The notes under the pieces were generated by a model, which was given only the letters and a program-made list of their open reading frames with translations, did not search any database and was not told the origin of the DNA. From assembly GCF_000966285.1 (NCBI RefSeq), contig NZ_KQ031391.1, positions 4,356,540-4,420,539 of the forward strand: 64,000 nucleotides of DNA, read 5' to 3'. Each line of letters begins with the position of its first letter. Positions within the stretch are counted from its first letter, which is position 1. The stretch comes from Pseudofrankia sp. DC12. Its GTDB lineage: Bacteria; Actinomycetota; Actinomycetes; Frankiales; Frankiaceae. Shown here piece after piece: positions 1 through 64,000 of this stretch. A program made the position numbers and the translations under genes.

Positions 1-1
1 C

Positions 2-106
2 CCGCGGCAGGCCGTCGACACCTACGGGACCGACACGTACAGCCCGCCGTTCTCCGCCGGTCACGACGACGACGGCACGGAGTACGTCGAGACTGAGCAG
101 TACTGA
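2..106 (+). CDS. rpoA: RNA polymerase alpha subunit, C-terminal end (partial)
   Basis: This is the last 34 codons of a gene that begins before the window. The reading frame ends in an acidic, Tyr-containing tail (…DDDGTEYVETEQY) followed by TGA at 104-106, which I recognise as the actinobacterial RpoA C-terminus. The alpha subunit assembles RNA polymerase and carries the C-terminal domain that contacts UP elements and activators; only the disordered tail beyond that domain is visible. The identification is supported by rplQ, which follows rpoA in almost all bacteria. The gap to rplQ is unusually long (483 bp) and full of hairpins. Confidence 0.85.
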   Translation, partial: PRQAVDTYGTDTYSPPFSAGHDDDGTEYVETEQY

Positions 107-115
107 GTTTCTTTG

Positions 116-281
116 TTCGTGGCGTCCGGGCGCGGCCCTTCGGCCCCGACCTCCGCTAGCGCTCCGGTCGGGACCTCCGGGTCGCGCCCTCCGCCACGAA
201 CGGGTCTTCGCTCCATCGGCTACGCCAGTGAGGCCACTCGCTTCGCCCGCGGCCTCCTGGCGTAGCCGATTCCGCGAAGAC
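116..281. repeat. Two tandem long hairpins between rpoA and rplQ
   Basis: The first inverted repeat pairs TTCGTGGCG...GGGCGCG (116-134) with its complement at 183-200, and a second CCCGACC/GGTCGGG stem is nested inside. The second hairpin is very strong: GTCTTCGC (204-211), ATCGGCTACGCCAG (215-228) and GGCC (232-235) pair perfectly with 251-254, 257-270 and 274-281 around a 15-nt loop. There is no T-tract, so these may be processing or attenuation structures, a bidirectional stop, or members of a dispersed palindrome family. The rest of the 107-589 gap shows no convincing gene. Confidence 0.75.
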
Positions 282-589
282 ACTGGGCCTGGCTTCGTCG
301 AGACAGGTTCAATCGGTACCGGTTCAGCACAGGTTTCAACTGCACGGATTTGTTCGTAAGACCTGTTCGCAGGGATCCACGTTGGGTGGGGTTTCGGTTC
401 CGACCGGGGACCGGTGCGCCGCCTGGCCTGGTCCTGACCTGGCCGGTAAGGCCTGGTCGGGGCCGTGTCGCGGGCTTGGCTCGCGGCCGTGGAGATGTCC
501 GTCCCGGTCGGTGGTCGGCGGGTACGCGATAGCGCGTGTTCGGCGGCCTTCAGGGTGCTTCGCACCGCGAAAGGAACGAGGGAACTCAA

Positions 590-1171
590 ATGCCTACTCC
601 ACGGAAGGGCGCCCGGCTCGGTGGCAGCCCGGCTCACCAGCGGCTGATTCTCGCGAACCTGGCGACCTCGCTGTTCGAGCACGGTGCGATCACCACGACC
701 GAGACCAAGGCGAAGGCGCTGCGCCCGTACGCCGAGCGGCTGGTCACCTTCGCCAAGCGCGGTGACCTCCACGCGCGTCGCCAGGTGATGCGCGTCATCC
801 GCGACAAGTCGGTCGTCCACGAGCTGTTCACCGAGATCGGCCCGCGCTACGAGAACCGCAACGGCGGCTACACCCGGATCACCAAGGTCGGGTTCCGCAA
901 GGGCGACAACGCCCAGCTCGCGCGGATCGAGCTCGTCGAGGCCCTGACGGTCGGCCAGTCGGCCGTCGCCGAGGCCGAGCGTGCCCGTGGTACCCGCTTC
1001 GCCGAGCGCAAGGCGCCGACCGGCGCGACCGCCGAGGCCGCTGAGGACCTGGCGAAGGAGTCGCCGACCGCGGCGGCCGTCGCCCTCGAGGCCGAGGAGG
1101 CCACCGCGGCGGAGGCCACCGCGGCGGAGGCCACCGCGGCAGAGCCGGCCGACGGCGACACCGAAGCCTGA
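590..1171 (+). CDS. rplQ: 50S ribosomal protein L17
   Basis: L17 is a large-subunit ribosomal protein near the exit tunnel. The 193-aa product opens [18 protein letters not shown] and carries the family core ([34 protein letters not shown]) in residues 1-120. The ATG at 590 is chosen over an in-frame upstream ATG at 536 because GGAACGAGGG lies just before it and the family always starts this way. Residues 120-193 form the Ala/Glu-rich acidic tail typical of actinobacterial L17; here it contains three 15-bp tandem repeats (1097-1141) encoding EATAA. It probably belongs to the rpoA operon. Confidence 0.97.
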
Positions 1172-1206
1172 CGTTCCTGGCCCGGCCCAACGGGCCGCCT
1201 GGAATC

Positions 1207-1239
1207 GGAGCCCGCCACCCGTGCAGGGAGGCGGGCTCC
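1207..1239 (+). terminator. Hairpin terminator after rplQ
   Basis: A perfect 10-bp stem, GGAGCCCGCC (1207-1216) with GGCGGGCTCC (1230-1239), and a 13-nt loop lie 36 nt past the rplQ stop. There is no T-run, as is usual for high-GC actinobacterial terminators. The position at the end of the ribosomal operon supports the call. Confidence 0.6.
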
Positions 1240-1433
1240 TCGCCGTCTGGCCGCCCCGCCGCCCGGCCACCCCACCGCTCCCGCGGCCCGACGACCTCGG
1301 GGCTGACATGGGGTGGCGAAGGTGCGATCGTGAGTGCGTCGCCAGCGGCCCGCGCCGGTCTGCCACGGCTCTTCCAGCACCCGAACCACCTGAACGGGCA
1401 GATCAGTTGATCGGCGCGAGCAGCGCGGGAAGC

Positions 1434-1457
1434 AAGGAGATAACAAAGGAGATAACA
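1434..1457 (+). promoter_or_regulatory. Tandemly duplicated ribosome-binding sequence before truA
   Basis: The 12-mer AAGGAGATAACA occurs twice head to tail. Each copy holds a near-perfect Shine-Dalgarno core. The downstream core (1446-1451) is 12 nt from the TTG chosen as the truA start. Confidence 0.6.
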
Positions 1458-1463
1458 AGCGCC

Positions 1464-2300
1464 TTGACCAACTTCGGCGCCGACGGGCTCCAACGGCTCC
1501 GGATCGACCTCGCCTACGACGGGACGCCGTTCGCGGGCTGGGCCCGTCAGCCGGGTCAGCGGACCGTGCAGGGCGACGTGGAGGACGCCCTGATGCGGGT
1601 GGCGAGGCTGCCCGCCGTTCGGCTCACCGTGGCCGGCCGGACGGATGCGGGGGTGCACGCCGCCAGGCAGGTCGCGCACGTGGACATCCCCGACGAGGTC
1701 CCGCTGGGCGGTCTCGCCCGCCGGCTCAACGGCGTCCTCGACCGCGCGGTACGGGTGCTCGGGATCGGGCCGGCCCCGGTCGGGTTCGACGCCCGCTTCT
1801 CCGCGCTCTCCCGCCGGTACAACTACCGGATCAGCGATGCGCCCTACGGCGCCGATCCGCTGCGCCGTCATGACACGCTTGCCTGGCCGCGACCGCTGGA
1901 CGCGGGCGCCATGCGGCTGGCGGCGCTCGCGCTTCTCGGCGAGCATGACTTCGCCGCGTTCTGCCGGCGCCGGGAAGGCGCGACGACGATCCGCACGCTG
2001 CTGCGCCTGGACGTGCGCCGCGGCCCGGACGGCGTGCTCGTCGCCGACGTCGAGGCGGACGCGTTCTGCCACTCGATGGTCCGTGCTCTCGTGGGCGCCC
2101 TCGTCGCCGTCGGTGAGGGACGCCAGCAGCCGGGCTGGGTCCCCAAGGTGCTGGCCCGGGCGGTGCGGGACCCGGGCGTGACCGTGCTGCCGGCCCATGG
2201 GCTCACGCTGGTCGAGGTGCGCTACCCACCCGACGCGGATCTCGCCGCCCGAGCCGAGGTCACCCGGGCCGTCCGTGTCTCTCCGACGCTGTCCGGGTGA
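1464..2300 (+). CDS. truA: tRNA pseudouridine(38-40) synthase TruA
   Basis: TruA converts uridines 38-40 of the tRNA anticodon arm to pseudouridine. The 278-aa product begins near LRIDLAYDGTPFAGWARQPG, has the catalytic aspartate in the AGRTDAGVHA motif, the RRYNYRI strand, and the late HSMVRALVGALVAVGEG segment, all hallmarks of the family. Length is normal. The frame is open much further upstream; TTG at 1464 is preferred because homology begins about ten residues later and a duplicated AAGGAG lies just before it. A TTG at 1407 is an alternative. It follows rplQ, a common linkage. Confidence 0.93.
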   Translation: MTNFGADGLQRLRIDLAYDGTPFAGWARQPGQRTVQGDVEDALMRVARLPAVRLTVAGRTDAGVHAARQVAHVDIPDEVPLGGLARRLNGVLDRAVRVLGIGPAPVGFDARFSALSRRYNYRISDAPYGADPLRRHDTLAWPRPLDAGAMRLAALALLGEHDFAAFCRRREGATTIRTLLRLDVRRGPDGVLVADVEADAFCHSMVRALVGALVAVGEGRQQPGWVPKVLARAVRDPGVTVLPAHGLTLVEVRYPPDADLAARAEVTRAVRVSPTLSG

Positions 2301-2393
2301 CCTGCCACCAGACGACTGGACGACCAGTTGCCGCGGCCGCCTCGACGACCCGAGGCGGCCCAGGCGAAGGGGCCTCCGGGCTCGGCTGGCGTA

Positions 2394-3806
2394 TCAGCCT
2401 CGATAGCCGCGTCCGAGAACCGCGCGGTCGTCGAGCGGCGACGTAGTGATCTTCTTGAGGTCGGTCGCGCCGTCTGTGAGGGCCGGATCGGTCGCCTTGC
2501 CCTTCGTGTCGTCCGAGTAGGCGAGCTGGAGGAGGACGGCGTAGTGGCCGTCGGAGAAGGCCGTGCGCCAGTCGTTGTCGCCGTTCGGGCCGGTGATCTT
2601 CGCGCCGGGCAGTGATCCGGCCGGCAGCGGCAGCGGGGTCACGCCGCCGGCTCCGGCGCCGAGCGCCTGCACGGCGTTCTTGGCGGTCGTGGCGCTGTCG
2701 ACGACGAGGACGCTGAGACCCGCGAGCAGCCGCCGCCCGGTCTTGTCCGGCTCGCCGACGTAGAGCGCCCGGACGAGTTGGCGGCACAACGGCCCTGGCG
2801 TCACCGGCGCGGCCGGCGTCGCCGCGGCCGAGCCGCCGGGAGCGGGCGTGCCCCCGGCTGACGGGCCGGCGGCCGGGGTGGCCGCAGCCGTCGGCATCGG
2901 CGCCTGGCCCGCGAGCGCGAGCGCGACGACACCGGTCAGGTCCGGGCAGCCCTGGTCGAGCTTGCTGGCGACCCGGGTGTAGGTGTGCGCGCCGGCGACG
3001 ACGGAGCCGTCGCGGAAGAACTCGTTCGCGCTCACCGGGTCGGTGTCCGTGTACGCGGAGTCGAGAAAGTCGGCCGGCACCGGCTGCGCGGTCGGAAGCG
3101 GCGCCGGCGGCGCCGCGCTGGAGCCGGCTGAGCCGCCGGTCATGGTCCAGTAGGTGACGCCGCCGATGACGAGGACGACGAGCGCGATGATCAGGGCACG
3201 CGGGCCACGGCCGAGGCGTGGCTTCGGGCCCCGTTCGCCGGCCGGAGCCGGGTCCTGTGGCCAGCGGCGGGCGGCGGCTCGCCTGCCCTCGCCGAAGCGG
3301 CTGGCGCGTGCCGCCGCGGCGGCAGCCTCGCCCGCGCCCGCGTCGTCCTGGTCGTAAGCGCCGTCGTCATAGTCGTCATCGCTGCAACTGTCGTCGACGT
3401 CGTCCTCGTCGTCGTAGTCAGCGGCGTCCTGGCCGTCGTCCGCGTCCTCGTCTTCCAGGTCCTCGTCTTCCAGGTCGTCGTCGGGCCAGCCGGGGTAGCT
3501 CTGGTCGAGCGGGGGCTCGGCCACCGGATGGCTTGGGTCGACGGGGCGAGGCACGTAGCGAGGCCGCAGGATGCCGCCGGTCGCGGGGGCGAAGGGGCCG
3601 ACCAGCGACCCCAGGTCGGCCGGGTTCGGGCCGGTGCGGGGCCATTCGTCGCTGGGGGTCCAGCTGTCCCGCAGGGGCGAAGCGCCGTGGGAGGGCGTGG
3701 CACCCGCCGCCTGGGCGCCGGGGGTCGAGCCCCAGGCGCCGTCGCCGCGCCAATCGGAGTCCGTGGGCTCCGAGCCGGCGTCCCGCCAAGGATCGGTGCC
3801 GCTCAT
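2394..3806 (-). CDS. Unknown single-pass membrane protein with acidic cytoplasmic region
   Basis: I do not recognise this 470-aa protein as a named family. Residues 1-105 are Pro/Gly-rich and probably disordered; 108-160 are extremely acidic (Asp/Glu runs); a basic stretch follows; and one membrane helix lies at about 204-222 (ALIIALVVLVIGGVTYW). The C-terminal half (about 230-470) should be outside the cell and looks folded, interrupted by an Ala/Pro/Gly linker near residues 305-335. ATG at 3806 gives a natural start. It is transcribed against truA and rplM and is probably monocistronic. Two other genes here (35663-38884 and 38981-40606) share the layout of disordered tail, one helix and small outer domain. 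Confidence 0.8.
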   Translation of the reverse strand: MSGTDPWRDAGSEPTDSDWRGDGAWGSTPGAQAAGATPSHGASPLRDSWTPSDEWPRTGPNPADLGSLVGPFAPATGGILRPRYVPRPVDPSHPVAEPPLDQSYPGWPDDDLEDEDLEDEDADDGQDAADYDDEDDVDDSCSDDDYDDGAYDQDDAGAGEAAAAAARASRFGEGRRAAARRWPQDPAPAGERGPKPRLGRGPRALIIALVVLVIGGVTYWTMTGGSAGSSAAPPAPLPTAQPVPADFLDSAYTDTDPVSANEFFRDGSVVAGAHTYTRVASKLDQGCPDLTGVVALALAGQAPMPTAAATPAAGPSAGGTPAPGGSAAATPAAPVTPGPLCRQLVRALYVGEPDKTGRRLLAGLSVLVVDSATTAKNAVQALGAGAGGVTPLPLPAGSLPGAKITGPNGDNDWRTAFSDGHYAVLLQLAYSDDTKGKATDPALTDGATDLKKITTSPLDDRAVLGRGYRG

Positions 3807-4159
3807 TCGACCGACGGTAGCCGATTGTTATGATCTCTCGGACATCCCTCCCCAATCGGGCGGCTCCAGCAGGGCGAGTCCAGTCGGGTGACTTCACCGG
3901 TTGGCGCTTCCGGTCTCTGCGCGGTCCCGTCATGCCAGCCCACGGACCCGGGCTCATGGCGACCGGCCAACGGGGCGGGAGCGAGGCAGCGGGACGCCGA
4001 CGGCGGCAGCCGTCCAGAGCCTGGTAGCCTCAAAGACTGCGGCGCGTGACACGACTGTCGAACGCGCGCGTTCTCACATTTTGACGCGCTTGCTGCGGTC
4101 GGACCTCCTCAGGCGAGGGCGACCGAACGGAGCGTCGTCCCGACGAAGAAGGCAGACCT
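3807..4159 (+). promoter_or_regulatory. rplM promoter and leader region
   Basis: This 353-bp divergent gap contains a TAGCCT box (4025-4030) that fits the actinobacterial -10 consensus TANNNT. It would give a leader of about 120 nt before rplM. The leader holds a small palindrome (AACGCGCGCGTT) and a GGTCG/CGACC pairing close to the start codon, which could serve regulation by L13; this is inference only. No gene seen. Confidence 0.35.
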
Positions 4160-4603
4160 GTGCGCACGTACCAGCCCAAGCCCGCGGATATCCAGCGTGC
4201 GTGGCATGTCATCGACGCCAGCGACGTCGTCCTCGGCAAGCTGGCGAGCCAGGCTGCCCAGCTACTTCGTGGCAAGCACAAGGCGTACTTCGCCCCGCAC
4301 ATCGACACCGGTGACTTCGTCATCATCGTGAACGCAGGCAGGGTGTCGCTGTCGGGTGCGAAGCGGGAGCAGTCGCAATACCACCGCCACTCGGGCTACC
4401 CGGGCGGTCTGCGCAGCACCAGCTACGGCGAGCTGCTCGACACGCGGCCGCAGCTGCTCGTCGAGAAGGCCATCAAGGGGATGCTTCCCAAGAACAAACT
4501 CGGCCGGGCCCAGGCGCGCAAGCTCAAGGTCTACGCGGGTCCGATCCACCCGCACCAGGCCCAGCAGCCGCAGCCGTTCGACCTCGTCCAGGTCGCGCAG
4601 TAG
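4160..4603 (+). CDS. rplM: 50S ribosomal protein L13
   Basis: L13 is an early assembly protein of the large ribosomal subunit. The 147-aa product has the family signature: [18 protein letters not shown] near the N-terminus, [15 protein letters not shown], and the diagnostic [14 protein letters not shown] segment near residue 110. GTG at 4160 is the start, matching the usual MRTYQPK N-terminus. In most bacteria rplM is followed within a few bases by rpsI; here about 400 bp of hairpin-rich DNA separates them, although gene order is preserved. Confidence 0.97.
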
Positions 4604-5005
4604 CGGCTGGGGGCCCGCCTGTTCGCTGCCCTTCGGGCGGCTTCCCAGGTGGGCCGCCACTGCATGTCTGCCCGGGGGCGACCCCCCCCGGACCCCCGGT
4701 GTCTCGCTTCGCGAGACGTCGGGGGGTCCGGGAACTCGTCCAGAGAACTTGGGATGTCAGGGAAGAGGGTCGCTTCGAGGGATCTCTTCCCGCCCGGGGA
4801 ACGGGGTCTTGCTCCGCGAGATCTCGACCCGTTGGAGCAGGGTCTCGCTTGCGAGATCTTGAACTACTAGAGAAGCCGAGCTCACCCTCTTCATGGCCTT
4901 GGTCAGTGTCGAGGCAGGTCGCCGAAAGATCTGACCGGGGGTCTCGTCCCCGGACCCCCGATGTCGCGCCTGGCGCGACCACGAACCGCAAGGAAGGAAC
5001 GCGAC
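4604..5005 (+). repeat. Hairpin array between rplM and rpsI
   Basis: This 402-bp spacer holds no gene but a chain of inverted repeats. The largest (4688-4731) pairs CCGGACCCCC with GGGGGTCCGG around an inner GTCTCGC/GCGAGAC stem. Imperfect copies of a GGGTC(T)YGCTT-GCGAGATCT unit recur near 4769, 4803 and 4838. Another CCGGGG/CCCCGG hairpin (4935-4953) and GTCGCGCC/GGCGCGAC (4963-4979) sit just before the rpsI ribosome site. A close relative of the 4664-4735 segment lies inverted in the groEL-groES gap. Confidence 0.75.
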
Positions 5006-5413
5006 GTGGCTGTCGTGACCGACGTCCAGGGCAACCCGCGGGCTACCGGCCGCCGCAAGGAGGCGGTCGTTCGGGTCCGCCTGCTTCCCGGCTCCGGGAA
5101 CTGGTCCCTGAACGGGCGCTCCCTGGAGAACTACTTCCCGAACAAGGTGCACCAGCAGCTCGTCAACGAGCCGCTGAAGGCCCTCGACAAGGCCGAGAGC
5201 TACGACATCGTGGCGCTGCTGCACGGCGGCGGCATCTCCGGCCAGGCCGGCGCGCTGCGTCTCGCGATCTCCCGCGCACTGATCATCGTCGAGGAGGACT
5301 CCCGCCCGACCCTGAAGAAGGCCGGATTCCTCTCGCGTGACTCGCGGGCCAAGGAGCGCAAGAAGTACGGTCTCAAGAAGGCCCGCAAGGCGCCTCAGTA
5401 CTCCAAGCGGTAA
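5006..5413 (+). CDS. rpsI: 30S ribosomal protein S9
   Basis: S9 is a small-subunit protein whose C-terminal tail reaches the P-site tRNA. The 135-aa product shows [14 protein letters not shown], the YFPN motif, the [20 protein letters not shown] block and the conserved end [20 protein letters not shown] at 5006 is chosen over an upstream in-frame ATG (4961) because AAGGAAGGA lies at 4990-4998 and the family starts here. It was probably once tightly coupled to rplM; the repeat array now in between may change their relative expression. Confidence 0.96.
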
Positions 5414-5821
5414 GCACGCCAGATCCGGGGAGCCCCGGGAAGTCTCGGCTTCGCGTTTCGCGCGGCCGAGGCTGAGCGTGCGGTGACTTCCTGATCGCGG
5501 TGACACCCGCCTGTCGGCCATTCTGGACGGGCGGGTTTCGCCGTCTTCGGCGCAGGTCGGAGGCCACCGGGCCTCCCTGGGCCAGCCCGGGGACGGCGTG
5601 GCGGCGGGGCCTCTACGAGAGTCGTGGTCACGTCAGCGAAGATGGGTTGCCTGTCCGGCCCGACCAGGCGGGACGGGAAGCACGGTCCTGTGGGGGACGG
5701 CCGGGCTGGGCAGTGCCGACGGCCGCACGTGCGCCGGCGTTCCGGGATCGGGCGCCGCACCGGGCCGCCGTGGGTGCGGCAGGGCGTGGAGCTCGGCGAA
5801 CTCCGATGGGGGGGGACCGCG
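5414..5821 (+). terminator. Gap after rpsI with a probable terminator
   Basis: The 408-bp gap holds a stem ACCCGCC (5504-5510) with GGCGGGT (5530-5536), extended by GTC/GAC and followed by TTTCG; it probably ends the rpsI transcript. A weaker CTCGGC/GCCGAG hairpin lies near 5444-5473. The remainder (5537-5821) presumably carries the glmM promoter, but I could not identify its boxes with confidence. Confidence 0.45.
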
Positions 5822-7204
5822 ATGGGGCGGCTGTTCGGTACCGATGGCGTGCGCGGCGTCGCGAACGTCGACCTGACGGCGGAGCTGGCCCTGCGCCTCG
5901 CGGAGGCCGCGGTCGAGGTGCTGACCGACAACAGAACGGACCTGGCGCCCCGGGCCGCCGGGGACAGGCCCGTCGTGGTCGTCGGGCGCGACACCCGGCC
6001 CTCGGGTGAGTTCCTCGAGGCGGCGGTGCTCGCGGGGCTGGCCTCCAGAGGCGCCGACGTCGTCCGGGTCGGGGTCGTGCCGACCCCCGCCGTGGCGCAC
6101 ATTGTCGCCGCGACCGGCGCCGACCTCGGCGTGATGCTCTCCGCCAGCCACAACCCGATGCCCGACAACGGGATCAAGCTCTTCGCCGCCGGCGGGCACA
6201 AGCTGCCGGACGAGGTCGAGGACGCGATCGAGGCCCGCCTGCTGGCCGAGCCGACCGCGCGTCCCCTCGGCGCCGCGGTCGGGCGCATCCGCGACGAGCC
6301 CAGCTACATCGCCGGTGTCATCGATGGTTACGTCGAGCATCTGCTCGCCACCCTGCCGGTCCGGCTCGACGGCCTGCGGGTCGTCGTCGACTGTGCCGAG
6401 GGCGCGGCGTCGCGCCTCGCGCCGAGAGTGCTGCGCGCGGCCGGCGCCGAGGTCGTCGCGTTGCACGCTGACGGCGACGGAGAGCACATCAACGACGGCT
6501 GCGGGGCCACTCACCTGGACAGCCTGCGCGCGGCCGTCCTGGCCCACGGAGCGGACGTGGGCATCGCGCATGACGGCGACGCGGACCGTTGCCTCGCGGT
6601 CGACGCCGACGGCGAGATCGTCGACGGCGACCAGATCATGGCCGTCTGCGCGCTGGCGTTGGCCGAGCGCGGCGAGCTGGCCGACCGGCGCGTCGTCGTC
6701 ACCGTGATGTCGAACCTCGGCTTCCACCACGCGATGCGGGAGGCCGGGATCGAGGCGCTGGCGACCCCGGTCGGCGACCGGTACGTGCTCGCCGAGATGC
6801 GCCGGCTGGGCGTGCCGTTCGGCGGCGAGCAGAGCGGCCACATCGTCTTCCTGCGGCATGCCACGACCGGAGACGGCCTGCTGACGGCACTCACCCTGCT
6901 GGGGCGGGTGCGCGAGACCGGCCAGCCGCTCGGTGAGCTCGCGAAAGCGATGACCCGGCTGCCACAGGTGCTGGTCAACGTGCGCGGTGTGGACCGGGGT
7001 GGCGTCGCGGGCTCGGCCCCGCTCGCCGCCGCCGTGGCCGCGGCCGAGGCGGAGCTGGGTACCGAGGGCCGCGTGCTGCTGCGGCCGTCGGGGACCGAGC
7101 CGCTGGTGCGGGTGATGGTCGAGGCGCCGACGGACGCGCGGGCCCGCGCCGTCGCGACCGAGCTGGCCGACGTCGTCAGGCGCGAGCTGACCATCGCCGG
7201 CTGA
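5822..7204 (+). CDS. glmM: Phosphoglucosamine mutase
   Basis: GlmM interconverts glucosamine-6-phosphate and glucosamine-1-phosphate on the route to UDP-GlcNAc, feeding peptidoglycan. The 460-aa product begins [12 protein letters not shown] and carries the phosphoserine motif SASHNP (Ser about 109), the metal-binding DGDADR loop, the sugar-binding GGEQSGH loop and the phosphate-binding RPSGTEP near the C-terminus. All catalytic elements are present and the length is typical. ATG at 5822 matches the family start; the open frame further upstream is not homologous. glmS follows on the same strand after 275 bp, so the two neighbours act in one pathway. Confidence 0.96.
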
Positions 7205-7467
7205 CGCCCGGCGCGCGGCGCCGGGGACGGCCGTGGGCCGGCCTGAGAACGCGGAGACAACCATCGGGAAGTAAGCGGCAATCCGCGCACTCAGGGCGAC
7301 CTGGTGGATATCGATAGTGCGGCCGGTAACGTCCTGACCTGCGCCAATGGCCTGTTCGTACGGCAGGTCGCAGCTCGGCTCGGGGCTTTCGCCGCATCCG
7401 CGCTGGACCGTTCGCGAAACCTGTCGACGGTTTCCGGGTCCGTGCGCGCGCGGCCGTCGCCGCTGCG

Positions 7468-7473
7468 TACGCT
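7468..7473 (+). promoter_or_regulatory. Probable -10 box for leaderless glmS
   Basis: TACGCT fits TANNNT and ends 6 nt before the glmS ATG, so transcription would start at or next to the start codon. No Shine-Dalgarno sequence precedes the gene. No clear -35 was found. Confidence 0.45.
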
Positions 7474-7479
7474 GAGCCC

Positions 7480-9402
7480 ATGTGCGGGATCATCGGCTAC
7501 GTGGGAGAGCAGTCCGCCCTCGAGGTCGCCCTCGGCGGGCTGCGCCGGCTGGAGTACCGCGGGTATGACTCGGCCGGGATCGCCGTCGTCGGCGCGGGCG
7601 CGCTCAAGGTCGTCCGGCGCGCCGGAAAGCTGGCGAACCTGGAGAAGGCGCTCGCCGAGAACGACGAGGGCCAGGCCGTCGGTGAGGGCATGGCCGGCAC
7701 GACCGGCATGGGCCACACCCGCTGGGCCACCCACGGCGGGCCGACCGACGTCAACGCCCACCCCCACACGGACTGCACCGGGACGATCGGCGTCATCCAC
7801 AACGGCATCATCGAGAACTTCACCGCGCTGCGGGCGGAGCTGTTCGCCGCCGGCCACGAGCTGGAGGGCGAGACCGACACCGAGGTGGTCGCCCACCTGC
7901 TCGAGGCCGAGCTGGGCCGCCCTGGCTCGGCGGAGGCGGCCTTCGTCGCCGCCAGCGAAGGCACCGACGGCGGGCGCCACCCGCTCACCGAGGCCGTCCG
8001 TCGGGTCTGCCATCGGCTCTCCGGCGCCTTCACCCTCGTCGTGCTGCACCGCGACTTCCCGGAGGTCGTCGTCGGCGCCCGCCGCAACAGCCCGCTGGTG
8101 GTCGGGCTCGGCCAGGGCGAGACGTTCCTCGCCAGCGACGTCTCGGCGTTCATCGCGCATACCCGCGACGCACTTGAGATCGGGCAGGACCAGATCGTCG
8201 AGGCCCGCCGGGGCGGTGTGACCGTCATCGACTTCAACGGCGAGGCGGTCGAGGGCCGGCCGTACCACGTCGACTGGGATGCCTCCGCCGCCGAGAAGGG
8301 CGGCTTCCCGTACTTCATGCTGAAGGAGATCAGCGAGCAGCCCGCGGTGCTCGCCGACACCCTGCGCGGCCGGCTGTCGGCCGACGGGGCGATCGTCCTC
8401 GACGAGGAGCGGCTGTCCGGCGAGGACTTCCGCGACATCGACAAGGTCTTCATCGTCGCCTGTGGCACCGCCTACCACGCCGGCCTGATCGCCAAGTACG
8501 CGATCGAGCACTGGACCAGGCTGCCCTGCGAGGTCGAGATGGCCTCCGAGTTCCGCTACCGCGACCCGGTGCTCGACCGCTCGACGCTGGTCATCGCCAT
8601 CAGCCAGTCCGGCGAGACGCTGGACACGCTGATGGCCGTCAAGCACGCCCGTGAGCAGAAGGCCCGGGTGCTGGCGATCTGCAACACCAACGGCTCCACG
8701 ATCCCCCGCGAGTCCGACGCCGTGCTCTACACCCGTTGCGGTCCCGAGGTCGGCGTCGCCGCGACGAAGACGTTCCTCGGCCAGGTCGCCGCGTGCCTGC
8801 TGGTCGGCCTCTTCCTGGCGCAGGCCCGTGGCGTGCTCTACGGGGACGAGGTCGGCGCCTACGTCGAGAAGCTGCAGAAGATGCCCGACCTGGTCGCCCG
8901 CACGCTGGGCACGGTCGGCCCGGTGCGGGAGCTGGCCCGCAGCCTGTCCGGCGCCAGGACGGTGCTGTTCCTGGGCCGGCACGTCGGGTACCCGGTGGCC
9001 CTGGAGGGCGCGCTCAAGCTCAAGGAGCTCGCCTACATGCACGCCGAGGGCTTCCCGGCCGGAGAGCTCAAGCACGGGCCGATCGCGCTCGTCGAGCAGG
9101 GCGTGCCGGTGGTCGTCGTGGTGCCCTCGCCGCGCGGCCGGGCCGTGCTGCACGACAAGGTCGTGTCCAACATCCAGGAGGTCCGGGCCCGCGGCGCCCG
9201 CACCATCGTCATCGCCGAGGAGGGCGACCACCTCGTCGAGCCCTTCGCCGACCACCTCATCCGGGTGCCGGCGACCTCGTCGCTGTTCTCCCCGCTGGTG
9301 ACGACCATCCCGCTGCAGGTGTTCGCCTGCGAGCTGGCCCTCGCCCGCGGCCTCGACGTCGACCAGCCTCGCAACCTCGCGAAGTCCGTCACGGTCGAAT
9401 AG
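7480..9402 (+). CDS. glmS: Glutamine-fructose-6-phosphate aminotransferase (isomerizing)
   Basis: GlmS makes glucosamine-6-phosphate from fructose-6-phosphate using glutamine, the first step toward UDP-GlcNAc. The 640-aa protein starts MCGIIGYVG, so Cys2 is the N-terminal nucleophile of the Ntn glutaminase domain (about 1-240; YRGYDSAG, HTRWATHG, HNGIIEN). Two SIS sugar-isomerase domains follow (CGTAYHAG, ISQSGETLDT; then the second repeat), ending in KSVTVE as in the family. The gene appears leaderless: a TACGCT box lies 6 nt upstream. No glmS ribozyme is expected in this phylum and none was seen. Confidence 0.97.
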   Translation: MCGIIGYVGEQSALEVALGGLRRLEYRGYDSAGIAVVGAGALKVVRRAGKLANLEKALAENDEGQAVGEGMAGTTGMGHTRWATHGGPTDVNAHPHTDCTGTIGVIHNGIIENFTALRAELFAAGHELEGETDTEVVAHLLEAELGRPGSAEAAFVAASEGTDGGRHPLTEAVRRVCHRLSGAFTLVVLHRDFPEVVVGARRNSPLVVGLGQGETFLASDVSAFIAHTRDALEIGQDQIVEARRGGVTVIDFNGEAVEGRPYHVDWDASAAEKGGFPYFMLKEISEQPAVLADTLRGRLSADGAIVLDEERLSGEDFRDIDKVFIVACGTAYHAGLIAKYAIEHWTRLPCEVEMASEFRYRDPVLDRSTLVIAISQSGETLDTLMAVKHAREQKARVLAICNTNGSTIPRESDAVLYTRCGPEVGVAATKTFLGQVAACLLVGLFLAQARGVLYGDEVGAYVEKLQKMPDLVARTLGTVGPVRELARSLSGARTVLFLGRHVGYPVALEGALKLKELAYMHAEGFPAGELKHGPIALVEQGVPVVVVVPSPRGRAVLHDKVVSNIQEVRARGARTIVIAEEGDHLVEPFADHLIRVPATSSLFSPLVTTIPLQVFACELALARGLDVDQPRNLAKSVTVE

Positions 9403-9482
9403 GGCGCTGGCTCGAAGGGGGCGCTGGCTCGAAGGGCGCTTGCGCGCCCGCTCGCCAGCGCCGGGTCGGGCGCTTAGCGCCC
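9402..9482 (+). terminator. Nested hairpins ending the glmS transcript
   Basis: A 15-bp sequence (GGGCGCTGGCTCGAA) is directly repeated at about 9402 and 9419. The second copy starts a nested hairpin: GGCGCTGGC (9420-9428) pairs with GCCAGCGCC (9454-9462) around GGGCGC/GCGCCC. A further perfect palindrome GGGCGCTTAGCGCCC covers 9468-9482. Lack of a T-run is usual here. Confidence 0.55.
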
Positions 9483-9550
9483 TCCCCAAGCTTTGATGTC
9501 GCAGGACGCGGATCTACGAGGCGGGCGCCTGTCCAGGGTCAGGATCTTGG

Positions 9551-9592
9551 GTCGCCTGTCGCCTGTCGCCTGTCGCCTGTCGCCTGTCGCCG
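9551..9592. repeat. Heptamer microsatellite GTCGCCT x6
   Basis: Five perfect tandem copies of GTCGCCT and a sixth ending in G lie between glmS and the stop of the SWIM gene. The unit is not a multiple of three and lies outside any supported gene. It is a candidate for slippage-driven length variation. Confidence 0.85.
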
Positions 9593-9668
9593 GGTCGGTG
9601 GGCGCTTGCGCGTCGGGTTGCCGGCTATCGAGTCGGGCGGTCCGGGTTGCGCTACGGCGGCGCCGGGC

Positions 9669-10190
9669 CTAATCCGTGGGGTCGGCGGCGCGGTCGCGGT
9701 GCCAGCGGACGGTGGCCTCCCAGAGGGCGTCGGCCAGGTCGTCGTTCTCGTCGGCCAGGTCCAGGACGAGGCCGACCAGCTCGGCCCGCGGCAGGCCGGA
9801 CAGGAACACCCCGACCGCGGCCCGGACATAGTCGTCGTCGTCCTCGTCGTCCTCGTCCGCGTTGACCGAGCCAGTCGCCGCCAGCGCGACGGCGACCCCG
9901 TGCGGGCACAGCGCGGCCGCGGCCGCCTCCGGGCAGCCGCACTCCTGGCGCGGGCCGTCCTCGTCGACCGACAGCTTGACGGCGTACTGGCCGTCGTCGT
10001 CCACGGTGCCGGAGGCGTCGCTCGGCCGGATCCGGAGGTCGGCGACCCGGCCGAGCAGCGCCAGGCCGACGCCGCGGGCGAACGCCTCGGTGCCCGCGAG
10101 CGTGGCGCAGGTGGTCTCGGTGAAGGCGGCCTCGAGCGGCGTGAGGATGACCTCGTCGTGCGGTCCGTCCCCGGATACCCTGATGATCAC
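9669..10190 (-). CDS. Small SWIM-type zinc-finger protein
   Basis: The 173-aa product has Cys84, Cys86, Cys95 and His97 in the pattern CxC-x8-CxH (ECGCPE…LCPHG), the SWIM zinc-finger signature known from bacterial SNF2-associated and DNA- or protein-binding proteins. The C-terminal part contains a very acidic run (about residues 111-120) and a helical Leu/Asp-rich region. No helicase or nuclease domain is attached, so its role is unknown; DNA- or protein-binding is only inference. GTG at 10190 begins the frame, 183 bp from the divergent alr. In many actinobacteria acpS lies between glmS and alr; here this gene sits in that place. Confidence 0.75.
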   Translation of the reverse strand: MIIRVSGDGPHDEVILTPLEAAFTETTCATLAGTEAFARGVGLALLGRVADLRIRPSDASGTVDDDGQYAVKLSVDEDGPRQECGCPEAAAAALCPHGVAVALAATGSVNADEDDEDDDDYVRAAVGVFLSGLPRAELVGLVLDLADENDDLADALWEATVRWHRDRAADPTD

Positions 10191-10373
10191 CCCGCAATCC
10201 TATGGTGGCCCGGGCTAGCAGTGCCGGGGCTGTCCCCGTTGCCGGCCGTCGGCCGGTCCGGGCGGTGCCAAGTAGGGTTCCGGCAGACGTCGTCCCGACC
10301 ACTGGACGCCGGCTCGACCCGGTCGTGCCGGCCGCGCGGGGCGGGGATCCGCGCGTGGATTCCGGAGGGCCCG

Positions 10374-11531
10374 ATGATGCAGCCGACCACCGCCGACCCG
10401 GCTACGCCGCTGCGTGCCTACGCCGAGGTCGACCTGGACGCCGTGCGGGCGTCGACCGCGGAACTGGTCGCCCGGGCCGGTTCCGCCGCGACGATGGCCG
10501 TCGTCAAGGCCGACGGCTACGGCCACGGCATGCTGCCGTGCGCCCGCGCCGCGCTCGACGCCGGTGCCAGCTGGCTCGGGGTCGCCGTGGTCGAGGAGGC
10601 GCTGGAGCTGCGAGCGGCCGGCATCACGGTGCCGGTGATGTCCTGGCTGATGTCGCCGGGGGAGCCGCTCGGCGCGGCCATCGGCGCACAGATCGACCTG
10701 TCGGCCTCCGCGCCCTGGGCACTGGCGGAGATCGCCGCGGCCGCCCGGGCCACCGGCCGCCCGGCCCGGGTCCACCTGAAGGCGGACACCGGGCTCGGCC
10801 GGGCCGGCGCCACGGACACGGACTGGCCGGCCCTGTGCGACGCGGCCGCCGCCCTGCGTGCCGAGGGCGTGCTCGACGTCGTCGGGGTGTGGAGCCACTT
10901 CGCCTTCGCCGACGCGCCGGGGCATCCGACCGTCCAGGGCCAGATCAGCCGGTTCACCGACGCGGTGGCGATCGCGGAGAAGGCCGGCCTGCGCCCGGAG
11001 GTACGCCACCTCGCGAACTCGGCCGCGACGCTGGTCAGCCCGGAGGCTCATTTCGACCTGGTCCGGCCGGGGGTCTCGGTCTACGGGCTGTCGCCCGGCC
11101 CCGAGGTCGGCCGGTCGGCGGAGCTGGGCCTGCGCCCGGCGATGCGCCTCGCGGCCAGGGTGGCACTGGCCAAGCGTGTGCCGCGCGGCACCGGGGTCTC
11201 CTACGCCCACCGTTACGTCACGGACGCCGAGACGACGCTCGCGCTCGTCCCGCTCGGCTACGCGGACGGCGTCCCGCGCGCGGCGACGAACGTGGGCGAG
11301 GTCCTGCTCGCCGGCCGGCGCCGACGGATCGCCGGCACGGTCTGCATGGACCAGTTCGTCCTCGACGTCGGTGACGACCAGGTCGTCGAGGGTGACGAGG
11401 CGGTCCTGTTCGGCCCCGGTGAGAACGGGGAGCCGACCGCCGACGACTGGGCCGCCGCGCTCGGCACCATCAACTACGAGATCGTGACGCGTGTCGGCGC
11501 CCGCGTCCCCCGGGTCCACCTCAACGCCTGA
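10374..11531 (+). CDS. alr: Alanine racemase
   Basis: Alr is a PLP enzyme making D-alanine for peptidoglycan. The 385-aa product has the PLP lysine at residue 45 in AVVKADGYGHG, the GVWSHFAFAD segment of the TIM barrel, the catalytic tyrosine region (GVSYAHRYVT, about residue 277), and the C-terminal beta domain with AGTVCMDQFVLDVG. Length is normal. ATG at 10374 follows GGAGGG at 10364-10369. Its 3' end overlaps by 58 nt an oppositely oriented small gene. The location near glmM/glmS places several wall-precursor genes together. Confidence 0.95.
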   Translation: MMQPTTADPATPLRAYAEVDLDAVRASTAELVARAGSAATMAVVKADGYGHGMLPCARAALDAGASWLGVAVVEEALELRAAGITVPVMSWLMSPGEPLGAAIGAQIDLSASAPWALAEIAAAARATGRPARVHLKADTGLGRAGATDTDWPALCDAAAALRAEGVLDVVGVWSHFAFADAPGHPTVQGQISRFTDAVAIAEKAGLRPEVRHLANSAATLVSPEAHFDLVRPGVSVYGLSPGPEVGRSAELGLRPAMRLAARVALAKRVPRGTGVSYAHRYVTDAETTLALVPLGYADGVPRAATNVGEVLLAGRRRRIAGTVCMDQFVLDVGDDQVVEGDEAVLFGPGENGEPTADDWAAALGTINYEIVTRVGARVPRVHLNA

Positions 11532-11995
11532 CCGCCGCGCGCCGCGCAGTCGTCCCGCCCGCCCGGTGGCGCCGGGACCCGGCTCGCGGGTGCGGTGGTC
11601 ACGTAGCTCTCGCCCAGGTAACGGGCCGTCCTGGCCGACCAGCCGGCCGGACTGGTCACCGCGCGGTCAGGGTCCGCGTCGGCCCAGATCCCGTAGGCTG
11701 GCTCGCACACCGCGCCTGCGTGCGCGGTGCAGGGCAGCCCCGGGTTCCTGGTGGCCTGGGCGAGCCAGACGGTGCCGCCCGCCATCGCCACCACGACGAG
11801 GGTGCCCACGGCGGCGGCGAGCCGACCCGCGCCGGCCCGGTCGAGCAGCCGGCCCCCGGCGGCGGCCAGCGCGCCGCCGGCCCGAGCGAGCGGGCCGGGC
11901 GGCGCGTCGGCGTTCCGCGCGGACCCGATCTCGTCCCCGGACGGTCCGGCACCGTTCGCGCGGCCGGGACGCCAGGAATCGCGCTCGCCGCCCAT
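11474..11995 (-). CDS. Small membrane-anchored protein of unknown function
   Basis: The 173-aa product has a Gly/Ala-rich N-terminus, one membrane helix (about residues 59-80, VGTLVVVAMAGGTVWLAQA), then an outer segment with paired cysteines (C-x7-C) and the string PAPPGGRDDC. ATG at 11995 is chosen because GGAGGAGGAG lies 5-6 nt before it; an upstream ATG at 12028 lacks such a site. The gene is probably real because the unrelated locus 23765-25249 encodes the same order: helix, C-x6-C, then exactly PAPPGGRDDC. Its end overlaps alr on the other strand. Function unknown; the two may be anchored paralogues. Confidence 0.6.
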   Translation of the reverse strand: MGGERDSWRPGRANGAGPSGDEIGSARNADAPPGPLARAGGALAAAGGRLLDRAGAGRLAAAVGTLVVVAMAGGTVWLAQATRNPGLPCTAHAGAVCEPAYGIWADADPDRAVTSPAGWSARTARYLGESYVTTAPASRVPAPPGGRDDCAARGGQALRWTRGTRAPTRVTIS

Positions 11996-12255
11996 CGAAC
12001 TCCTCCTCCGCTCGGAGTCGGAGATCATCGTCGCGCGTCGGCGTCGATGACGGGCGTTTTCGCCGCATCGGCCCCGGTCGGTGGCCGCAGGGTGGGCCGG
12101 GAGTTGCCCGGGCGCCGAGACGGTTGGGCTGGGAGGACCTACGGTCGAGGGAGGCGCTCGGCGCCCGCGGCCGGTGCCGGACGGTGACACGGTCGGCGCG
12201 GGCTTCAGCGGGTAGTGCGTCCGGGACGGGCAGTGCGAGACATGAGGGAGACGAC

Positions 12256-12558
12256 GTGAAGCTCAGGTGGCGCGGCGGTCGGCGCACGGCCACGGCATCC
12301 GCCCCCCGCGGCGGCACGGTGCACGACGAGTTCGACGGCCCCGACGACGACGGTCTTGAGGACCTCCCCGACCTCGCTGGTTCGGGCGGCGAGGCGCGCC
12401 CGACGGGTGGGCCCGTGCTGCTCACCCTCACGACGCGCGAGCAGGTCGAGCAGGCCGCGGCGGCCGAGGCGGCGCCGAAGATGATCCGGGTGCGGCCCGG
12501 CCGCGGCGCGTTCGGCGGCCTGGCCAGCAGTGGCGGCTGCGCCAATCCGAACCGATGA
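12256..12558 (+). CDS. Small hypothetical protein
   Basis: A 100-aa basic-then-acidic product starting VKLRWRGGRR, with an Asp-rich segment (about 27-36), a short hydrophobic strand (PVLLTLTTREQVEQAA) and a Gly-rich end GGCANPNR. GTG at 12256 follows GAGGGAG. I do not recognise a family and see no membrane segment or signal peptide. It lies 57 bp upstream of tsaE on the same strand, so it may be co-transcribed with the t6A genes. Confidence 0.6.
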   Translation: MKLRWRGGRRTATASAPRGGTVHDEFDGPDDDGLEDLPDLAGSGGEARPTGGPVLLTLTTREQVEQAAAAEAAPKMIRVRPGRGAFGGLASSGGCANPNR

Positions 12559-12615
12559 CCCGGCCCGGGCCTCGCTACCGGCCCGGCACCCGCGGTACGG
12601 GCGGATGATGGACCG

Positions 12616-13188
12616 GTGACGACCTCAGGCGGGTCCGGCCCGGTTCCGGGCCTGGATACGGCGGAGCCCCCGGTCTCCTCGCGCGACCGGGTCGGCGGTG
12701 CCCAGGGCGAGCTGGTGGTCGAGACCCCGGACGGCATGCGCGGGCTGGGCGCGCGGATCGCTCGGCTGGCCCGGCCTGGCGACCTGATCGTGCTCGCCGG
12801 TCCGCTCGGCGCGGGCAAGACCGTGCTGGTGCAGGGGATCGCCGCCGGGCTCGGGGTGCCAGGGCCGGTGACGTCGCCGACGTTCGTACTGGCCCGGGTG
12901 CACACCGGCGGCCGCCTGCCGCTGGTACACGTCGACGCCTATCGGCTCGCGGGCGTGGCCGAGGTCGACGACCTCGACCTGGACGCGGACACCGAGGTCG
13001 CGCTGACGGTCGTCGAGTGGGGCGCAGGCCGGGTGGAGCAGCTCGCGACCGAGCATCTTCGGGTCGACATCGATCGTCCGGAAGGCGACGAGGTCGGCGA
13101 GGCCCGGCGGGTACAGCTGCTGCCCGGCGGTCCTGACTGGGCCGAGCGGCTGCGTTCCCTGGGTAACGCCGAGGTGCCCACCGGCTGA
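12616..13188 (+). CDS. tsaE: tRNA t6A modification ATPase TsaE
   Basis: TsaE is the small P-loop ATPase that drives the TsaB-TsaD complex making N6-threonylcarbamoyladenosine at A37 of tRNAs. The 190-aa product has Walker A GPLGAGKT at residues 62-69, the SPTFVLARVH switch segment, HVDAYRL and the VEWGAGRVEQL motif. An N-terminal extension of about 30 residues is poorly conserved. GTG at 12616 is the start; a GATGAT sequence 6 nt before it could be a weak -10 for leaderless expression. tsaB, rimI and tsaD follow in the same direction, so three of the t6A proteins are encoded together. Confidence 0.93.
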   Translation: MTTSGGSGPVPGLDTAEPPVSSRDRVGGAQGELVVETPDGMRGLGARIARLARPGDLIVLAGPLGAGKTVLVQGIAAGLGVPGPVTSPTFVLARVHTGGRLPLVHVDAYRLAGVAEVDDLDLDADTEVALTVVEWGAGRVEQLATEHLRVDIDRPEGDEVGEARRVQLLPGGPDWAERLRSLGNAEVPTG

Positions 13189-13313
13189 CCACGCAGGCGG
13201 CCGGCGGCGGTTTCGGGCCGATTCTCCCCACCGCCGCCGCTTCCTCCGGGTAAGCGCGGCGTCTGCCCGCGGCGGCGGGCGGAGCGGTCCGGGGCTGACC
13301 CGGTCGCGGTCCG

Positions 13314-13319
13314 TAGGCT
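13314..13319 (+). promoter_or_regulatory. Probable -10 box for leaderless tsaB
   Basis: TAGGCT fits the TANNNT consensus and ends 6 nt before the tsaB GTG. No Shine-Dalgarno sequence is present, so the tsaB-rimI-tsaD unit probably starts at its own first codon. The -35 is weak. Confidence 0.45.
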
Positions 13320-13325
13320 GGACGG

Positions 13326-14159
13326 GTGTTGGTGCTCGCTGTTGACACCTCGACGCCGGCCTGCTCGGTTGCGCTCGTCGAGATCGGTCCCGCGTCGTCG
13401 ACCGGGCCTCGGCCCGGTGACCCAGGCCTGGCAGGGCTGGTGCCCGAGCCTGGGCCCGCGGGCCTCGTCGCCGACCCCTCCGGCGGCCCGGCCGTCGCGG
13501 CCGCGCCCGCGCCCGCGCTCGCCCCCGTTCACCTGCTTGCCCACCGGCGGGTCGTCGACGCCCGGCGCCATGGTGAGCTCCTCGCCCCGCTCGTCGAGGC
13601 CGTGCTCGCCGAGGCCGCCACCCGGCCCGCCGACCTGGCGGCCCTGGTTGTCGGGCTCGGCCCCGGGCCGTTCACCAGCCTGCGGGTCGGGATCGTCACC
13701 GCGCACACGTTCGCGGCGGCGCTCGGCGTGCCCTGTCACGGGGTCTGCTCGCTGGACGGGATCGGTGCCGCCACGACGGGCCAGGCCGGCGTGGTCACCG
13801 ACGCGCGCCGGCGCGAGGTGTTCTGGGCTGGCTACGCTGACGGCCGCCGGATCGCGGGCCCCGCGGTCAACTACCCGGCGCGCGCCGCCGAGTTGCTGCT
13901 GGCGGCCGGAATGGACACGTTGGCCGGGCCTGGCCAGGCGCTCTACCCCGACGCGTTCACGGCGTTCTCCGCCGCCGTGGCAGGGTCCGGTCTTCCGCTC
14001 GCCGGGCCGTCCGGGCCCGAGTACCCGAATCCCGCGGTGCTCGCGGGACTCGCGGCGGCGGACGTGGGGGGCGGGCGAGTCCCCGCGCCGCTGACGCCGA
14101 TCTACCTACGCCGGCCGGATGTCGCCGAGCCGCACCAGGCGAAGCCGGTCACGGTATGA
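13326..14159 (+). CDS. tsaB: tRNA t6A modification protein TsaB
   Basis: TsaB is the inactive ASKHA-fold partner that dimerises with TsaD in t6A synthesis. The 277-aa protein opens VLVLAVDTSTPACSVAL and carries the family segments HGELLAPLVEAVL, LVVGLGPGPFTSLRVGI and GVCSLDGIG. A proline/alanine-rich insertion (about residues 24-75) lengthens the N-terminal lobe relative to E. coli. GTG at 13326 is supported by an upstream TAGGCT box at leaderless spacing. The stop overlaps the rimI start by 4 nt (ATGA), implying translational coupling. Confidence 0.92.
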   Translation: MLVLAVDTSTPACSVALVEIGPASSTGPRPGDPGLAGLVPEPGPAGLVADPSGGPAVAAAPAPALAPVHLLAHRRVVDARRHGELLAPLVEAVLAEAATRPADLAALVVGLGPGPFTSLRVGIVTAHTFAAALGVPCHGVCSLDGIGAATTGQAGVVTDARRREVFWAGYADGRRIAGPAVNYPARAAELLLAAGMDTLAGPGQALYPDAFTAFSAAVAGSGLPLAGPSGPEYPNPAVLAGLAAADVGGGRVPAPLTPIYLRRPDVAEPHQAKPVTV

Positions 14160-14854
14160 CCTCCGGCGGCGGGCCGGACCAGCGGCTGCCGGCGGTCACC
14201 CTGGTGCCGCTGCGGTGGTGGCAGCTGGCCGAGGCCGCCGACCTGGAGCCGGACGTCTTCGACGTCGATCCGTGGACGCCGGAGATGTTCTGGTCGGAGC
14301 TGGCGGCCGGCCCGAGCCGGTACTACCTGGCCGCGCTGGTCGCCGGCCGGATCGTCGGATACGCCGGCCTCGCCGTGACCGACGACGAGGCGTACATCCA
14401 GACCGTCGGCGTGCACCCCGACCTTCGCGGGCGCGGGCTGGGCGCACGGCTGATGATCGCTCTGTTGCGGGAGGCGCGGCGGCGCGGCGCGCGTAGCTGC
14501 GGCCTGGAGGTGCGGACCGACAACCATGCGGCCCGGGCGCTCTACGCCCGGCTCGGCTTCGTCGACATCGGCATGCGCCGCGGGTACTACCAGCCGTCCG
14601 GCGGCGACGCGTACGTGATGCGGGCCCGCCCCATTGACTCGGCCGGCTACGGCGTCCAGCTCGACGCCGCCTGGGCGGCGCTCGACGAACGGGACGCGGC
14701 CGCCGCCGGCCCCGGCCAGGCGCATCCCCCCGCCAACGCACCATCCTCGGACAGTGCACCAGCCCCGGACAGCACAGCGGCCTCGGACGGCACAGCAGGG
14801 GCCGGCGGCGCGGCAGGGGTGCCGGCTTCGACCTTTACGGAGGGAGCCGGATGA
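14156..14854 (+). CDS. rimI: Ribosomal protein S18 alanine N-acetyltransferase RimI
   Basis: RimI-type GNAT enzymes acetylate the N-terminus of S18 and other proteins with acetyl-CoA. The 232-aa product has the acetyl-CoA loop ([17 protein letters not shown], about residues 82-98), [18 protein letters not shown] and the [15 protein letters not shown] motif. After residue 165 there is a 65-residue Ala/Ser/Asp/Thr-rich tail with degenerate repeats that the family lacks; it is probably disordered. It overlaps tsaB and tsaD by 4 nt each, so the three genes are one translationally coupled unit. Confidence 0.92.
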
Positions 14855-15885
14855 GCCGGCCGCACGGGCGGGGGCCGCTGGTCCTCGGTATCGAGACGTC
14901 GTGCGACGAGACCGGCGTCGGACTGGTGCGCGACGGAGCGCTGCTCGCCGACGCGCTGGCCTCGTCGGTGGACGAGCACGCCCGCTACGGGGGCGTCGTC
15001 CCGGAGATCGCCGCCCGGGCACACCTGGAGGCGATGGTCCCGACGATCGAGCGTGCGCTGGCCGCGGCCGGCGCTCGGCCGGCGGACCTCGACGCGGTCG
15101 CCGTGACGGCTGGGCCGGGCCTCGCCGGCGCCCTGCTGGTCGGCGTCGCGGCGGCGAAGGCGTACGCGCTGGCGCTCGGGGTGCCGCTCTACGGCGTGCA
15201 CCACCTGGCCGCCCACGTCGCCGTCGACACCCTCGAACACGGCCCGCTGCCGTCACCGTCGATCGCCCTGCTGGTCTCCGGCGGCCACTCCTCGCTGCTG
15301 CTGGTCGAGGACCTGGCCGCCGTCCCGGTGAAGTCCCTGGGCGCCACCGTCGACGACGCCGCCGGCGAGGCCTACGACAAGGTCGCCCGGCTGCTCGGGA
15401 TGCCGTTCCCCGGTGGCCCGCCGATCGACCGGGCGGCCCGCGACGGCTCGCCGACGATCCCGTTCCCACGTGGCAAGGCGGGCGACGGCACCTTCGACTT
15501 CTCCTTCAGTGGCCTGAAGACGGCCGTCGCTCGCTGGGTGGAGGCGCGGGGCCGGGCCGGTGAGCCGGTGCCCATCGCCGACGTCGCCGCCTCCTTCCAG
15601 GAGGCCGTCGTCGACGTGCTCACCGCGAAGGCGGTCGGCGCGGCGACGGCCCACGGCGTCGACACGATCGTCATCGGCGGTGGCGTTGCCGCGAACAGCC
15701 GGCTGCGCGCGCTGGCGGCCGAACGGTGCTCGGCCGCCGGCATCACGCTGCGCGTCCCGCGCCCTGGCCTGTGCACCGACAACGGCGCCATGGTGGCGGC
15801 GCTCGGTGCCCTTCAGGCCGCGGCCGGTGTCACCCCGTCACCGCTGGATCTACCGGCCTCCTCGACGCTCCCGCTGGGTGTCTGA
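14851..15885 (+). CDS. tsaD: tRNA N6-adenosine threonylcarbamoyltransferase TsaD
   Basis: TsaD transfers the threonylcarbamoyl group to A37 of ANN-decoding tRNAs. The 344-aa protein has the entry motif [14 protein letters not shown], the metal-binding HHLAAH with His118 and His122, the [10 protein letters not shown] phosphate loop, [20 protein letters not shown] and the DNGAMVA end. Length and active site are complete. Its ATG overlaps the rimI stop. The gene ends the t6A unit; the ilvA leader promoter begins within 40 bp of its stop. Confidence 0.96.
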
Positions 15886-15918
15886 CCGGGGTCGCGCGCC
15901 GCGCCGCTGGGTGTCGGT

Positions 15919-15948
15919 TTGACGCGGGCGACTCCGACGGAGCAGGCT
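15919..15948 (+). promoter_or_regulatory. Promoter of the ilvA leader
   Basis: TTGACG (15919-15924) and CAGGCT (15943-15948) are separated by 18 bp, a good -35/-10 arrangement for the housekeeping actinobacterial sigma factor. The expected start is at about 15955, exactly the GTG of the proposed leader peptide. Confidence 0.6.
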
Positions 15949-15954
15949 GGGAAT

Positions 15955-16029
15955 GTGCCGCAGCAGCTCGTGCTTCGTCCGTCCGTGGGCATCGTGCCCC
16001 CGGGCGTCCGGTTCATGGGCATTACCTAG
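15955..16029 (+). CDS. Probable ilvA leader peptide (24 aa)
   Basis: The short frame GTG CCG CAG … ATT ACC TAG encodes MPQQLVLRPSVGIVPPGVRFMGIT. Eight of 24 residues are Val, Leu or Ile and it ends Ile-Thr, the product and substrate side of the pathway served by ilvA. It appears leaderless, since the promoter places the transcript start on its GTG. A 13-bp stem begins at its stop codon and an intrinsic terminator follows, the layout of a ribosome-mediated attenuator. Function is inferred from composition and layout only. Confidence 0.5.
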   Translation: MPQQLVLRPSVGIVPPGVRFMGIT

Positions 16030-16062
16030 GCGCGCGACCGAGCGTTCAGTCGGCCGCGCGCC
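16029..16062 (+). promoter_or_regulatory. Stem-loop at the leader-peptide stop codon
   Basis: GGCGCGCGACCGA (16029-16041) pairs with TCGGCCGCGCGCC (16050-16062) with one mismatch. The left arm overlaps the leader-peptide stop, so a ribosome terminating there would block it. Confidence 0.6.
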
Positions 16063-16063
16063 A

Positions 16064-16096
16064 AGCCTTCCGCCTTCGCGGAGGGCTTTTTGTTTT
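16064..16096 (+). terminator. Intrinsic terminator in the ilvA leader
   Basis: AGCCTTCCGC (16064-16073) and GCGGAGGGCT (16078-16087) form a 10-bp stem with one G-T pair and a CTTC loop, followed by TTTTTGTTTT. It is the only textbook terminator with a strong T-tract in this window and it lies about 50 bp upstream of ilvA, not downstream of a gene. It could also stop read-through from tsaD. Confidence 0.8.
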
Positions 16097-16147
16097 GCCG
16101 CGGCCACGGCCCACTCCAGTGGCCGCCAAGCCACCAGGGAGCCTTGG

Positions 16148-17296
16148 ATGACCCAGCCAGCCGCGACAACGCCGTCGCCGCGAACGCCCGGCAAACCGGG
16201 CGCCACCGTCGGATCCCCGGACGGGCCGACGGACGACGCCGGCGACGGGACTACCACCCGGGCCACGGCCCGGCTGGACGACCTCTCCCCGTCCGAGGTC
16301 GCGGCCCTGATCCGCGCGGTCGACGTCGACGCGGCCGCGGCCACCCTCGCGGGAGTCGCGCTGCGCACCCGGGTCGTAGCGCACCCCGGGCTTGGTCGCC
16401 GGACCGGCGCGCCGATCTGGCTGAAGTGCGAGAACGAGCAGCACACCCGGTCGTTCAAGCTGCGCGGCGCGTACAACCGGGTCGCCCAGGCCGACCCGGC
16501 CCGCCGGGCTCGCGGACTGGTCGCGGCCAGCGCCGGTAACCACGCCCAGGGCGTCGCGTATGCCGCGGCCCGGTTCGGCGTCGACTCGACGATCTTCGTA
16601 CCGGCCGGTGCGAACTCGGTGAAGGTGGCCCGCACGCGACGGTGGGGGGCCCGGGTCGAGCATGTCGACGGTGGGGTCGACGCCGCGCTCGCCGCCGCCG
16701 AGGCGTTCGCCGCCCAGGGCGACCGGCTGATGGTCCACCCGTTCGACGACGCGGCGGTGATCGCCGGTCAGGGGACGGTCGGGCTTGAGCTGATCGAGCA
16801 GGTGCCGGGCCTGCGCAGCGTGGTCGTCGGGGTCGGCGGCGGCGGGCTGGCCGCCGGGATCGCGGTCGCGCTGGCCAGCCACGCCCGCGGCGCCCAGGTA
16901 CGGGTCATCGGCGTGCAGGCCGAGAACGCCTCGGCCTTCGCCGACTCCTTCCACGCCGGCCGGCGCCTCAGCTCGCCCGCCCACACCGTCGCCGACGGGA
17001 TGGCGGTGCGCACCCCCGGCCGCCTCACGCTGGCGCTCGCCGCGTCCCTGCTCGACGACGTGGTCACCGTCGACGACGGCGCGTTCTGGGAGGCGATGGC
17101 GCTGCTGCGGGCGACCGGAGACCACCTCGTCGAGCCGGCCGGTGCCGCCGGGGTGGCCGCGCTGCTGCGCCATCCGGGGCTGGCACAGGGGCCGACGGCC
17201 GTCGTCCTCTCCGGCGGCAACATCGACCTGGCCACCGCCGAGCGCGTCGCGGCCCTGACGGCCGCCGCCACCATTCCCGTCACCCGCACCGCCTGA
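16148..17296 (+). CDS. ilvA: Threonine ammonia-lyase, short form
   Basis: This PLP enzyme deaminates threonine to 2-oxobutanoate, the entry to isoleucine synthesis. The 382-aa protein has the PLP lysine in RSFKLRGAYNR, ASAGNHAQGVAYA, the tetraglycine phosphate loop VVGVGGGGLAAGIA and the LSGGNIDL end. It stops right after the catalytic domain and lacks the C-terminal ACT-like regulatory domain of feedback-inhibited IlvA; about 50 disordered residues precede the catalytic core. ATG at 16148 is chosen because upstream codons belong to the terminator and leader. The attenuator-like leader argues for a biosynthetic role, while the short form resembles catabolic enzymes. Confidence 0.9.
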   Translation: MTQPAATTPSPRTPGKPGATVGSPDGPTDDAGDGTTTRATARLDDLSPSEVAALIRAVDVDAAAATLAGVALRTRVVAHPGLGRRTGAPIWLKCENEQHTRSFKLRGAYNRVAQADPARRARGLVAASAGNHAQGVAYAAARFGVDSTIFVPAGANSVKVARTRRWGARVEHVDGGVDAALAAAEAFAAQGDRLMVHPFDDAAVIAGQGTVGLELIEQVPGLRSVVVGVGGGGLAAGIAVALASHARGAQVRVIGVQAENASAFADSFHAGRRLSSPAHTVADGMAVRTPGRLTLALAASLLDDVVTVDDGAFWEAMALLRATGDHLVEPAGAAGVAALLRHPGLAQGPTAVVLSGGNIDLATAERVAALTAAATIPVTRTA

Positions 17297-17367
17297 CCCG
17301 CCGGGCGACGGATCGCCGACGGCCGGGCCGCGGCGCCCAGCGCCCGGCGGCGCGGGACGATGAGGGC

Positions 17368-19014
17368 ATGCGTGCTGCACATACCGTGGCCGACGTCCGG
17401 GACGCCGAGGCGCCGCTGCTCGCGTCGTTGCCGCCGGGGGCGCTGATGCAACGGGCCGTGCACGGGCTGCTCAGCCACGCGGTCGCCTTCCTGGACCGGC
17501 GGGTGTACGGGCGTCGGGTCGTCGTACTGGCCGGTGGCGGCGACAACGGCGGCGACGCGCTGTGGGCCGGGGCCAAACTGGCCGCCCGCGGCGCCCGCGT
17601 GGACGCCCTGGCGCCTGGCACGACCCATCCCGAGGGCACCGCGGTGCTGCTCGCCGCCGGCGGCCGGCTGCACCGCGTCGTCGCCCCGGACAGCACCCCC
17701 GGCTCCGGGGAGCCGGCGGCGCTGGCGGACGACCGGGTCGCGGCGCTGCTGGCGCGGGCCGACCTGGTGCTCGACGGGCTGCTCGGGATCGGCGGGCGTG
17801 GTGGGCTGCGAGCGGCGCACGCGCGGCTCGCCGAGCTGGCCCCGGCGGCGCGGACGATCGCCGTCGACGTGCCGAGCGGGGTGGACGCGGACACCGGCTC
17901 CGTCGTGGGCCCTGCGGTGCGAGCCGCGCGGACGGTGACGTTCGGGACCTACAAGCGCGGGCTGCTGCTCGGCGCGGGCGCCACCCACGTCGGTCAGCTC
18001 GCACTCGTCGAGATCGGGCTCGACCTGCCCGAACCGGACCTCACGGCGCTCGACGACGACGACGTCGCCGACCTACTCCCGGTGCCAGGGCCGACCGACT
18101 CGAAGTACACCCGGGGCGTGCTGGGCCTGGTGGGAGGCAGCGACCGCTACCCGGGCGCGGTCGTGCTCGCGACCGGCGGGGCGCTGCGCGGCGGGGCCGG
18201 CTACCTGCGGGTGGTCGCCGAGGCGCGCGCGGCCGAGCATGTCCGCCGGGCCCACCCGGAGGCGGTGGTGACCGTGATCGAACCGGGAGACGCCACCGCG
18301 ATGCTGGCCGCCGGCCGGGTCCAGGCCTGGGCGCTCGGCCCCGGGATCGTGCCCGGGGCGGAGGCACGCCGGCTGGTCGACGCCCTGGTGGGTACCGACG
18401 TGCCGCTGCTGCTCGACGCCGGCGGGCTTGACCCGTTCGCCGACGCCTTCGCCGCCGGCTTCCGGACGGGTGGCGGTGCGGGCGTCGGGGTCGGGTTCAC
18501 CGCGGGATTCAGCCGGCCCGGCGTCGGCGGATCAGGCCGCGTGGAGGCCCCGGCGAACCGGGAGACGCTGGCTCGCCGGGGGGCGCCGGTGCTGCTGACC
18601 CCTCATGAGGGCGAGTTCACCCGGCTCACGGCGACCGCGCTCGGCTGGGACCCGCGGGAGACGGGACGAGCGCTGGCCGCCGACCGGCTGGCCACGGTCC
18701 GGCGCGCGACCGGTGAGCTGGGCGTTACCGTGCTGCTCAAGGGCGCCCGGACGCTGGTCGTCGAACCGGGCGGCGCGGCCCGGGTGAACACCACCGGAAC
18801 CCCGTGGCTCGGCAGCGCAGGGACGGGCGACGTGCTGACCGGCCTCGCCGGCTCCCTGCTGGCCGCCGGGCTCGGGGCGCTCGACGCGGCCAGCGTGGCC
18901 GCATACCTGCATGGCCGGGCCGGTGAGCTGGCCCCGCGCCCGTTGGGTGCCGCCGACCTCCCCGGGCTGCTGCCGGCCGCCAGGGCCGGCCTGAGCCCCG
19001 ACTCCCTCGGCTAG
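17368..19014 (+). CDS. nnr: Bifunctional NAD(P)HX epimerase/dehydratase
   Basis: The two halves repair damaged NADH/NADPH hydrates: the epimerase (NnrE-like, about 1-215) interconverts R and S forms, and the dehydratase (NnrD-like, about 225-548) restores NAD(P)H at the cost of a nucleotide. Visible motifs are VVVLAGGGDNGGDALWAG and DVPSGVDADTG in the first half; SKYTRGVLGLVGGSDRYPGA, LLTPHEGEFTRL and the catalytic loop GTPWLGSAGTGDVLTG in the second. A Gly-rich insertion (about 367-397) enlarges the dehydratase between GGLDPFAD and the HEGE motif. ATG at 17368 fits the family. The alr/tsa neighbourhood is a common location. Confidence 0.93.
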   Translation: MRAAHTVADVRDAEAPLLASLPPGALMQRAVHGLLSHAVAFLDRRVYGRRVVVLAGGGDNGGDALWAGAKLAARGARVDALAPGTTHPEGTAVLLAAGGRLHRVVAPDSTPGSGEPAALADDRVAALLARADLVLDGLLGIGGRGGLRAAHARLAELAPAARTIAVDVPSGVDADTGSVVGPAVRAARTVTFGTYKRGLLLGAGATHVGQLALVEIGLDLPEPDLTALDDDDVADLLPVPGPTDSKYTRGVLGLVGGSDRYPGAVVLATGGALRGGAGYLRVVAEARAAEHVRRAHPEAVVTVIEPGDATAMLAAGRVQAWALGPGIVPGAEARRLVDALVGTDVPLLLDAGGLDPFADAFAAGFRTGGGAGVGVGFTAGFSRPGVGGSGRVEAPANRETLARRGAPVLLTPHEGEFTRLTATALGWDPRETGRALAADRLATVRRATGELGVTVLLKGARTLVVEPGGAARVNTTGTPWLGSAGTGDVLTGLAGSLLAAGLGALDAASVAAYLHGRAGELAPRPLGAADLPGLLPAARAGLSPDSLG

Positions 19015-19158
19015 CGGCCGCCGGCTCGGGTGTGGTTGACGCCCCGGTGGGCGGTTGCGGTGCCGTTCATCGGTGCATCATCCGGGAGTAGGGCATCCTA
19101 ACTGGCGGGTAACGGGACGAGACCGCCAGGATCGGCGGGCGGTTGGCGAGGTGGTGGC

Positions 19159-20553
19159 GTGGCGGGCACGGCCACGGGCATGGGCGGCGTCACGAAGGGC
19201 GGCAGTCTGGGGAGGTCGGCGGCCGGCGCGGTCGACCTGGTCGGAACGGTGGCGGGGTCGAGGGCGGTCCGGGCGACCGGCGGCAGCCTCGGCATCGCCG
19301 GGGCTGTCATCGCCGCCGGCCTGATCGCCGAGCGCCGGGCCGTCAGGAAGGCCCGCGCCCGCCCGGACGTCCCGGCGGAGCTGCGCGCCGGGCCGATCGT
19401 CGGCCGGGCCACCACGGTGATCGCCTCCGACGGCGTGCCGCTGCACGTCGTCGAGAGCGACCCGGACGACCTCGCCGCCGCCGGCGTACCGGCGTCGGCA
19501 GTGGGCATCGCGGGCCCCGGCTCCGCCGCGAGCGACCCGGCAGCGGTCGCCGGCGACGTCGACCGATCGGACCCGCGCACCGGTCTGGCCCGGCTGCGTT
19601 GGAGGTGGAGCTCATCCGACCTGCCCGAGCGGCCGACCCTGGTGTTCGTGCACGGGTTCTGCAACACCGCCGACTCGTGGTGCTTCCAACAGCGGGCGCT
19701 GGCCGACCTCGGTCCCATGGTGTTCTACGACCAGCGGGCGCACGGCCGGTCCGGGCGGTCCGAGGTCGCGCGGTGCACCATCGACCAGCTGGCCGATGAC
19801 CTGCACGCCGTCCTGGCGGCCCGCGTTCCGGCCGGGCCGATCGTGCTGATCGGCCACTCGATGGGCGGGATGACGATCCTCGGCCTGGCCGAGCGGCACC
19901 CGGAGCTGTTCGCCGAGCGGGTCGTCGCGGTGGCGCTGATGTCGACGAGCGCGGGCGACCTGGCCCGGGTGACCTTCGGCCTGCCGGCCGGGGTGTCCAG
20001 CGTGGTCCGGCGGGTGCTGCCGGGCCTCGCCGTCGGGATCCGGCACGCCCCACCACTGTTGGAACGGGCCCGGCGGCACGGCAGCGACCTGGCCTACTCG
20101 ATCACCAGGAGGGTCGGCTTCGGCACCACCGACATACCACCCTCGGTGGTGACGTTCCTGGAAGGCGAGATCGCGAGCACCCCGATCCCGGTGATCGTGT
20201 CGTTCCTGCCGACCCTGCTGGCGCACGACAAGCTCGCCGCCGCGGCTGTGCTGCGGCACGTCCCGACGCTGCTGATGGTCGGCGACCACGACCTGATGAC
20301 CCCGCTGCCGCACAGCCGCACCCTGGCCGACGCGCTGCCGGAGGCCGAGCTCGTCGTCGAGGAGGGTGCCGGTCATGCCCTTCCGCTGGAACGCCCGGAA
20401 GCGGTGAACGAGTGCGTCCGTGCCCTCGTCGGGCGGGCCCATCCGGCCGATCAGGGCCGCCGTTCGCTGCTCCCCTGGCGGTGGCAGCGGTCGGCCGGCG
20501 AGTCCGGCGAGCCGGCGCCCGACCTCCCGGCCGCGGACGCCGACCTGGGCTGA
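19159..20553 (+). CDS. Alpha/beta-hydrolase
   Basis: The 464-aa protein has a classical alpha/beta-hydrolase core: VFVHGFCNTADSW (oxyanion region), YDQRAHGRSG, the nucleophile elbow GHSMGG (Ser about 235), the acid in VGDHDLMTPL and the histidine in EGAGHALPLERPE. Residues 1-75 are Gly/Ala-rich with a hydrophobic segment (LGIAGAVIAAGLIAE) that may anchor it to the membrane. An Ala/Pro/Asp-rich linker occupies about 100-135. Related hydrolases are usual neighbours of alr and tsaE in actinobacteria; substrate unknown. GTG at 19159 is the first good start. It converges on pcrA with a 60-bp gap. Confidence 0.88.
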   Translation: MAGTATGMGGVTKGGSLGRSAAGAVDLVGTVAGSRAVRATGGSLGIAGAVIAAGLIAERRAVRKARARPDVPAELRAGPIVGRATTVIASDGVPLHVVESDPDDLAAAGVPASAVGIAGPGSAASDPAAVAGDVDRSDPRTGLARLRWRWSSSDLPERPTLVFVHGFCNTADSWCFQQRALADLGPMVFYDQRAHGRSGRSEVARCTIDQLADDLHAVLAARVPAGPIVLIGHSMGGMTILGLAERHPELFAERVVAVALMSTSAGDLARVTFGLPAGVSSVVRRVLPGLAVGIRHAPPLLERARRHGSDLAYSITRRVGFGTTDIPPSVVTFLEGEIASTPIPVIVSFLPTLLAHDKLAAAAVLRHVPTLLMVGDHDLMTPLPHSRTLADALPEAELVVEEGAGHALPLERPEAVNECVRALVGRAHPADQGRRSLLPWRWQRSAGESGEPAPDLPAADADLG

Positions 20554-20613
20554 CCCACCCGACGTGGCCGCGTGGGCCGCCCGGACACCTGACCGTGCGG
20601 CGCCATGTCCCGA

Positions 20614-23106
20614 TCAGAGCTTGGTGACCGGGGCGTAGCGCAGGAGCAGGTCCTTGGTGCCCGTGCCCTCGCCGAAGTCGACCTTCGCCTGGGAGGAGCC
20701 GGCGATGCCACTCGTCGCGACGACCACCCCGAGGCCGAAGACGTCGTGGGTCACCCGGTCGCCGACGGACAGCGCGGGGATCGGCCGGCTGGCGGGGCGG
20801 GACGACGCCCGGCCCTGGCCGAAGGGGGAACCGCTCGGTGCCGCGCTCGTGCCGGCGCCCCCGCCCGAGCCACGCCCCAGGCTTGGCCCGAACCCGCCGG
20901 ACCCGAAACCACCGCTGCCGAAGCCGCCGGACCCGGATGGGCCGAGGCCGGCCGGGGCGAGCCGGCGCCAGTCGAGCAGCTGCTCGGGAATCTCGGTGAG
21001 GAACCTCGACGGCGGGTTGTAGGCGGGCTGACCCCAGGCGCTGCGCACGACCGAACGGGTCAGGTAGAGGCGCTGGCGGGCCCGCGTGACGCCGACGTAG
21101 GCCAGCCGGCGCTCCTCTTCCATCTGGGTCGGGTCACCGAGGGTGCGCATGTGGGGGAAGATGCCGTCCTCCAGCCCGGTGAGGAACACCACCGGGAACT
21201 CGAGACCCTTCGCGCTGTGCAGCGTCATCAGGGTGACGACGCCGTCTGAGCCGTCGTCGGACGGGATCTGGTCGGCGTCGGCGACCAGCGAGACCTGCTC
21301 CAGGAAACCCGCGAGCGTGCCTTCGGGGAACCGCTCGGTGTACTCCCGGACGACCTCCACCAGTTCCTGGAGGTTCTCCACCCGGCCCTGCGACTCGATC
21401 GTGTCCTCGGCGACGAGCTCGGCGAGGTAGCCGGTGCGTTCGAGCACGGCTTCGATCGTCTCGACGGGGTCGCCCGCGGCGGTCTCGCGCAGCTCGGCGA
21501 GCAGCGTCGCGAACTCACGGACCGCCTTGGCCGACCGGGTGGCCAGGCCCGGCACGTCGTCGACCCGGGCAAGCGAGTCCGCGAAGCCGATCCGCTCCCG
21601 CTCGGCGAACGCGGCGAGCATCGCCTCGGCCCGGTCGCCGATGCCGCGCCGCGGGGTGTTGAGGATCCGGCGCAGGTTGACCGTGTCTGACGGGTTCGCG
21701 AGCACGCGCAGGTAGGCGAGCAGGTCGCGGATCTCCTTGCGCTCGTAGAAGCGCACGCCGCCGACGACCTTGTAGGGCAGGCCGACCCGGATGAAGATCT
21801 CCTCGAAGACCCGGCTCTGCGCGTTCGTGCGGTAGAAGACGGCGACGTCGGCGGGCCGGGCCAGGTTCTCGTCGGAGAGCCGGTCCACCTCCTCGGCGAC
21901 GAACGCGGCCTCGTCGTGCTCGTTGTCGGCGACGAAGCCGACGATCTTCTCGCCGTCGCCGGCGTCCGACCAGAGCCGCTTCGGCTTGCGCTGGGTGTTG
22001 CGGGCGATGACGGCGTTCGCCGCGGACAGGATGGTCTGGGTGGAGCGGTAGTTCTGCTCCAGCAGCACCGTCTTCGCGCTCGGGAAGTCCTCTTCGAACT
22101 CGACGATGTTGCGGATGTCCGCGCCGCGGAACGCGTAGATCGACTGGTCGGCGTCACCGACCACGCACAGCTCCGCCGGGCCGGGCAGCCCAGGGTCGTC
22201 CGCGCGCCCAGCCGTCGACCCGCCACCGCCGACCAGCTCCCGGATGAGCACGTACTGGGCGTGGTTGGTGTCCTGGTACTCGTCGACGAGGACGTGGCGG
22301 AACCGGCGGTGGTAGTGCTCGGCGACGTCCGGGAACGCCTGCAGCAGGTTCACCGTCGTCATGATCAGGTCGTCGAAGTCCAGCGCGTTCGCCTCGCGCA
22401 GCCGGCGCTGGTACAGCGCGTACACCTCGGCGACGGTCCGCTCGGGGTGGCTGGAGGCCTTGGCCTGCGCGGTCTCGTGGTCGACCAGCTCGTTCTTCAG
22501 CGTGCTGATCTGGGCGGCGAGGCCGCGGGCCGGGTGGCGTTTCGAGTCGAGGTCGAGGTCGCGGCACACCAGGGTGATCAGCCGCTGGGCGTCGGCGGCG
22601 TCGTAGATCGAGAACGAGCTGCCGAACCCGAGCCGCTTCGACTCGTTGCGCAGGATCCGCACGCAGGCCGAGTGGAAGGTGCTGACCCACATGGCCCGCA
22701 CCCGGCCGCCGACGAGCGCGCCGACCCGCTCCCGCATCTCGTTCGCGGCCTTGTTGGTGAACGTGATCGCGAGGATCTCGCCGGGGTGCACCTGGCGGGC
22801 GGCGAGCAGGTAGGCGATCCGGTGGGCGAGCACCCTGGTCTTGCCGGACCCGGCGCCGGCGACGATCAGCAGCGGCGACCCCTCGTGGACCACGGCGGCT
22901 CGCTGCTGCGGGTTCAGCCCGGCCAGCAGCTCGTCCGGGTCGAGCCGGGGCGACGGCCGGCGCTCGGGCTGGTGCGCCGCGGCCGACTGCCCGGACCGGG
23001 GGGCGCCGGCCAGCACCGCCGGGGCGAACAGGTCGTACGAGTCACGCGGCTCGGACGATGCCCCGCCGGCGCTGGGAACGGTCTCGTCGTCGAAAAGTGT
23101 GCTCAT
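20614..23106 (-). CDS. pcrA: ATP-dependent DNA helicase PcrA/UvrD
   Basis: PcrA is a superfamily 1A 3'-5' helicase for repair, replication restart and removal of RecA filaments. The 830-aa protein has Walker A AGAGSGKT (83-90), motif Ia ITFTNKAANEMR, Walker B VDEYQDTN, motif III GDADQSIYAFRGAD, motif IV QNYRS, motif V TLHSAKGLEFPVVF and motif VI YVGVTRARQRL. An N-terminal extension of about 60 residues and a C-terminal linker with four GSGGFG-type repeats precede the terminal Tudor-like segment (GDRVTHDVFGLGVVVA), which binds RNA polymerase in PcrA proteins. ATG at 23106. Confidence 0.96.
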   Translation of the reverse strand: MSTLFDDETVPSAGGASSEPRDSYDLFAPAVLAGAPRSGQSAAAHQPERRPSPRLDPDELLAGLNPQQRAAVVHEGSPLLIVAGAGSGKTRVLAHRIAYLLAARQVHPGEILAITFTNKAANEMRERVGALVGGRVRAMWVSTFHSACVRILRNESKRLGFGSSFSIYDAADAQRLITLVCRDLDLDSKRHPARGLAAQISTLKNELVDHETAQAKASSHPERTVAEVYALYQRRLREANALDFDDLIMTTVNLLQAFPDVAEHYHRRFRHVLVDEYQDTNHAQYVLIRELVGGGGSTAGRADDPGLPGPAELCVVGDADQSIYAFRGADIRNIVEFEEDFPSAKTVLLEQNYRSTQTILSAANAVIARNTQRKPKRLWSDAGDGEKIVGFVADNEHDEAAFVAEEVDRLSDENLARPADVAVFYRTNAQSRVFEEIFIRVGLPYKVVGGVRFYERKEIRDLLAYLRVLANPSDTVNLRRILNTPRRGIGDRAEAMLAAFAERERIGFADSLARVDDVPGLATRSAKAVREFATLLAELRETAAGDPVETIEAVLERTGYLAELVAEDTIESQGRVENLQELVEVVREYTERFPEGTLAGFLEQVSLVADADQIPSDDGSDGVVTLMTLHSAKGLEFPVVFLTGLEDGIFPHMRTLGDPTQMEEERRLAYVGVTRARQRLYLTRSVVRSAWGQPAYNPPSRFLTEIPEQLLDWRRLAPAGLGPSGSGGFGSGGFGSGGFGPSLGRGSGGGAGTSAAPSGSPFGQGRASSRPASRPIPALSVGDRVTHDVFGLGVVVATSGIAGSSQAKVDFGEGTGTKDLLLRYAPVTKL

Positions 23107-23764
23107 CAGTCCTCGATCATACGTTCGAGATGCCGGTTGCCGGAGTGGGGTGCGGTCGGCGTTTCCGGCTCACCGCCACTATGCCTGCCTGGTCCGACAT
23201 CACCCACAGCGCCGGACCCAATGCTGTCGCGCGCGGTACGGACCATCGAATCCGCCAGGCCGTCGAAATCTGGGCGTGAGGCGGGCGGCTGCCCGCGGAA
23301 CGTGCCCCACTGGCGGTGAAATGCGGGCATCAGGCCTGACGTCGACGTATCTCGACGCCTGTGTCCGTCGATTTAGGCACGGGCGCCAGTCCTGTTTCTC
23401 GGACAAGGTTGGCCTTCTTGGGGATGCGAGGGCGGGCGTGCACCGGGATGCAGGGCGAACCGGCATCAAGCTTTGGCAACGCTTTGACATTGGACATGAA
23501 CCGCACGACGCACGATCGCGGGCGAGACAACGCGGCTCAGTCAAAGCTGTAGACAATGCGTTCACGCCGGTGCCTGACCCCTGGCAACGCGGAAACGTCT
23601 ACCCACGCCGACGGCATGGTCCGGCTTCGCCTCGATCGGCGACCACCGCGCAGGAGCGGACGTCCAGCGTCCCCGCGCACGGCAGCGGGCCGCGACGTCA
23701 CGGTCACGAAGGGGCACAATCGTCGACGGGCGGGACTTTTCCTACGGGCGGGGACGACGCGGCT
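23107..23764. other. 658-bp gap between divergent pcrA and an unknown gene
   Basis: No convincing gene, RNA or long repeat is visible. Short frames exist on both strands (23361-23552 plus; 23330-23530 minus) without ribosome sites or recognisable content. Base composition is less GC-extreme than the flanks, especially 23440-23570, where TTTGACATTG and TCAAAGC words occur. It presumably holds the promoters of both flanking genes and may be decayed coding DNA. Confidence 0.5.
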
Positions 23765-25249
23765 ATGGGGACCTTGCGGCGGGGGCGACGGCCCGACGAC
23801 CAGAGCTCCTTGGCTGACCCGCTGGCGCGAGACGAGGTCGGGTCAGGCCGGCAGTCCACCACGGGGCCGGCCAGTCCCGCCCGGCGGCGCGCGCGGATGC
23901 TGATCGGCGCCGGCCTGGCCGTCGTCCTGGTGGCCGCGACGACGGTCTTCCTCAGGTCGACGGCCGTCGGCGCGCGCTGGGCCTGCGAACGCGCGGGCCT
24001 GGCCTGTCCGGTTCCGTTCCGGGTCACCGCGGACACCGAGTCGACAGGCGTGGTCTACGTGGTCAACCGTGCTCTGAAGGCGCTGCCGGCGCCTCCCGGC
24101 GGCCGCGATGACTGCCGCGGCCGAGCGAGCTGGGCCGCCTCCCTCGGCGGCGCGGCGGCGAACGCGACCCCGGTGGGCATCAAGGTCGCCGCCGGTCCCT
24201 ACGCGCCGGTCCAGGTGCTCGGCTTCAGCGTGCACCTGGACCCGCCGCTCGCTGGGCTGATCTCCCAGACGGGCGCAGCGGGACCGCTGCTCACGTGTGC
24301 CCATCCTGGCGGCGCGGCACGGGGGAGCGCCCAGTCGGTGCACCTCGACCTGGACCCGGTGGCGCTCGGGGAGCAGCCCGATCCCTCGTTCGCGGGTGGC
24401 CCTGCGATCGTCGAAGCCGGCGCGACCAGGTCCTTTCCCGTCACGGCAAGCACGACGCTCTGCCACTGCCGCTGGCGGCTCGAGATCGCCCTTCTGGTCG
24501 GCAGGGAGCGGCGGACGGTCACGGTCGGCCCGGACGGGGCTCGCGCCGGCACCGCCGCCGACAATCCCGGCCAGCCGTCGTTCGAGACGGCGGCCAGCCC
24601 GCCTGGCAGCCCGTACCGATTCGTCGAGGGAAAGTGGCGCCTGGACACGGCCGCCGACGGGGCCATGATCGGGTCAGGGCTGCCGAACGCGTTCGAGCAG
24701 GGCGGCGGGGGTACGCCGACCTGCGCGCCGCTGGCGAGCGCGACCCTGCCGGCGATGTTCGGCGGGTCCGCGCCGGAACCTCTGACCTCGACGCTGGTCG
24801 AAAGCACGCCGGCCATCGAGATCGCCGACGACGTAGCCGGGTTGCGGTCGCTGGCCACCTTCTGCCGGTGGCGTGTCGAGGCGCGCGCGCAGGCGGGGCC
24901 CGGCTACGTCTCCGTCCAGGCATACGTCCTGCAAAGCGTGTCCGATGCCCGAGCTGAGCTGGCCGGGTGGCTCACGTCGAGCACTGCCCCCTCGTCCACC
25001 GCCTGCCTTCCGGTGCTGTGGGATACCACGGCACCTGGAAAGGCGCTTCGAATGACTCCTGTGGCGGGCGTGGGTGACGACGCGGCGGCGGTTCCCGGCG
25101 CCCTGTTCGCACGCGCCGGGAACCGGGCCGTCTCGGTCATCGCCTGCCTACCGGCCCCAGTAGGCGCCCCGCTCGACGCGCCGCGCCCACCCGCCGACCC
25201 CACCGTCCTGACAGCCCTGGCCCGGACCGCCCTCGCGACCAATTGGTAA
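23765..25249 (+). CDS. Membrane-anchored extracytoplasmic protein, unknown
   Basis: The 494-aa product has a short cytoplasmic tail, a basic patch (RRRAR), one helix (about 44-62, MLIGAGLAVVLVAATTVFL), then a long Cys-containing outer region. Just after the helix are C-x6-C and PAPPGGRDDC, the same order as in the small gene at 11474-11995. Further cysteines (CHCRW about 238-242; CAPL; FCRW; ACLP) suggest disulfides, and the two CxW strings could mark repeated domains. Not a named family to me. ATG at 23765 is the earliest sensible start; the frame is open upstream, so the N-terminus is uncertain. It ends about 180 bp before the intron remnant. Confidence 0.75.
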   Translation: MGTLRRGRRPDDQSSLADPLARDEVGSGRQSTTGPASPARRRARMLIGAGLAVVLVAATTVFLRSTAVGARWACERAGLACPVPFRVTADTESTGVVYVVNRALKALPAPPGGRDDCRGRASWAASLGGAAANATPVGIKVAAGPYAPVQVLGFSVHLDPPLAGLISQTGAAGPLLTCAHPGGAARGSAQSVHLDLDPVALGEQPDPSFAGGPAIVEAGATRSFPVTASTTLCHCRWRLEIALLVGRERRTVTVGPDGARAGTAADNPGQPSFETAASPPGSPYRFVEGKWRLDTAADGAMIGSGLPNAFEQGGGGTPTCAPLASATLPAMFGGSAPEPLTSTLVESTPAIEIADDVAGLRSLATFCRWRVEARAQAGPGYVSVQAYVLQSVSDARAELAGWLTSSTAPSSTACLPVLWDTTAPGKALRMTPVAGVGDDAAAVPGALFARAGNRAVSVIACLPAPVGAPLDAPRPPADPTVLTALARTALATNW

Positions 25250-25424
25250 ACCCGCGCGCCAGCGACTGCCCTCAAGCCCGAACGCGCCCAACCACCGACC
25301 CTGAACAGCAACCGGCACCGAGCCGGCGGAGCGACCGAAGCGTCACCAGGACCGGGACGCCCGCAAGATCGCCGTTTCGTTGCGCCACGAACTCGAAGGG
25401 AGACGCCGATCTGAGGTAGACGGT

Positions 25425-25823
25425 GATCATGCCCGGACGGTTCGCCGCCGGGACGGGGCACTGTTCGTCGGTTTCACTCCCGCGATCAGCGACAGGAATG
25501 CCAAACGGCTACGCCGCCAGATACGCCGGTGGAGGTTGCATCGGCGCACGGCCGGGACTCTCCAGGACCTGGCAGCGAGAATCAATCCGCTGATCAGGGG
25601 TTGGATCAACTACTACGGTGCGTTTACACCGTCTCGGTTGGCTCCGACCCTCCGCCTGATCGACGCCTACCTGGCGCGATGGCTGCAACGCAAATACAGG
25701 CGGTTCCGACGGCGGTGGCGCCGGTCGCTACGGTTCCTCGCGGAGGTACGTCGCCGCGACCCGGGACTGTTCGCGCACTGGCAGCAACCGCTGGCGGTCG
25801 GTAGGACAGCACGAGCCGGATGA
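25425..25823 (+). pseudogene. ltrA: Group II intron maturase, C-terminal fragment
   Basis: About 130 codons encode the end of a group II intron reverse transcriptase/maturase: GALFVGFTPAIS, then the maturase (domain X) block LQDLAARINPLIRGWINYYG, followed by RLIDAYLARWLQRKY, a basic stretch and GLFAHW. The seven reverse-transcriptase blocks, including the YADD active site, are absent, and no start with a ribosome site precedes the fragment. It therefore cannot be an active protein. TGA at 25821-25823 lies inside the following domain V RNA, as in intact introns. Confidence 0.85.
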
Positions 25824-25885
25824 GTCGAGAGGCTCACGTCCGGATCTGTGGGGGCCGGCGGGTGAGACTCCCGCCGGCTACCCGG
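25425..25885 (+). mobile_element. 3' remnant of a bacterial group II intron
   Basis: Directly after the maturase fragment is a recognisable domain V (25813-25847: GAGCCGGATGAG-TCGAGAGG-CTCACGTCCGGATCT) and a domain VI hairpin (GCCGGCGGG from 25854 pairing with CCCGCCGGC, then CTACCC). Domains I-IV and the 5' part of the ORF are missing. The left break is near 25400-25430; the right end near 25885 is approximate. I saw no flanking inverted repeats or transposase. Confidence 0.85.
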
Positions 25886-26117
25886 CGCCCTCCGCTGGTC
25901 GTAAATCCGCCCCGACCACAACCACCGCAGGGCTGAAACGGCGATCAACGAACGGCAGCCAGGCCCAGGGAGCGGAACGCACCCAAGATCCCGACCCTGG
26001 ACGGGCCTGAACCACCGTCGTCCACGCCCACCTCGATCCAGCGTTGGCGAGGGCGCCAAACGCCCGAGCCGGCGTGACGGGCGGCGGGCGCTCCGCGCCC
26101 GTTCCGCCCGTCACGCC

Positions 26118-27833
26118 CTATTCCCATTCGATGGTGCCCGGGGGCTTCGAGGTGATGTCGTAGACGACGCGGTTGATCTGGGGGACCTCGTTGACGACCC
26201 GGTTGCTGATGCGTTCCAGCAGGTTGGCCGGCAGCCGGGCCCAGTCCGCGGTCATCGCGTCCTCGCTGGTCACGGCACGCAGGACGATCGGGTGGCCGTA
26301 GGTGCGCTCGTCGCCCTGGACCCCGACCGAGCGGACGTCGGCCAGCAGGACGGCGAACACCTGCCAGATCTCGCGCTCCAGCCCGGACCGGCGGATCTCG
26401 TCACGCACGATCTGGTCGGCCGCGCGGACGATCTCGAGGCGTTCGGGCGTGACCTCGCCGATGATCCGCACCGCGAGCCCGGGCCCGGGGAACGGCTGCC
26501 GCCAGACGATCTCCTCGGGCAGCCCGAGCTCCTCGCCGAGCCGGCGTACCTCGTCCTTGAACAGCATCCGCAGCGGCTCGACCAGGCCGAACTGCAGGTC
26601 CTCCGGCAGCCCGCCGACATTGTGGTGCGACTTGATCTTCGCGGCGTCGGGCGAGCCGGACTCGATGACGTCCGGATACAGGGTGCCCTGGACCAGGTAC
26701 TCGATCCGGCTGCCGGCGGCCTCGGCGCGGGCTTCCAGGTCGCGGGCGGCCTCCTCGAACACCCGGATGAACTCGCGGCCAATGATCTTGCGCTTCTGCT
26801 CCGGGTCGGTGACGCCCGCGAGCGCCGCCGCGAACCGGTCCGCCGCCTTGATATGCACCAGTTCGACGCCGGTCGAGGCGACGAAGTCCCGCTCGACCTG
26901 CTCGGCCTCGCCGGCCCGCAGCAGGCCGTGGTCCACGAACACACAGGTCAGCGCCTCGCCGACAGCGCGTTGCACGAGCGCGCCGGCGACCGCCGAGTCG
27001 ACGCCGCCGGACAGCGCGCAGATCAGCCTCGCCCCGCCGACCTGGGCGCGGACCGCGGCGACCGCCTCGTCGACAATGTTGACCATGGTCCAGGCTGGCC
27101 GAGCCCCCGCGCCGTGCAGCAGGAACCGGCGCAGCACCTCCATGCCCTGCTCGGTGTGCAGCACCTCCGGATGGAACTGGACGCCGAACAACCGCCGCCC
27201 GAGGTCCTCGAACGCCGCGACCGGCGTGGACCGGGTGTTCGCGGTGACCGCGAATCCGGGCGGGGCGGCGCTCACCGCGTCGCCATGTGACATCCAGACC
27301 TGCTGCTCGACCGGTAGACCGTCGAACAGCAGACCCGGCCGCGTGACCGAGAGCGTGGTCGCGCCGTACTCCGCGGTGTTGGTGCGGTCGACCGTGCCGC
27401 CGAGCGCCTGTGCCATGACCTGGTGGCCGTAGCAGATGCCGAGAACGGGGATGCCCGCGTCGAACAGGGCCGGGTCCACCTGGGGCGCGCCGGGGGAGTA
27501 CACCGACTTCGGGCCGCCGGAGAGGATCACCGCGCTCGGCCGGCGGGCCAGCAGTTCGGCGACCGGCGTATTCCATGGCACGATCTCCGAGTACACATGG
27601 CACTCGCGCACCCGGCGGGCGATCAGCTGGGCGTACTGCGCACCGAAGTCGATGACGAGGGCCGTGTCGTAACCAGGGTGCGTCGGCTGTGCCTGGCTCA
27701 CGGGGCCCTGGCCCGCGGATGTGTTCTCCCCAGACGGAGCGTTCTGGTCGGATTGTGCGTTCTGACCAGAAGGACCGGGCTCGCCTGGTCGCGAGGCCAT
27801 CGGGCGGTTGGGCGGGCGGTTGGGTGCGCTCAC
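26118..27833 (-). CDS. guaA: GMP synthase (glutamine-hydrolysing)
   Basis: GuaA aminates XMP to GMP. The 571-aa protein has a class I glutamine amidotransferase domain ([15 protein letters not shown], nucleophile Cys134 in GICYGHQ, and GVQFHPEV), then the ATP pyrophosphatase domain with P-loop [12 protein letters not shown], and the dimerisation domain ending [18 protein letters not shown]. The first 55 residues are a low-complexity Pro/Gln/Asn/Gly extension; GTG at 27833 includes it, while an internal ATG at 27800 would shorten it by 11 residues. guaB and guaB3 lie about 14 kb away. Confidence 0.96.
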
Positions 27834-28344
27834 CTGCCAAGTCTACGGAGCAGCGCCGCCGGTCGGCCGGCGATGGCGCGTCACCGGCCGGAACACCGGA
27901 CCCGCGACGGGCACACGGCGACGCGGGCCAGATAGCCCGACCGACCGCATGTTAACGATACGTATCCGCCTTGAAACTCTCGGAAACATCTTTCGATGAA
28001 GATCGGGTGTACCGATCGCGGGGCTTCCAAAGCGCTCCGTACGGTTATCGAGATCCGCCACAGTGGTGACGCTGACGGCATCCCTTCGGTCTTCCTCCGT
28101 GGCGACCGTACGTCGCACGAGTCATGTTCCGACGGCTGCGGGCCACCCACTCGGCGCGCCCGGGCCTCATGAAGTGCGCATCAGGCACACAACTCGTAGC
28201 TTCGTAGTACATGACGTAAGGTAGCCACCTTTCGAGCGCGAACGCGGTACCGCTATGGTGCCGACCGAGGGACATCCGGGTCCGATACCGGGCCATCCCC
28301 AGAACGCCCTGTTCCGGGGGGCCGGCGGAGAGGTTGCGAAGTAC
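27834..28344. promoter_or_regulatory. Divergent promoter region, guaA / conservon
   Basis: This 511-bp gap is markedly AT-richer than its surroundings at 27950-28060 and 28190-28260. TATGGT (28254-28259) fits a -10 for cvnA and would start the transcript near 28266. That argues against the in-frame ATG at 28255, which lies inside this box. I could not define the guaA promoter or a purine riboswitch. Confidence 0.35.
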
Positions 28345-31300
28345 GTGCGCAGACAACCGATGGCCAGCAGCACGGGCCTCGCCGCAGACCCGATGCCGAT
28401 GCCGGCGCCGGGCGCTCCCGTCCTGGAAGACGGGGGCCGCGGTGAGCGCCCCGCTGCGGCTCGACCCCCCGACGGGGGCGGCGGGAGTCGCGGTGGCCGC
28501 GGCGTCCTGTCCAGTCCGTCGAGCTGGCGGGTTCGTACCAAGCTGATCGCGATCCTCGCGATCCCGGTCGTTGCGATCATCGTCAACGCCCTGATCGACG
28601 CGAGTTCGGTGCTCACCAGTACCCGGGACATCAACCGGGTCTCGCACCTGATCACCATCGACCGCGCCGCACTCGACCTCGCGTCCGAGCTCGAACGTGA
28701 ACGCACCTTCACCGCCGAATATGTGGCCCTGCGGGCGACCAACCAGAATCCCGCCTCCGACCCGGTCCTGGCCCGCCAGCGCGAGGTCGACACCTCGTAC
28801 AAGGCATACCTGACCGTGGCCGACAGCCAGCGTGGCTCGTTCAGCCCCCAGGTCAACGAGGCGCTCGACGCGGCCGCCACCGGCCTGGACGGCCTGCCGG
28901 CCAAGCGCGCGGCCATCGGCAGGCTGACCGACCCGGTCTCGGTCACGACCTCGTACGACTCCATGATCGAGCCGCTGATCGACCTCGTCGGCCTGATCCC
29001 GCAGGGCAACGACGACCGGCAGCTGGACAGCTCCGTCGAGGCGGCCCTGCACCTGGTCCGGGCGACCGACCTGCTTGCCCAGCAGCAGGCGCAGGTCAAC
29101 ACCTTCCTGGTGTCGGAACTGCCATTCACCAGCGACGAGTTCCGGTCGGTGCTGAGCACAGACGCCGAACGCAGCAACGAGCTCGACCAGTTTGACAAGG
29201 CCGCCTCGCAGTCCCAGAAGACGCTGTATGAGCAGGCACTCGACCCACGCACCAACGGCGACGTTTTCAACACCCTGAAGAACACCGACCGAGTGCTCAA
29301 CTCGACGGTCGGCCAGCCGCTCAACGACGGGCAGATCGACCAGATCGAGTCGACCAAGTGGCTGCAGAACACCCGCGCCATGATTACGGTCAGCTACAGC
29401 GTCGCCGACGGAATGCTGGACCAGATCAACTCGCGGGTAGGCGTCCTGCGGAGCGGCATCCAGCGGCAGGCGATCCTCTCCGCCCTGTTCACCGTCCTGA
29501 TCCTGGCAGCCGCTCTGACCATCACCCTGGTGGTCGCGCAGTCGCTGATCCGCCCGCTGTTCGCGCTGCGAACCGCGGCCCTCGACATCGCCGAGCGAAG
29601 ACTGCCCGACGCCGTCCGAAGACTGCGAGACTCGTCCGACCAGGTGATCGACGACGAGGTCGAGACGGTCGGTATCGATACCGACGAGGAAATCGGCGAG
29701 GTCGCCCGGGCGTTCGACCAGGTCCACCACGAGGCGGTCCGGCTGGCGTCCGAGCAGGCCGTGCTGCGGAACAACGCCAACGCGATGTTCGTGAACCTGT
29801 CGCGGCGCTCCCAGGGCCTCGTCGAGCGCCAGCTGCGCCTCATCGACGATCTGGAGAACCGCGAGCAGGACCCGGACCAGCTCGCCAACCTGTTCAAGCT
29901 GGACCACCTCGCCACCCGAATGCGGCGGAACAACGAGAGCCTCCTGGTTCTCGCCGGTACCGACACCGCCCGGCGCTGGACCCACCCGGTCCCGCTCAAC
30001 GAGGTCGTCCTCGCCGCCATCTCCGAGGTCGAGCAGTACACCCGCGTCAAGCAGACGACCGCCGCTCCGGTGTCGATCGCCGGCAACGGTGTCAGCGACG
30101 TCGTCCACCTGATCGCGGAACTGCTGGAGAACGCGACCTCGTACTCCCCGCCGGCGACCGACGTTGTCGTCACCAGCCACTCCCTCGGCCCCGGCGCCGG
30201 CGCCATGATCGAGATCGTCGACATGGGTATCGGCATGCCGGCGAAGGACCTGGAACGGGTCAACGAGCGGCTCGCGAACCCGCCGGTCGTGGACGTCTCC
30301 GTGTCCCGGACGATGGGTCTGTTCGCGGTCGGCCGGCTGGCCAGCCGGCACGGCATCCGAGTCCAGCTGCGTGAGTCGCCGTCCCGCGGCATCACCGCCG
30401 TGATCCGGCTGCCAGCCAAGCTGGTCACCGGCGACACCGTGGGTGCCGGGACGGGTCCAGGCGCACAGCGTCCGGGCGCGCCGGCCGCCATCAGCCGGCC
30501 GGGTCCGGATACCGGGTCCCGCCCGGGCTTCGCCGGGATCTCCGGTCCCGGCTCGGGGCGCCCGGAGCTGGACGCCGGCCCCGGTGGCCCCGGGACCGGC
30601 CCGGTCCGTCATCAGGCCTTCGGCGGCGGCCCGCAGCAGTTCGGCCTCGGCCAGGAGAACGGCCGCGGGCGGCCGCAGCCAGACGGGTACGACGAGCCGG
30701 ACGAGCGCTTCGGCCCGCCGAGCGGCGCGCTGCCCGCCATCGACTCCGGTCGGTTCGGGCCTCCACCGCTGGCGATCGGCCCCGGTAGCCAGCAGGGACC
30801 TGGCGGCCAGCAGGGACCTGGCGGCCCGCGTACCGGCCCAGTGCCGCTGCCGGCTCGTGACCAGCAGCCTCGGTACACCGAGGAGGACACTCAGCGGTTC
30901 GGCGCCTTCCCGGGCACCCAGCCGCCGACGGACCCGCATCAGCAGCGCGGCTACCAGCCCGAGCGCGAAGAGCCGAGGTTCGACGAGCCCCGGTACGAGG
31001 TGCCTCAGTTCGAGGAGCCCCGGTTCGACGAGCCCGGGCACGACGACCGGCGTGGCCCGCGGACGGGCCCGGTCGACCCGCGCGAGTCGTGGAGCGGCGA
31101 GTTCCCGGTGCAGCGTCCGGTCAGCCCGGACTCGCTCGACCACACCGGCCCGATGCAGCGCCCGGGCACCAGCCCCATTCCGATGCCGGACCGCGCCCGC
31201 CAGGCCGACAACGGCTACCAGGGCGACAGCGGTTACCGGGACAGCAGCGGCTATCAGGACGACGGCTACCAGCGCGATGCCGGCTATCAGAACGGCGCGG

Positions 31301-32235
31301 GCTACCGCGGGCCGGCGCAGGCCGACCCGCAGGAGAACGTGTTCGCTCGCCCGGCGCACCGCCCGGAGCCGGAGCCCGTGGACGTGCCCCGACCGCGCTG
31401 GGAGGAGCCGGCGACTGGCGGCTACGCCCGGCCGCGGCCTGAGGACACCGGCGAGCTCTACGTCGGCGAGGGCGAGGACGTCGACACCACGCCGATCTTC
31501 GACTCGGTCTCGGCCTGGTTCCAGCGCCGTTCGCCGGACGACGAGCCTCGGCGGGCGCCGGACCCAGTGGTCGAGTCGACCCCGCCGGCAGCGTTCACCG
31601 CTCCTCGCGCGTCCGCGGGCATGCGGGTGATGGGCAACGGCGGGCTGGGTGACGGCCAGCTACACCGGCCGGAACCGGCGCCGGCCCCGGCCCAGATGCC
31701 GATGCGCCCGGCCGCGAGCCTGCGCACGGACAACGGGACGGGTGGCGGTACCGGCCCGAGCACCGGTGGTCTCAACGGAGGCGGCTATCGTCAGCCGGCC
31801 GCCTACGCGGAGCAGCAGACCGGGCCGCGCGCGGCCGAGCCGCCGCTGCCGGTCCGCGGCGTCGAGCCATCGCTGCCCGTGCGTGGCGCTGATGCGCCGC
31901 TGCCGGTTCGCGGTGGCGGCGAGCCTCGCTCGTGGGAGTCGGCCGGCGACGCTGGTTGGCAGGCCGCGGAGGCGCTGCGGCAGCCGGCTGACGGGTCGCA
32001 GGCGTCCACGACCAAGTCGGGCCTGCCGCTGCGGGTGCCGATGACGCACCTCATCCCCGGCAGCGCAGAACCAGCCAGTAATCGTAAGCCCCCGCCGCGG
32101 CCAGCCGACGCCGCGACCAGGTCTCCCGAAGCGGTTGGCGGACGTCTCGCCAGCTTCTACCAGGGTGTCCGGCAGGGACGGGACATGGGTGCCGAAACGA
32201 GAAGCGCCCGCCGCGACGGGCAGGAGGAACGGTGA
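28345..32235 (+). CDS. cvnA: Conservon sensor histidine kinase CvnA (nitrate/nitrite-sensor type)
   Basis: CvnA-type kinases head actinobacterial conservons, four-gene modules proposed to act like membrane G-protein receptor complexes. The product is about 1296 aa: helix 66-83; an outer helical sensor of NIT type (about 95-370, with DLASELERERTFTAEYVALR); second helix 374-396; HAMP-like linker; a helical region with LDHLATRMRRNNESLL as possible H-box; and a GHKL ATPase (AELLENATSYSPP, VDMGIGMP, RGITAVIRLP, to about 690). The last 600 residues are disordered, with EEPRFDEP, GYQ/GYR and LPVRG repeats. GTG 28345 is preferred (GGAGAGG upstream); ATG 28255 is an alternative. Confidence 0.9.
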   Translation: MRRQPMASSTGLAADPMPMPAPGAPVLEDGGRGERPAAARPPDGGGGSRGGRGVLSSPSSWRVRTKLIAILAIPVVAIIVNALIDASSVLTSTRDINRVSHLITIDRAALDLASELERERTFTAEYVALRATNQNPASDPVLARQREVDTSYKAYLTVADSQRGSFSPQVNEALDAAATGLDGLPAKRAAIGRLTDPVSVTTSYDSMIEPLIDLVGLIPQGNDDRQLDSSVEAALHLVRATDLLAQQQAQVNTFLVSELPFTSDEFRSVLSTDAERSNELDQFDKAASQSQKTLYEQALDPRTNGDVFNTLKNTDRVLNSTVGQPLNDGQIDQIESTKWLQNTRAMITVSYSVADGMLDQINSRVGVLRSGIQRQAILSALFTVLILAAALTITLVVAQSLIRPLFALRTAALDIAERRLPDAVRRLRDSSDQVIDDEVETVGIDTDEEIGEVARAFDQVHHEAVRLASEQAVLRNNANAMFVNLSRRSQGLVERQLRLIDDLENREQDPDQLANLFKLDHLATRMRRNNESLLVLAGTDTARRWTHPVPLNEVVLAAISEVEQYTRVKQTTAAPVSIAGNGVSDVVHLIAELLENATSYSPPATDVVVTSHSLGPGAGAMIEIVDMGIGMPAKDLERVNERLANPPVVDVSVSRTMGLFAVGRLASRHGIRVQLRESPSRGITAVIRLPAKLVTGDTVGAGTGPGAQRPGAPAAISRPGPDTGSRPGFAGISGPGSGRPELDAGPGGPGTGPVRHQAFGGGPQQFGLGQENGRGRPQPDGYDEPDERFGPPSGALPAIDSGRFGPPPLAIGPGSQQGPGGQQGPGGPRTGPVPLPARDQQPRYTEEDTQRFGAFPGTQPPTDPHQQRGYQPEREEPRFDEPRYEVPQFEEPRFDEPGHDDRRGPRTGPVDPRESWSGEFPVQRPVSPDSLDHTGPMQRPGTSPIPMPDRARQADNGYQGDSGYRDSSGYQDDGYQRDAGYQNGAGYRGPAQADPQENVFARPAHRPEPEPVDVPRPRWEEPATGGYARPRPEDTGELYVGEGEDVDTTPIFDSVSAWFQRRSPDDEPRRAPDPVVESTPPAAFTAPRASAGMRVMGNGGLGDGQLHRPEPAPAPAQMPMRPAASLRTDNGTGGGTGPSTGGLNGGGYRQPAAYAEQQTGPRAAEPPLPVRGVEPSLPVRGADAPLPVRGGGEPRSWESAGDAGWQAAEALRQPADGSQASTTKSGLPLRVPMTHLIPGSAEPASNRKPPPRPADAATRSPEAVGGRLASFYQGVRQGRDMGAETRSARRDGQEER

Positions 32236-32657
32236 GACCGGTGGTGAGCGCCGAGGCGCAGAACCTGAACTGGCTGATCAACAATTTCGTCGACCGGGTT
32301 CCAGGTGTGGCGCACACCGTCGTGGTCTCCGCGGACGGTCTCCTGTTGGCCGTTTCGGACGGCTTCCCGAGGGACCGTGCCGACCAGTTGGCCGCGGTCT
32401 CGTCCGGTCTGGTCAGCCTGACCCAGGGGGCTGCGCGCGTCTTCGAGGCCGGCCTGGTCACCCAGACGGTCGTCGAGATGGAGCATGGCTTCCTCTTTAT
32501 TATGGCGATCAGTGACGGGGCGAGCATGGCGGTGCTGGCCGCACCGTCGTGCGACATCGGCCTGGTCGGCTACGAGATGGCACTGCTGGTCAGCCGGGCC
32601 AAGGCGGTCCTGACGCCCGCGCTGCGCCAGGAGCTGCAAGGGACGCTCCCACGATGA
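32232..32657 (+). CDS. cvnB: Roadblock/LC7-domain protein CvnB
   Basis: The 141-aa protein is a roadblock/LC7 domain: LNWLINNFVDRVPGVAHTVVVSADGLLLAVS, then DQLAAVSSGLVSLTQGAA and a hydrophobic strand GFLFIMAIS. Such proteins bind small GTPases and regulate their nucleotide state; here the partner should be CvnD. GTG at 32232 overlaps the cvnA stop (GTGA) behind AGGAGGA, so the two are translationally coupled. The protein is cytoplasmic and of usual length. Confidence 0.93.
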   Translation: MRPVVSAEAQNLNWLINNFVDRVPGVAHTVVVSADGLLLAVSDGFPRDRADQLAAVSSGLVSLTQGAARVFEAGLVTQTVVEMEHGFLFIMAISDGASMAVLAAPSCDIGLVGYEMALLVSRAKAVLTPALRQELQGTLPR

Positions 32658-32709
32658 GTGGGCGCATCGCTGACGCGGCGGCTTCATCCGAGGCGAGGGA
32701 GATGCCGGC

Positions 32710-33066
32710 GTGAGCGAGCTGGGGGGTCCACCGGGACCAGTGGTCCGGCCCTACGCCATGACCGGGGGCCGGACCCGGTCGCGCTACGAGCTCGCCATCG
32801 AGGCGCTCGTCATCACCACCCAGTACGGCGAGGAACGCGTGATCGGGCTCAGCCTTGAGCAGCAGTCCATCGCTGCGATGTGCCGCCAGGTCCGTTCAGT
32901 GGCCGAGATCGCCGCCGGCCTGCGAGTGCCGCTCGGAGTCGCGAGGGTGCTCGTCGGCGACATGGCGGACGAGGGCTTCGTCCGCGTACACCAGCAGCCG
33001 GACCGCGACGAGGCGCCGGATCTCGCGTTGCTCGAAAGGGTTCTCAGTGGCCTACGAAAGCTCTGA
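32710..33066 (+). CDS. cvnC: DUF742 protein CvnC
   Basis: The 118-aa protein shows the DUF742 pattern: VVRPYAMTGGRTRS near the N-terminus, ALVITT, then a winged-helix-like region (CRQVRSVAEIAAGLRVPLGVARVLVGDMADEGFV). DUF742 is constant in conservons and is thought to bridge the kinase and GTPase; biochemical function is poorly known. GTG at 32710 follows GAGGGAG. Its end overlaps the cvnD start by 20 nt. Confidence 0.92.
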   Translation: MSELGGPPGPVVRPYAMTGGRTRSRYELAIEALVITTQYGEERVIGLSLEQQSIAAMCRQVRSVAEIAAGLRVPLGVARVLVGDMADEGFVRVHQQPDRDEAPDLALLERVLSGLRKL

Positions 33067-33643
33067 CCACAGACGCGTCAACTCATCGGTCGCGACCACC
33101 TCGGTCAAGATCGTTGTTGCCGGCGGTTTCGGCGCGGGGAAGACCACCTTCGTGGGCTCCGTCTCGGAGATCGTCCCGCTGCGCACCGAGGCCGTCATGA
33201 CCGAGGCCGGCGCGCACGTCGATGACCTGACTCACCTGGTCGACAAGACCACGACCACGGTGGCGATGGACTTCGGCCGGGTGTCACTCGACGAGGACCT
33301 GATCCTCTACCTGTTCGGCACGCCGGGGCAGTACCGGTTCTGGTTCATGTGGGACGACATTGTCCGGGGCGCGATCGGCGCGATCGTGCTTACGGACACG
33401 CGCCGTCTCGCCGACTGTTTCGCCGCCGTCGACTACTTCGAGCAGCGTCAGCTGCCGTTCGTCATCGGTCTGAACTGCTTCGACGGGGTGCTGCGGCACT
33501 CGATCGAGGACGTTCGCGAGGCGCTGCAGATCAGCCCGGCGGTGCCGATCATCACCTGCGACGCCCGCAACCGTGACTCGACGAAGACCGCGCTGATCGC
33601 GGTGGTCGAGCACACGATGTCCCGCGCCGCGCTGCGCGCGTAG
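33047..33643 (+). CDS. cvnD: Conservon small GTP/ATP-binding protein CvnD
   Basis: The 198-aa product has a P-loop GGFGAGKTT near residue 27, a Thr-rich switch region (DKTTTTVAMDFGR), the Walker B/G3-like segment LYLFGTPGQYRF and, in place of the classical NKxD, the loop GLNCFDG. This is the CvnD family, related to MglA/Ras-like GTPases. GTG at 33047 is chosen over the upstream open frame because AAAGGG lies 6 nt before it and homology begins here. It ends the conservon; a perfect 41-nt palindrome follows at 33702. Confidence 0.93.
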   Translation: MAYESSDHRRVNSSVATTSVKIVVAGGFGAGKTTFVGSVSEIVPLRTEAVMTEAGAHVDDLTHLVDKTTTTVAMDFGRVSLDEDLILYLFGTPGQYRFWFMWDDIVRGAIGAIVLTDTRRLADCFAAVDYFEQRQLPFVIGLNCFDGVLRHSIEDVREALQISPAVPIITCDARNRDSTKTALIAVVEHTMSRAALRA

Positions 33644-33674
33644 TCCCGGGGGGCGCCCGGCTCCGGGGGCGCGT

Positions 33675-33742
33675 AGGGCGGGCCCACCGGCCGGCCCGCC
33701 CATGGATGAGGGGGAAGGCAGCCTGCCTTCCCCCTCATCCAT
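33675..33742. terminator. Strong hairpins ending the conservon
   Basis: GGGCGGGCC pairs with GGCCGGCCCGCCC around 33677-33701, immediately followed by a perfect palindrome at 33702-33742 (20 nt either side, starting ATGGATGAGGGGG). No T-run follows on the plus strand. It lies between convergent cvnD and the binding-protein gene and may act in both directions. The remaining gap to 33929 holds nothing else that I recognise. Confidence 0.7.
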
Positions 33743-33929
33743 TTCCCGCGGCTTGCGGTAGGCCGTTGCATGGCGAGGGAGAGGCGCGCTAGAGCCGCCC
33801 GGAAAGGCCCTGAGAGGCTTTCTGCGGCCGTATTGCCGGGTTAGCTGGAACTGGGGGTCGGGCGGGCGGTCAAGACGACGACAGGGCCGCGCCGACGGCT
33901 GTGTGCCGTCGGCGCGCGCCACCGTTGTT

Positions 33930-35495
33930 CTAGGTGTCGTAGGTGATCGCGCCGAGCTGGCCCTGGTTCGGCAGCGCGTTGTTGCCGCTGCTGTTCACCT
34001 GCACCAGATCGAAGCTGTAGCTGTCCTGGTGCCAGCGCCACTGCGCGCCGTTCAGCGGGATGGTGGCCACGTTCTGCGGCAGGCCCTCGCGGGCGCCGAA
34101 CTTGACGTCGCCCAGGATCGTCCGCGCGGTAAGGCTCTTCAGTGCGGTGGCGATCGACTTCCGGTCGTCGATCGAGTTGACGGCGCTGAGAGCCTGCGCG
34201 GCGACGTCGAACAGTGCCATCGACGCGCCGAGCTGCTGGGGCGTGGTCTGCCGGCCGTTCGACGCGCGGTACTGGTCGCCGAGGTCCTTCGACGGCTGGT
34301 TCGTCACGAAGCTGCGGTTCGGGCTGCTGTCCGACCAGAACAGCTCGGTCGTGAGGTTGTTACTGACCTGGGCGCCGATGGTGCGCAGGTCGTTGTCGAA
34401 CATCGCGGCCTTGGAGATCGTGATGATCTTCGGCTGGAAGCTCATCGAGTTCGCGTTACGCTCGAACTGCGCGAAGTCCGCCTCGTCGAGGATGCCGGTG
34501 ACGATCTCGACCTTCCCGGCCTGGAACGCCGCGATCACCTGGGTGAAGTCCTTGGTGCCCGGCTGGTAGAGGTAATCCTGCTGGCTACCCTTGCCGTCCA
34601 GCAGCTTCGGGTTCACCAGCTTCCAGTTGTTGTCGAGGCCCTGGCGGAACGGCAGCTTGGGGTGGGAGAACCACTGCCCGTCGACGCTGTTCGGCCACAG
34701 CGCCCCGACGGTCCGGTCCGTCGAGACCCGGTCGCCCCACATCGACGCATAGGCCTGGTAGTAGTCATTGAGGCCGGCGAAGAAGTGGAAGGTCCAGTTG
34801 AAGGGGTTCTTCAGGGTCACGTCGCCGCCGCGCGAGAAGTACCACGACTCCCAGGGCGACATCGTCGAGATGCACGGCACGCCAGCTACCTCGCACTGGT
34901 CCGCGACCGGGTTCACCGTGTCGGAGGTCGCGTCGACCAGGACGATGTCGACCTTGTCCTCGTAGATGAGCTGCGTCGTGGCCTTGGCGGCACGAGCGAA
35001 GGTCGACTGGCTGTCGCGGACGAAGATCTGAACCGGATGCGTGGAGTTGCCGACGGCGATGCCACCGTGGTCCTTGAACCAGGTGGTCATATGGTCGGTC
35101 ACGAACAGGTCCGCGGAGGCGAACGAGCTGAGCGCGCCCGACTGAGGCGTGACCATGCCGATCCGGACCGGCCGCACGCCGCTCGACCCCTTGGAGCCGG
35201 TGCAGGCGGCCAGCAGGCTCGTCGCCGGCGCGACGACCGCGGCGGTGCCGGCAAGCCGCAGCAGCGCCCGTCTGTCGACGAACCGGAAGCCTCTGTCGGA
35301 CCCTGGGCCGGCCGCGGCGGAGGCGTCGCTCGGGGCGGCGGCGCTGGCGGCGGTCGGGGTGGAGTCTGCGCTGGCCTGGCTCGTCGCACTGGGCGTGGTG
35401 GCGACGGCCAGCCTCGGCTGGCCCGCGGCGGCGACCCCGGCAGCAGAAGTGCCGTTCGGTCGCTTCTTACCCGTAAGGCGGTCAGACCTGCGCAT
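33930..35495 (-). CDS. ABC-type branched-chain amino acid/amide substrate-binding lipoprotein
   Basis: The 521-aa product is a type I periplasmic-binding protein (VRIGMVTPQSGALSSF, IFVRDSQSTFARAAKATTQL, VDIVLVDATSDTVNPVADQCE, then a C-terminal lobe). It has a twin-arginine-like signal (DRRALLRLAG) and lipobox LLAAC near residue 99, so it should be a surface lipoprotein. Unusually, about 70 Ala/Ser/Thr-rich residues precede the signal. ATG at 35495 is used; the frame is open to 35660. No permease or ATPase gene is adjacent, and it faces the conservon, so a sensory role is possible. Confidence 0.87.
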   Translation of the reverse strand: MRRSDRLTGKKRPNGTSAAGVAAAGQPRLAVATTPSATSQASADSTPTAASAAAPSDASAAAGPGSDRGFRFVDRRALLRLAGTAAVVAPATSLLAACTGSKGSSGVRPVRIGMVTPQSGALSSFASADLFVTDHMTTWFKDHGGIAVGNSTHPVQIFVRDSQSTFARAAKATTQLIYEDKVDIVLVDATSDTVNPVADQCEVAGVPCISTMSPWESWYFSRGGDVTLKNPFNWTFHFFAGLNDYYQAYASMWGDRVSTDRTVGALWPNSVDGQWFSHPKLPFRQGLDNNWKLVNPKLLDGKGSQQDYLYQPGTKDFTQVIAAFQAGKVEIVTGILDEADFAQFERNANSMSFQPKIITISKAAMFDNDLRTIGAQVSNNLTTELFWSDSSPNRSFVTNQPSKDLGDQYRASNGRQTTPQQLGASMALFDVAAQALSAVNSIDDRKSIATALKSLTARTILGDVKFGAREGLPQNVATIPLNGAQWRWHQDSYSFDLVQVNSSGNNALPNQGQLGAITYDT

Positions 35496-35662
35496 GGCCC
35501 CTGATCCTGCCGCACCCCTGTCGAAACCCGGCGACTGGGTCCTTCGCGACGAATCGAAGCGGCAAACAGTGCTGGTACTGAGGTCGCCCAGACAAGGTAA
35601 ATCGGTCACGGATGGTCGTAACTGAAACCTTTCGGTGACAATACGGCAACGTGCCGTCAAAC

Positions 35663-38600
35663 TTAGTTGAGCTTGCAGAACATCGTGTTGCCCTTGGTGA
35701 GCGTCACGGTCGCGGTCACTCGGCCCCCGCCCTTCGGCCAGTCGGCGATGCTGGTCGCGATGTCGCCCTGCAGGGGGCCGGTGGAGAACGAGACGGACGC
35801 GATGATGTTCGACGCGTCGTCGTAGTTCGGCGTCGCGATCGCGTAGGCACCGGACTGGCCGTTCCAGGTGTAGGTGCCAGTCGTCGCCGGGACGATCAGA
35901 ATGCTCGACGTCCCGGCCGTGATCGCGGTGGCATCGGCAGCGCCCACGGTGGCATCGGCAGCGCCCACGGTGGCACCGGCGGTGCCCGTGGTGGCCGGGG
36001 CGCTGGCCGCCGGACCCGCCTGGCAGGTGTAGGTGCCGTCCACGAGTGCCTTGCCGACCTTCGCGTCCGGGTTCGTGCCGGCGGGCCCCGGCGGCGTGGT
36101 GGCCACGACGCTGCCGCCACCTCGCGCGCCCCCGCCGCGGCCGCTGACGAGCACATAGAGACCAAGAGCGACCAGCGCCAGGGTGACAGCCACCGCGAGC
36201 GGCCCGAGCCAGCCGTGCCGGAACCAGGTGAGTCGGTCGTTCGTGCCACCATGGGCACCGCGACCCGCCGACGACCGCCTCGAGGCCACCTCGTCCTGGA
36301 GGTCCGACAGGTCCTCGGTGGCGAATCTGCGCCTGGTGCCGGTCTGGCCGCCGTTCCCCGCCGGCGGTTCCTGACCGCCTTGCGGGACGGCCGGCTCCAG
36401 CAGGTCGGCGAGGTCGTCACGGGCCGGCCGCGCCTCGTCGGGACGCTCGCCCTCGCCGCCCCGGTAGCCGCCGGTCTGGCCGGCGGCCCCGCCGCGGTCG
36501 GCTGGCAGGCCGCTGTTGCGGCGGCCCTCGTCCCGGCCCTGCCTCTCGCCCCGGTCCTGCCCCTCGTCGCGGCCCTGGCCGGGAGCCGGGCCGGTGCCGG
36601 ACCGGCTGGCGGTGTGCCGGCGCTGGCCGGCCCGTCCAGGCTGACCGTTCGGGGCTGGAGCCGCGGCGCCAGGCCGGACGGGATCGAGCAGGTCCGTGGC
36701 GGGCGCGTCCCCGCGGCGCGGGCGAGGCTCGCCCGGCTGCTCGGCGGGCGCGTGCGGCCGGCCCAGGTCGCCTGGGAGGTCCCGGCCTGCCCGCCCGCCA
36801 CTGACCGCCCTGGAGAGCACCGAGGTCATCTCGACCGGAACGGGCGGCGGCCCGGGCCGCTCCGCGCCGCCGGGCCGGCCGTTCCCGTCGGGGCCGACGG
36901 GAGACGCGTCGAACGGAGCGCCCCGGTACCCCGGAACGCCGTACGCCTGGGCGCCAGGCAGCCGGCCGTCGTCCTGAACGGCGTCACCGGCGGCGTTCTG
37001 GGCACCGCGCACGGTCGGGTCGTTCTGGCCGGAGCGGCGGCCGCGGCGGCCAGCGCCCTGGCCGCGTGGCTCTCGCGCGCCGGCCGGCTGGCTGGAGGGT
37101 GCCGCGGGCCCGCTGACCGGCGCCGCCGGCTGCCGGCCGCTGCCGGTCGCCGGGAGCGGGAACTGCGTGACAGGGAGGCTCGGCGAGCCCGGGACGCTGG
37201 GACGCTGGGGAGGTGGGCCGGTCCGTGCCGACGTGACCGGCCGTGACGACGGCAGGCCGCCGGTGCCGAGCGGGTCACGGGGGTCGATGACGGGGCCGCC
37301 CGTGCGGCGCCGCCACTGGCCGTTCGCCGCGGCCTGCCCACCGGCCTGGGGCGTGCCGGGACGCGCCGGCGTCCGCCAGTTGCCCGCCACCGGGTCTCCC
37401 AGCGCCCCGTCGAAGCCCGGGGCCACCCGTGCCGGGTCACCCGAGAGCGTCCCCCGGGACGCCGGGGCCCCAGGCGACAGGGTGCCGCGCGTCAGGCTGC
37501 CCGGCGACGGGTTGTGTGGCGACGGGTTGTGTGGCGACGGGATGCCGGGCGTCGGGATGCCGGGCGGCTCGACACCGGAGGACAGGGCGTCGGTCGACGG
37601 GGCAGCGACCGGCGGCGGCGCCGTCCTGGCGGCGGCGTAGGGATCCAGACCGCCAGCCCGCCCAGCGAGCCCGTCCACCGTCGGCGTCCGCCAGGGCGAC
37701 GCCGTGGCGTCCGGCTGTCCGGCCCGAGCATCCTGCCCGGGAAGTGGCCGCCATGGGTTCGCGACGCGGGCGGCTGCCTCGGAGGCCGCCGCGGCGGTCT
37801 GGCCGGACGACGGCTCGGCTGCCGGCCGGTTGACGGGCAGCCCGCGGGCCGGAGTGAAGAAGATGTTCGGCGCTGGGCTGACCGGAGGCGCCGGGAGCGG
37901 GGCCGGCGCCGGGGCGCTCACGGGGGAGGCTGCCGGCCCGGCCGCGGCGCCGGGCGGCTGGCCGGGCAGTCCGGCGTTCCAGGACGTCGGGCCGCTGGCC
38001 GCGGGGTGGGTTCGGCCCGTCGTCAGCGGGTCCCCACCGACCCGGACCGAGCCGGTGGTCGGTCCCAACCGGACCGGGCCGCTTACCGGGCCAGGGCGCT
38101 GCGGCGCGGGGCTCGCAGGCGTGGGATCGGCGGCCGTCCCCCCGCTCGGCCGCGCGGGCCATGACCGCGCTACCGGAGGTGGTCCCGTCTGGACAGCGGA
38201 CGGCGACCCGTAGACCTGGCCGTTGATGTGACCGTTGGCGGCCCGGTTCACCGGCTGGGCCGGCGCGCCGTAGGGCGATGGGGCGCCGGTCGCGGGGCCG
38301 GGCAGCGGCGCCGGGACCGGCGTGTAGCCGCCGGCGGCCTGGCCACCGGCGCCGTAGGAGTCCAGGCCGTCTCGACCGCCGGTGCCGTAGCCGGGCGGCG
38401 TGACCTGCGCGGGGCCCGCGACCGGCGCGGCCGGGCCGACGTCGATCCCCGTGACCGACAGCCCGCTGTCCGAGCCGTCGCGGTCCCAGCGGCTGGCGCT
38501 GACGGCGAACGGGTCGACCACACCGTCCGTGCGCGGGCGACCCGCCGAGCCCCCGATGACCCAGTCCGTGTCGGCCCTGGTCCCGTTCGAGCGGGAGGAT

Positions 38601-38884
38601 GCCGCGGCCTCGTCGACCCGCTCGACCGCGAAGAAGTCGTCACGACTCGCCGCCGCCGACGGCCCAGGGCTGACCGGCGCGAGCGCATGCGGCAGCCATT
38701 GGTGGGACCCTGCGTCCCACACCCAGGCGCCGTCGTCGCTCAGCAGGCGACCGCGGTCATCGGTGGGCAAGCCTGTGCACCCCTGGTCCGGTGCCACGCC
38801 GCGTCCCGCGCGGGTGGAGTGAAGGTTGGAGCGGTCGGCGGCGGGGACGGCACAGGCCCGACGAAACCGACCAAAGGTTGCCAA
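35663..38884 (-). CDS. Very long Pro/Gly-rich single-pass membrane protein
   Basis: This 1073-aa protein matches no family I know. Near residue 43 is a compact motif (DDRGRLLSDDGAWVWD, then HQWLP) that recurs at the start of the next gene. Residues 70-880 are disordered, rich in Pro, Gly, Ala and Arg, with local repeats such as SPHNPSPHNPSP. One helix lies at about 896-915 (LAVAVTLALVALGLYVLVSG), followed by an outer domain of about 155 residues with two cysteines and a tripled ATVGAAD-type repeat. The N-terminus is uncertain: ATG at 38884 or a later GTG (38797). It shares strand and design with its neighbour and is probably co-transcribed. Confidence 0.75.
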   Translation of the reverse strand: MATFGRFRRACAVPAADRSNLHSTRAGRGVAPDQGCTGLPTDDRGRLLSDDGAWVWDAGSHQWLPHALAPVSPGPSAAASRDDFFAVERVDEAAASSRSNGTRADTDWVIGGSAGRPRTDGVVDPFAVSASRWDRDGSDSGLSVTGIDVGPAAPVAGPAQVTPPGYGTGGRDGLDSYGAGGQAAGGYTPVPAPLPGPATGAPSPYGAPAQPVNRAANGHINGQVYGSPSAVQTGPPPVARSWPARPSGGTAADPTPASPAPQRPGPVSGPVRLGPTTGSVRVGGDPLTTGRTHPAASGPTSWNAGLPGQPPGAAAGPAASPVSAPAPAPLPAPPVSPAPNIFFTPARGLPVNRPAAEPSSGQTAAAASEAAARVANPWRPLPGQDARAGQPDATASPWRTPTVDGLAGRAGGLDPYAAARTAPPPVAAPSTDALSSGVEPPGIPTPGIPSPHNPSPHNPSPGSLTRGTLSPGAPASRGTLSGDPARVAPGFDGALGDPVAGNWRTPARPGTPQAGGQAAANGQWRRRTGGPVIDPRDPLGTGGLPSSRPVTSARTGPPPQRPSVPGSPSLPVTQFPLPATGSGRQPAAPVSGPAAPSSQPAGAREPRGQGAGRRGRRSGQNDPTVRGAQNAAGDAVQDDGRLPGAQAYGVPGYRGAPFDASPVGPDGNGRPGGAERPGPPPVPVEMTSVLSRAVSGGRAGRDLPGDLGRPHAPAEQPGEPRPRRGDAPATDLLDPVRPGAAAPAPNGQPGRAGQRRHTASRSGTGPAPGQGRDEGQDRGERQGRDEGRRNSGLPADRGGAAGQTGGYRGGEGERPDEARPARDDLADLLEPAVPQGGQEPPAGNGGQTGTRRRFATEDLSDLQDEVASRRSSAGRGAHGGTNDRLTWFRHGWLGPLAVAVTLALVALGLYVLVSGRGGGARGGGSVVATTPPGPAGTNPDAKVGKALVDGTYTCQAGPAASAPATTGTAGATVGAADATVGAADATAITAGTSSILIVPATTGTYTWNGQSGAYAIATPNYDDASNIIASVSFSTGPLQGDIATSIADWPKGGGRVTATVTLTKGNTMFCKLN
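35928..35996. repeat. 21-bp coding tandem repeat
   Basis: A unit of the form GCCCACGGTGGCATCGGCA recurs about three times inside the outer domain of the 1073-aa protein, encoding ATVGAAD / ATVGAAD / ATAITAG. It is in frame, so copy-number change would lengthen or shorten the domain by seven residues. Confidence 0.65.
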
Positions 38885-38980
38885 CCAGTATGACCTGCCC
38901 GTCGAGGCGGCGAGACCGTCCCCATCCGGCGTCCGGCGGACCCGCCCGGGGCAGGCGCCGCGTCTCCGCCCCGGACGGCT

Positions 38981-40606
38981 CTATCTCATCGACTTGCAGG
39001 CGTCCTTGATCTCCTTGACGACGCGCTGGCCGGTCGCCGAGGTGGGGTCGGCGTTGATGCGCAGGAAGTCCTCCTGGCTGTAGCCGGCCTCGAGCTTCTG
39101 CAAGGTGCAGTTGCAGTAGGCCTGTGCGCCGTTGCTCTGCTGGACGCACTGGTCGAGGTAGACCTTGCGGATACTCGCGTCGTACTGGCGCGCGGCGGCG
39201 ACGGTTCCGCCAGCGGTGATGTTCGCGCCGGACGACCCGCTGCCGCCGGTGGCCTTCAGCACGAGCACGACCGCGACGATCACGATGACGATGACCGCCG
39301 CGCCGACGGCGAGCATCCGGCCTCGGGATGCCCGCACCTTGCCGACGAGTGCGCTGGCGGACCGGCCCCGGCCGCCGGGCTCGTCGTCGTCCAGCTCGTC
39401 GTCGTCCTCGTCGCGCTCTGGGCCACCGAGGCGTCCGGGCTCGGCGCCGCCCGTCCGGGCCAGACCACCCAGCCGGCCGCGGGCGCGAGCGAGACGGCCA
39501 AAGTCCTCGTTGTCATCCTCGTCGTCGTCCTCGTCGTCATCGACGAGCAGGTCGTCGAGGTCCCGGCCGAGGTCGTCGCTGGGCCGGGCCGCCCGTGGCC
39601 CGGTTCCCGAGCCGGCCTTGGTGAACGAGGACGTGCTGAACCGCCCGCTGCCACCGCGGGTGCCGGTGTCCGTCGGCGGTGGACCGGTGGAGTCGCCGAT
39701 GACGGGCGTCGCCGGCCGGTTCATGCCCGTGCCCAGACCGCCGTCGAGCCCGCGGGCACTGCTCGGGCCGGTGCCGCCTGATCCGGCCCGGCTCTGCGCC
39801 GGCCCGGTAGCGGGGCCTCGGCTCTGGCTGGGCCCGGTGCCGCCGCGAGGCCAGCTGCCCGTGCTGGGGCCGGTGCCCAGTGGGTCGGCCCGGTTGAACG
39901 GCCCGGAGAGCGGGTCGGCCCGGTCGTAGCCGCCGCGGGCCGGACCTCCGGTGCCCAACGGGTCGGCGCGGTCGAAAGGACCTGTCCCGAGCGGGGCGGC
40001 ACGGTCGTAGGAACCGGTCCTCTGGGCGTCAGGACGGCTGTAGGGGCCAGTGCCCAACGGGTCCCGGGCTGACCAGGACCGGGACTGGCCGGTGCCCGGC
40101 ACCCCGGGCGCGCCCGGACCGGCCTGGCCTCGGTCGCCGCCGCCGCGCGTCGGGGCCGCCCCGGTGCGCCAGTTGGCGCCGGTGTCCAGCGGGTTCGCCC
40201 CGGTGGCCGGGTCCGTGCCGTAGCCGGGTCCGGGCCGGCCGCTGGTGGACGGCTGAGGGTACGGGCCGGTCGCCGGAGCCCAGGAGGCCTCGCGATCGCG
40301 CCCTTCGCGCGGGTCCGCGCCGAACAGCGGGAAGCTGCCGGTCCGCGGCTCCTCATAACGCTGCTGGCCGGTGCCTGGGCGCCCGTACCAGCCGGTGTCC
40401 GGCTGCGCGGGCCGATGACCGGCGTCGCCCGCGCTGGCGCCGTACGCGCCGGCCGCGCCACCACCGCGGGCGGCGGCGGGACCGGTCGGGCCGGGGGCCG
40501 TGGGACCGCCGGGGCGTGATGTCGTCGGCTGCCAGGTCTGGGCGCTCTCGTCCCACACGTAGGCGCCGTCGTCGCTGACCCAGCGGCCGTGCTCGTCGAG
40601 GCGCAT
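38981..40606 (-). CDS. Pro/Gly-rich single-pass membrane protein with N-terminal VWD motif
   Basis: The 541-aa product begins MRLDEHGRWVSDDGAYVWDE, followed by TWQP, which matches the motif near the N-terminus of the 1073-aa neighbour. A disordered region with many DPLGTGP-type repeats follows, then an acidic stretch (DDLLVDDDEDDDEDD), a second one, a helix at about 432-451 (LAVGAAVIVIVIVAVVLVL) and a 90-residue outer domain with four cysteines (DQCVQQ, YCNCT, KDACKS) likely paired as disulfides. ATG at 40606 is chosen for AAGGA 8 nt upstream and because the motif starts there. Unknown function; the motif recalls short WD/W modules such as DUF2510 without matching clearly. Confidence 0.78.
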   Translation of the reverse strand: MRLDEHGRWVSDDGAYVWDESAQTWQPTTSRPGGPTAPGPTGPAAARGGGAAGAYGASAGDAGHRPAQPDTGWYGRPGTGQQRYEEPRTGSFPLFGADPREGRDREASWAPATGPYPQPSTSGRPGPGYGTDPATGANPLDTGANWRTGAAPTRGGGDRGQAGPGAPGVPGTGQSRSWSARDPLGTGPYSRPDAQRTGSYDRAAPLGTGPFDRADPLGTGGPARGGYDRADPLSGPFNRADPLGTGPSTGSWPRGGTGPSQSRGPATGPAQSRAGSGGTGPSSARGLDGGLGTGMNRPATPVIGDSTGPPPTDTGTRGGSGRFSTSSFTKAGSGTGPRAARPSDDLGRDLDDLLVDDDEDDDEDDNEDFGRLARARGRLGGLARTGGAEPGRLGGPERDEDDDELDDDEPGGRGRSASALVGKVRASRGRMLAVGAAVIVIVIVAVVLVLKATGGSGSSGANITAGGTVAAARQYDASIRKVYLDQCVQQSNGAQAYCNCTLQKLEAGYSQEDFLRINADPTSATGQRVVKEIKDACKSMR

Positions 40607-40830
40607 TTGTGATCCTTCGGGATGGAGACGGACGCTCCAAGGGTGCCACGTAGGGCGCGGCGGCAACGCCGGGGGTGCGCGCCGGCCATCTCAGGGCCAG
40701 CCCAACGCCGCCCACAGGCGACCCACAGGGGCCTGGGTCAGGACGTCAGGTGGAAATCCGAACCTCACCATCCACGAGGCGTGACCAGTCGGCGACGTCT
40801 GGTGCCGCCCCGGGTCGTCGGCGTCGAGGT

Positions 40831-41964
40831 TCAGCGCGACGGCTGGACCGCCGCGGCCGAAAGCATGATCTCGGCCTTCTGGAACTCCTTCAGACTGGCG
40901 TAGCCGGTGGTGGCCATCGCGGCCCGCAGCGCGCCGGCGAGGCTGACCGTGCTCGCCGCGCCGCCCTGGTCCGGCCCGACAAGAAGCTGCTCGAGCGTGC
41001 CGGCCTGCTCGACCGGCTGCCAGCCGCCGCGCGGCAGGTCCGAGTGCAGCACGTCCATCGACCACATGCCGCCCTGCCCTGGCGCGTCCGTGGCGCCGGC
41101 GAGAACCCGATCGACCATCACGGCGTCGGCGCCGCAGGCGACGGCCTTGGCGATGTCCCCGCCGGTTCGCAGGTCGCCGTGCGCGATGACGTGGACGTAC
41201 CGGCCGCCCGACTCGTCCAGGTAGCGCATCCGGGCGCCGGCGGCGTCGGCGATCGCGGTCGCCAGCGGCACGCCGATCCCGAGCTCGGCGCGGTTCGCGT
41301 CGCCGCCACCGGTGCCGACCCCGACGATCACGCCGGCGGCGCCGGTGCGCATCAGGTGCAGCGCGGTCGAGAACGAAGCACATCCACCCACCAGGACCGG
41401 CATGTCCAGGTCGCCGATGAAGCGCTTGAGGTTCAGCGGTTCGGTTCGGGTCGACTGGTGCTCGGCGGAGACCGCCGGGCCGTGGATGACGAGCAGGTCG
41501 GCCTGGGCGGCGAGCAGGTCGGCGCTCAGCGCCCTGACCTTCTGTGGCCGCAGCGCCGCCGCGGTGACCAGGCCCGCGTCCCGGACCTGGCCGACCCGCT
41601 CCGCGATCAGCTCGGGGCGGATCGGTGCCCGGTAGAGCTCGCGCAGCCGGCCGGTCGCGACCGCCTGGGGCAGGCCGGCCAGCTCGGCGACCAGCGGCAG
41701 CGGGTCCTCGTGCCGGGTCCAGAGCCCCTCGACGTGCAGCACCCCGAGCCCGCCGAGCTTCCCGACGGTGATGGCGGAGTCGGGCGAGGTGACGGCGTCG
41801 GCGGCCGCCGCGACGATCGGCAGGTCGAAGTGGTACGCGTCCACCTGCCAGGCCAGCGAGACGTCCGCTGGGTCGCGCGTCCGCCGGGACGGGACGATCC
41901 CGACCGCCGCCAGGTCGTACCCGACCCGCGCGCTCTTACCGATACCGATCTCAACCTCAGCCAA
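40831..41964 (-). CDS. guaB3: GuaB3-family IMP dehydrogenase-related protein
   Basis: The 377-aa protein has the IMPDH/GMP-reductase TIM barrel and the GuaB3 N-terminus (VEIGIGKSARVGYDLAAVGIVPSRRTRD), with GGLGVLHVEGLWTR, LVGGCASFSTALHLMRTGAAGVIVG and the end STVSLAGALRAAMATTGYASLKEFQKAE. No CBS domains, as in GuaB3. The flexible loop that holds the catalytic cysteine in GuaB (GPGSICTTR) reads GVGTGGGDANR here, and the usual AAPMD substrate segment reads AAAAD. Classical dehydrogenase chemistry is therefore doubtful. It lies next to guaB on the same strand with a 244-bp gap; ATG at 41964. Confidence 0.9.
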   Translation of the reverse strand: MAEVEIGIGKSARVGYDLAAVGIVPSRRTRDPADVSLAWQVDAYHFDLPIVAAAADAVTSPDSAITVGKLGGLGVLHVEGLWTRHEDPLPLVAELAGLPQAVATGRLRELYRAPIRPELIAERVGQVRDAGLVTAAALRPQKVRALSADLLAAQADLLVIHGPAVSAEHQSTRTEPLNLKRFIGDLDMPVLVGGCASFSTALHLMRTGAAGVIVGVGTGGGDANRAELGIGVPLATAIADAAGARMRYLDESGGRYVHVIAHGDLRTGGDIAKAVACGADAVMVDRVLAGATDAPGQGGMWSMDVLHSDLPRGGWQPVEQAGTLEQLLVGPDQGGAASTVSLAGALRAAMATTGYASLKEFQKAEIMLSAAAVQPSR

Positions 41965-42154
41965 CGCTGGCCTTTCCTTCGAAGATCGCCCAAACGGCGG
42001 TACCTGGCCCTACACGCGACTCGCCATCGCAACCCAACCAGGAAACCGGCGCGTGACCGCCGGCACCTCAGATTTTCGGCACAAGCACGATCAAGGGCCA
42101 GGAGGGCGCCCTAGGCGCGCGACAGGCGGAGACAGGGTCCCTGCCTGATTGGCG

Positions 42155-42208
42155 AAGCCGATCTGGGAGGTCGGCGGAGGCGCGAAGCGCCGTCTCCGGC
42201 CGATCGGC

Positions 42209-42210
<2 letters not shown>
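42155..42210 (-). terminator. Nested hairpin at the guaB stop
   Basis: AAGCCGATC (42155-42163) pairs with GATCGGCTT (42202-42210), enclosing GGCGGAG…CTCCG and GCGC/GCGC stems. It overlaps the guaB stop codon. It probably ends guaB transcription or reduces read-through to guaB3. Confidence 0.5.
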
Positions 42211-44047
<1,837 letters not shown>

Positions 44048-44093
44048 TCAGCCACCCCGCCATGTGGGCGTTGTCACGAATGAGCGGAGCCGC

Positions 44094-44486
44094 TCAGGCC
44101 TCGGAGGCCTCCGAGTTCTCGCAGACGCCGTCCGCATAGCCGCGGGCGTAGTCCCACGAGACGTAGCAGCTCGGGTCAGGGGCGAACGCGGGCTCGTGTA
44201 CCCGGGTCCGGCCCTCGTTGAGCAGGTGGCGCAGGTTGCCGGTCAGCAGGTCCCAGTCGAAGTAGTGCGGCTCGGCGCAGCCCTCGCAGTCGACCACCAG
44301 CCCGCGGTAGCCGCGCGGCTCCAGCAGGGTCCGGAACACGTCCAGGTCACCGAGCTCCGCGAGGACTTCCTCGCGTTCGTGTAGCGAGAGCGGCTCGAGC
44401 AGGTCCTCACCCAGGTCAAGCTGGGCGAGCTCGGACGCCGGGTCCTCCGGGTCGTCCGCGAACGGGTCGATGGGCTCGTCGCTCAC
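44094..44486 (-). CDS. DUF5319 family protein
   Basis: A 130-aa acidic protein starting VSDEPIDPFADDPEDP, which is how DUF5319 proteins begin; it continues with LSLHEREEVLAELGDLDVFRTLL, VVDCEGCAEPHYFDWDLL and CYVSWDYARGYADG. The CxxC in CEGC and a later cysteine could bind metal. Function is unknown; the gene is conserved near guaB and whiB-like genes in actinobacteria, as here. GTG at 44486 is chosen for the family start; upstream codons are not conserved. Confidence 0.82.
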   Translation of the reverse strand: MSDEPIDPFADDPEDPASELAQLDLGEDLLEPLSLHEREEVLAELGDLDVFRTLLEPRGYRGLVVDCEGCAEPHYFDWDLLTGNLRHLLNEGRTRVHEPAFAPDPSCYVSWDYARGYADGVCENSEASEA

Positions 44487-44925
44487 TCGCTCCACGCTAC
44501 GCCCAGCGCAGGTCGTCCCACGGAGTGGCCGTGGATCCGGGGATGCCGGAACCTCGGGTGACTGTCCGGAGATGTCGCCCCGTTTCCCGGGGGGCGGGCC
44601 GGCGCACGGTAGCTCCTCCCACCGGTCCCGGGAAATCGGCCCGACCAGCACGAACTGCGGCCCGCGGCCCCGGTTGCCTGGTCCGGCGGCGGGTAGCGCC
44701 CAATCATCTGACTCTTCCGCGTCGGTCGGGAGACGGCACGTCTTCGGCTCCGCGACCGCGCTCGCGGAGGGTCGTTCCGGCCAGCGCGGCCGGCTCGGGC
44801 CGGGTGAATTTTTCAAGATCGAGACAGGGGTGGTCCGGCCTACGGTGTGCGGGCAACGCAGGTCGCCGCCGCGGCTCGACGGCCGAGGGGCGAACGCTGA
44901 GGGGCGAACGAGGGGGGCTCAGCCG
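44487..44925. promoter_or_regulatory. Divergent control region of DUF5319 and whiD
   Basis: No gene is supported in this 439-bp gap. Just before whiD is a Gly/Ser-coding-like run of GGGGCGAACG repeats (about 44885-44915) ending in AGGGGGGCTC, which may serve as its ribosome site. AATTTTTCAAGATCGAGAC at 44807-44825 is the only AT-rich stretch and could be part of a promoter. Confidence 0.35.
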
Positions 44926-45303
44926 ATGACCGACGTCCGACGTCTGCCTGGACCCGGCGCGGAGAAATGGGAGTGGCAGTTGCACGGCGCCTGCCGGGGG
45001 GAGAGCACCGAGCTCTTCTTCCACCCGGAGGGCGAGCGTGGCCCGGCCCGGGCGGCTCGCGAGGCGGCCGCGAAGGCCATCTGCGCGCGCTGTTCGGTGA
45101 TCAAGGAGTGTGCTGAGCACGCGTTGTCCGCCCGCGAGCCCTACGGGGTCTGGGGCGGGATGAGCGAGTCCGAGCGGGAGGCGATCCTGACCGGCCGGAC
45201 CCGGCGTGGCGGCACGCGCCAGAACAACGTGCCGGTGGGGCACGTCGCGAACCACGCGGCGGACACCGACGAGGCCTACCGCCAGGCGCCCGTCGTCGCC
45301 TGA
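44926..45303 (+). CDS. whiD: WhiD/WhiB3-type iron-sulfur transcription factor
   Basis: Wbl proteins carry a [4Fe-4S] cluster and work with the principal sigma factor in development and redox response. The 125-aa product has the four ligands Cys23, Cys53, Cys56 and Cys62 (C-x29-C-x2-C-x5-C), LPGPGAEKWEWQLHGACRG and FFHPEGERG at the N-terminus, and the sigma-contact turn GVWGG with a basic C-terminus. This N-terminal signature is that of Streptomyces WhiD and mycobacterial WhiB3, and its place next to groEL/groES and guaB matches WhiB3. ATG at 44926. Confidence 0.93.
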   Translation: MTDVRRLPGPGAEKWEWQLHGACRGESTELFFHPEGERGPARAAREAAAKAICARCSVIKECAEHALSAREPYGVWGGMSESEREAILTGRTRRGGTRQNNVPVGHVANHAADTDEAYRQAPVVA

Positions 45304-45367
45304 GCGGGCGCGGCTGTGGCTAGCCGGCGGAGCCGGTGATGGCTTGATGCCGGGGATCGACGGGTCG

Positions 45368-45454
45368 CCATCTGCCCGGGACCGGCGGGGGGCCATGTGC
45401 CGGGGACCGGCAGGGGGCCATGTGCCGAGGACCGGCAGGTGGCCAGATGCCGAC
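45368..45454. repeat. 25-bp tandem repeat, three copies plus a partial
   Basis: Units at 45368-45392, 45393-45417 and 45418-45442 follow CCATSTGCC-GGACCGGC-GG with a partial fourth copy (CCAGATGCCGAC). They lie between the stop of whiD and that of groEL in non-coding DNA. The rest of this 325-bp gap holds a terminator and no gene. Confidence 0.8.
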
Positions 45455-45568
45455 ATCGCGGGGCCGGCCGCCGGCTCACCCGCGATGGGTACGCGGGACA
45501 CCGCGCATGACGAGAGGCTGGTAACGCCGAGTAATCGTGGCTAGGGTGGCCGGCTGCCCAGGCAACGA

Positions 45569-45606
45569 AAGAGCCCGGTCGGTGCTGGTGCACCGGCCGG
45601 GCTCTT
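45569..45606 (-). terminator. Terminator of groEL
   Basis: GAGCCCGGTCGGTG (45571-45584) pairs with CACCGGCCGGGCTC (45591-45604) with one wobble and a 6-nt loop. Read on the minus strand, the stem is followed by TTTCGTT, so it fits groEL. It may also stop transcripts from whiD. Confidence 0.7.
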
Positions 45607-45628
45607 CTCGTCCCGCGGGAACCCGCGC

Positions 45629-47432
<1,804 letters not shown>

Positions 47433-47497
47433 CACGGGCCCGGCGAAGGTGGCCGGAGGCCACCGAGCGGGGTGGGCCGGCGCGCCCCTCAACCGAC

Positions 47498-47803
47498 TTA
47501 CTTCTCGATGATCGCGAGGACGTCGCGGGCCGAGAGGACCAGGTACTCCTCGCCGGCGTACTTGACCTCGGTGCCGCCGTACTTGCTGTACAGCACGACG
47601 TCGCCGACCTTGACGTCGAGCGGGACGCGCTTGCCGTCCTCGAACCGGCCCGGGCCAACCGCGAGGACCTTGCCCTCCTGGGGCTTCTCCTTGGCGGTGT
47701 CCGGGATCACGATGCCCGAGGCGGTCGTGGTCTCAGCGTCCGACGGCTGGACGACGATCCGGTCCTCGAGAGGCTTGATGGCAACCTTGGTGGCGGTCGT
47801 CAC
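47498..47803 (-). CDS. groES: 10-kDa co-chaperonin GroES
   Basis: GroES caps GroEL. The 101-aa product shows [23 protein letters not shown], the mobile loop ([18 protein letters not shown]), [24 protein letters not shown] and the end [18 protein letters not shown] at 47803 is used because GGGGAGG lies 6 nt before it and the family begins here. It is transcribed ahead of groEL from a promoter overlapped by a CIRCE operator. Confidence 0.96.
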
Positions 47804-47883
47804 GATCGACCTCCCCTTCCTACGCTGGATGAGAGAGCGACCCTGGCGGCCTGCCGTCGCGGGTGAACAGGCGCCGTATGTCG

Positions 47884-47910
47884 CTGGCACTCTCACGTGC
47901 CGAGTGCCAA
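47884..47910 (-). promoter_or_regulatory. CIRCE operator (HrcA-binding site)
   Basis: On the minus strand TTGGCACTC, nine bases, then GAGTGCCAG: 7 of the 9 bases of each arm pair perfectly and the 9-nt spacing equals the CIRCE consensus TTAGCACTC-N9-GAGTGCTAA. It is placed across the expected transcription start of groES, so HrcA should repress the operon until heat or misfolded protein relieves it. Confidence 0.88.
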
Positions 47911-47936
47911 CTTAGCACCAGTGTCGCACTCGTCAA
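47909..47936 (-). promoter_or_regulatory. groES promoter
   Basis: On the minus strand TTGACG (47936-47931), 16 bp, then TAAGTT (47914-47909) fit -35 and -10. The -10 abuts and overlaps by two bases the CIRCE arm, explaining repression by occlusion. Confidence 0.6.
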
Positions 47937-48113
47937 CTGACCCCGTCGGATTTGTCAAGGGCGGCGCTTCGTCATGGGTGCCCATAGCTGCCCCGCCTCG
48001 CCCCGGCCGCACGGGCTTACCCGGACATCGGCGCAGGCAGGGGGCCGATGCCGGGGCCATCGAGCGCCGGCTCGGCCGTTTCCCGGGTTGCCCGTGCCTG
48101 GGCGCCCGATGGG

Positions 48114-49037
48114 CTAGCGGCGCTGCGCCGGGGGTTCGGCCCGGTCCGCCGGGATGCTCTCCCGGGCCGTCAGCGGCTGGCCGGTTGGCTGGGCCGGCCA
48201 GGAGATCGGCCCGTCGAGCTCGGCGAGGGCCGCCGCGATGCCGTGCGCCACGTCGCCGTTGAACGGCAGCGCGTGGTGGCCGAGCCCCGGCACCGTGACG
48301 TTGCGCCCGACGAGGTCGGGATGGCGCAGCGCCGCCGACTCGGGCCGTACGACCGAGTCCAGCCCGCCGCCGATCGCGAGGAACCGGGTGCCGCAGCCGG
48401 ACGCCGGCTCGGCCAGCTCCGTCAGCAGCGGCGACCCGGGCCGCAGCGACGCGACCAGGCGGTACGGGACCACCCGAGGGACCAGATGAGCCAGCCGGGT
48501 GCCGCCGTGCGGGGTGCCGAGGGTGACCAGCGTGTGCACCCGGTCGTCGCCGGCCAGGCGTTGGACGTAGTACCGGGCCACCAGACCGCCGAGCGAGTGG
48601 GCGACGATGTGGATCTGCTGGTAGCCGGTCCGGCCGCAGACCTCGGTGACGGTGACCGCGAGCATCCGCGCCGCGGTGGGGACGTCGATGGCGTACAGCG
48701 GCAGGTTGACCGTCTCGACGTGGCTGAACCCCCGGTGGCGCAGGGTTCGCTGCAGTCGGGCGAAGATCGAGCGGTTGTCGACCAGGCCGTGGACCAGCAG
48801 GATCGGCATCCCCGCCGCGGCCGGATGGCCGATCAGCAGGCCGCGTTGCAGCGGCCCGAGCCCGGCCAGGCTGTAACGGTCGGCGGCGCGTGCGTGGCCC
48901 GCCCGGACTCCCGCCGGGTAGAACGCCACATGGGTGGCGAGGCTGGCCGCCTCGGTGACGAGGCCGAGCACGGTCGCCGGGGCCGCGGCGACCCGCCGGG
49001 TCAGCGCGCGGCCGACGTCGAAGGGCGCACTCGCCAC
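48114..49037 (-). CDS. Lipase/esterase-like alpha/beta-hydrolase
   Basis: The 307-aa protein has PILLVHGLVDNRSIFARLQRTLRHRGF, the nucleophile elbow IVAHSLGGLVARYYVQ, VTLGTPHGGTRLAHLV, an acidic residue in GGGLDSVV and a histidine in VPGLGHHALPFN: the complete triad of a triacylglycerol-lipase-like or cutinase-like hydrolase. No clear signal peptide is visible with this start, though residues 16-45 are mildly hydrophobic. GTG at 49037 is the only start codon in the frame near the conserved region, with GGGAGG very close, so the true N-terminus is uncertain. Substrate unknown. Confidence 0.85.
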   Translation of the reverse strand: MASAPFDVGRALTRRVAAAPATVLGLVTEAASLATHVAFYPAGVRAGHARAADRYSLAGLGPLQRGLLIGHPAAAGMPILLVHGLVDNRSIFARLQRTLRHRGFSHVETVNLPLYAIDVPTAARMLAVTVTEVCGRTGYQQIHIVAHSLGGLVARYYVQRLAGDDRVHTLVTLGTPHGGTRLAHLVPRVVPYRLVASLRPGSPLLTELAEPASGCGTRFLAIGGGLDSVVRPESAALRHPDLVGRNVTVPGLGHHALPFNGDVAHGIAAALAELDGPISWPAQPTGQPLTARESIPADRAEPPAQRR

Positions 49038-49234
49038 CTCCCGGGTGGCCCGCCCGGCGGCGTTGCCCAGGTGCCCCAGCTGGTTGCGCAGTCGCGTAGC
49101 TATGACCGATGATCACTTTCTGGCCGGGGTGAGGCACGCGCCGTCGTGGACGCTCCGGCCGACGCGGCCGTGGCCGGGTTCCGAAGCCAGCGCGCTCCTC
49201 GCCTGGAGCCGGTGGGCTGGTTGGGGACGTCAGG

Positions 49235-50734
49235 TTACAGACGTCCAGGCAGCCCCGTCGACCATTTCCGCCGCCTGGCCGAGAGTCGAACGCCCAGGTC
49301 AGAGCCATGGAGGGTGTCGAGTGCGGCGGAGGCGGCCGCGGCGAGCCCCGCCGCCTCACCGGACCCGAGCACGCCTTCGGCGAAGCCGAGCCGGCGCAGG
49401 TCGGCCGGCCGCAGGCCACCGAGGTCGGCCGCCCGTTCGGCCGGGATGCGCAGCGTCGTGGCGGCCCCCTCGGGAGCGAGCGCGGTCAGGTAGCTGTCCG
49501 GAGCCATCAGCAGGACGTCGACACAGGCCGCGGCCAGCGCGCCGCCCGAACCGCCCTCGCCGACGACGACACAGACGGTCGGGCTCGGGCAGGCCAGCAC
49601 CGCCCCCATCGCGGCACCGATCGCCGCGGCGACGCCGCCCGCCTCGGCCGCCGGGCTTGGATCGGCGCCGGGCGTGTCGACGAAGGTCACCAGCGGCAGC
49701 CCGAGCCGGCCGGCCAGGCGCGCGGCCCGCTCCAGCAGCCGGAAGCCGGCCGGCCCCGGTGCCGCGCCCGGTGCCGCGGCCAGCGCCACGGCGACCACCC
49801 CGGTGTCCGGGGCGTCGGCGAGCAGGCCCAACCGGGCCCGCACCGCTGGGTCGCCGCCCGCGAGCTCGACGCCGCGCGGCGCCAGCGCGTCGAGCGCGGG
49901 GCCGGCTGCGGGCCGCCCGGGTGCCCGAGCCGCCTGGACCTGCTCCCAGCCCCGCCGGGAACTGGTCTCGACGCCGGGAGTGGCGGCATCGGGTGGAACG
50001 ACGGTGCGCGCGTGGGACGGTTTCGCGGTGACGGCGGCGAGCGCTGTCGCCAGCCATGCCTCGACCTGGTCCGGCTGGGCGACGACGTCGACATGTCCGG
50101 CCGCGAGGGCCGCCTCCGCGGTGTGGCTCGAGGCGTCCGGGGCGATGCCGGTGGCCGCCGTGACGACCCGCGGGCCGGCGAACCCGACCGTCGCCCCGGC
50201 GACCGCACAGCGCAGGTCGGCCCGGGACGCGACCGTCACCCACACCCCGCCGGTCGTCGGCTGGTCGACCACGGCAAAGTGCGGCACGCCGGCCTCGGCC
50301 AGCCGGGTCGCCGCGAGTGTCGCCCGCGACAGGCCGACCAGGCCGGCCACGCCCTCCTGCAGACGGGTGCCGCCGCTGCGAAGGAAGGACAGCAGCGGGC
50401 GGCCCGTCGACGCCGCGTGCTCGGCCGCGGTCGCGAAGGTGCCGGCGTCGACCTCGCCGAAGCTCCCGCCGTACACGGAGAACTCCCAGACCGCGACAAC
50501 GCAGTGAACGCCGGCGACTGGCCCGTCGCCCCACCAGACGGCCGGACGGCCTGTGTAGTCCGGCCAGTCGAGCCGGTTGGGCGCGGGCGGCGCGGGCGGC
50601 CGGGGAGTCACCGCGGCGAGCAGGCTGGTACGCCAGTCCGCCGGGGCGGGCGCACGGTCCTGGGCCGGCTCGGGGCGCGGCTGCTGGCCCCGCTCGGGGC
50701 GGCGGTCGGCCGACGGCGGATGGCGATCGGTCAT
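49235..50734 (-). CDS. accDA: Acetyl-CoA carboxylase carboxyltransferase, beta and alpha halves fused
   Basis: The 499-aa protein carries two crotonase-fold carboxyltransferase domains. The first (about 50-265: CVVAVWEFSVYGGSFGEVD, LLSFLRSGGTRLQEGVAGL, FAVVDQPTTGGVWVTVASRAD, VGFAGPRVV) is AccD-like but lacks the N-terminal zinc ribbon. The second (about 280-499: GFRLLERAARLAGRLGLPLVTFVDTPGADPSPAAE, VGEGGSGGALA, PDSYLTALAPEGAATTLR) is AccA-like. Together they would move the carboxyl from biotin to acetyl-CoA to make malonyl-CoA. No biotin carrier or carboxylase gene is nearby. ATG at 50734; the upstream ATG at 50866 adds non-conserved residues. Confidence 0.88.
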   Translation of the reverse strand: MTDRHPPSADRRPERGQQPRPEPAQDRAPAPADWRTSLLAAVTPRPPAPPAPNRLDWPDYTGRPAVWWGDGPVAGVHCVVAVWEFSVYGGSFGEVDAGTFATAAEHAASTGRPLLSFLRSGGTRLQEGVAGLVGLSRATLAATRLAEAGVPHFAVVDQPTTGGVWVTVASRADLRCAVAGATVGFAGPRVVTAATGIAPDASSHTAEAALAAGHVDVVAQPDQVEAWLATALAAVTAKPSHARTVVPPDAATPGVETSSRRGWEQVQAARAPGRPAAGPALDALAPRGVELAGGDPAVRARLGLLADAPDTGVVAVALAAAPGAAPGPAGFRLLERAARLAGRLGLPLVTFVDTPGADPSPAAEAGGVAAAIGAAMGAVLACPSPTVCVVVGEGGSGGALAAACVDVLLMAPDSYLTALAPEGAATTLRIPAERAADLGGLRPADLRRLGFAEGVLGSGEAAGLAAAASAALDTLHGSDLGVRLSARRRKWSTGLPGRL

Positions 50735-51147
50735 GTCCGCATCGTCAGGCCCGGCGGGCGCCCCTGTCGCCGTCCGGCGCGGAATGTCACTCCGCGCTGT
50801 GGACCCGCTGGCCAGAGCCTCGATCTGCGGCCGCCGGCCGGTCCGGCGGCGGGCGGGAACCACCATGGGTTTGGAAGTGACAACCCGGCGTGTGCGGTGG
50901 CCGCCTCGCCGTTGGCATACTGTGCAAAGTCGCCATCATGCCGGTAGCGGCGGAATGCGCGGCTTGTGACGGAGCGCCAACTCGGTGGGCTTATCGGCCC
51001 GCAGAGCGGCGGGTCGGCGCGGCCCGCGCGTGCTGTCCGCGGGTCCCGCGGCCCGGCGCCGGCCGGCGCCCCGCGGTCGGCGAACTGGTCAGGCGGCGGC
51101 GCACCCAGGCGCCGCCCCCGCGGCGCGCGGCCAGCGCGGAGGGGGCC
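50735..51147. other. Divergent gap between accDA and the kinase gene
   Basis: The 413-bp gap contains frames on both strands that extend the flanking genes without conserved content. I see no RNA or strong repeat; CGGAGGGGG at 51137-51145 serves the kinase start. Promoters of both genes should lie here. Confidence 0.4.
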
Positions 51148-53223
51148 ATGCTCACACCGCTCACCGACGACGATCCCACCGCCATCGGCCCGTACCGCCT
51201 GCAGAACCGGATCGGCGAAGGCGGGATGGGGACCGTGTATCTGGCGTTCACCGAGCGTCGCGAGCCTGTCGCGGTGAAGGTCGCCTCGGCGGAGCTCGCC
51301 GAGGACGTGGAGTTCCGCCGCCGGTTCCAGCGTGAGGTGCGGGCCGCGCAGCGGGTCCGCGGTGGCGCGGTCGCTGCCGTGCTCGACGCGGACACCGAGT
51401 CCGACCGGCCCTGGATGGTCACGGAGTACGTCGAGGGCATCAGCCTGGCCGACGCGGTGCGCCAGCGCGGGCCGCTGGCCGAGCGGCTGGTGCGCGGTCT
51501 CGCGGTCGGCCTCGCCGACGCGCTGGTGGCGATCCACGAGGCCGGCGTGGTGCATCGCGACTTGAAGCCGTCGAACATCCTGCTGGCATGGGACGGCCCC
51601 CGAGTGATCGATTTCGGGATCGCCCAGCTGGACGGGAACGCCACGCTCACCCGCACCGGCCACGTCGTCGGCACGCTCGCGTGGATGGCGCCCGAGCAGA
51701 TGCGGGGCGAGCAGGCCGGTCCGCCGGCTGACGTCTTCTCCTGGGGCTGCTGCGTCGCGTACGCCGCGACCGGCCGGCACCCGTTCCACGCCGACCGCGC
51801 CGAGGTGCTGGCCTTCCGCATCCAGCGCGAGGCGCCTGACCTCGACCATCTGCCCGCCTACCTGTTGGGGACGGCCGTCCCGGCGCTGGACAAGGAGCCC
51901 GGTCTGCGCCCGTCGGCCGCGGCGCTGCTCGCGAACCTGAGCGGCCACCCGGTGCGCACCATGAGCGAGGCACACCGGGCGACCGAGACCGTGCTGGGGC
52001 GTGACTGGACCAGCCAGCTGCCTGGCCGGCCCTCTCGGCGCCCGCAGCCTGACCCACGGCCCGCCGCTCGCCACGGCGGGGCGTTACCGGCGCCGGCCGG
52101 GCCGGTATCCGGGCCCGCGCCGGCGACCTGGCAGCCGGCTCCGGCCCCCCCGCCGGGCGCCTGGCCGGCGGCCGCGGCGCTGGGAGCGCCGCGCCCGGGC
52201 GACGGACCGCCCGCCGGCCGGCCTCTCGACGCCCCGCGCCAGACCGGCGCGTATCCGCTCGGCCATCGGGAGCCCGACGGGTACCCGCCCGACCAGCCCG
52301 ACCAGTCCGACCAGCCCGGCCCCCGACCACCAGCGCGGCGGCGGTCGGACGGGTACCCCGCCGCCGGTCCGGCCCCGGCCGAGGCGCCCCAGTCCTGGCC
52401 GCCGCGGCCCGCGGTGGAGGCCGAGCGGTACCAGCGTCCGGCTCAGGACGCGGACTGGCGGTCCGCGCGGGCCGGCTCGCTGGGCGTGCCGCCGCCGGCC
52501 GACGCTTACCGGCCGGCGCTGCCGCGGCCCGAGTCCCATCGACCAGAACCGGCAGGTGACGGGTATCGCCCGGTGCCGCCGGCTGCCCCGAACCGGCCGA
52601 CGACGCCGCCTCCTGACCCGTACCGGGCCGCGCCGCCGTCGGCCGAGCAGCCCCGCCCCGCCCTGCCGGCGCCGGACGGGTATCGCCCGGTGCCGGGACA
52701 GGCGGACGGATACCGGCCCAAGCCGGCGGCGCACGACGGGTACCCGCCGGCATTCCGCACGGGTGATGGGTCACGCCCCGCGTTACCGGCGGGCGGCGGG
52801 TACCCAGGATCGCCGCCGCCCGCCGGTTCCCCGGGCACGGCGCCGGGAACGCCGTGCCCGCCACCGAACCGGCCTCCGGTGGGTGCGCCTTCCGACCCAG
52901 GGCGGGCGCGGGCGGCCGCCGGGAGAGCTCCCGGAGCCGCTGCCGAGCTGGCCGGCGTCGTGACCTCGACCCCGGCCGTTGTCGGCGGCGACGCTGCCGG
53001 GGCGTCGTGGAACCTGCCGGCGGTGCTTTCGGCCGTGCTCTCCCTGTGCTGGCTTTTCGGGCTCGGCAGCGTGGCCGGCGTCTATCTGGGCTACCGCGGC
53101 CGGGCCGCGGCACGGTCCGTGGCCCGGCGTGGCGATCGGTTGGCGGCCGTCGGCATCGTGCTCGGCTGGCCCGGGATCATCGCGGCGGTGATCGTCCTTG
53201 GAGTCGCCGCCGGCCGCGGCTGA
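51148..53223 (+). CDS. Membrane-associated Ser/Thr protein kinase with DUF4190-like tail
   Basis: The 691-aa product has a Hanks-type kinase domain (about 14-265): glycine loop GEGGMGTV (23-30), VAVK with Lys44, HRDLKPSN, DFG in VIDFGIAQ, GTLAWMAPEQ and the SWGCCVAYAATGRHPF region. A Pro-rich disordered region with DGYRPVP-type repeats spans about 290-600. The C-terminus (about 620-691) has two hydrophobic helices (AVLSLCWLFGLGSVAGVYLGYRGR; AAVGIVLGWPGIIAAVIVLG) as in DUF4190, so the kinase is tethered near its end rather than by the usual single helix to PASTA repeats. ATG at 51148. Confidence 0.92.
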   Translation: MLTPLTDDDPTAIGPYRLQNRIGEGGMGTVYLAFTERREPVAVKVASAELAEDVEFRRRFQREVRAAQRVRGGAVAAVLDADTESDRPWMVTEYVEGISLADAVRQRGPLAERLVRGLAVGLADALVAIHEAGVVHRDLKPSNILLAWDGPRVIDFGIAQLDGNATLTRTGHVVGTLAWMAPEQMRGEQAGPPADVFSWGCCVAYAATGRHPFHADRAEVLAFRIQREAPDLDHLPAYLLGTAVPALDKEPGLRPSAAALLANLSGHPVRTMSEAHRATETVLGRDWTSQLPGRPSRRPQPDPRPAARHGGALPAPAGPVSGPAPATWQPAPAPPPGAWPAAAALGAPRPGDGPPAGRPLDAPRQTGAYPLGHREPDGYPPDQPDQSDQPGPRPPARRRSDGYPAAGPAPAEAPQSWPPRPAVEAERYQRPAQDADWRSARAGSLGVPPPADAYRPALPRPESHRPEPAGDGYRPVPPAAPNRPTTPPPDPYRAAPPSAEQPRPALPAPDGYRPVPGQADGYRPKPAAHDGYPPAFRTGDGSRPALPAGGGYPGSPPPAGSPGTAPGTPCPPPNRPPVGAPSDPGRARAAAGRAPGAAAELAGVVTSTPAVVGGDAAGASWNLPAVLSAVLSLCWLFGLGSVAGVYLGYRGRAAARSVARRGDRLAAVGIVLGWPGIIAAVIVLGVAAGRG

Positions 53224-53636
53224 GCGGTATTCGGCGCCGAATGGCCGGGCACCGCTCGGCGATTTCGGAGAGGCGCCTGATGTGAGATCGGACATAAGTC
53301 GGCCTCGGTTCTGTTCCAGTTGAGCCAGTTGGCGTTCGCCGCCGGGTAACGCGACGGGCGGGTTCACTACCACCGACATCCGGGTGCGGCCAGGCATTTT
53401 GTACGGTTCTGCCGCGCGTGCATGGGTGGCGCGGCTGTGCTGGTGCGTCAGGCGGTTACGCCGACGCCGGCCGCTGGCCGCCCGGGCAGCGCGGTGTGGG
53501 TCACAATCGGCACCCCTGTGAAGCGGCGGTGCCGTCCGTGGCCTGGACCGCGCAGGCGCGCGTCACGGCGGGTGCGTCGATAGGCTCGCATCCGTTCCGT
53601 GCATCCCCTGACCGACCGCACCCCACTGGACGGACC
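53224..53636 (+). promoter_or_regulatory. sucCD upstream region
   Basis: No gene in this 413-bp gap. TAGGCT at 53581-53586 fits a -10 and gives a leader of about 45 nt before sucC; a second TACGGT lies at 53402-53407. No good -35 was seen for either. Confidence 0.35.
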
Positions 53637-54803
53637 GTGGATCTCTTCGAATACCAGGCGAAGGCCCTCTTCGCCGAACATGGCGTCCCGGTGCCCACCG
53701 GCAAGACCGCCGCCACCCCGGAAGAAGCCCGCGCGATCGCCGCGGAGCTAGGCGGCAAGGTCGTCGTCAAGGCCCAGGTGAAGGCCGGTGGCCGCGGCAA
53801 GGCCGGCGGCGTGAAGGTCGCCGACGGGCCGGACGACGCCTTCGAGAAGGCCAGCGCCATCCTCGGGATGGATATCAAGGGCCACACCGTGCACTCGGTG
53901 CTCGTCGAGCAGGCCAGCAACATCGCGGAGGAGTACTACGCGTCGTTCCTGCTGGACCGCGCGAACCGCACCTTCCTTGCGATGGCGTCCCGCGAAGGTG
54001 GCATGGAGATCGAGGAGGTCGCCGCCACCAAGCCCGAGGCGCTCGCCCGTATCCACATCGACCCCCTGGCCGGTGTCGACCTGGCGAAGGCGCGTGAGAT
54101 CGCCGTCGCCGCCAAGCTCCCCGAGGCGGCCCTCGACGGCGCCGCCGAGCTGCTCACCAAGCTCTGGGAGGTGTTCGTCCAGGCGGACGCCACCCTGGTC
54201 GAGGTCAACCCGTTGATCCTGACCGGCGAGGGCGCGGTCGTCGCCCTCGACGGCAAGGTCTCGCTGGACGAGAACGCCGACTTCCGGCACCCGGAGAACG
54301 AGGCGCTCGTCGACCACTCCGCGGTTGACCCGCTGGAGCAGAAGGCCAAGGAGAAGGGCCTCAACTACGTCAAGCTGACGGGCGAGGTCGGCATCATCGG
54401 CAACGGCGCCGGCCTGGTCATGTCGACCCTGGACGTCGTCACCTACGCCGGTGAGGAGTTCGGCGGGAAACGCCCCGCGAACTTCCTCGACATCGGCGGC
54501 GGTGCCTCGGCCGAAGTCATGGCGAACGGCCTTTCCATCATTCTTTCTGACCCGTCGGTGAAGAGTGTCTTCGTCAACATCTTCGGTGGAATCACCGCCT
54601 GCGACGCGGTCGCCAACGGCATCGTCAAGGCGCTCGAGCTGGTGGGCGATGTCACCACCCCGCTGGTCGTCCGCCTCGACGGCAACAACGCCGAGGAGGG
54701 GCACCGCATCCTCGACGAGGCGAACCTGGCCGTCGTGAAGCGAGTGGACACCATGGACGGCGCGGCGAAACTCGCCGCCGAGCTCGCCGCCGCCGCGGCC
54801 TGA
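53637..54803 (+). CDS. sucC: Succinyl-CoA synthetase, beta subunit
   Basis: SucC with SucD converts succinyl-CoA to succinate with formation of ATP or GTP in the TCA cycle. The 388-aa protein begins [20 protein letters not shown], contains the ATP-grasp domain ([22 protein letters not shown]-type EVNPLIL) and the C-terminal domain with [31 protein letters not shown] and [17 protein letters not shown] at 53637 gives the exact family N-terminus; upstream codons are not conserved. sucD follows after 23 bp. Confidence 0.97.
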
Positions 54804-54826
54804 GTCGGAAAAGGAAACCGCTCACA

Positions 54827-55699
54827 ATGGCCATCTGGCTCGACGAGAACAGCCGGATCGTGGTGCAGGGCATCACAGGTTCGGAAGGCAGCAAGCACGC
54901 GAAGCGCATGGCGGCGTCCGGTGCGAAGATCGTCGCCGGTGTCAACGCCCGCAAGGCCGGCCAGTCCCAGGACGGCGTACCGGTGTTCGCGTCCGTCGCC
55001 GAGGCGATGGAGCAGACCGGCGCCGACGTCTCGGTCATCTTCGTCCCGCCGAAGTTCACCAAGGACGCGGCGCTCGAGGCGGTCGACGCGGAGATCCCGC
55101 TCGCGGTCGTCATCACCGAGGGTGTCCCGGTGCACGACACCACCGAGTTCTTCGCGACGGCACAGGCGAAGGGCAAGACCCGCATCATCGGCCCGAACTG
55201 CCCCGGCATCATCAGCCCCGGCAAGTCGAACGCCGGCATCATCCCGGCCACCATCACCCCGCCCGGGCGGATCGGCCTGGTCAGCAAGAGCGGCACGCTG
55301 ACCTACCAGATGATGTACGAGCTGCGCGAGTTCGGTTTCTCGACCGGCGTCGGCATCGGTGGCGACCCGGTCATCGGCACGATCCACATCGACGCCCTGG
55401 ACGCCTTCGAGGCGGACCCGGAGACCGACGCGATCGTGATGATCGGTGAGATCGGTGGGGACGCCGAGGAGCGTGCCGCCGCGCACATCGAGGCGCACAT
55501 CACCAAGCCGGTCGTCGGCTACGTCGCGGGCTTCACCGCTCCCGAGGGCAAGACGATGGGCCACGCCGGCGCCATCGTGTCCGGCTCGTCCGGCACGGCG
55601 CAGGCCAAGAAGGAAGCGCTCGAGAAGGCCGGGGTGCGGGTCGGCAAGACGCCGTCCGAGACCGCACGTCTGATGGCCGACATCATGCGCTCGCTCTGA
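54827..55699 (+). CDS. sucD: Succinyl-CoA synthetase, alpha subunit
   Basis: SucD binds CoA and carries the phosphohistidine. The 290-aa product has the CoA-binding fold ([18 protein letters not shown]), [48 protein letters not shown] and the active histidine in [15 protein letters not shown]. Length and residues are normal. It lies 23 bp behind sucC with AAAGGAAA upstream, one operon. Confidence 0.97.
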
Positions 55700-56068
55700 C
55701 CGACGATCCCGGTGTGGCCGCGAGCCGGCCACACCGGGCCTGGTCGTCGGGCACTGGCGCGCCGAGCGCCCGAGACCGCCAGGTGGCACGCTTCGTCAGG
55801 TGCGGCGCCCTGGTATCAGATTCGGCGGGCGGCTGGCGAGCGTGGCCGGCAGGATGGCTGTCGCGGTCCTGACTGGGCACGGCACGAATCCGGGATACTA
55901 CGGTAGGGCCTTCGTGGCGATGCCTGCTGAAGCGATGCCTGCTGAAGCGACGCCTGCTGAAGCGACGCCTGCTGAAGCGACGCCTGCTGAAGCGACGCCT
56001 GCTGAAGCGGGGGCCGCGCCGCGACGACGCCGGATGCCGTGACGCTGGACAGAGCGGGGTTGGTCCCA
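55700..56068. other. Gap after sucD with a 15-bp minisatellite
   Basis: GCCGGCCACACCGG-type pairing near 55715-55740 may end the sucCD transcript. The rest holds no clear gene except an 80-codon frame (55800-56042) created mostly by the repeat at 55919-56008. Confidence 0.4.
55919..56008. repeat. 15-bp minisatellite, six copies
   Basis: GAYGCCTGCTGAAGC is repeated six times without interruption: two copies with T and four with C at position 3. On the plus strand it would read EAMPA/EATPA, on the minus LQQAS. It ends 60 bp before the next gene, so it lies in that gene's promoter or leader. Confidence 0.92.
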
Positions 56069-56887
56069 ATGGTCAAGATCGCTGGTCGCGATGTCGCTAC
56101 CAGTGACGTCGGAATGCTCGCGGCCGGCGCGGTCGTGTTCATTGCCGGCTTCCTGCCCTGGATGCGGGTCGATTACTATTACTACCGCGGTGCCAGCCAT
56201 GCGGGCTGGGCCTGCGGATTCTTTTCGGTTGTCGCGATTCTGCTCTCGGTCGGCGTGGCCGGGCTTGTCGCCGCGCGTAGCTTCGCCGGCGCGCGAGTCC
56301 CGCAGCTCGGCCCGGTGGGCCCAGCGCTGCTCAATGTGATCCTCGGTGGCGTGGCGACGTTGTTCGTCCTCATCCGCCTCGTCAGCGTCAGCCCGTATGA
56401 CCCGGGCGTCGGGCTCTATTTCGGCCTCATCGGCGCGGCCGTCCTCACCGCCTTCGCCGTCCTGGGGCTGCTGGCCAGCGGCGAGTCGATCCCCGGCCGC
56501 GGCCCCCGGCCCCCGGCGGCCCCCTTCGGCCCGCCACCCCCGTACGCACAGCCGCCGTACGGCCAGCCGTATGCCTACCAGCAGCCCCCCGGCACCCCGT
56601 ACGGGCAGCAGCCGGGTGCTCCTTACGGCGGTCAGCCGACGCCGGCTCCCGGCTATGGCCAGCCGACCCCCGGCTACGGCCAGCCAGCCCAGCCGACCGG
56701 CTACGGCCAGCAGCCGCCGGCGGCCCCCTATGCGCCCTATGGCCAGTCGGCGCCCTACGACCAGCAGCCGCCGCAACTCGGCTACAGCCAGCCGCAGGCG
56801 CCCGGCCACGGGACCCCGCCGCCGGGCCACGACCCGTCGGCCCAGCCGCCGCCGAGCGGCCAGCCGTACGGACAGCAGCCCGGCTGA
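56069..56887 (+). CDS. Four-helix membrane protein with Pro/Gln/Gly-rich tail
   Basis: The 272-aa protein starts MVKIAGRDVATSDVG. Hydrophobic helices lie at about 15-34, 49-72, 86-108 and 120-141. After residue 150 the tail is made of GYGQP, PYGQQP and APYG repeats ending GQPYGQQPG, likely cytoplasmic and disordered, and typical of phase-separating or anchor tails of actinobacterial membrane proteins. I know no function. An in-frame GTG at 56039 is an alternative start; ATG at 56069 is preferred because the conserved-looking part begins there. It sits between sucD and a DUF6350 gene on the same strand. Confidence 0.78.
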   Translation: MVKIAGRDVATSDVGMLAAGAVVFIAGFLPWMRVDYYYYRGASHAGWACGFFSVVAILLSVGVAGLVAARSFAGARVPQLGPVGPALLNVILGGVATLFVLIRLVSVSPYDPGVGLYFGLIGAAVLTAFAVLGLLASGESIPGRGPRPPAAPFGPPPPYAQPPYGQPYAYQQPPGTPYGQQPGAPYGGQPTPAPGYGQPTPGYGQPAQPTGYGQQPPAAPYAPYGQSAPYDQQPPQLGYSQPQAPGHGTPPPGHDPSAQPPPSGQPYGQQPG

Positions 56888-56948
56888 CCCACCGGCGCCG
56901 GTTCGGCATCGCCGGCGATTTCTGCTGGATCGGGCCGATTTCCCGGCG

Positions 56949-58349
56949 ATGACCCGGCGTGTTGGAACGACCAGCCGGCGGGGACATGCGAGCGTCGTTC
57001 TCGTGGCCCATCCCGTCGCATCCCGTGGCAGCGCGGTGGTCCGGCGCAGCCGGGCCGTCCGGGCCGTCCGGGTCGGCTACGCGTTCGGGACGTCCCTGCC
57101 CGGCCCGGTCGCGGCCGGCGCGGCCGGGCTGGTCGCGGTCGAGCTGCTCGTCCTGATGGCCTGGGGCGCGGACACCAGGGCCCAGGCCGGTGCCGGGTCG
57201 GCGCTGCGGGTCGGCGCCGATCTTTGGCTGCTCGCGTATGGCACCTCGTTGCGACTGCCCGCTGGCGCCGTCCACTTCCATCCGCTAGGGCTCGTCGTGA
57301 TGCCCCTGCTGGTCGCCGGCTCCGCGGGCTACCGGCTGGCGGCGGTGCGAGCCGAGCAGCACTCGCTCCTGCAACGGGCGATGGCCGGCCGGCTGAGGCT
57401 CCCGATCCGGCCTGGGGCGAACGTCGGCTCCGCCACCGGCAGATCAGACTCCGCCGCCGGGAGGCCAGCCGGGGCGCGGGCCGCCGCGCGCGCCCCCAGC
57501 CGGGTCTCACGCCGCGCCGTGGCCCTTGACGTCGTCGCCGTGGTCGTCGCGCAGACGGCCCTGGTGCTCGTGGTCTGCCTGGTTGCGTCTGGTCCGGCCG
57601 CGCGGCCCGCGGTGGTCCCGGCGGTGGCTGGCGCCGTGATGCTGAGCGGTCTCGGAGCGACGGCCGGCGTACTGGCGGGCCATCGTAGGGTCCGGTCGGC
57701 GTGGCGGCTGGTGCCGGCGGTGCTCCGGGTGCCGCTCGCCGCCGGCTGCGCCGGGACGGCGGCGCTGGCTTCCGCTGGCGCGCTCGGCCTGTGCGTCCTG
57801 CTGATCGTGCGGGCTGGCAGCGTGACCGCCGCGGCGAACGGCCTGGGACCCGGTGTGGTCGGCGGTTTCGGACTGTTCGCCGGGCAGCTCGCGGTGCTGC
57901 CCAACCTGGTCGTCTGGGCGGTCTGCTACGCCCTGGGGATCGGGTTCGCGGCCGGGCCCGAGCTGACGTTGACTCCCACCGCCGCCGCCCCGAGCAGCCT
58001 GCCCGACCTGCCGGTGCTGCGGCTGCTGCCGACCGCCCCGGTGCCGGGCTGGGCCTGGCTCGTGCTGGCGGTGGCGCCGTTGGCCGCCGGGGTGGCCCTG
58101 GCGCTCACGGTTCGGCGCGCGACCCCAGGGGGCGCGCTCGGCGGCAGGCTGAGCATGGTGTGCGCGGGCACGGTGGTCTGCGCGCTGCTGGTTGGTCTGC
58201 TCGCCGCCGTCTCCGGTGGCGGGATCGGCACGGGTCCCGCGTCACGGCTCGGGCCGGCCCCCGGGTGGGCGGTCCTCGCCACGTTCGTCGAGGTGGGGAT
58301 GGCCGGGGCACTGGTTACCAGCGTCGCCGAGCTGCTCCGTCGGAACTGA
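56949..58349 (+). CDS. DUF6350-type polytopic membrane protein
   Basis: The 466-aa product has eight or more hydrophobic segments (for example VAAGAAGLVAVELLVLMAWG, FHPLGLVVMPLLVAGSAGYRLA, VVAVVVAQTALVLVVCLVA, LSGLGATAGVLAG, GFGLFAGQLAVLPNLVVWAVCYALGIGF). The last, with the PNLVVWA motif near its middle, and the location between sucCD and purN are what I know of the DUF6350 family. Transport or envelope function is unknown. ATG at 56949 is the first start after the previous gene (61-bp gap). Confidence 0.82.
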   Translation: MTRRVGTTSRRGHASVVLVAHPVASRGSAVVRRSRAVRAVRVGYAFGTSLPGPVAAGAAGLVAVELLVLMAWGADTRAQAGAGSALRVGADLWLLAYGTSLRLPAGAVHFHPLGLVVMPLLVAGSAGYRLAAVRAEQHSLLQRAMAGRLRLPIRPGANVGSATGRSDSAAGRPAGARAAARAPSRVSRRAVALDVVAVVVAQTALVLVVCLVASGPAARPAVVPAVAGAVMLSGLGATAGVLAGHRRVRSAWRLVPAVLRVPLAAGCAGTAALASAGALGLCVLLIVRAGSVTAAANGLGPGVVGGFGLFAGQLAVLPNLVVWAVCYALGIGFAAGPELTLTPTAAAPSSLPDLPVLRLLPTAPVPGWAWLVLAVAPLAAGVALALTVRRATPGGALGGRLSMVCAGTVVCALLVGLLAAVSGGGIGTGPASRLGPAPGWAVLATFVEVGMAGALVTSVAELLRRN

Positions 58350-58494
58350 TTGCCGACCGCCGGCGCCGAGATCCCGCGTCGTGGGTTGGCGGTGCTCGCC
58401 GCGTTCCCGTGGCCCCCAGGCTGGCGCGCCACGTGTCGGAGCTGATGGCTACGGTGGGCGCGTCCGGGTGGCCGCGCGCCGGAAGGAGCCCGCC

Positions 58495-59235
58495 GTGACC
58501 ATGCGTGCACGACCGCTGTCCGCCGCGTCCCCGCCTGTATCGCCCCTGTCTGGTTTGCCACTGCCCCTCGTGACGCGCACCAGCCCGGCTCGGTCCAACG
58601 GGCCGGGCAGCCGCCAGGGCGGGTCCGCCGCCCTGGCCGCACCGCGCCCGACGGCGGCCCAGCTGCGGGCCCAGGCGGCCGCGCTGCGGGTGCTGGGCTG
58701 GACCTACCGGCGAATCGCCGCGCACTGGCAGCGCGCCTACCGGCTGAACGCCAGGCTGGCCTTCCGGCTCGCCCACGGCTGGACGCAGGACGAGGCCGCC
58801 CGCCAGTGGAACGCGCGCTGGCCGGATGACCCGAAAAGCGGCAAGGCGTTCAGCTACTGGGAGAGCTGGCCGGCCCGCGGCGGCCGGGCACCCTCCCCGG
58901 ACACGTTGGGGCGGCTCGCCGAGCTGTACCTGTGCCGCCCCGGTGACCTGCTCGACGGTGTCGACTACGCGGCCTTCGACCCGGTCGCCCACGGGCCGGC
59001 CGAGCCGCTCGGCCGCAGCCGAGCCGTCGCGGGTGCTCCGAGGGCTGGCCGGACGGCTGGGACCGTCGGGACGGCTCCGGGCCGGGTGCGTGGCTGCCCG
59101 CCCGATCCGGACTTCGAGCTCGACCTGGGCCTCGGCTTCGGGCAGGAGTTCTGGCATCCGGACGAGGACGCTGGGCGGCTCGCCTGCTCCGGGGCGTCAC
59201 GGCTCGTCAGTCAGTACAGTCGAAGGTCGTTGTAG
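58495..59235 (+). CDS. XRE-like helix-turn-helix protein
   Basis: The 246-aa protein has a central region (about 50-160) with two helix-turn-helix-like parts: ALRVLGWTYRRIAAHWQRAY and LAHGWTQDEAARQWNARWP, then a conserved SYWESWPARGGRAPSPDTLGRLAELY segment and CRPGDLLDG, as in a group of actinobacterial XRE-type regulators. Both ends are Pro/Gly/Arg-rich and disordered. GTG at 58495 is chosen because GGAAGGAG lies 6 nt upstream. It probably binds DNA; target unknown. It sits ahead of purN on the same strand with 159 bp between. Confidence 0.78.
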   Translation: MTMRARPLSAASPPVSPLSGLPLPLVTRTSPARSNGPGSRQGGSAALAAPRPTAAQLRAQAAALRVLGWTYRRIAAHWQRAYRLNARLAFRLAHGWTQDEAARQWNARWPDDPKSGKAFSYWESWPARGGRAPSPDTLGRLAELYLCRPGDLLDGVDYAAFDPVAHGPAEPLGRSRAVAGAPRAGRTAGTVGTAPGRVRGCPPDPDFELDLGLGFGQEFWHPDEDAGRLACSGASRLVSQYSRRSL

Positions 59236-59394
59236 GCCGCCGTTGCCGCCGGCTGAGCTGGCCGCGATTCTGGTGCCGGGCCCATCCGGCGGCCGTTCCC
59301 GTCCGTTCCCGTCCGTCCCCGTCCGTCCCACGTCCGCCCGGCTCGGGGAAGGACCTCCCGACTCGCGCCGCCGAGCCTGGGAAAGACCTGGGAG

Positions 59395-60000
59395 ATGACC
59401 CTGCTGCCTTCGCAGACCCCCGCGGGCCGTGACCCCGCGCGCCTGGTCGTGCTCGCGTCCGGTGCGGGTACCACGCTGCAGGCGATCCTGGACGCCTGCC
59501 AGGACCCGGCCTTCGGCGCGCGGGTCGTAGCGGTGGGGACCGACCGGCCGGACACCGGCGCCCAGCGGCGGGCCGCGGGCCACGGCGTGCCGGTCTTCAC
59601 CGTCCAGATGGGCGATCATGCCGACCGGGACGCGTTCAACGCCGCGACCGCGCAGCAGATCGCCGCCGCGCGCCCCGACCTGCTGGTGCTCGCCGGGTAT
59701 ATGAAGATCCTGGACAAGCAGGTCATCGGGCGGTTCCGGACGGTCAACACCCATCCGTCGCTGCTGCCGTCGTTCCCGGGCGCGCACGCGATCCGGGAGG
59801 CGCTGGAGCATGGCGTGAGGGTCAGCGGGGTCACCGTCCACTGGGTGGACGAGGGCGTCGACACCGGGCCGATCATCGCCCAGGCGGCGGTCGACGTCCG
59901 CCCGGGCGACACCGAGGACGACCTGCGTGACCGAATCCAGGCGGTCGAGCGTGGGCTGTACGTCGCAACGATCGGCAAGATCGTGCGTGGCGGCGCCTGA
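59395..60000 (+). CDS. purN: Phosphoribosylglycinamide formyltransferase
   Basis: PurN formylates GAR with 10-formyl-THF in purine synthesis. The 201-aa protein has LVVLASGAGTTLQAIL at the N-terminus, LAGYMKILDKQVI, the catalytic Asn and His in NTHPSLLPSFPG, and the catalytic Asp region VDEGVDTGPIIAQ. Length is normal. ATG at 59395 follows GGGAG. It precedes purH by 147 bp, so two non-adjacent pathway steps are encoded together. Confidence 0.96.
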   Translation: MTLLPSQTPAGRDPARLVVLASGAGTTLQAILDACQDPAFGARVVAVGTDRPDTGAQRRAAGHGVPVFTVQMGDHADRDAFNAATAQQIAAARPDLLVLAGYMKILDKQVIGRFRTVNTHPSLLPSFPGAHAIREALEHGVRVSGVTVHWVDEGVDTGPIIAQAAVDVRPGDTEDDLRDRIQAVERGLYVATIGKIVRGGA

Positions 60001-60147
60001 CGGCGTCCGGCGGGAGACCGCCATGCGTCGGTGATGGCGGCGTACGCACGTGACCGGGCTTCGGGGCGAACCGCTCCGGGCCGGTGAGACGCCTGGGCAT
60101 CGACGCCCCGCCGGCGGACAGCGCCGGCGAGCCGACAAGGAGGAAGC

Positions 60148-61809
60148 ATGACGAAGCCGCAGGACGCGACGGCGGTCCCGTCCGGCGACGGCCCGGCGGC
60201 CCGGTCCACCGCCACCACCGCCAGCACCGAGGTGGTGGCCACCGGGCACCGCCCGCTGCGCCGGGCGCTGGTGAGCGTCTACGACAAGTCCGGGCTGGGC
60301 GAGCTGGCCGAGGCGTTCCTCGCGGCCGGAGTGGAGGTCGTCTCCACCGGCTCCACCGCGGAGGTGCTGGCCCGCCACGGTCTGGCTGTCACTCCGGTCA
60401 GCACCCTCACCGGCTTTCCCGAGGTGCTCGACGGCCGGGTCAAGACGCTGCACCCGCGGGTGCACGCCGGCCTGCTGGCCGACCTGCGCCTCACGGAGCA
60501 TGCCGAGACGCTGGCTGAGCTGGACATCGAGCCGTTCGACCTCGTCGTCGTGAACCTCTACCCGTTCCGGGAGACCGTCGCCTCGGGCGCGAGTGAGGAC
60601 GAGGCCGTCGAACAGATCGACATCGGCGGGCCGGCGATGATCCGGGCCGCCGCGAAGAACCACGCGTCGGTCGCCGTCGTGGTCGAGCCGGACGGCTACC
60701 CGGCGCTGATCGAGGCCGTGCGCGGCTCCGGCTTCGACCTGCCCGCCCGCCGGCGGCTCGCGGCGCGGGCGTTCGCGCACACCGCCGGCTACGACGCCGC
60801 GGTCGCGTCCTGGTTCGCCAGTGTCGTCGCGCCCGACGAGACGGCGACCGAGACCGGCTGGCCGGACGTGCTCACCGCCCAGTGGCACCGCTCGGACGTG
60901 CTGCGCTACGGGGAGAACCCACACCAGCGGGCCGCGCTCTACGTCGCCGCCGACGATCCGACGCCGGGCCTCGCAACCGCCAGGCAGCTGCACGGCAAGC
61001 AGATGTCCTACAACAACTACACCGACACCGACGCGGCCCGGCGCGCCGTCTACGACTTCGCCGAGCCGGCGGTGGCGATCATCAAGCACGCCAATCCGTG
61101 CGGGATCGCCGTCGCGGCGGACATCGCGACCGCGCATCGCAAGGCGCACGCCTGCGACCCTGTGTCCGCGTTCGGGGGTGTGATCGCGACCAACCGGCCG
61201 GTCACCGTCGAGCTGGCCGAGCAGATCGCCGAGATCTTCACCGAGGTGGTCGCCGCGCCGGGCTACGAGCCAGGCGCGGTGGAGGTGCTGGCCCGCAAGC
61301 CATCGATCCGGCTGCTGCAGTGCGCCCCGCCGCCGCATCCGCGCGGCGTCGAGCTACGCCAGGTCTCCGGCGGCCTGCTTCTGCAGTCGAGGGACGCCCT
61401 GGACGCGGCCGGCGACGAGCCGTCGACGTGGACGTTGGAGGCTGGCACCCCCGCGGACGAGGAGACGTTGGAGGACCTGCGGTTCGCCTGGCGCGCGATC
61501 CGGGCGGTGAAGTCGAACGCGATCCTGATCGCCTCGGCCGGTGCGACGGTCGGGGTCGGCATGGGCCAGGTGAACCGGGTCGACGCGGCCAAACTCGCGG
61601 TCAGCCGTGCCGGTGACCGGACGAAGGGCGCCGTCGCCGCCAGCGACGCGTTCTTCCCGTTCGTGGACGGATTCCAGGTGCTCGCCGACGCCGGCGTGCG
61701 CGCCGTCGTCGAGCCGGGCGGCTCGGTCCGCGACGAGGAGGTGGTCACAGCGGCGCGCGAGGCCGGCGTGACCCTCTACTTCACCGGTGTGCGCCATTTC
61801 GCTCACTAG
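60148..61809 (+). CDS. purH: Bifunctional AICAR transformylase/IMP cyclohydrolase
   Basis: PurH performs the last two steps to IMP. The 553-aa protein has the N-terminal cyclohydrolase ([60 protein letters not shown]) and the C-terminal AICAR transformylase ([40 protein letters not shown] with the Lys-His pair, [26 protein letters not shown]). About 35 disordered residues precede the core. ATG at 60148 follows AAGGAGGAAG. In related genomes folD often follows; here it does not. Confidence 0.97.
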
Positions 61810-62191
61810 GACGCACGCGGCAGGCGTCTGAGGGGGCTGCTGACCGTCGTCCTGGCCCGGTCAGCGGTGCCGCCGGGGCGACGTTACGGTCTGGTGGCGC
61901 CCCGAGACCTCGGGCGGCGCCTGCCGGTGCGGCTCAGCCGCGGCGGCCGGCACCGCCCGAACCGCCACGGCCTGGGTCGTGGCGTCGGTTGGGGTCGCGG
62001 CGGCCGGCCCGGCGTTCCCGGCGGGTGCGCGGGTCGACGGGCAGGCCACGCTCGTCACCGTCCCGGCTGGTATCCGGGCGCGGCGACGGAGCGGATGTTC
62101 GGCGCTGGTCGATGGCGCCGGCCGGCGGCCCGCCTTGTCCCACGGGCCGCTGCGAGGCGGCCGGGGGCGGCTGCTGGCCGGCGCCAGCGCT
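61810..62191. other. Gap after purH
   Basis: No gene or structure is convincing in this 382-bp gap. A frame on the minus strand (61861-62373) is Arg/Ala/Pro-rich and overlaps the following supported gene out of phase, typical of a composition shadow. Confidence 0.4.
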
Positions 62192-62539
62192 TCAGACGCT
62201 CGTCGACTCCGCGGCGGTGGTGCCCCGGCGAGCCGCACCGGTGGTGCTGGTCGTCGTCGTGGCCGAGCCGGTGCCGGTCGCCGTGGCGCCCGTCGTCGTG
62301 CTGGCGGTGGCTGGGCCACCGGGCGCGTCGCTGTTCGGCACGTAACGCTGCGAGACCCAGTCGAGCGCCTCACGCCAGGACGCGCCGTAGAGGACCGAGA
62401 TACGGTCCGCGGTCTGGCGCGCCAGGGCCTGGACGAACACGCGGTCGTCGCTGTCGAGATGGCGGGCGTCCCCGAAGGTCTCCCACGCCCGGAACATCAG
62501 CTCCTGAAGCTTCTTGCTGTGTGGCGACTCGTCTGCCAC
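62192..62539 (-). CDS. Small hypothetical protein with Thr-rich tail
   Basis: The 115-aa product has a compact N-terminal domain (about 1-72) with KLQELMFRAWETFGDARHL, SDDRVFVQALARQTADRISVLYG and WREALDWVSQRYV, predicted helical and cytoplasmic. After residue 78 it becomes a low-complexity Thr/Ala/Ser/Gly tail. GTG at 62539 follows AGGAGG at good spacing. I do not recognise a family. It is divergent from the DUF3017 gene. Confidence 0.7.
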   Translation of the reverse strand: MADESPHSKKLQELMFRAWETFGDARHLDSDDRVFVQALARQTADRISVLYGASWREALDWVSQRYVPNSDAPGGPATASTTTGATATGTGSATTTTSTTGAARRGTTAAESTSV

Positions 62540-62799
62540 GTCACGCTCCTCCTGCTGTGGGACCTGACGGGGCAGTCTGCCCTAGGCCGGGTGACTGCTG
62601 TGCGTCGGGGGTACTTGCCGGATTCCTTCCGGTTTCGTCGCGGCGGGTCGCCGCCGCCACGGGCAGCCGGACGACCGCCGCGCCGCCCTGGCCGCCAGAC
62701 GTCCTGAGCGGCGATCGGGACGGCCGGCAGGCCCGTGTTTGCCGGGTAGATCGGGATTGCCCCGAGTGGGTGGGTGTGCCGGGGAGCCGGCTGGCTCCT

Positions 62800-62868
62800 T
62801 ACACTGCGGGCGTGGGCCGGACTGGGCGTAGCACCATGAGCGCGGCAGCAGACAGGGCCGGTGCGTGA
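62800..62868 (+). promoter_or_regulatory. Promoter and possible leaderless upstream ORF of the DUF3017 gene
   Basis: TACACT (62800-62805) is a TANNNT -10; 6 nt later GTG at 62812 opens an 18-codon frame (VGRTGRSTMSAAADRAGA) whose TGA (62866-62868) overlaps the next gene's GTG at 62861. It may translationally couple or regulate it. No -35 match. The remaining gap from 62540 shows nothing else. Confidence 0.35.
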
Positions 62869-63427
62869 CGCAGTGAACCCGCAGCCGCGACGGCGACCGG
62901 GGCCTGTGGGCGTGCCGCGTCCGGGCACGACACCTGGCAATCCGCGCTCCGGTTACGACGAGCCGCCCCGCGACGCCGTGCCCACCGCGTTGTCGTCGTC
63001 GCGCGGCTGGCCGGAGCCGTCCGCCCGGCGGCCCAGGGCGTCCAGCGGGCCGGGACGGGAGGGCGAGGCCGGCCGGCCGGCACCGGCGGCTGGTGCTCGG
63101 GTCGGCTCGCGCGCCCAGGCGAAAGCGCGGCGGGCCGCCGAGCAGCGCCGCGGCGGGCCCTGGTTCGTGCGCGAGCTCGCGCTGACGGTGGCGCTGGCGG
63201 GGGTCGCCGTCGGGATGATCCTGGTGGTGGCGCAGAACCGGTGGCGGGTCGGGCTGTTCGGCATCGGAACCCTGCTCCTCGTCCTGGCGGCGGCGCGGCT
63301 GGTGCTCCCGGCGCGCCGGCTGGGCATGCTCGCCGTGCGCGGCCGGCTGTTCGACGCCGTCCTGCTGACCGCGTTCGGCGCCGCCGTGATCGGCCTGACC
63401 CTCACGGTGCCAATCCCGCCCTCCTAG
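62861..63427 (+). CDS. DUF3017 membrane protein
   Basis: The 188-aa protein has a basic, Pro-rich N-terminal half (about 1-100) and a C-terminal DUF3017 domain of three helices (ALTVALAGVAVGMILVVAQ; GLFGIGTLLLVLAAARLVLP; FDAVLLTAFGAAVIGLTLTV) with the conserved RRLGMLAVRGR loop. Function unknown. In related genomes it lies between folD and a TCA dehydrogenase; here isocitrate dehydrogenase follows. GTG at 62861 is the first start in frame; a perfect palindrome covers its stop codon. Confidence 0.85.
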   Translation: MRDAVNPQPRRRPGPVGVPRPGTTPGNPRSGYDEPPRDAVPTALSSSRGWPEPSARRPRASSGPGREGEAGRPAPAAGARVGSRAQAKARRAAEQRRGGPWFVRELALTVALAGVAVGMILVVAQNRWRVGLFGIGTLLLVLAAARLVLPARRLGMLAVRGRLFDAVLLTAFGAAVIGLTLTVPIPPS

Positions 63428-63453
63428 GGCGCTTCCCGCGGGAAGCGCCCTAG
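63424..63453. terminator. Perfect 30-bp palindrome over the DUF3017 stop
   Basis: CTAGGGCGCTTCCCG is followed directly by its exact complement (63424-63453). It includes the TAG at 63425-63427. It is a probable terminator without T-run; nearby 63428-63780 shows no gene. Confidence 0.65.

Positions 63454-64000
<547 letters not shown>

Follow-up and report, generated by a model that had tools for sequence, protein, structure and literature searches.

A leader with a conserved isoleucine codon upstream of ilvA in Pseudofrankia sp. DC12, and related leaders of cimA in other actinobacteria, as candidate transcription attenuators

The window analysed here is a stretch of 64,000 nucleotides from Pseudofrankia sp. 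DC12. Unless stated otherwise, the leader features and ilvA described below lie on its + strand; tsaD ends at 15885, just before the short leader and ilvA. A -35 element, TTGACG (15919-15924), is separated by an 18-base spacer from a -10 element, CAGGCT (15943-15948), and a GTG at 15955 stands seven bases after the latter, where the transcript is expected to start. A scan for the sigma-70 consensus found no promoter at this site, and CAGGCT matches TATAAT at two of six positions. Hence, the promoter call rests on conservation: in 26 of 26 loci, including the window, a GTG in frame with the leader follows TTTGAC after 36–37 bases. The promoter elements proposed in the initial annotation, and the GTG at the expected start, are thus present, and the placement of the GTG is suggestive of leaderless translation, as was also proposed. 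The leader frame (15955-16029) comprises 24 codons, VPQQLVLRPSVGIVPPGVRFMGIT, and the stop codon TAG (16027-16029), which confirms the 24-residue frame with an Ile-Thr end. Its start is kept and its frame open in 26/26 loci, all of which have an ATT codon for isoleucine at the position of 16021-16023. ATT is rare in the window, where it accounts for 3 of the 83 isoleucine codons of eight genes.

Hairpin 1 (16029-16062) starts on the G of the stop codon, as annotated, but it is not a clean 13-bp stem: it consists of 12 pairs and one A/C mismatch over 13 positions. Contiguous with it lies an intrinsic terminator (16063-16096), made up of a hairpin of 11 pairs (16063-16088), followed by TTTTTGTTTT, and a T-tract (16087-16096). 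Whole-window scans yielded 19 terminator-like sites, two of them at the leader; since all the others have 7 pairs or fewer, the claim that this is the only strong terminator of the window is fair. The start codon of ilvA (ATG, 16148) lies about 50 bases past the T-tract, at the distance given in the annotation, and is preceded by a probable Shine-Dalgarno sequence, AGGGAG (16136-16141). The gene (16148-17296) encodes a threonine ammonia-lyase-like protein of 382 amino acids.

A DNA search of 58 genomes, including that of the window, matched 26, all of them in the window's family. The leader frame has nine codons in 20 of these loci and 13, 13, 14, 24, 24 and 34 codons in the other six, which all come from the window's genus; the reading frame is always kept. 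The frames of 24, 24 and 34 codons are those of the window and two close relatives. The nine-codon frames lack the segment at 15970-16014 (approximate limits), an insertion found only in the nearest relatives, which explains the Val/Leu-rich look of the window's frame. Val and Leu codons of the leader are not conserved among the 26 loci. The frame ends in M-x-I-T-stop, with Asn for Thr in two loci, and most family members have a single isoleucine codon. Sensing of isoleucine, valine and leucine, as suggested earlier, is therefore supported for isoleucine by the invariant ATT, but not for valine and leucine, whose codons belong to an insertion that 20 of the 26 loci do without. In two members TGG replaces TAG and the stop comes four codons on, inside hairpin 1. 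Leaders that lack the stop at the hairpin base (L004, L007, L066, L080 and Streptomyces cimA leaders) have another one within a few codons inside hairpin 1, so that a ribosome past the isoleucine codons would enter the hairpin. The leader frames of the nearest relatives exceed the others by in-frame units; in L003 the leader reads as repeated PLG-type pentapeptides, which lengthen the frame without moving the isoleucine codon away from hairpin 1.

The gene downstream, on the same strand, is ilvA in all 26 loci (tblastn), and in 30 of 30 when four more loci are counted. A model built from 25 of the 26 loci (R1) matched 33 of the 35 genomes of the family, once in each, and gave no match in G010 (63% complete) and G013. 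The upstream gene, by contrast, varies: it is tsaD in the window, whereas the three relatives examined, including one of the window's genus, have GMP synthase there. Because the element occurs in 33/35 genomes and ilvA follows throughout while the upstream gene changes, gene order indicates that the element belongs to ilvA, the target named in the annotation. A link between tsaD (t6A) and ANN codons was considered and dropped, since the upstream gene differs in relatives.

Leaders of this kind extend well beyond ilvA. In the class as a whole, R1 had matches in 112 of 393 genomes, those of the window's family among them. Outside the family, 20 loci were retrieved from the 21 strongest matches; in 17 of them the leader stands before cimA, identified by a sequence motif, which led us to reject the view that these weak matches are due to chance. 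Citramalate synthase (cimA) is the pyruvate entry to isoleucine. Four of four cimA proteins tested, from different families, pass the TIGR00977 cut-off, and the leader frames at the loci outside the family include MTHWMIII, VTRSLIIT and VLSTSIIIN. A second model, R2, built from 22 cross-family sequences, matches at E 0.01 285 of the 393 genomes, from 111 of 137 genera, a count that comes from matches not all inspected and that may include false ones, because two kinds of junk also matched R2. In 100 loci spread over families, R2 gave 103 matches, of which four were junk: three on L187, tRNA-like by eye, and one antisense on L072. The genes after the remaining 99 matches are cimA (74), ilvA (8), ilvB (10), leuS (5) and small unknowns (2); most cimA labels rest on the motif, and one of the five leuS fragments is under the cut-off. 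Family searches resolved L155 as cimA, L177 as acetolactate synthase and two others as small unknown proteins. Thus, the leader is not special to ilvA but widely precedes cimA, with matching leaders at leuS and ilvB. In L076 and L084, an isoleucine leader is followed by a gene for a small stand-alone protein, about 110 residues long. That of L076 had no Pfam or NCBIfam match at the thresholds used, and its resemblance to an ACT-type subunit was judged by eye only.

The association with cimA was also found in loci picked by protein. Among 80 named cimA loci, the best 80 of at least 587 relatives, R2 matched 53, all upstream of cimA and on its strand, and it matched nowhere else in the 356,682 bases of these loci. 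The matched loci include Streptomyces, Amycolatopsis, Nonomuraea, Micromonospora, Kribbella, Cellulomonas and some acidimicrobial genomes. The 27 loci without a match comprise 23 metagenome-assembled genomes and four isolates (Nakamurella leprariae, Micrococcales bacterium 31B, Streptomyces lavendofoliae and Microtetraspora glauca); one unmatched locus, L190, lacks upstream DNA. A -10-like hexamer lies 5–9 bases before an in-frame start in 36 of the 53 cimA leaders, compared to 67 of 1506 control ATG/GTG trinucleotides, a contrast that is somewhat generous, since more than one start was accepted for each leader. Of the 35 genomes of the window's own family, 34 carry cimA, which passes the cut-off in 33 of them. 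At ten cimA loci of ten family genomes, R2 with filters off detected no leader (best 7.6 bits); in this family, therefore, the isoleucine leader stands on ilvA instead. The family's cimA genes (L271, L273-L278) have a common upstream segment of their own, near GTGAACCCGTC, GTCGCGCG and CGCGTGACG, that reads as a long hairpin. This segment is not matched by R2 and had no Rfam match up to E 1 in five loci.

The last four codons of the leader fit the gene that follows. Among the 99 R2 matches, they include isoleucine in 74/74 cimA leaders, in 8/8 ilvA leaders and in both leaders of small proteins, whereas the leuS leaders have LLL in 5/5 and the ilvB leaders two or more Val/Leu codons in 10/10, with isoleucine as well in two. 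Likewise, isoleucine is among the last four codons in 53/53 of the named cimA leaders matched by R2. In these 53 leaders, ATT makes up 74 of 97 isoleucine codons at codons 2–3, whereas the cimA genes themselves use it for 41 of 898. Isoleucine codons at positions 1 and 4, by contrast, are ATC in 23 of 24 cases. These isoleucine and ATT counts are biased upward, since R1 and R2 were built from isoleucine leaders; this selection affects part of the codon result, but not the placement before cimA.

Both helices are supported by covariation. In alignment A3, with 22 cross-family rows, 8 of 16 pairs of the two helices show changes on both sides (25 cells compared to 7.9 in shuffles), and in alignment A6, which was fitted to R2, this holds for 12 of 16 pairs (63 cells compared to 12.0). 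For the lower helix of hairpin 1, 2 of 6 pairs vary in this way in A3 and 4 of 6 do so in A6; for the terminator the numbers are 6 of 10 and 8 of 10, respectively. The lowest pairs of hairpin 1, GCGC, are nearly invariant and hence give little information on pairing. Thus, alignment across relatives, proposed earlier as a check on the leader, yielded both a conserved small frame, open at five lengths, and two covarying helices.

Single-sequence folds, by thermodynamic folding only, were made for 152 rows (99 + 53, with some genomes twice). Hairpin 1 and the terminator were both formed in the best fold of 152/152 rows. The gap between them is 0 nt in 129, 1 in 17, 2 in 4 and 5 in 2, and hence 0–1 nt in 146 of 152, although the contact is partly favoured by A-U pairs between the terminator foot and the T-tract. 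Abutting hairpins were found at 105 of 110 leader terminators compared to 7 of 50 other sites, a weak control in which two of the 50 are themselves leaders (L067 and L070, the latter among the seven) and several lie in coding sequence. Mutual exclusion of an antiterminator and the terminator by base pairing was not found in the 152 folds. A column search of A3 for a base-paired antiterminator, which was limited to columns occupied in at least 15 of 22 rows and at least 85% paired, gave only alternatives of 3 pairs, joining the arms of hairpin 1 to the apical CGC/GCG of the terminator, and this candidate was rejected. When the 5' arm of the terminator was paired with the region of hairpin 1, the mean duplex energy was -7.1 kcal/mol, and 58 of 152 duplexes lay at or below -8. 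The absence of a clear antiterminator pairing, named at the outset as the weak point of an attenuator, is thus real and general: the hairpins coexist and abut.

The position of the ribosome, modelled by masking bases, affected hairpin 1 but not the terminator. With 18 bases masked (ribosome at the isoleucine codons) the remaining pairs of hairpin 1 averaged 0.89; with 26 masked (ribosome at the stop) its pairs averaged 0.17, counting zero where none remain. The terminator averaged 0.97 when free, 0.97 with the ribosome stalled at isoleucine and 0.96 with the ribosome at the stop, and never fell below 0.64; no ribosome position tested opened it in any of the 152 rows. Folding with and without a ribosome, proposed earlier as a check, thus gave no switch of the terminator. 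The outcome of masking depends on the footprint length of the ribosome. Hairpin 1 reached -8 kcal/mol in 43 of 53 cimA leaders with 18 bases masked, in 27 with 20 and in 16 with 26, whereas for the ilvA leaders these numbers were 26, 9 and 5 of 26. Its median in the ilvA leaders was -7.1 kcal/mol with about 20 bases masked compared to -4.4 with the ribosome at the stop, and the whole fold of the window was -26.2 compared to -23.6 with 20 and 26 masked, respectively, a gain of only 2.6 kcal/mol. Hence, the modelled hairpin 1 switch is weak for ilvA itself, because its single isoleucine codon calls for about 20 masked bases.

We consider it likely that the leader is an isoleucine-specific, ribosome-mediated transcription attenuator of ilvA, the last step of which may be steric. 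To judge from its sequence, the locus has a conserved short frame before ilvA, end-product codons before the hairpins and an intrinsic terminator before the gene. Because the same arrangement recurs in many actinobacteria, it is probably a built-in isoleucine gauge. This reading draws on the conserved parts, the fit between codons and genes, the two helices and the modelled removal of hairpin 1 by a ribosome at the stop; from these we infer a transcript start on the GTG, stalling upon isoleucine shortage and the sign of the regulation. Of the initial interpretation, the leader frame, the attenuator-like layout and ilvA as a target were retained, while valine and leucine sensing was not, and the class extends beyond ilvA.

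According to this proposal, transcription would start on the GTG and a ribosome would load at the very 5' end of the leader RNA, to translate a short frame with ATT two codons before the stop. With enough charged isoleucine tRNA, the ribosome would reach the stop, which coincides with the 5' arm of hairpin 1 or its edge, and block this hairpin, upon which the terminator would fold and transcription end. When charged isoleucine tRNA is short, the ribosome would wait at ATT just upstream, and hairpin 1 would form at least partly. Since hairpin 1 would form upon stalling and be blocked at the stop, it would occupy the place of the antiterminator. The final step may be steric. RNA 5' of the terminator must presumably thread out beside it, and a rigid joined helix may misfit the exit channel. 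Because the helices touch, a formed hairpin 1 would leave no flexible RNA at the base of the terminator, so that the terminator could not close in the exit channel.

Alternatively, hairpin 1 might serve for pausing or as a protector, like hairpin 1:2 of trp, with the terminator under the control of an unseen antiterminator or of coupling between polymerase and ribosome. The coexistence of hairpin 1 and the terminator in the folds would suit such a role. The protector hairpin of trp contains its regulatory codons, however, whereas here they lie outside hairpin 1, and A3 retained no alternative helix between hairpin 1 and the terminator of more than 3 pairs. In the available part of a study of Corynebacterium glutamicum ilvB, pausing at the first hairpin is argued for (PMC11857589). 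All in all, we regard this explanation as possible but unlikely.

Another explanation, which we consider improbable, is that the leader frame acts on translation of ilvA or stability of its message, with the terminator as a constant brake. In the window's family, a conserved region between the terminator and the ribosome site offers a third hairpin, A (16100-16107) with B (16119-16126), paired in 99% of cells, and, next to the ribosome site of ilvA, an alternative helix of B and C (16130-16135) that spans 16119-16135 and is paired in 98% of cells. Both pairings show one-sided changes only, with covariation in the family no better than shuffles, and 118 bases separate the end of the leader frame from ilvA. 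Leaderless polycysteine frames of mycobacteria, which reportedly are amino-acid-specific and precede biosynthetic genes, have been termed attenuators in a title, and would offer a parallel for this explanation. Within 16100-16135, segment B can pair with either A or C, and this layout is kept in the family. Several best folds also paired the transcript 5' end with segment A; this candidate was dropped by eye, because the start codon is constant where A varies.

Threonine or methionine might be the signal, with or instead of isoleucine, as the frame of most family members has Thr as its last codon and Met three codons earlier. Yet Asn replaces Thr in two of the 26 loci, and Met takes its position in 13 of the 53 named cimA leaders compared to isoleucine in 53/53, so that this option seems very unlikely. 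A chance frame between an ordinary promoter and a terminator of the tsaD operon, which the window alone, with tsaD ending just upstream, could not exclude, can practically be dismissed, as the element travels with ilvA while the upstream gene changes, the frame is kept at all five lengths and the helices covary across families.

The nearest experimental precedent for the step by which hairpin 1 would counter the terminator is, in the literature as far as accessible, ilvBNC of C. glutamicum. Like this system and the ilvB-II motif, as described in part of the sources, our leader combines a short frame that contains branched-chain codons with two hairpins ahead of a U-tract. In C. glutamicum, a mutational study, available in part, found that antiterminator and terminator have only a GCC trinucleotide in common (PMC11857589; PMC10272879). 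The present leader differs in that the hairpins have no base in common, the codons are for isoleucine and the genes are ilvA and cimA. A similar decision between ribosome positions is described for Mycobacterium tuberculosis ilvB1, where, according to the accessible text, a ribosome at the stop masks the antiterminator and a stall at the regulatory codons frees it (PMC13236596). In contrast to our leader, however, that antiterminator is said to prevent the terminator, and it controls ilvB1NC with LVVI codons. In Streptomyces, the leuS, trpE, trpS and ilvB leaders are described, in the sections available, as leaderless frames followed by one or more hairpins and sometimes a U-rich stretch (PMC8079986; PMC1262725). 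R2 itself matches leuS and ilvB members of this group; in contrast to our loci, none of the eight leaders in the accessible part of the Streptomyces lividans TK24 study is at cimA or ilvA (PMC8079986). The leaderless mycobacterial frames differ in coding for cysteine, and the cys leaders lack obvious terminators in the account available (PMC1262725). According to the same partial source, changes of candidate codons at Streptomyces coelicolor ilvB had no effect (PMC1262725), which counts against an attenuator reading.

Relative to known attenuators of the trp/his/ilv kind, the isoleucine leader of ilvA and cimA is probably new, judging by the literature and Rfam searched. In the parts of the sources available, the actinobacterial leaders described are those of ilvB, leuA, leuS, trp, cys and others, not cimA or ilvA (PMC1262725; PMC8079986). 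Among the matches listed in open-licence literature, we found none that describes an actinobacterial leader of cimA or ilvA, which is not proof of absence; 'citramalate synthase' and 'leader peptide' co-occurred in one paper which, by its title, concerns a methanogen. No curated RNA family in Rfam 15, in which the presence of ilvB-II was not established, matched the window's element at gathering score; below this score the best match was sbcD on the minus strand (25.4 bits compared to 40). T-box was not among the eight Rfam matches up to E 10 in 15800-16300, and at the 20 loci outside the family only a tRNA matched.

If our reading is correct, many actinobacteria, antibiotic producers included, would monitor isoleucine through a sensor dedicated to it, placed at the committed step of its synthesis. 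The reading might also bear on an old puzzle, namely that attenuator-like actinobacterial leaders such as Streptomyces ilvB and leuA appear, in the accounts available, non-classical when mutated (PMC1262725). Classical expectations would be misleading if hairpin and terminator did no more than touch. The leader class is compact, and its natural codon variants would offer different specificities. Tentatively, and in a form that may well not hold, one could see here a general, re-codable attenuator of actinobacteria, in which a very short leaderless peptide controls a hairpin, this hairpin obstructs the terminator next to it through contact instead of common base pairs, and the last four codons set the target (isoleucine for cimA and ilvA, leucine for leuS, valine and leucine for ilvB).

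The ilvA protein of the window has a PALP domain only (Pfam PF00291), as have the aligned stretches of ilvA from five relatives, and its best NCBIfam matches are threonine ammonia-lyases, all under the curated cut-offs. As predicted from its sequence, such a PALP-only enzyme would fit control through expression rather than allostery. A second ilvA-like gene in the same genome (L032) is 39% identical to that of the window over residues 52-378 of the latter. Elsewhere in the window, a group II catalytic intron was matched by Rfam at 25811-25886 on the + strand, with 50.7 bits.
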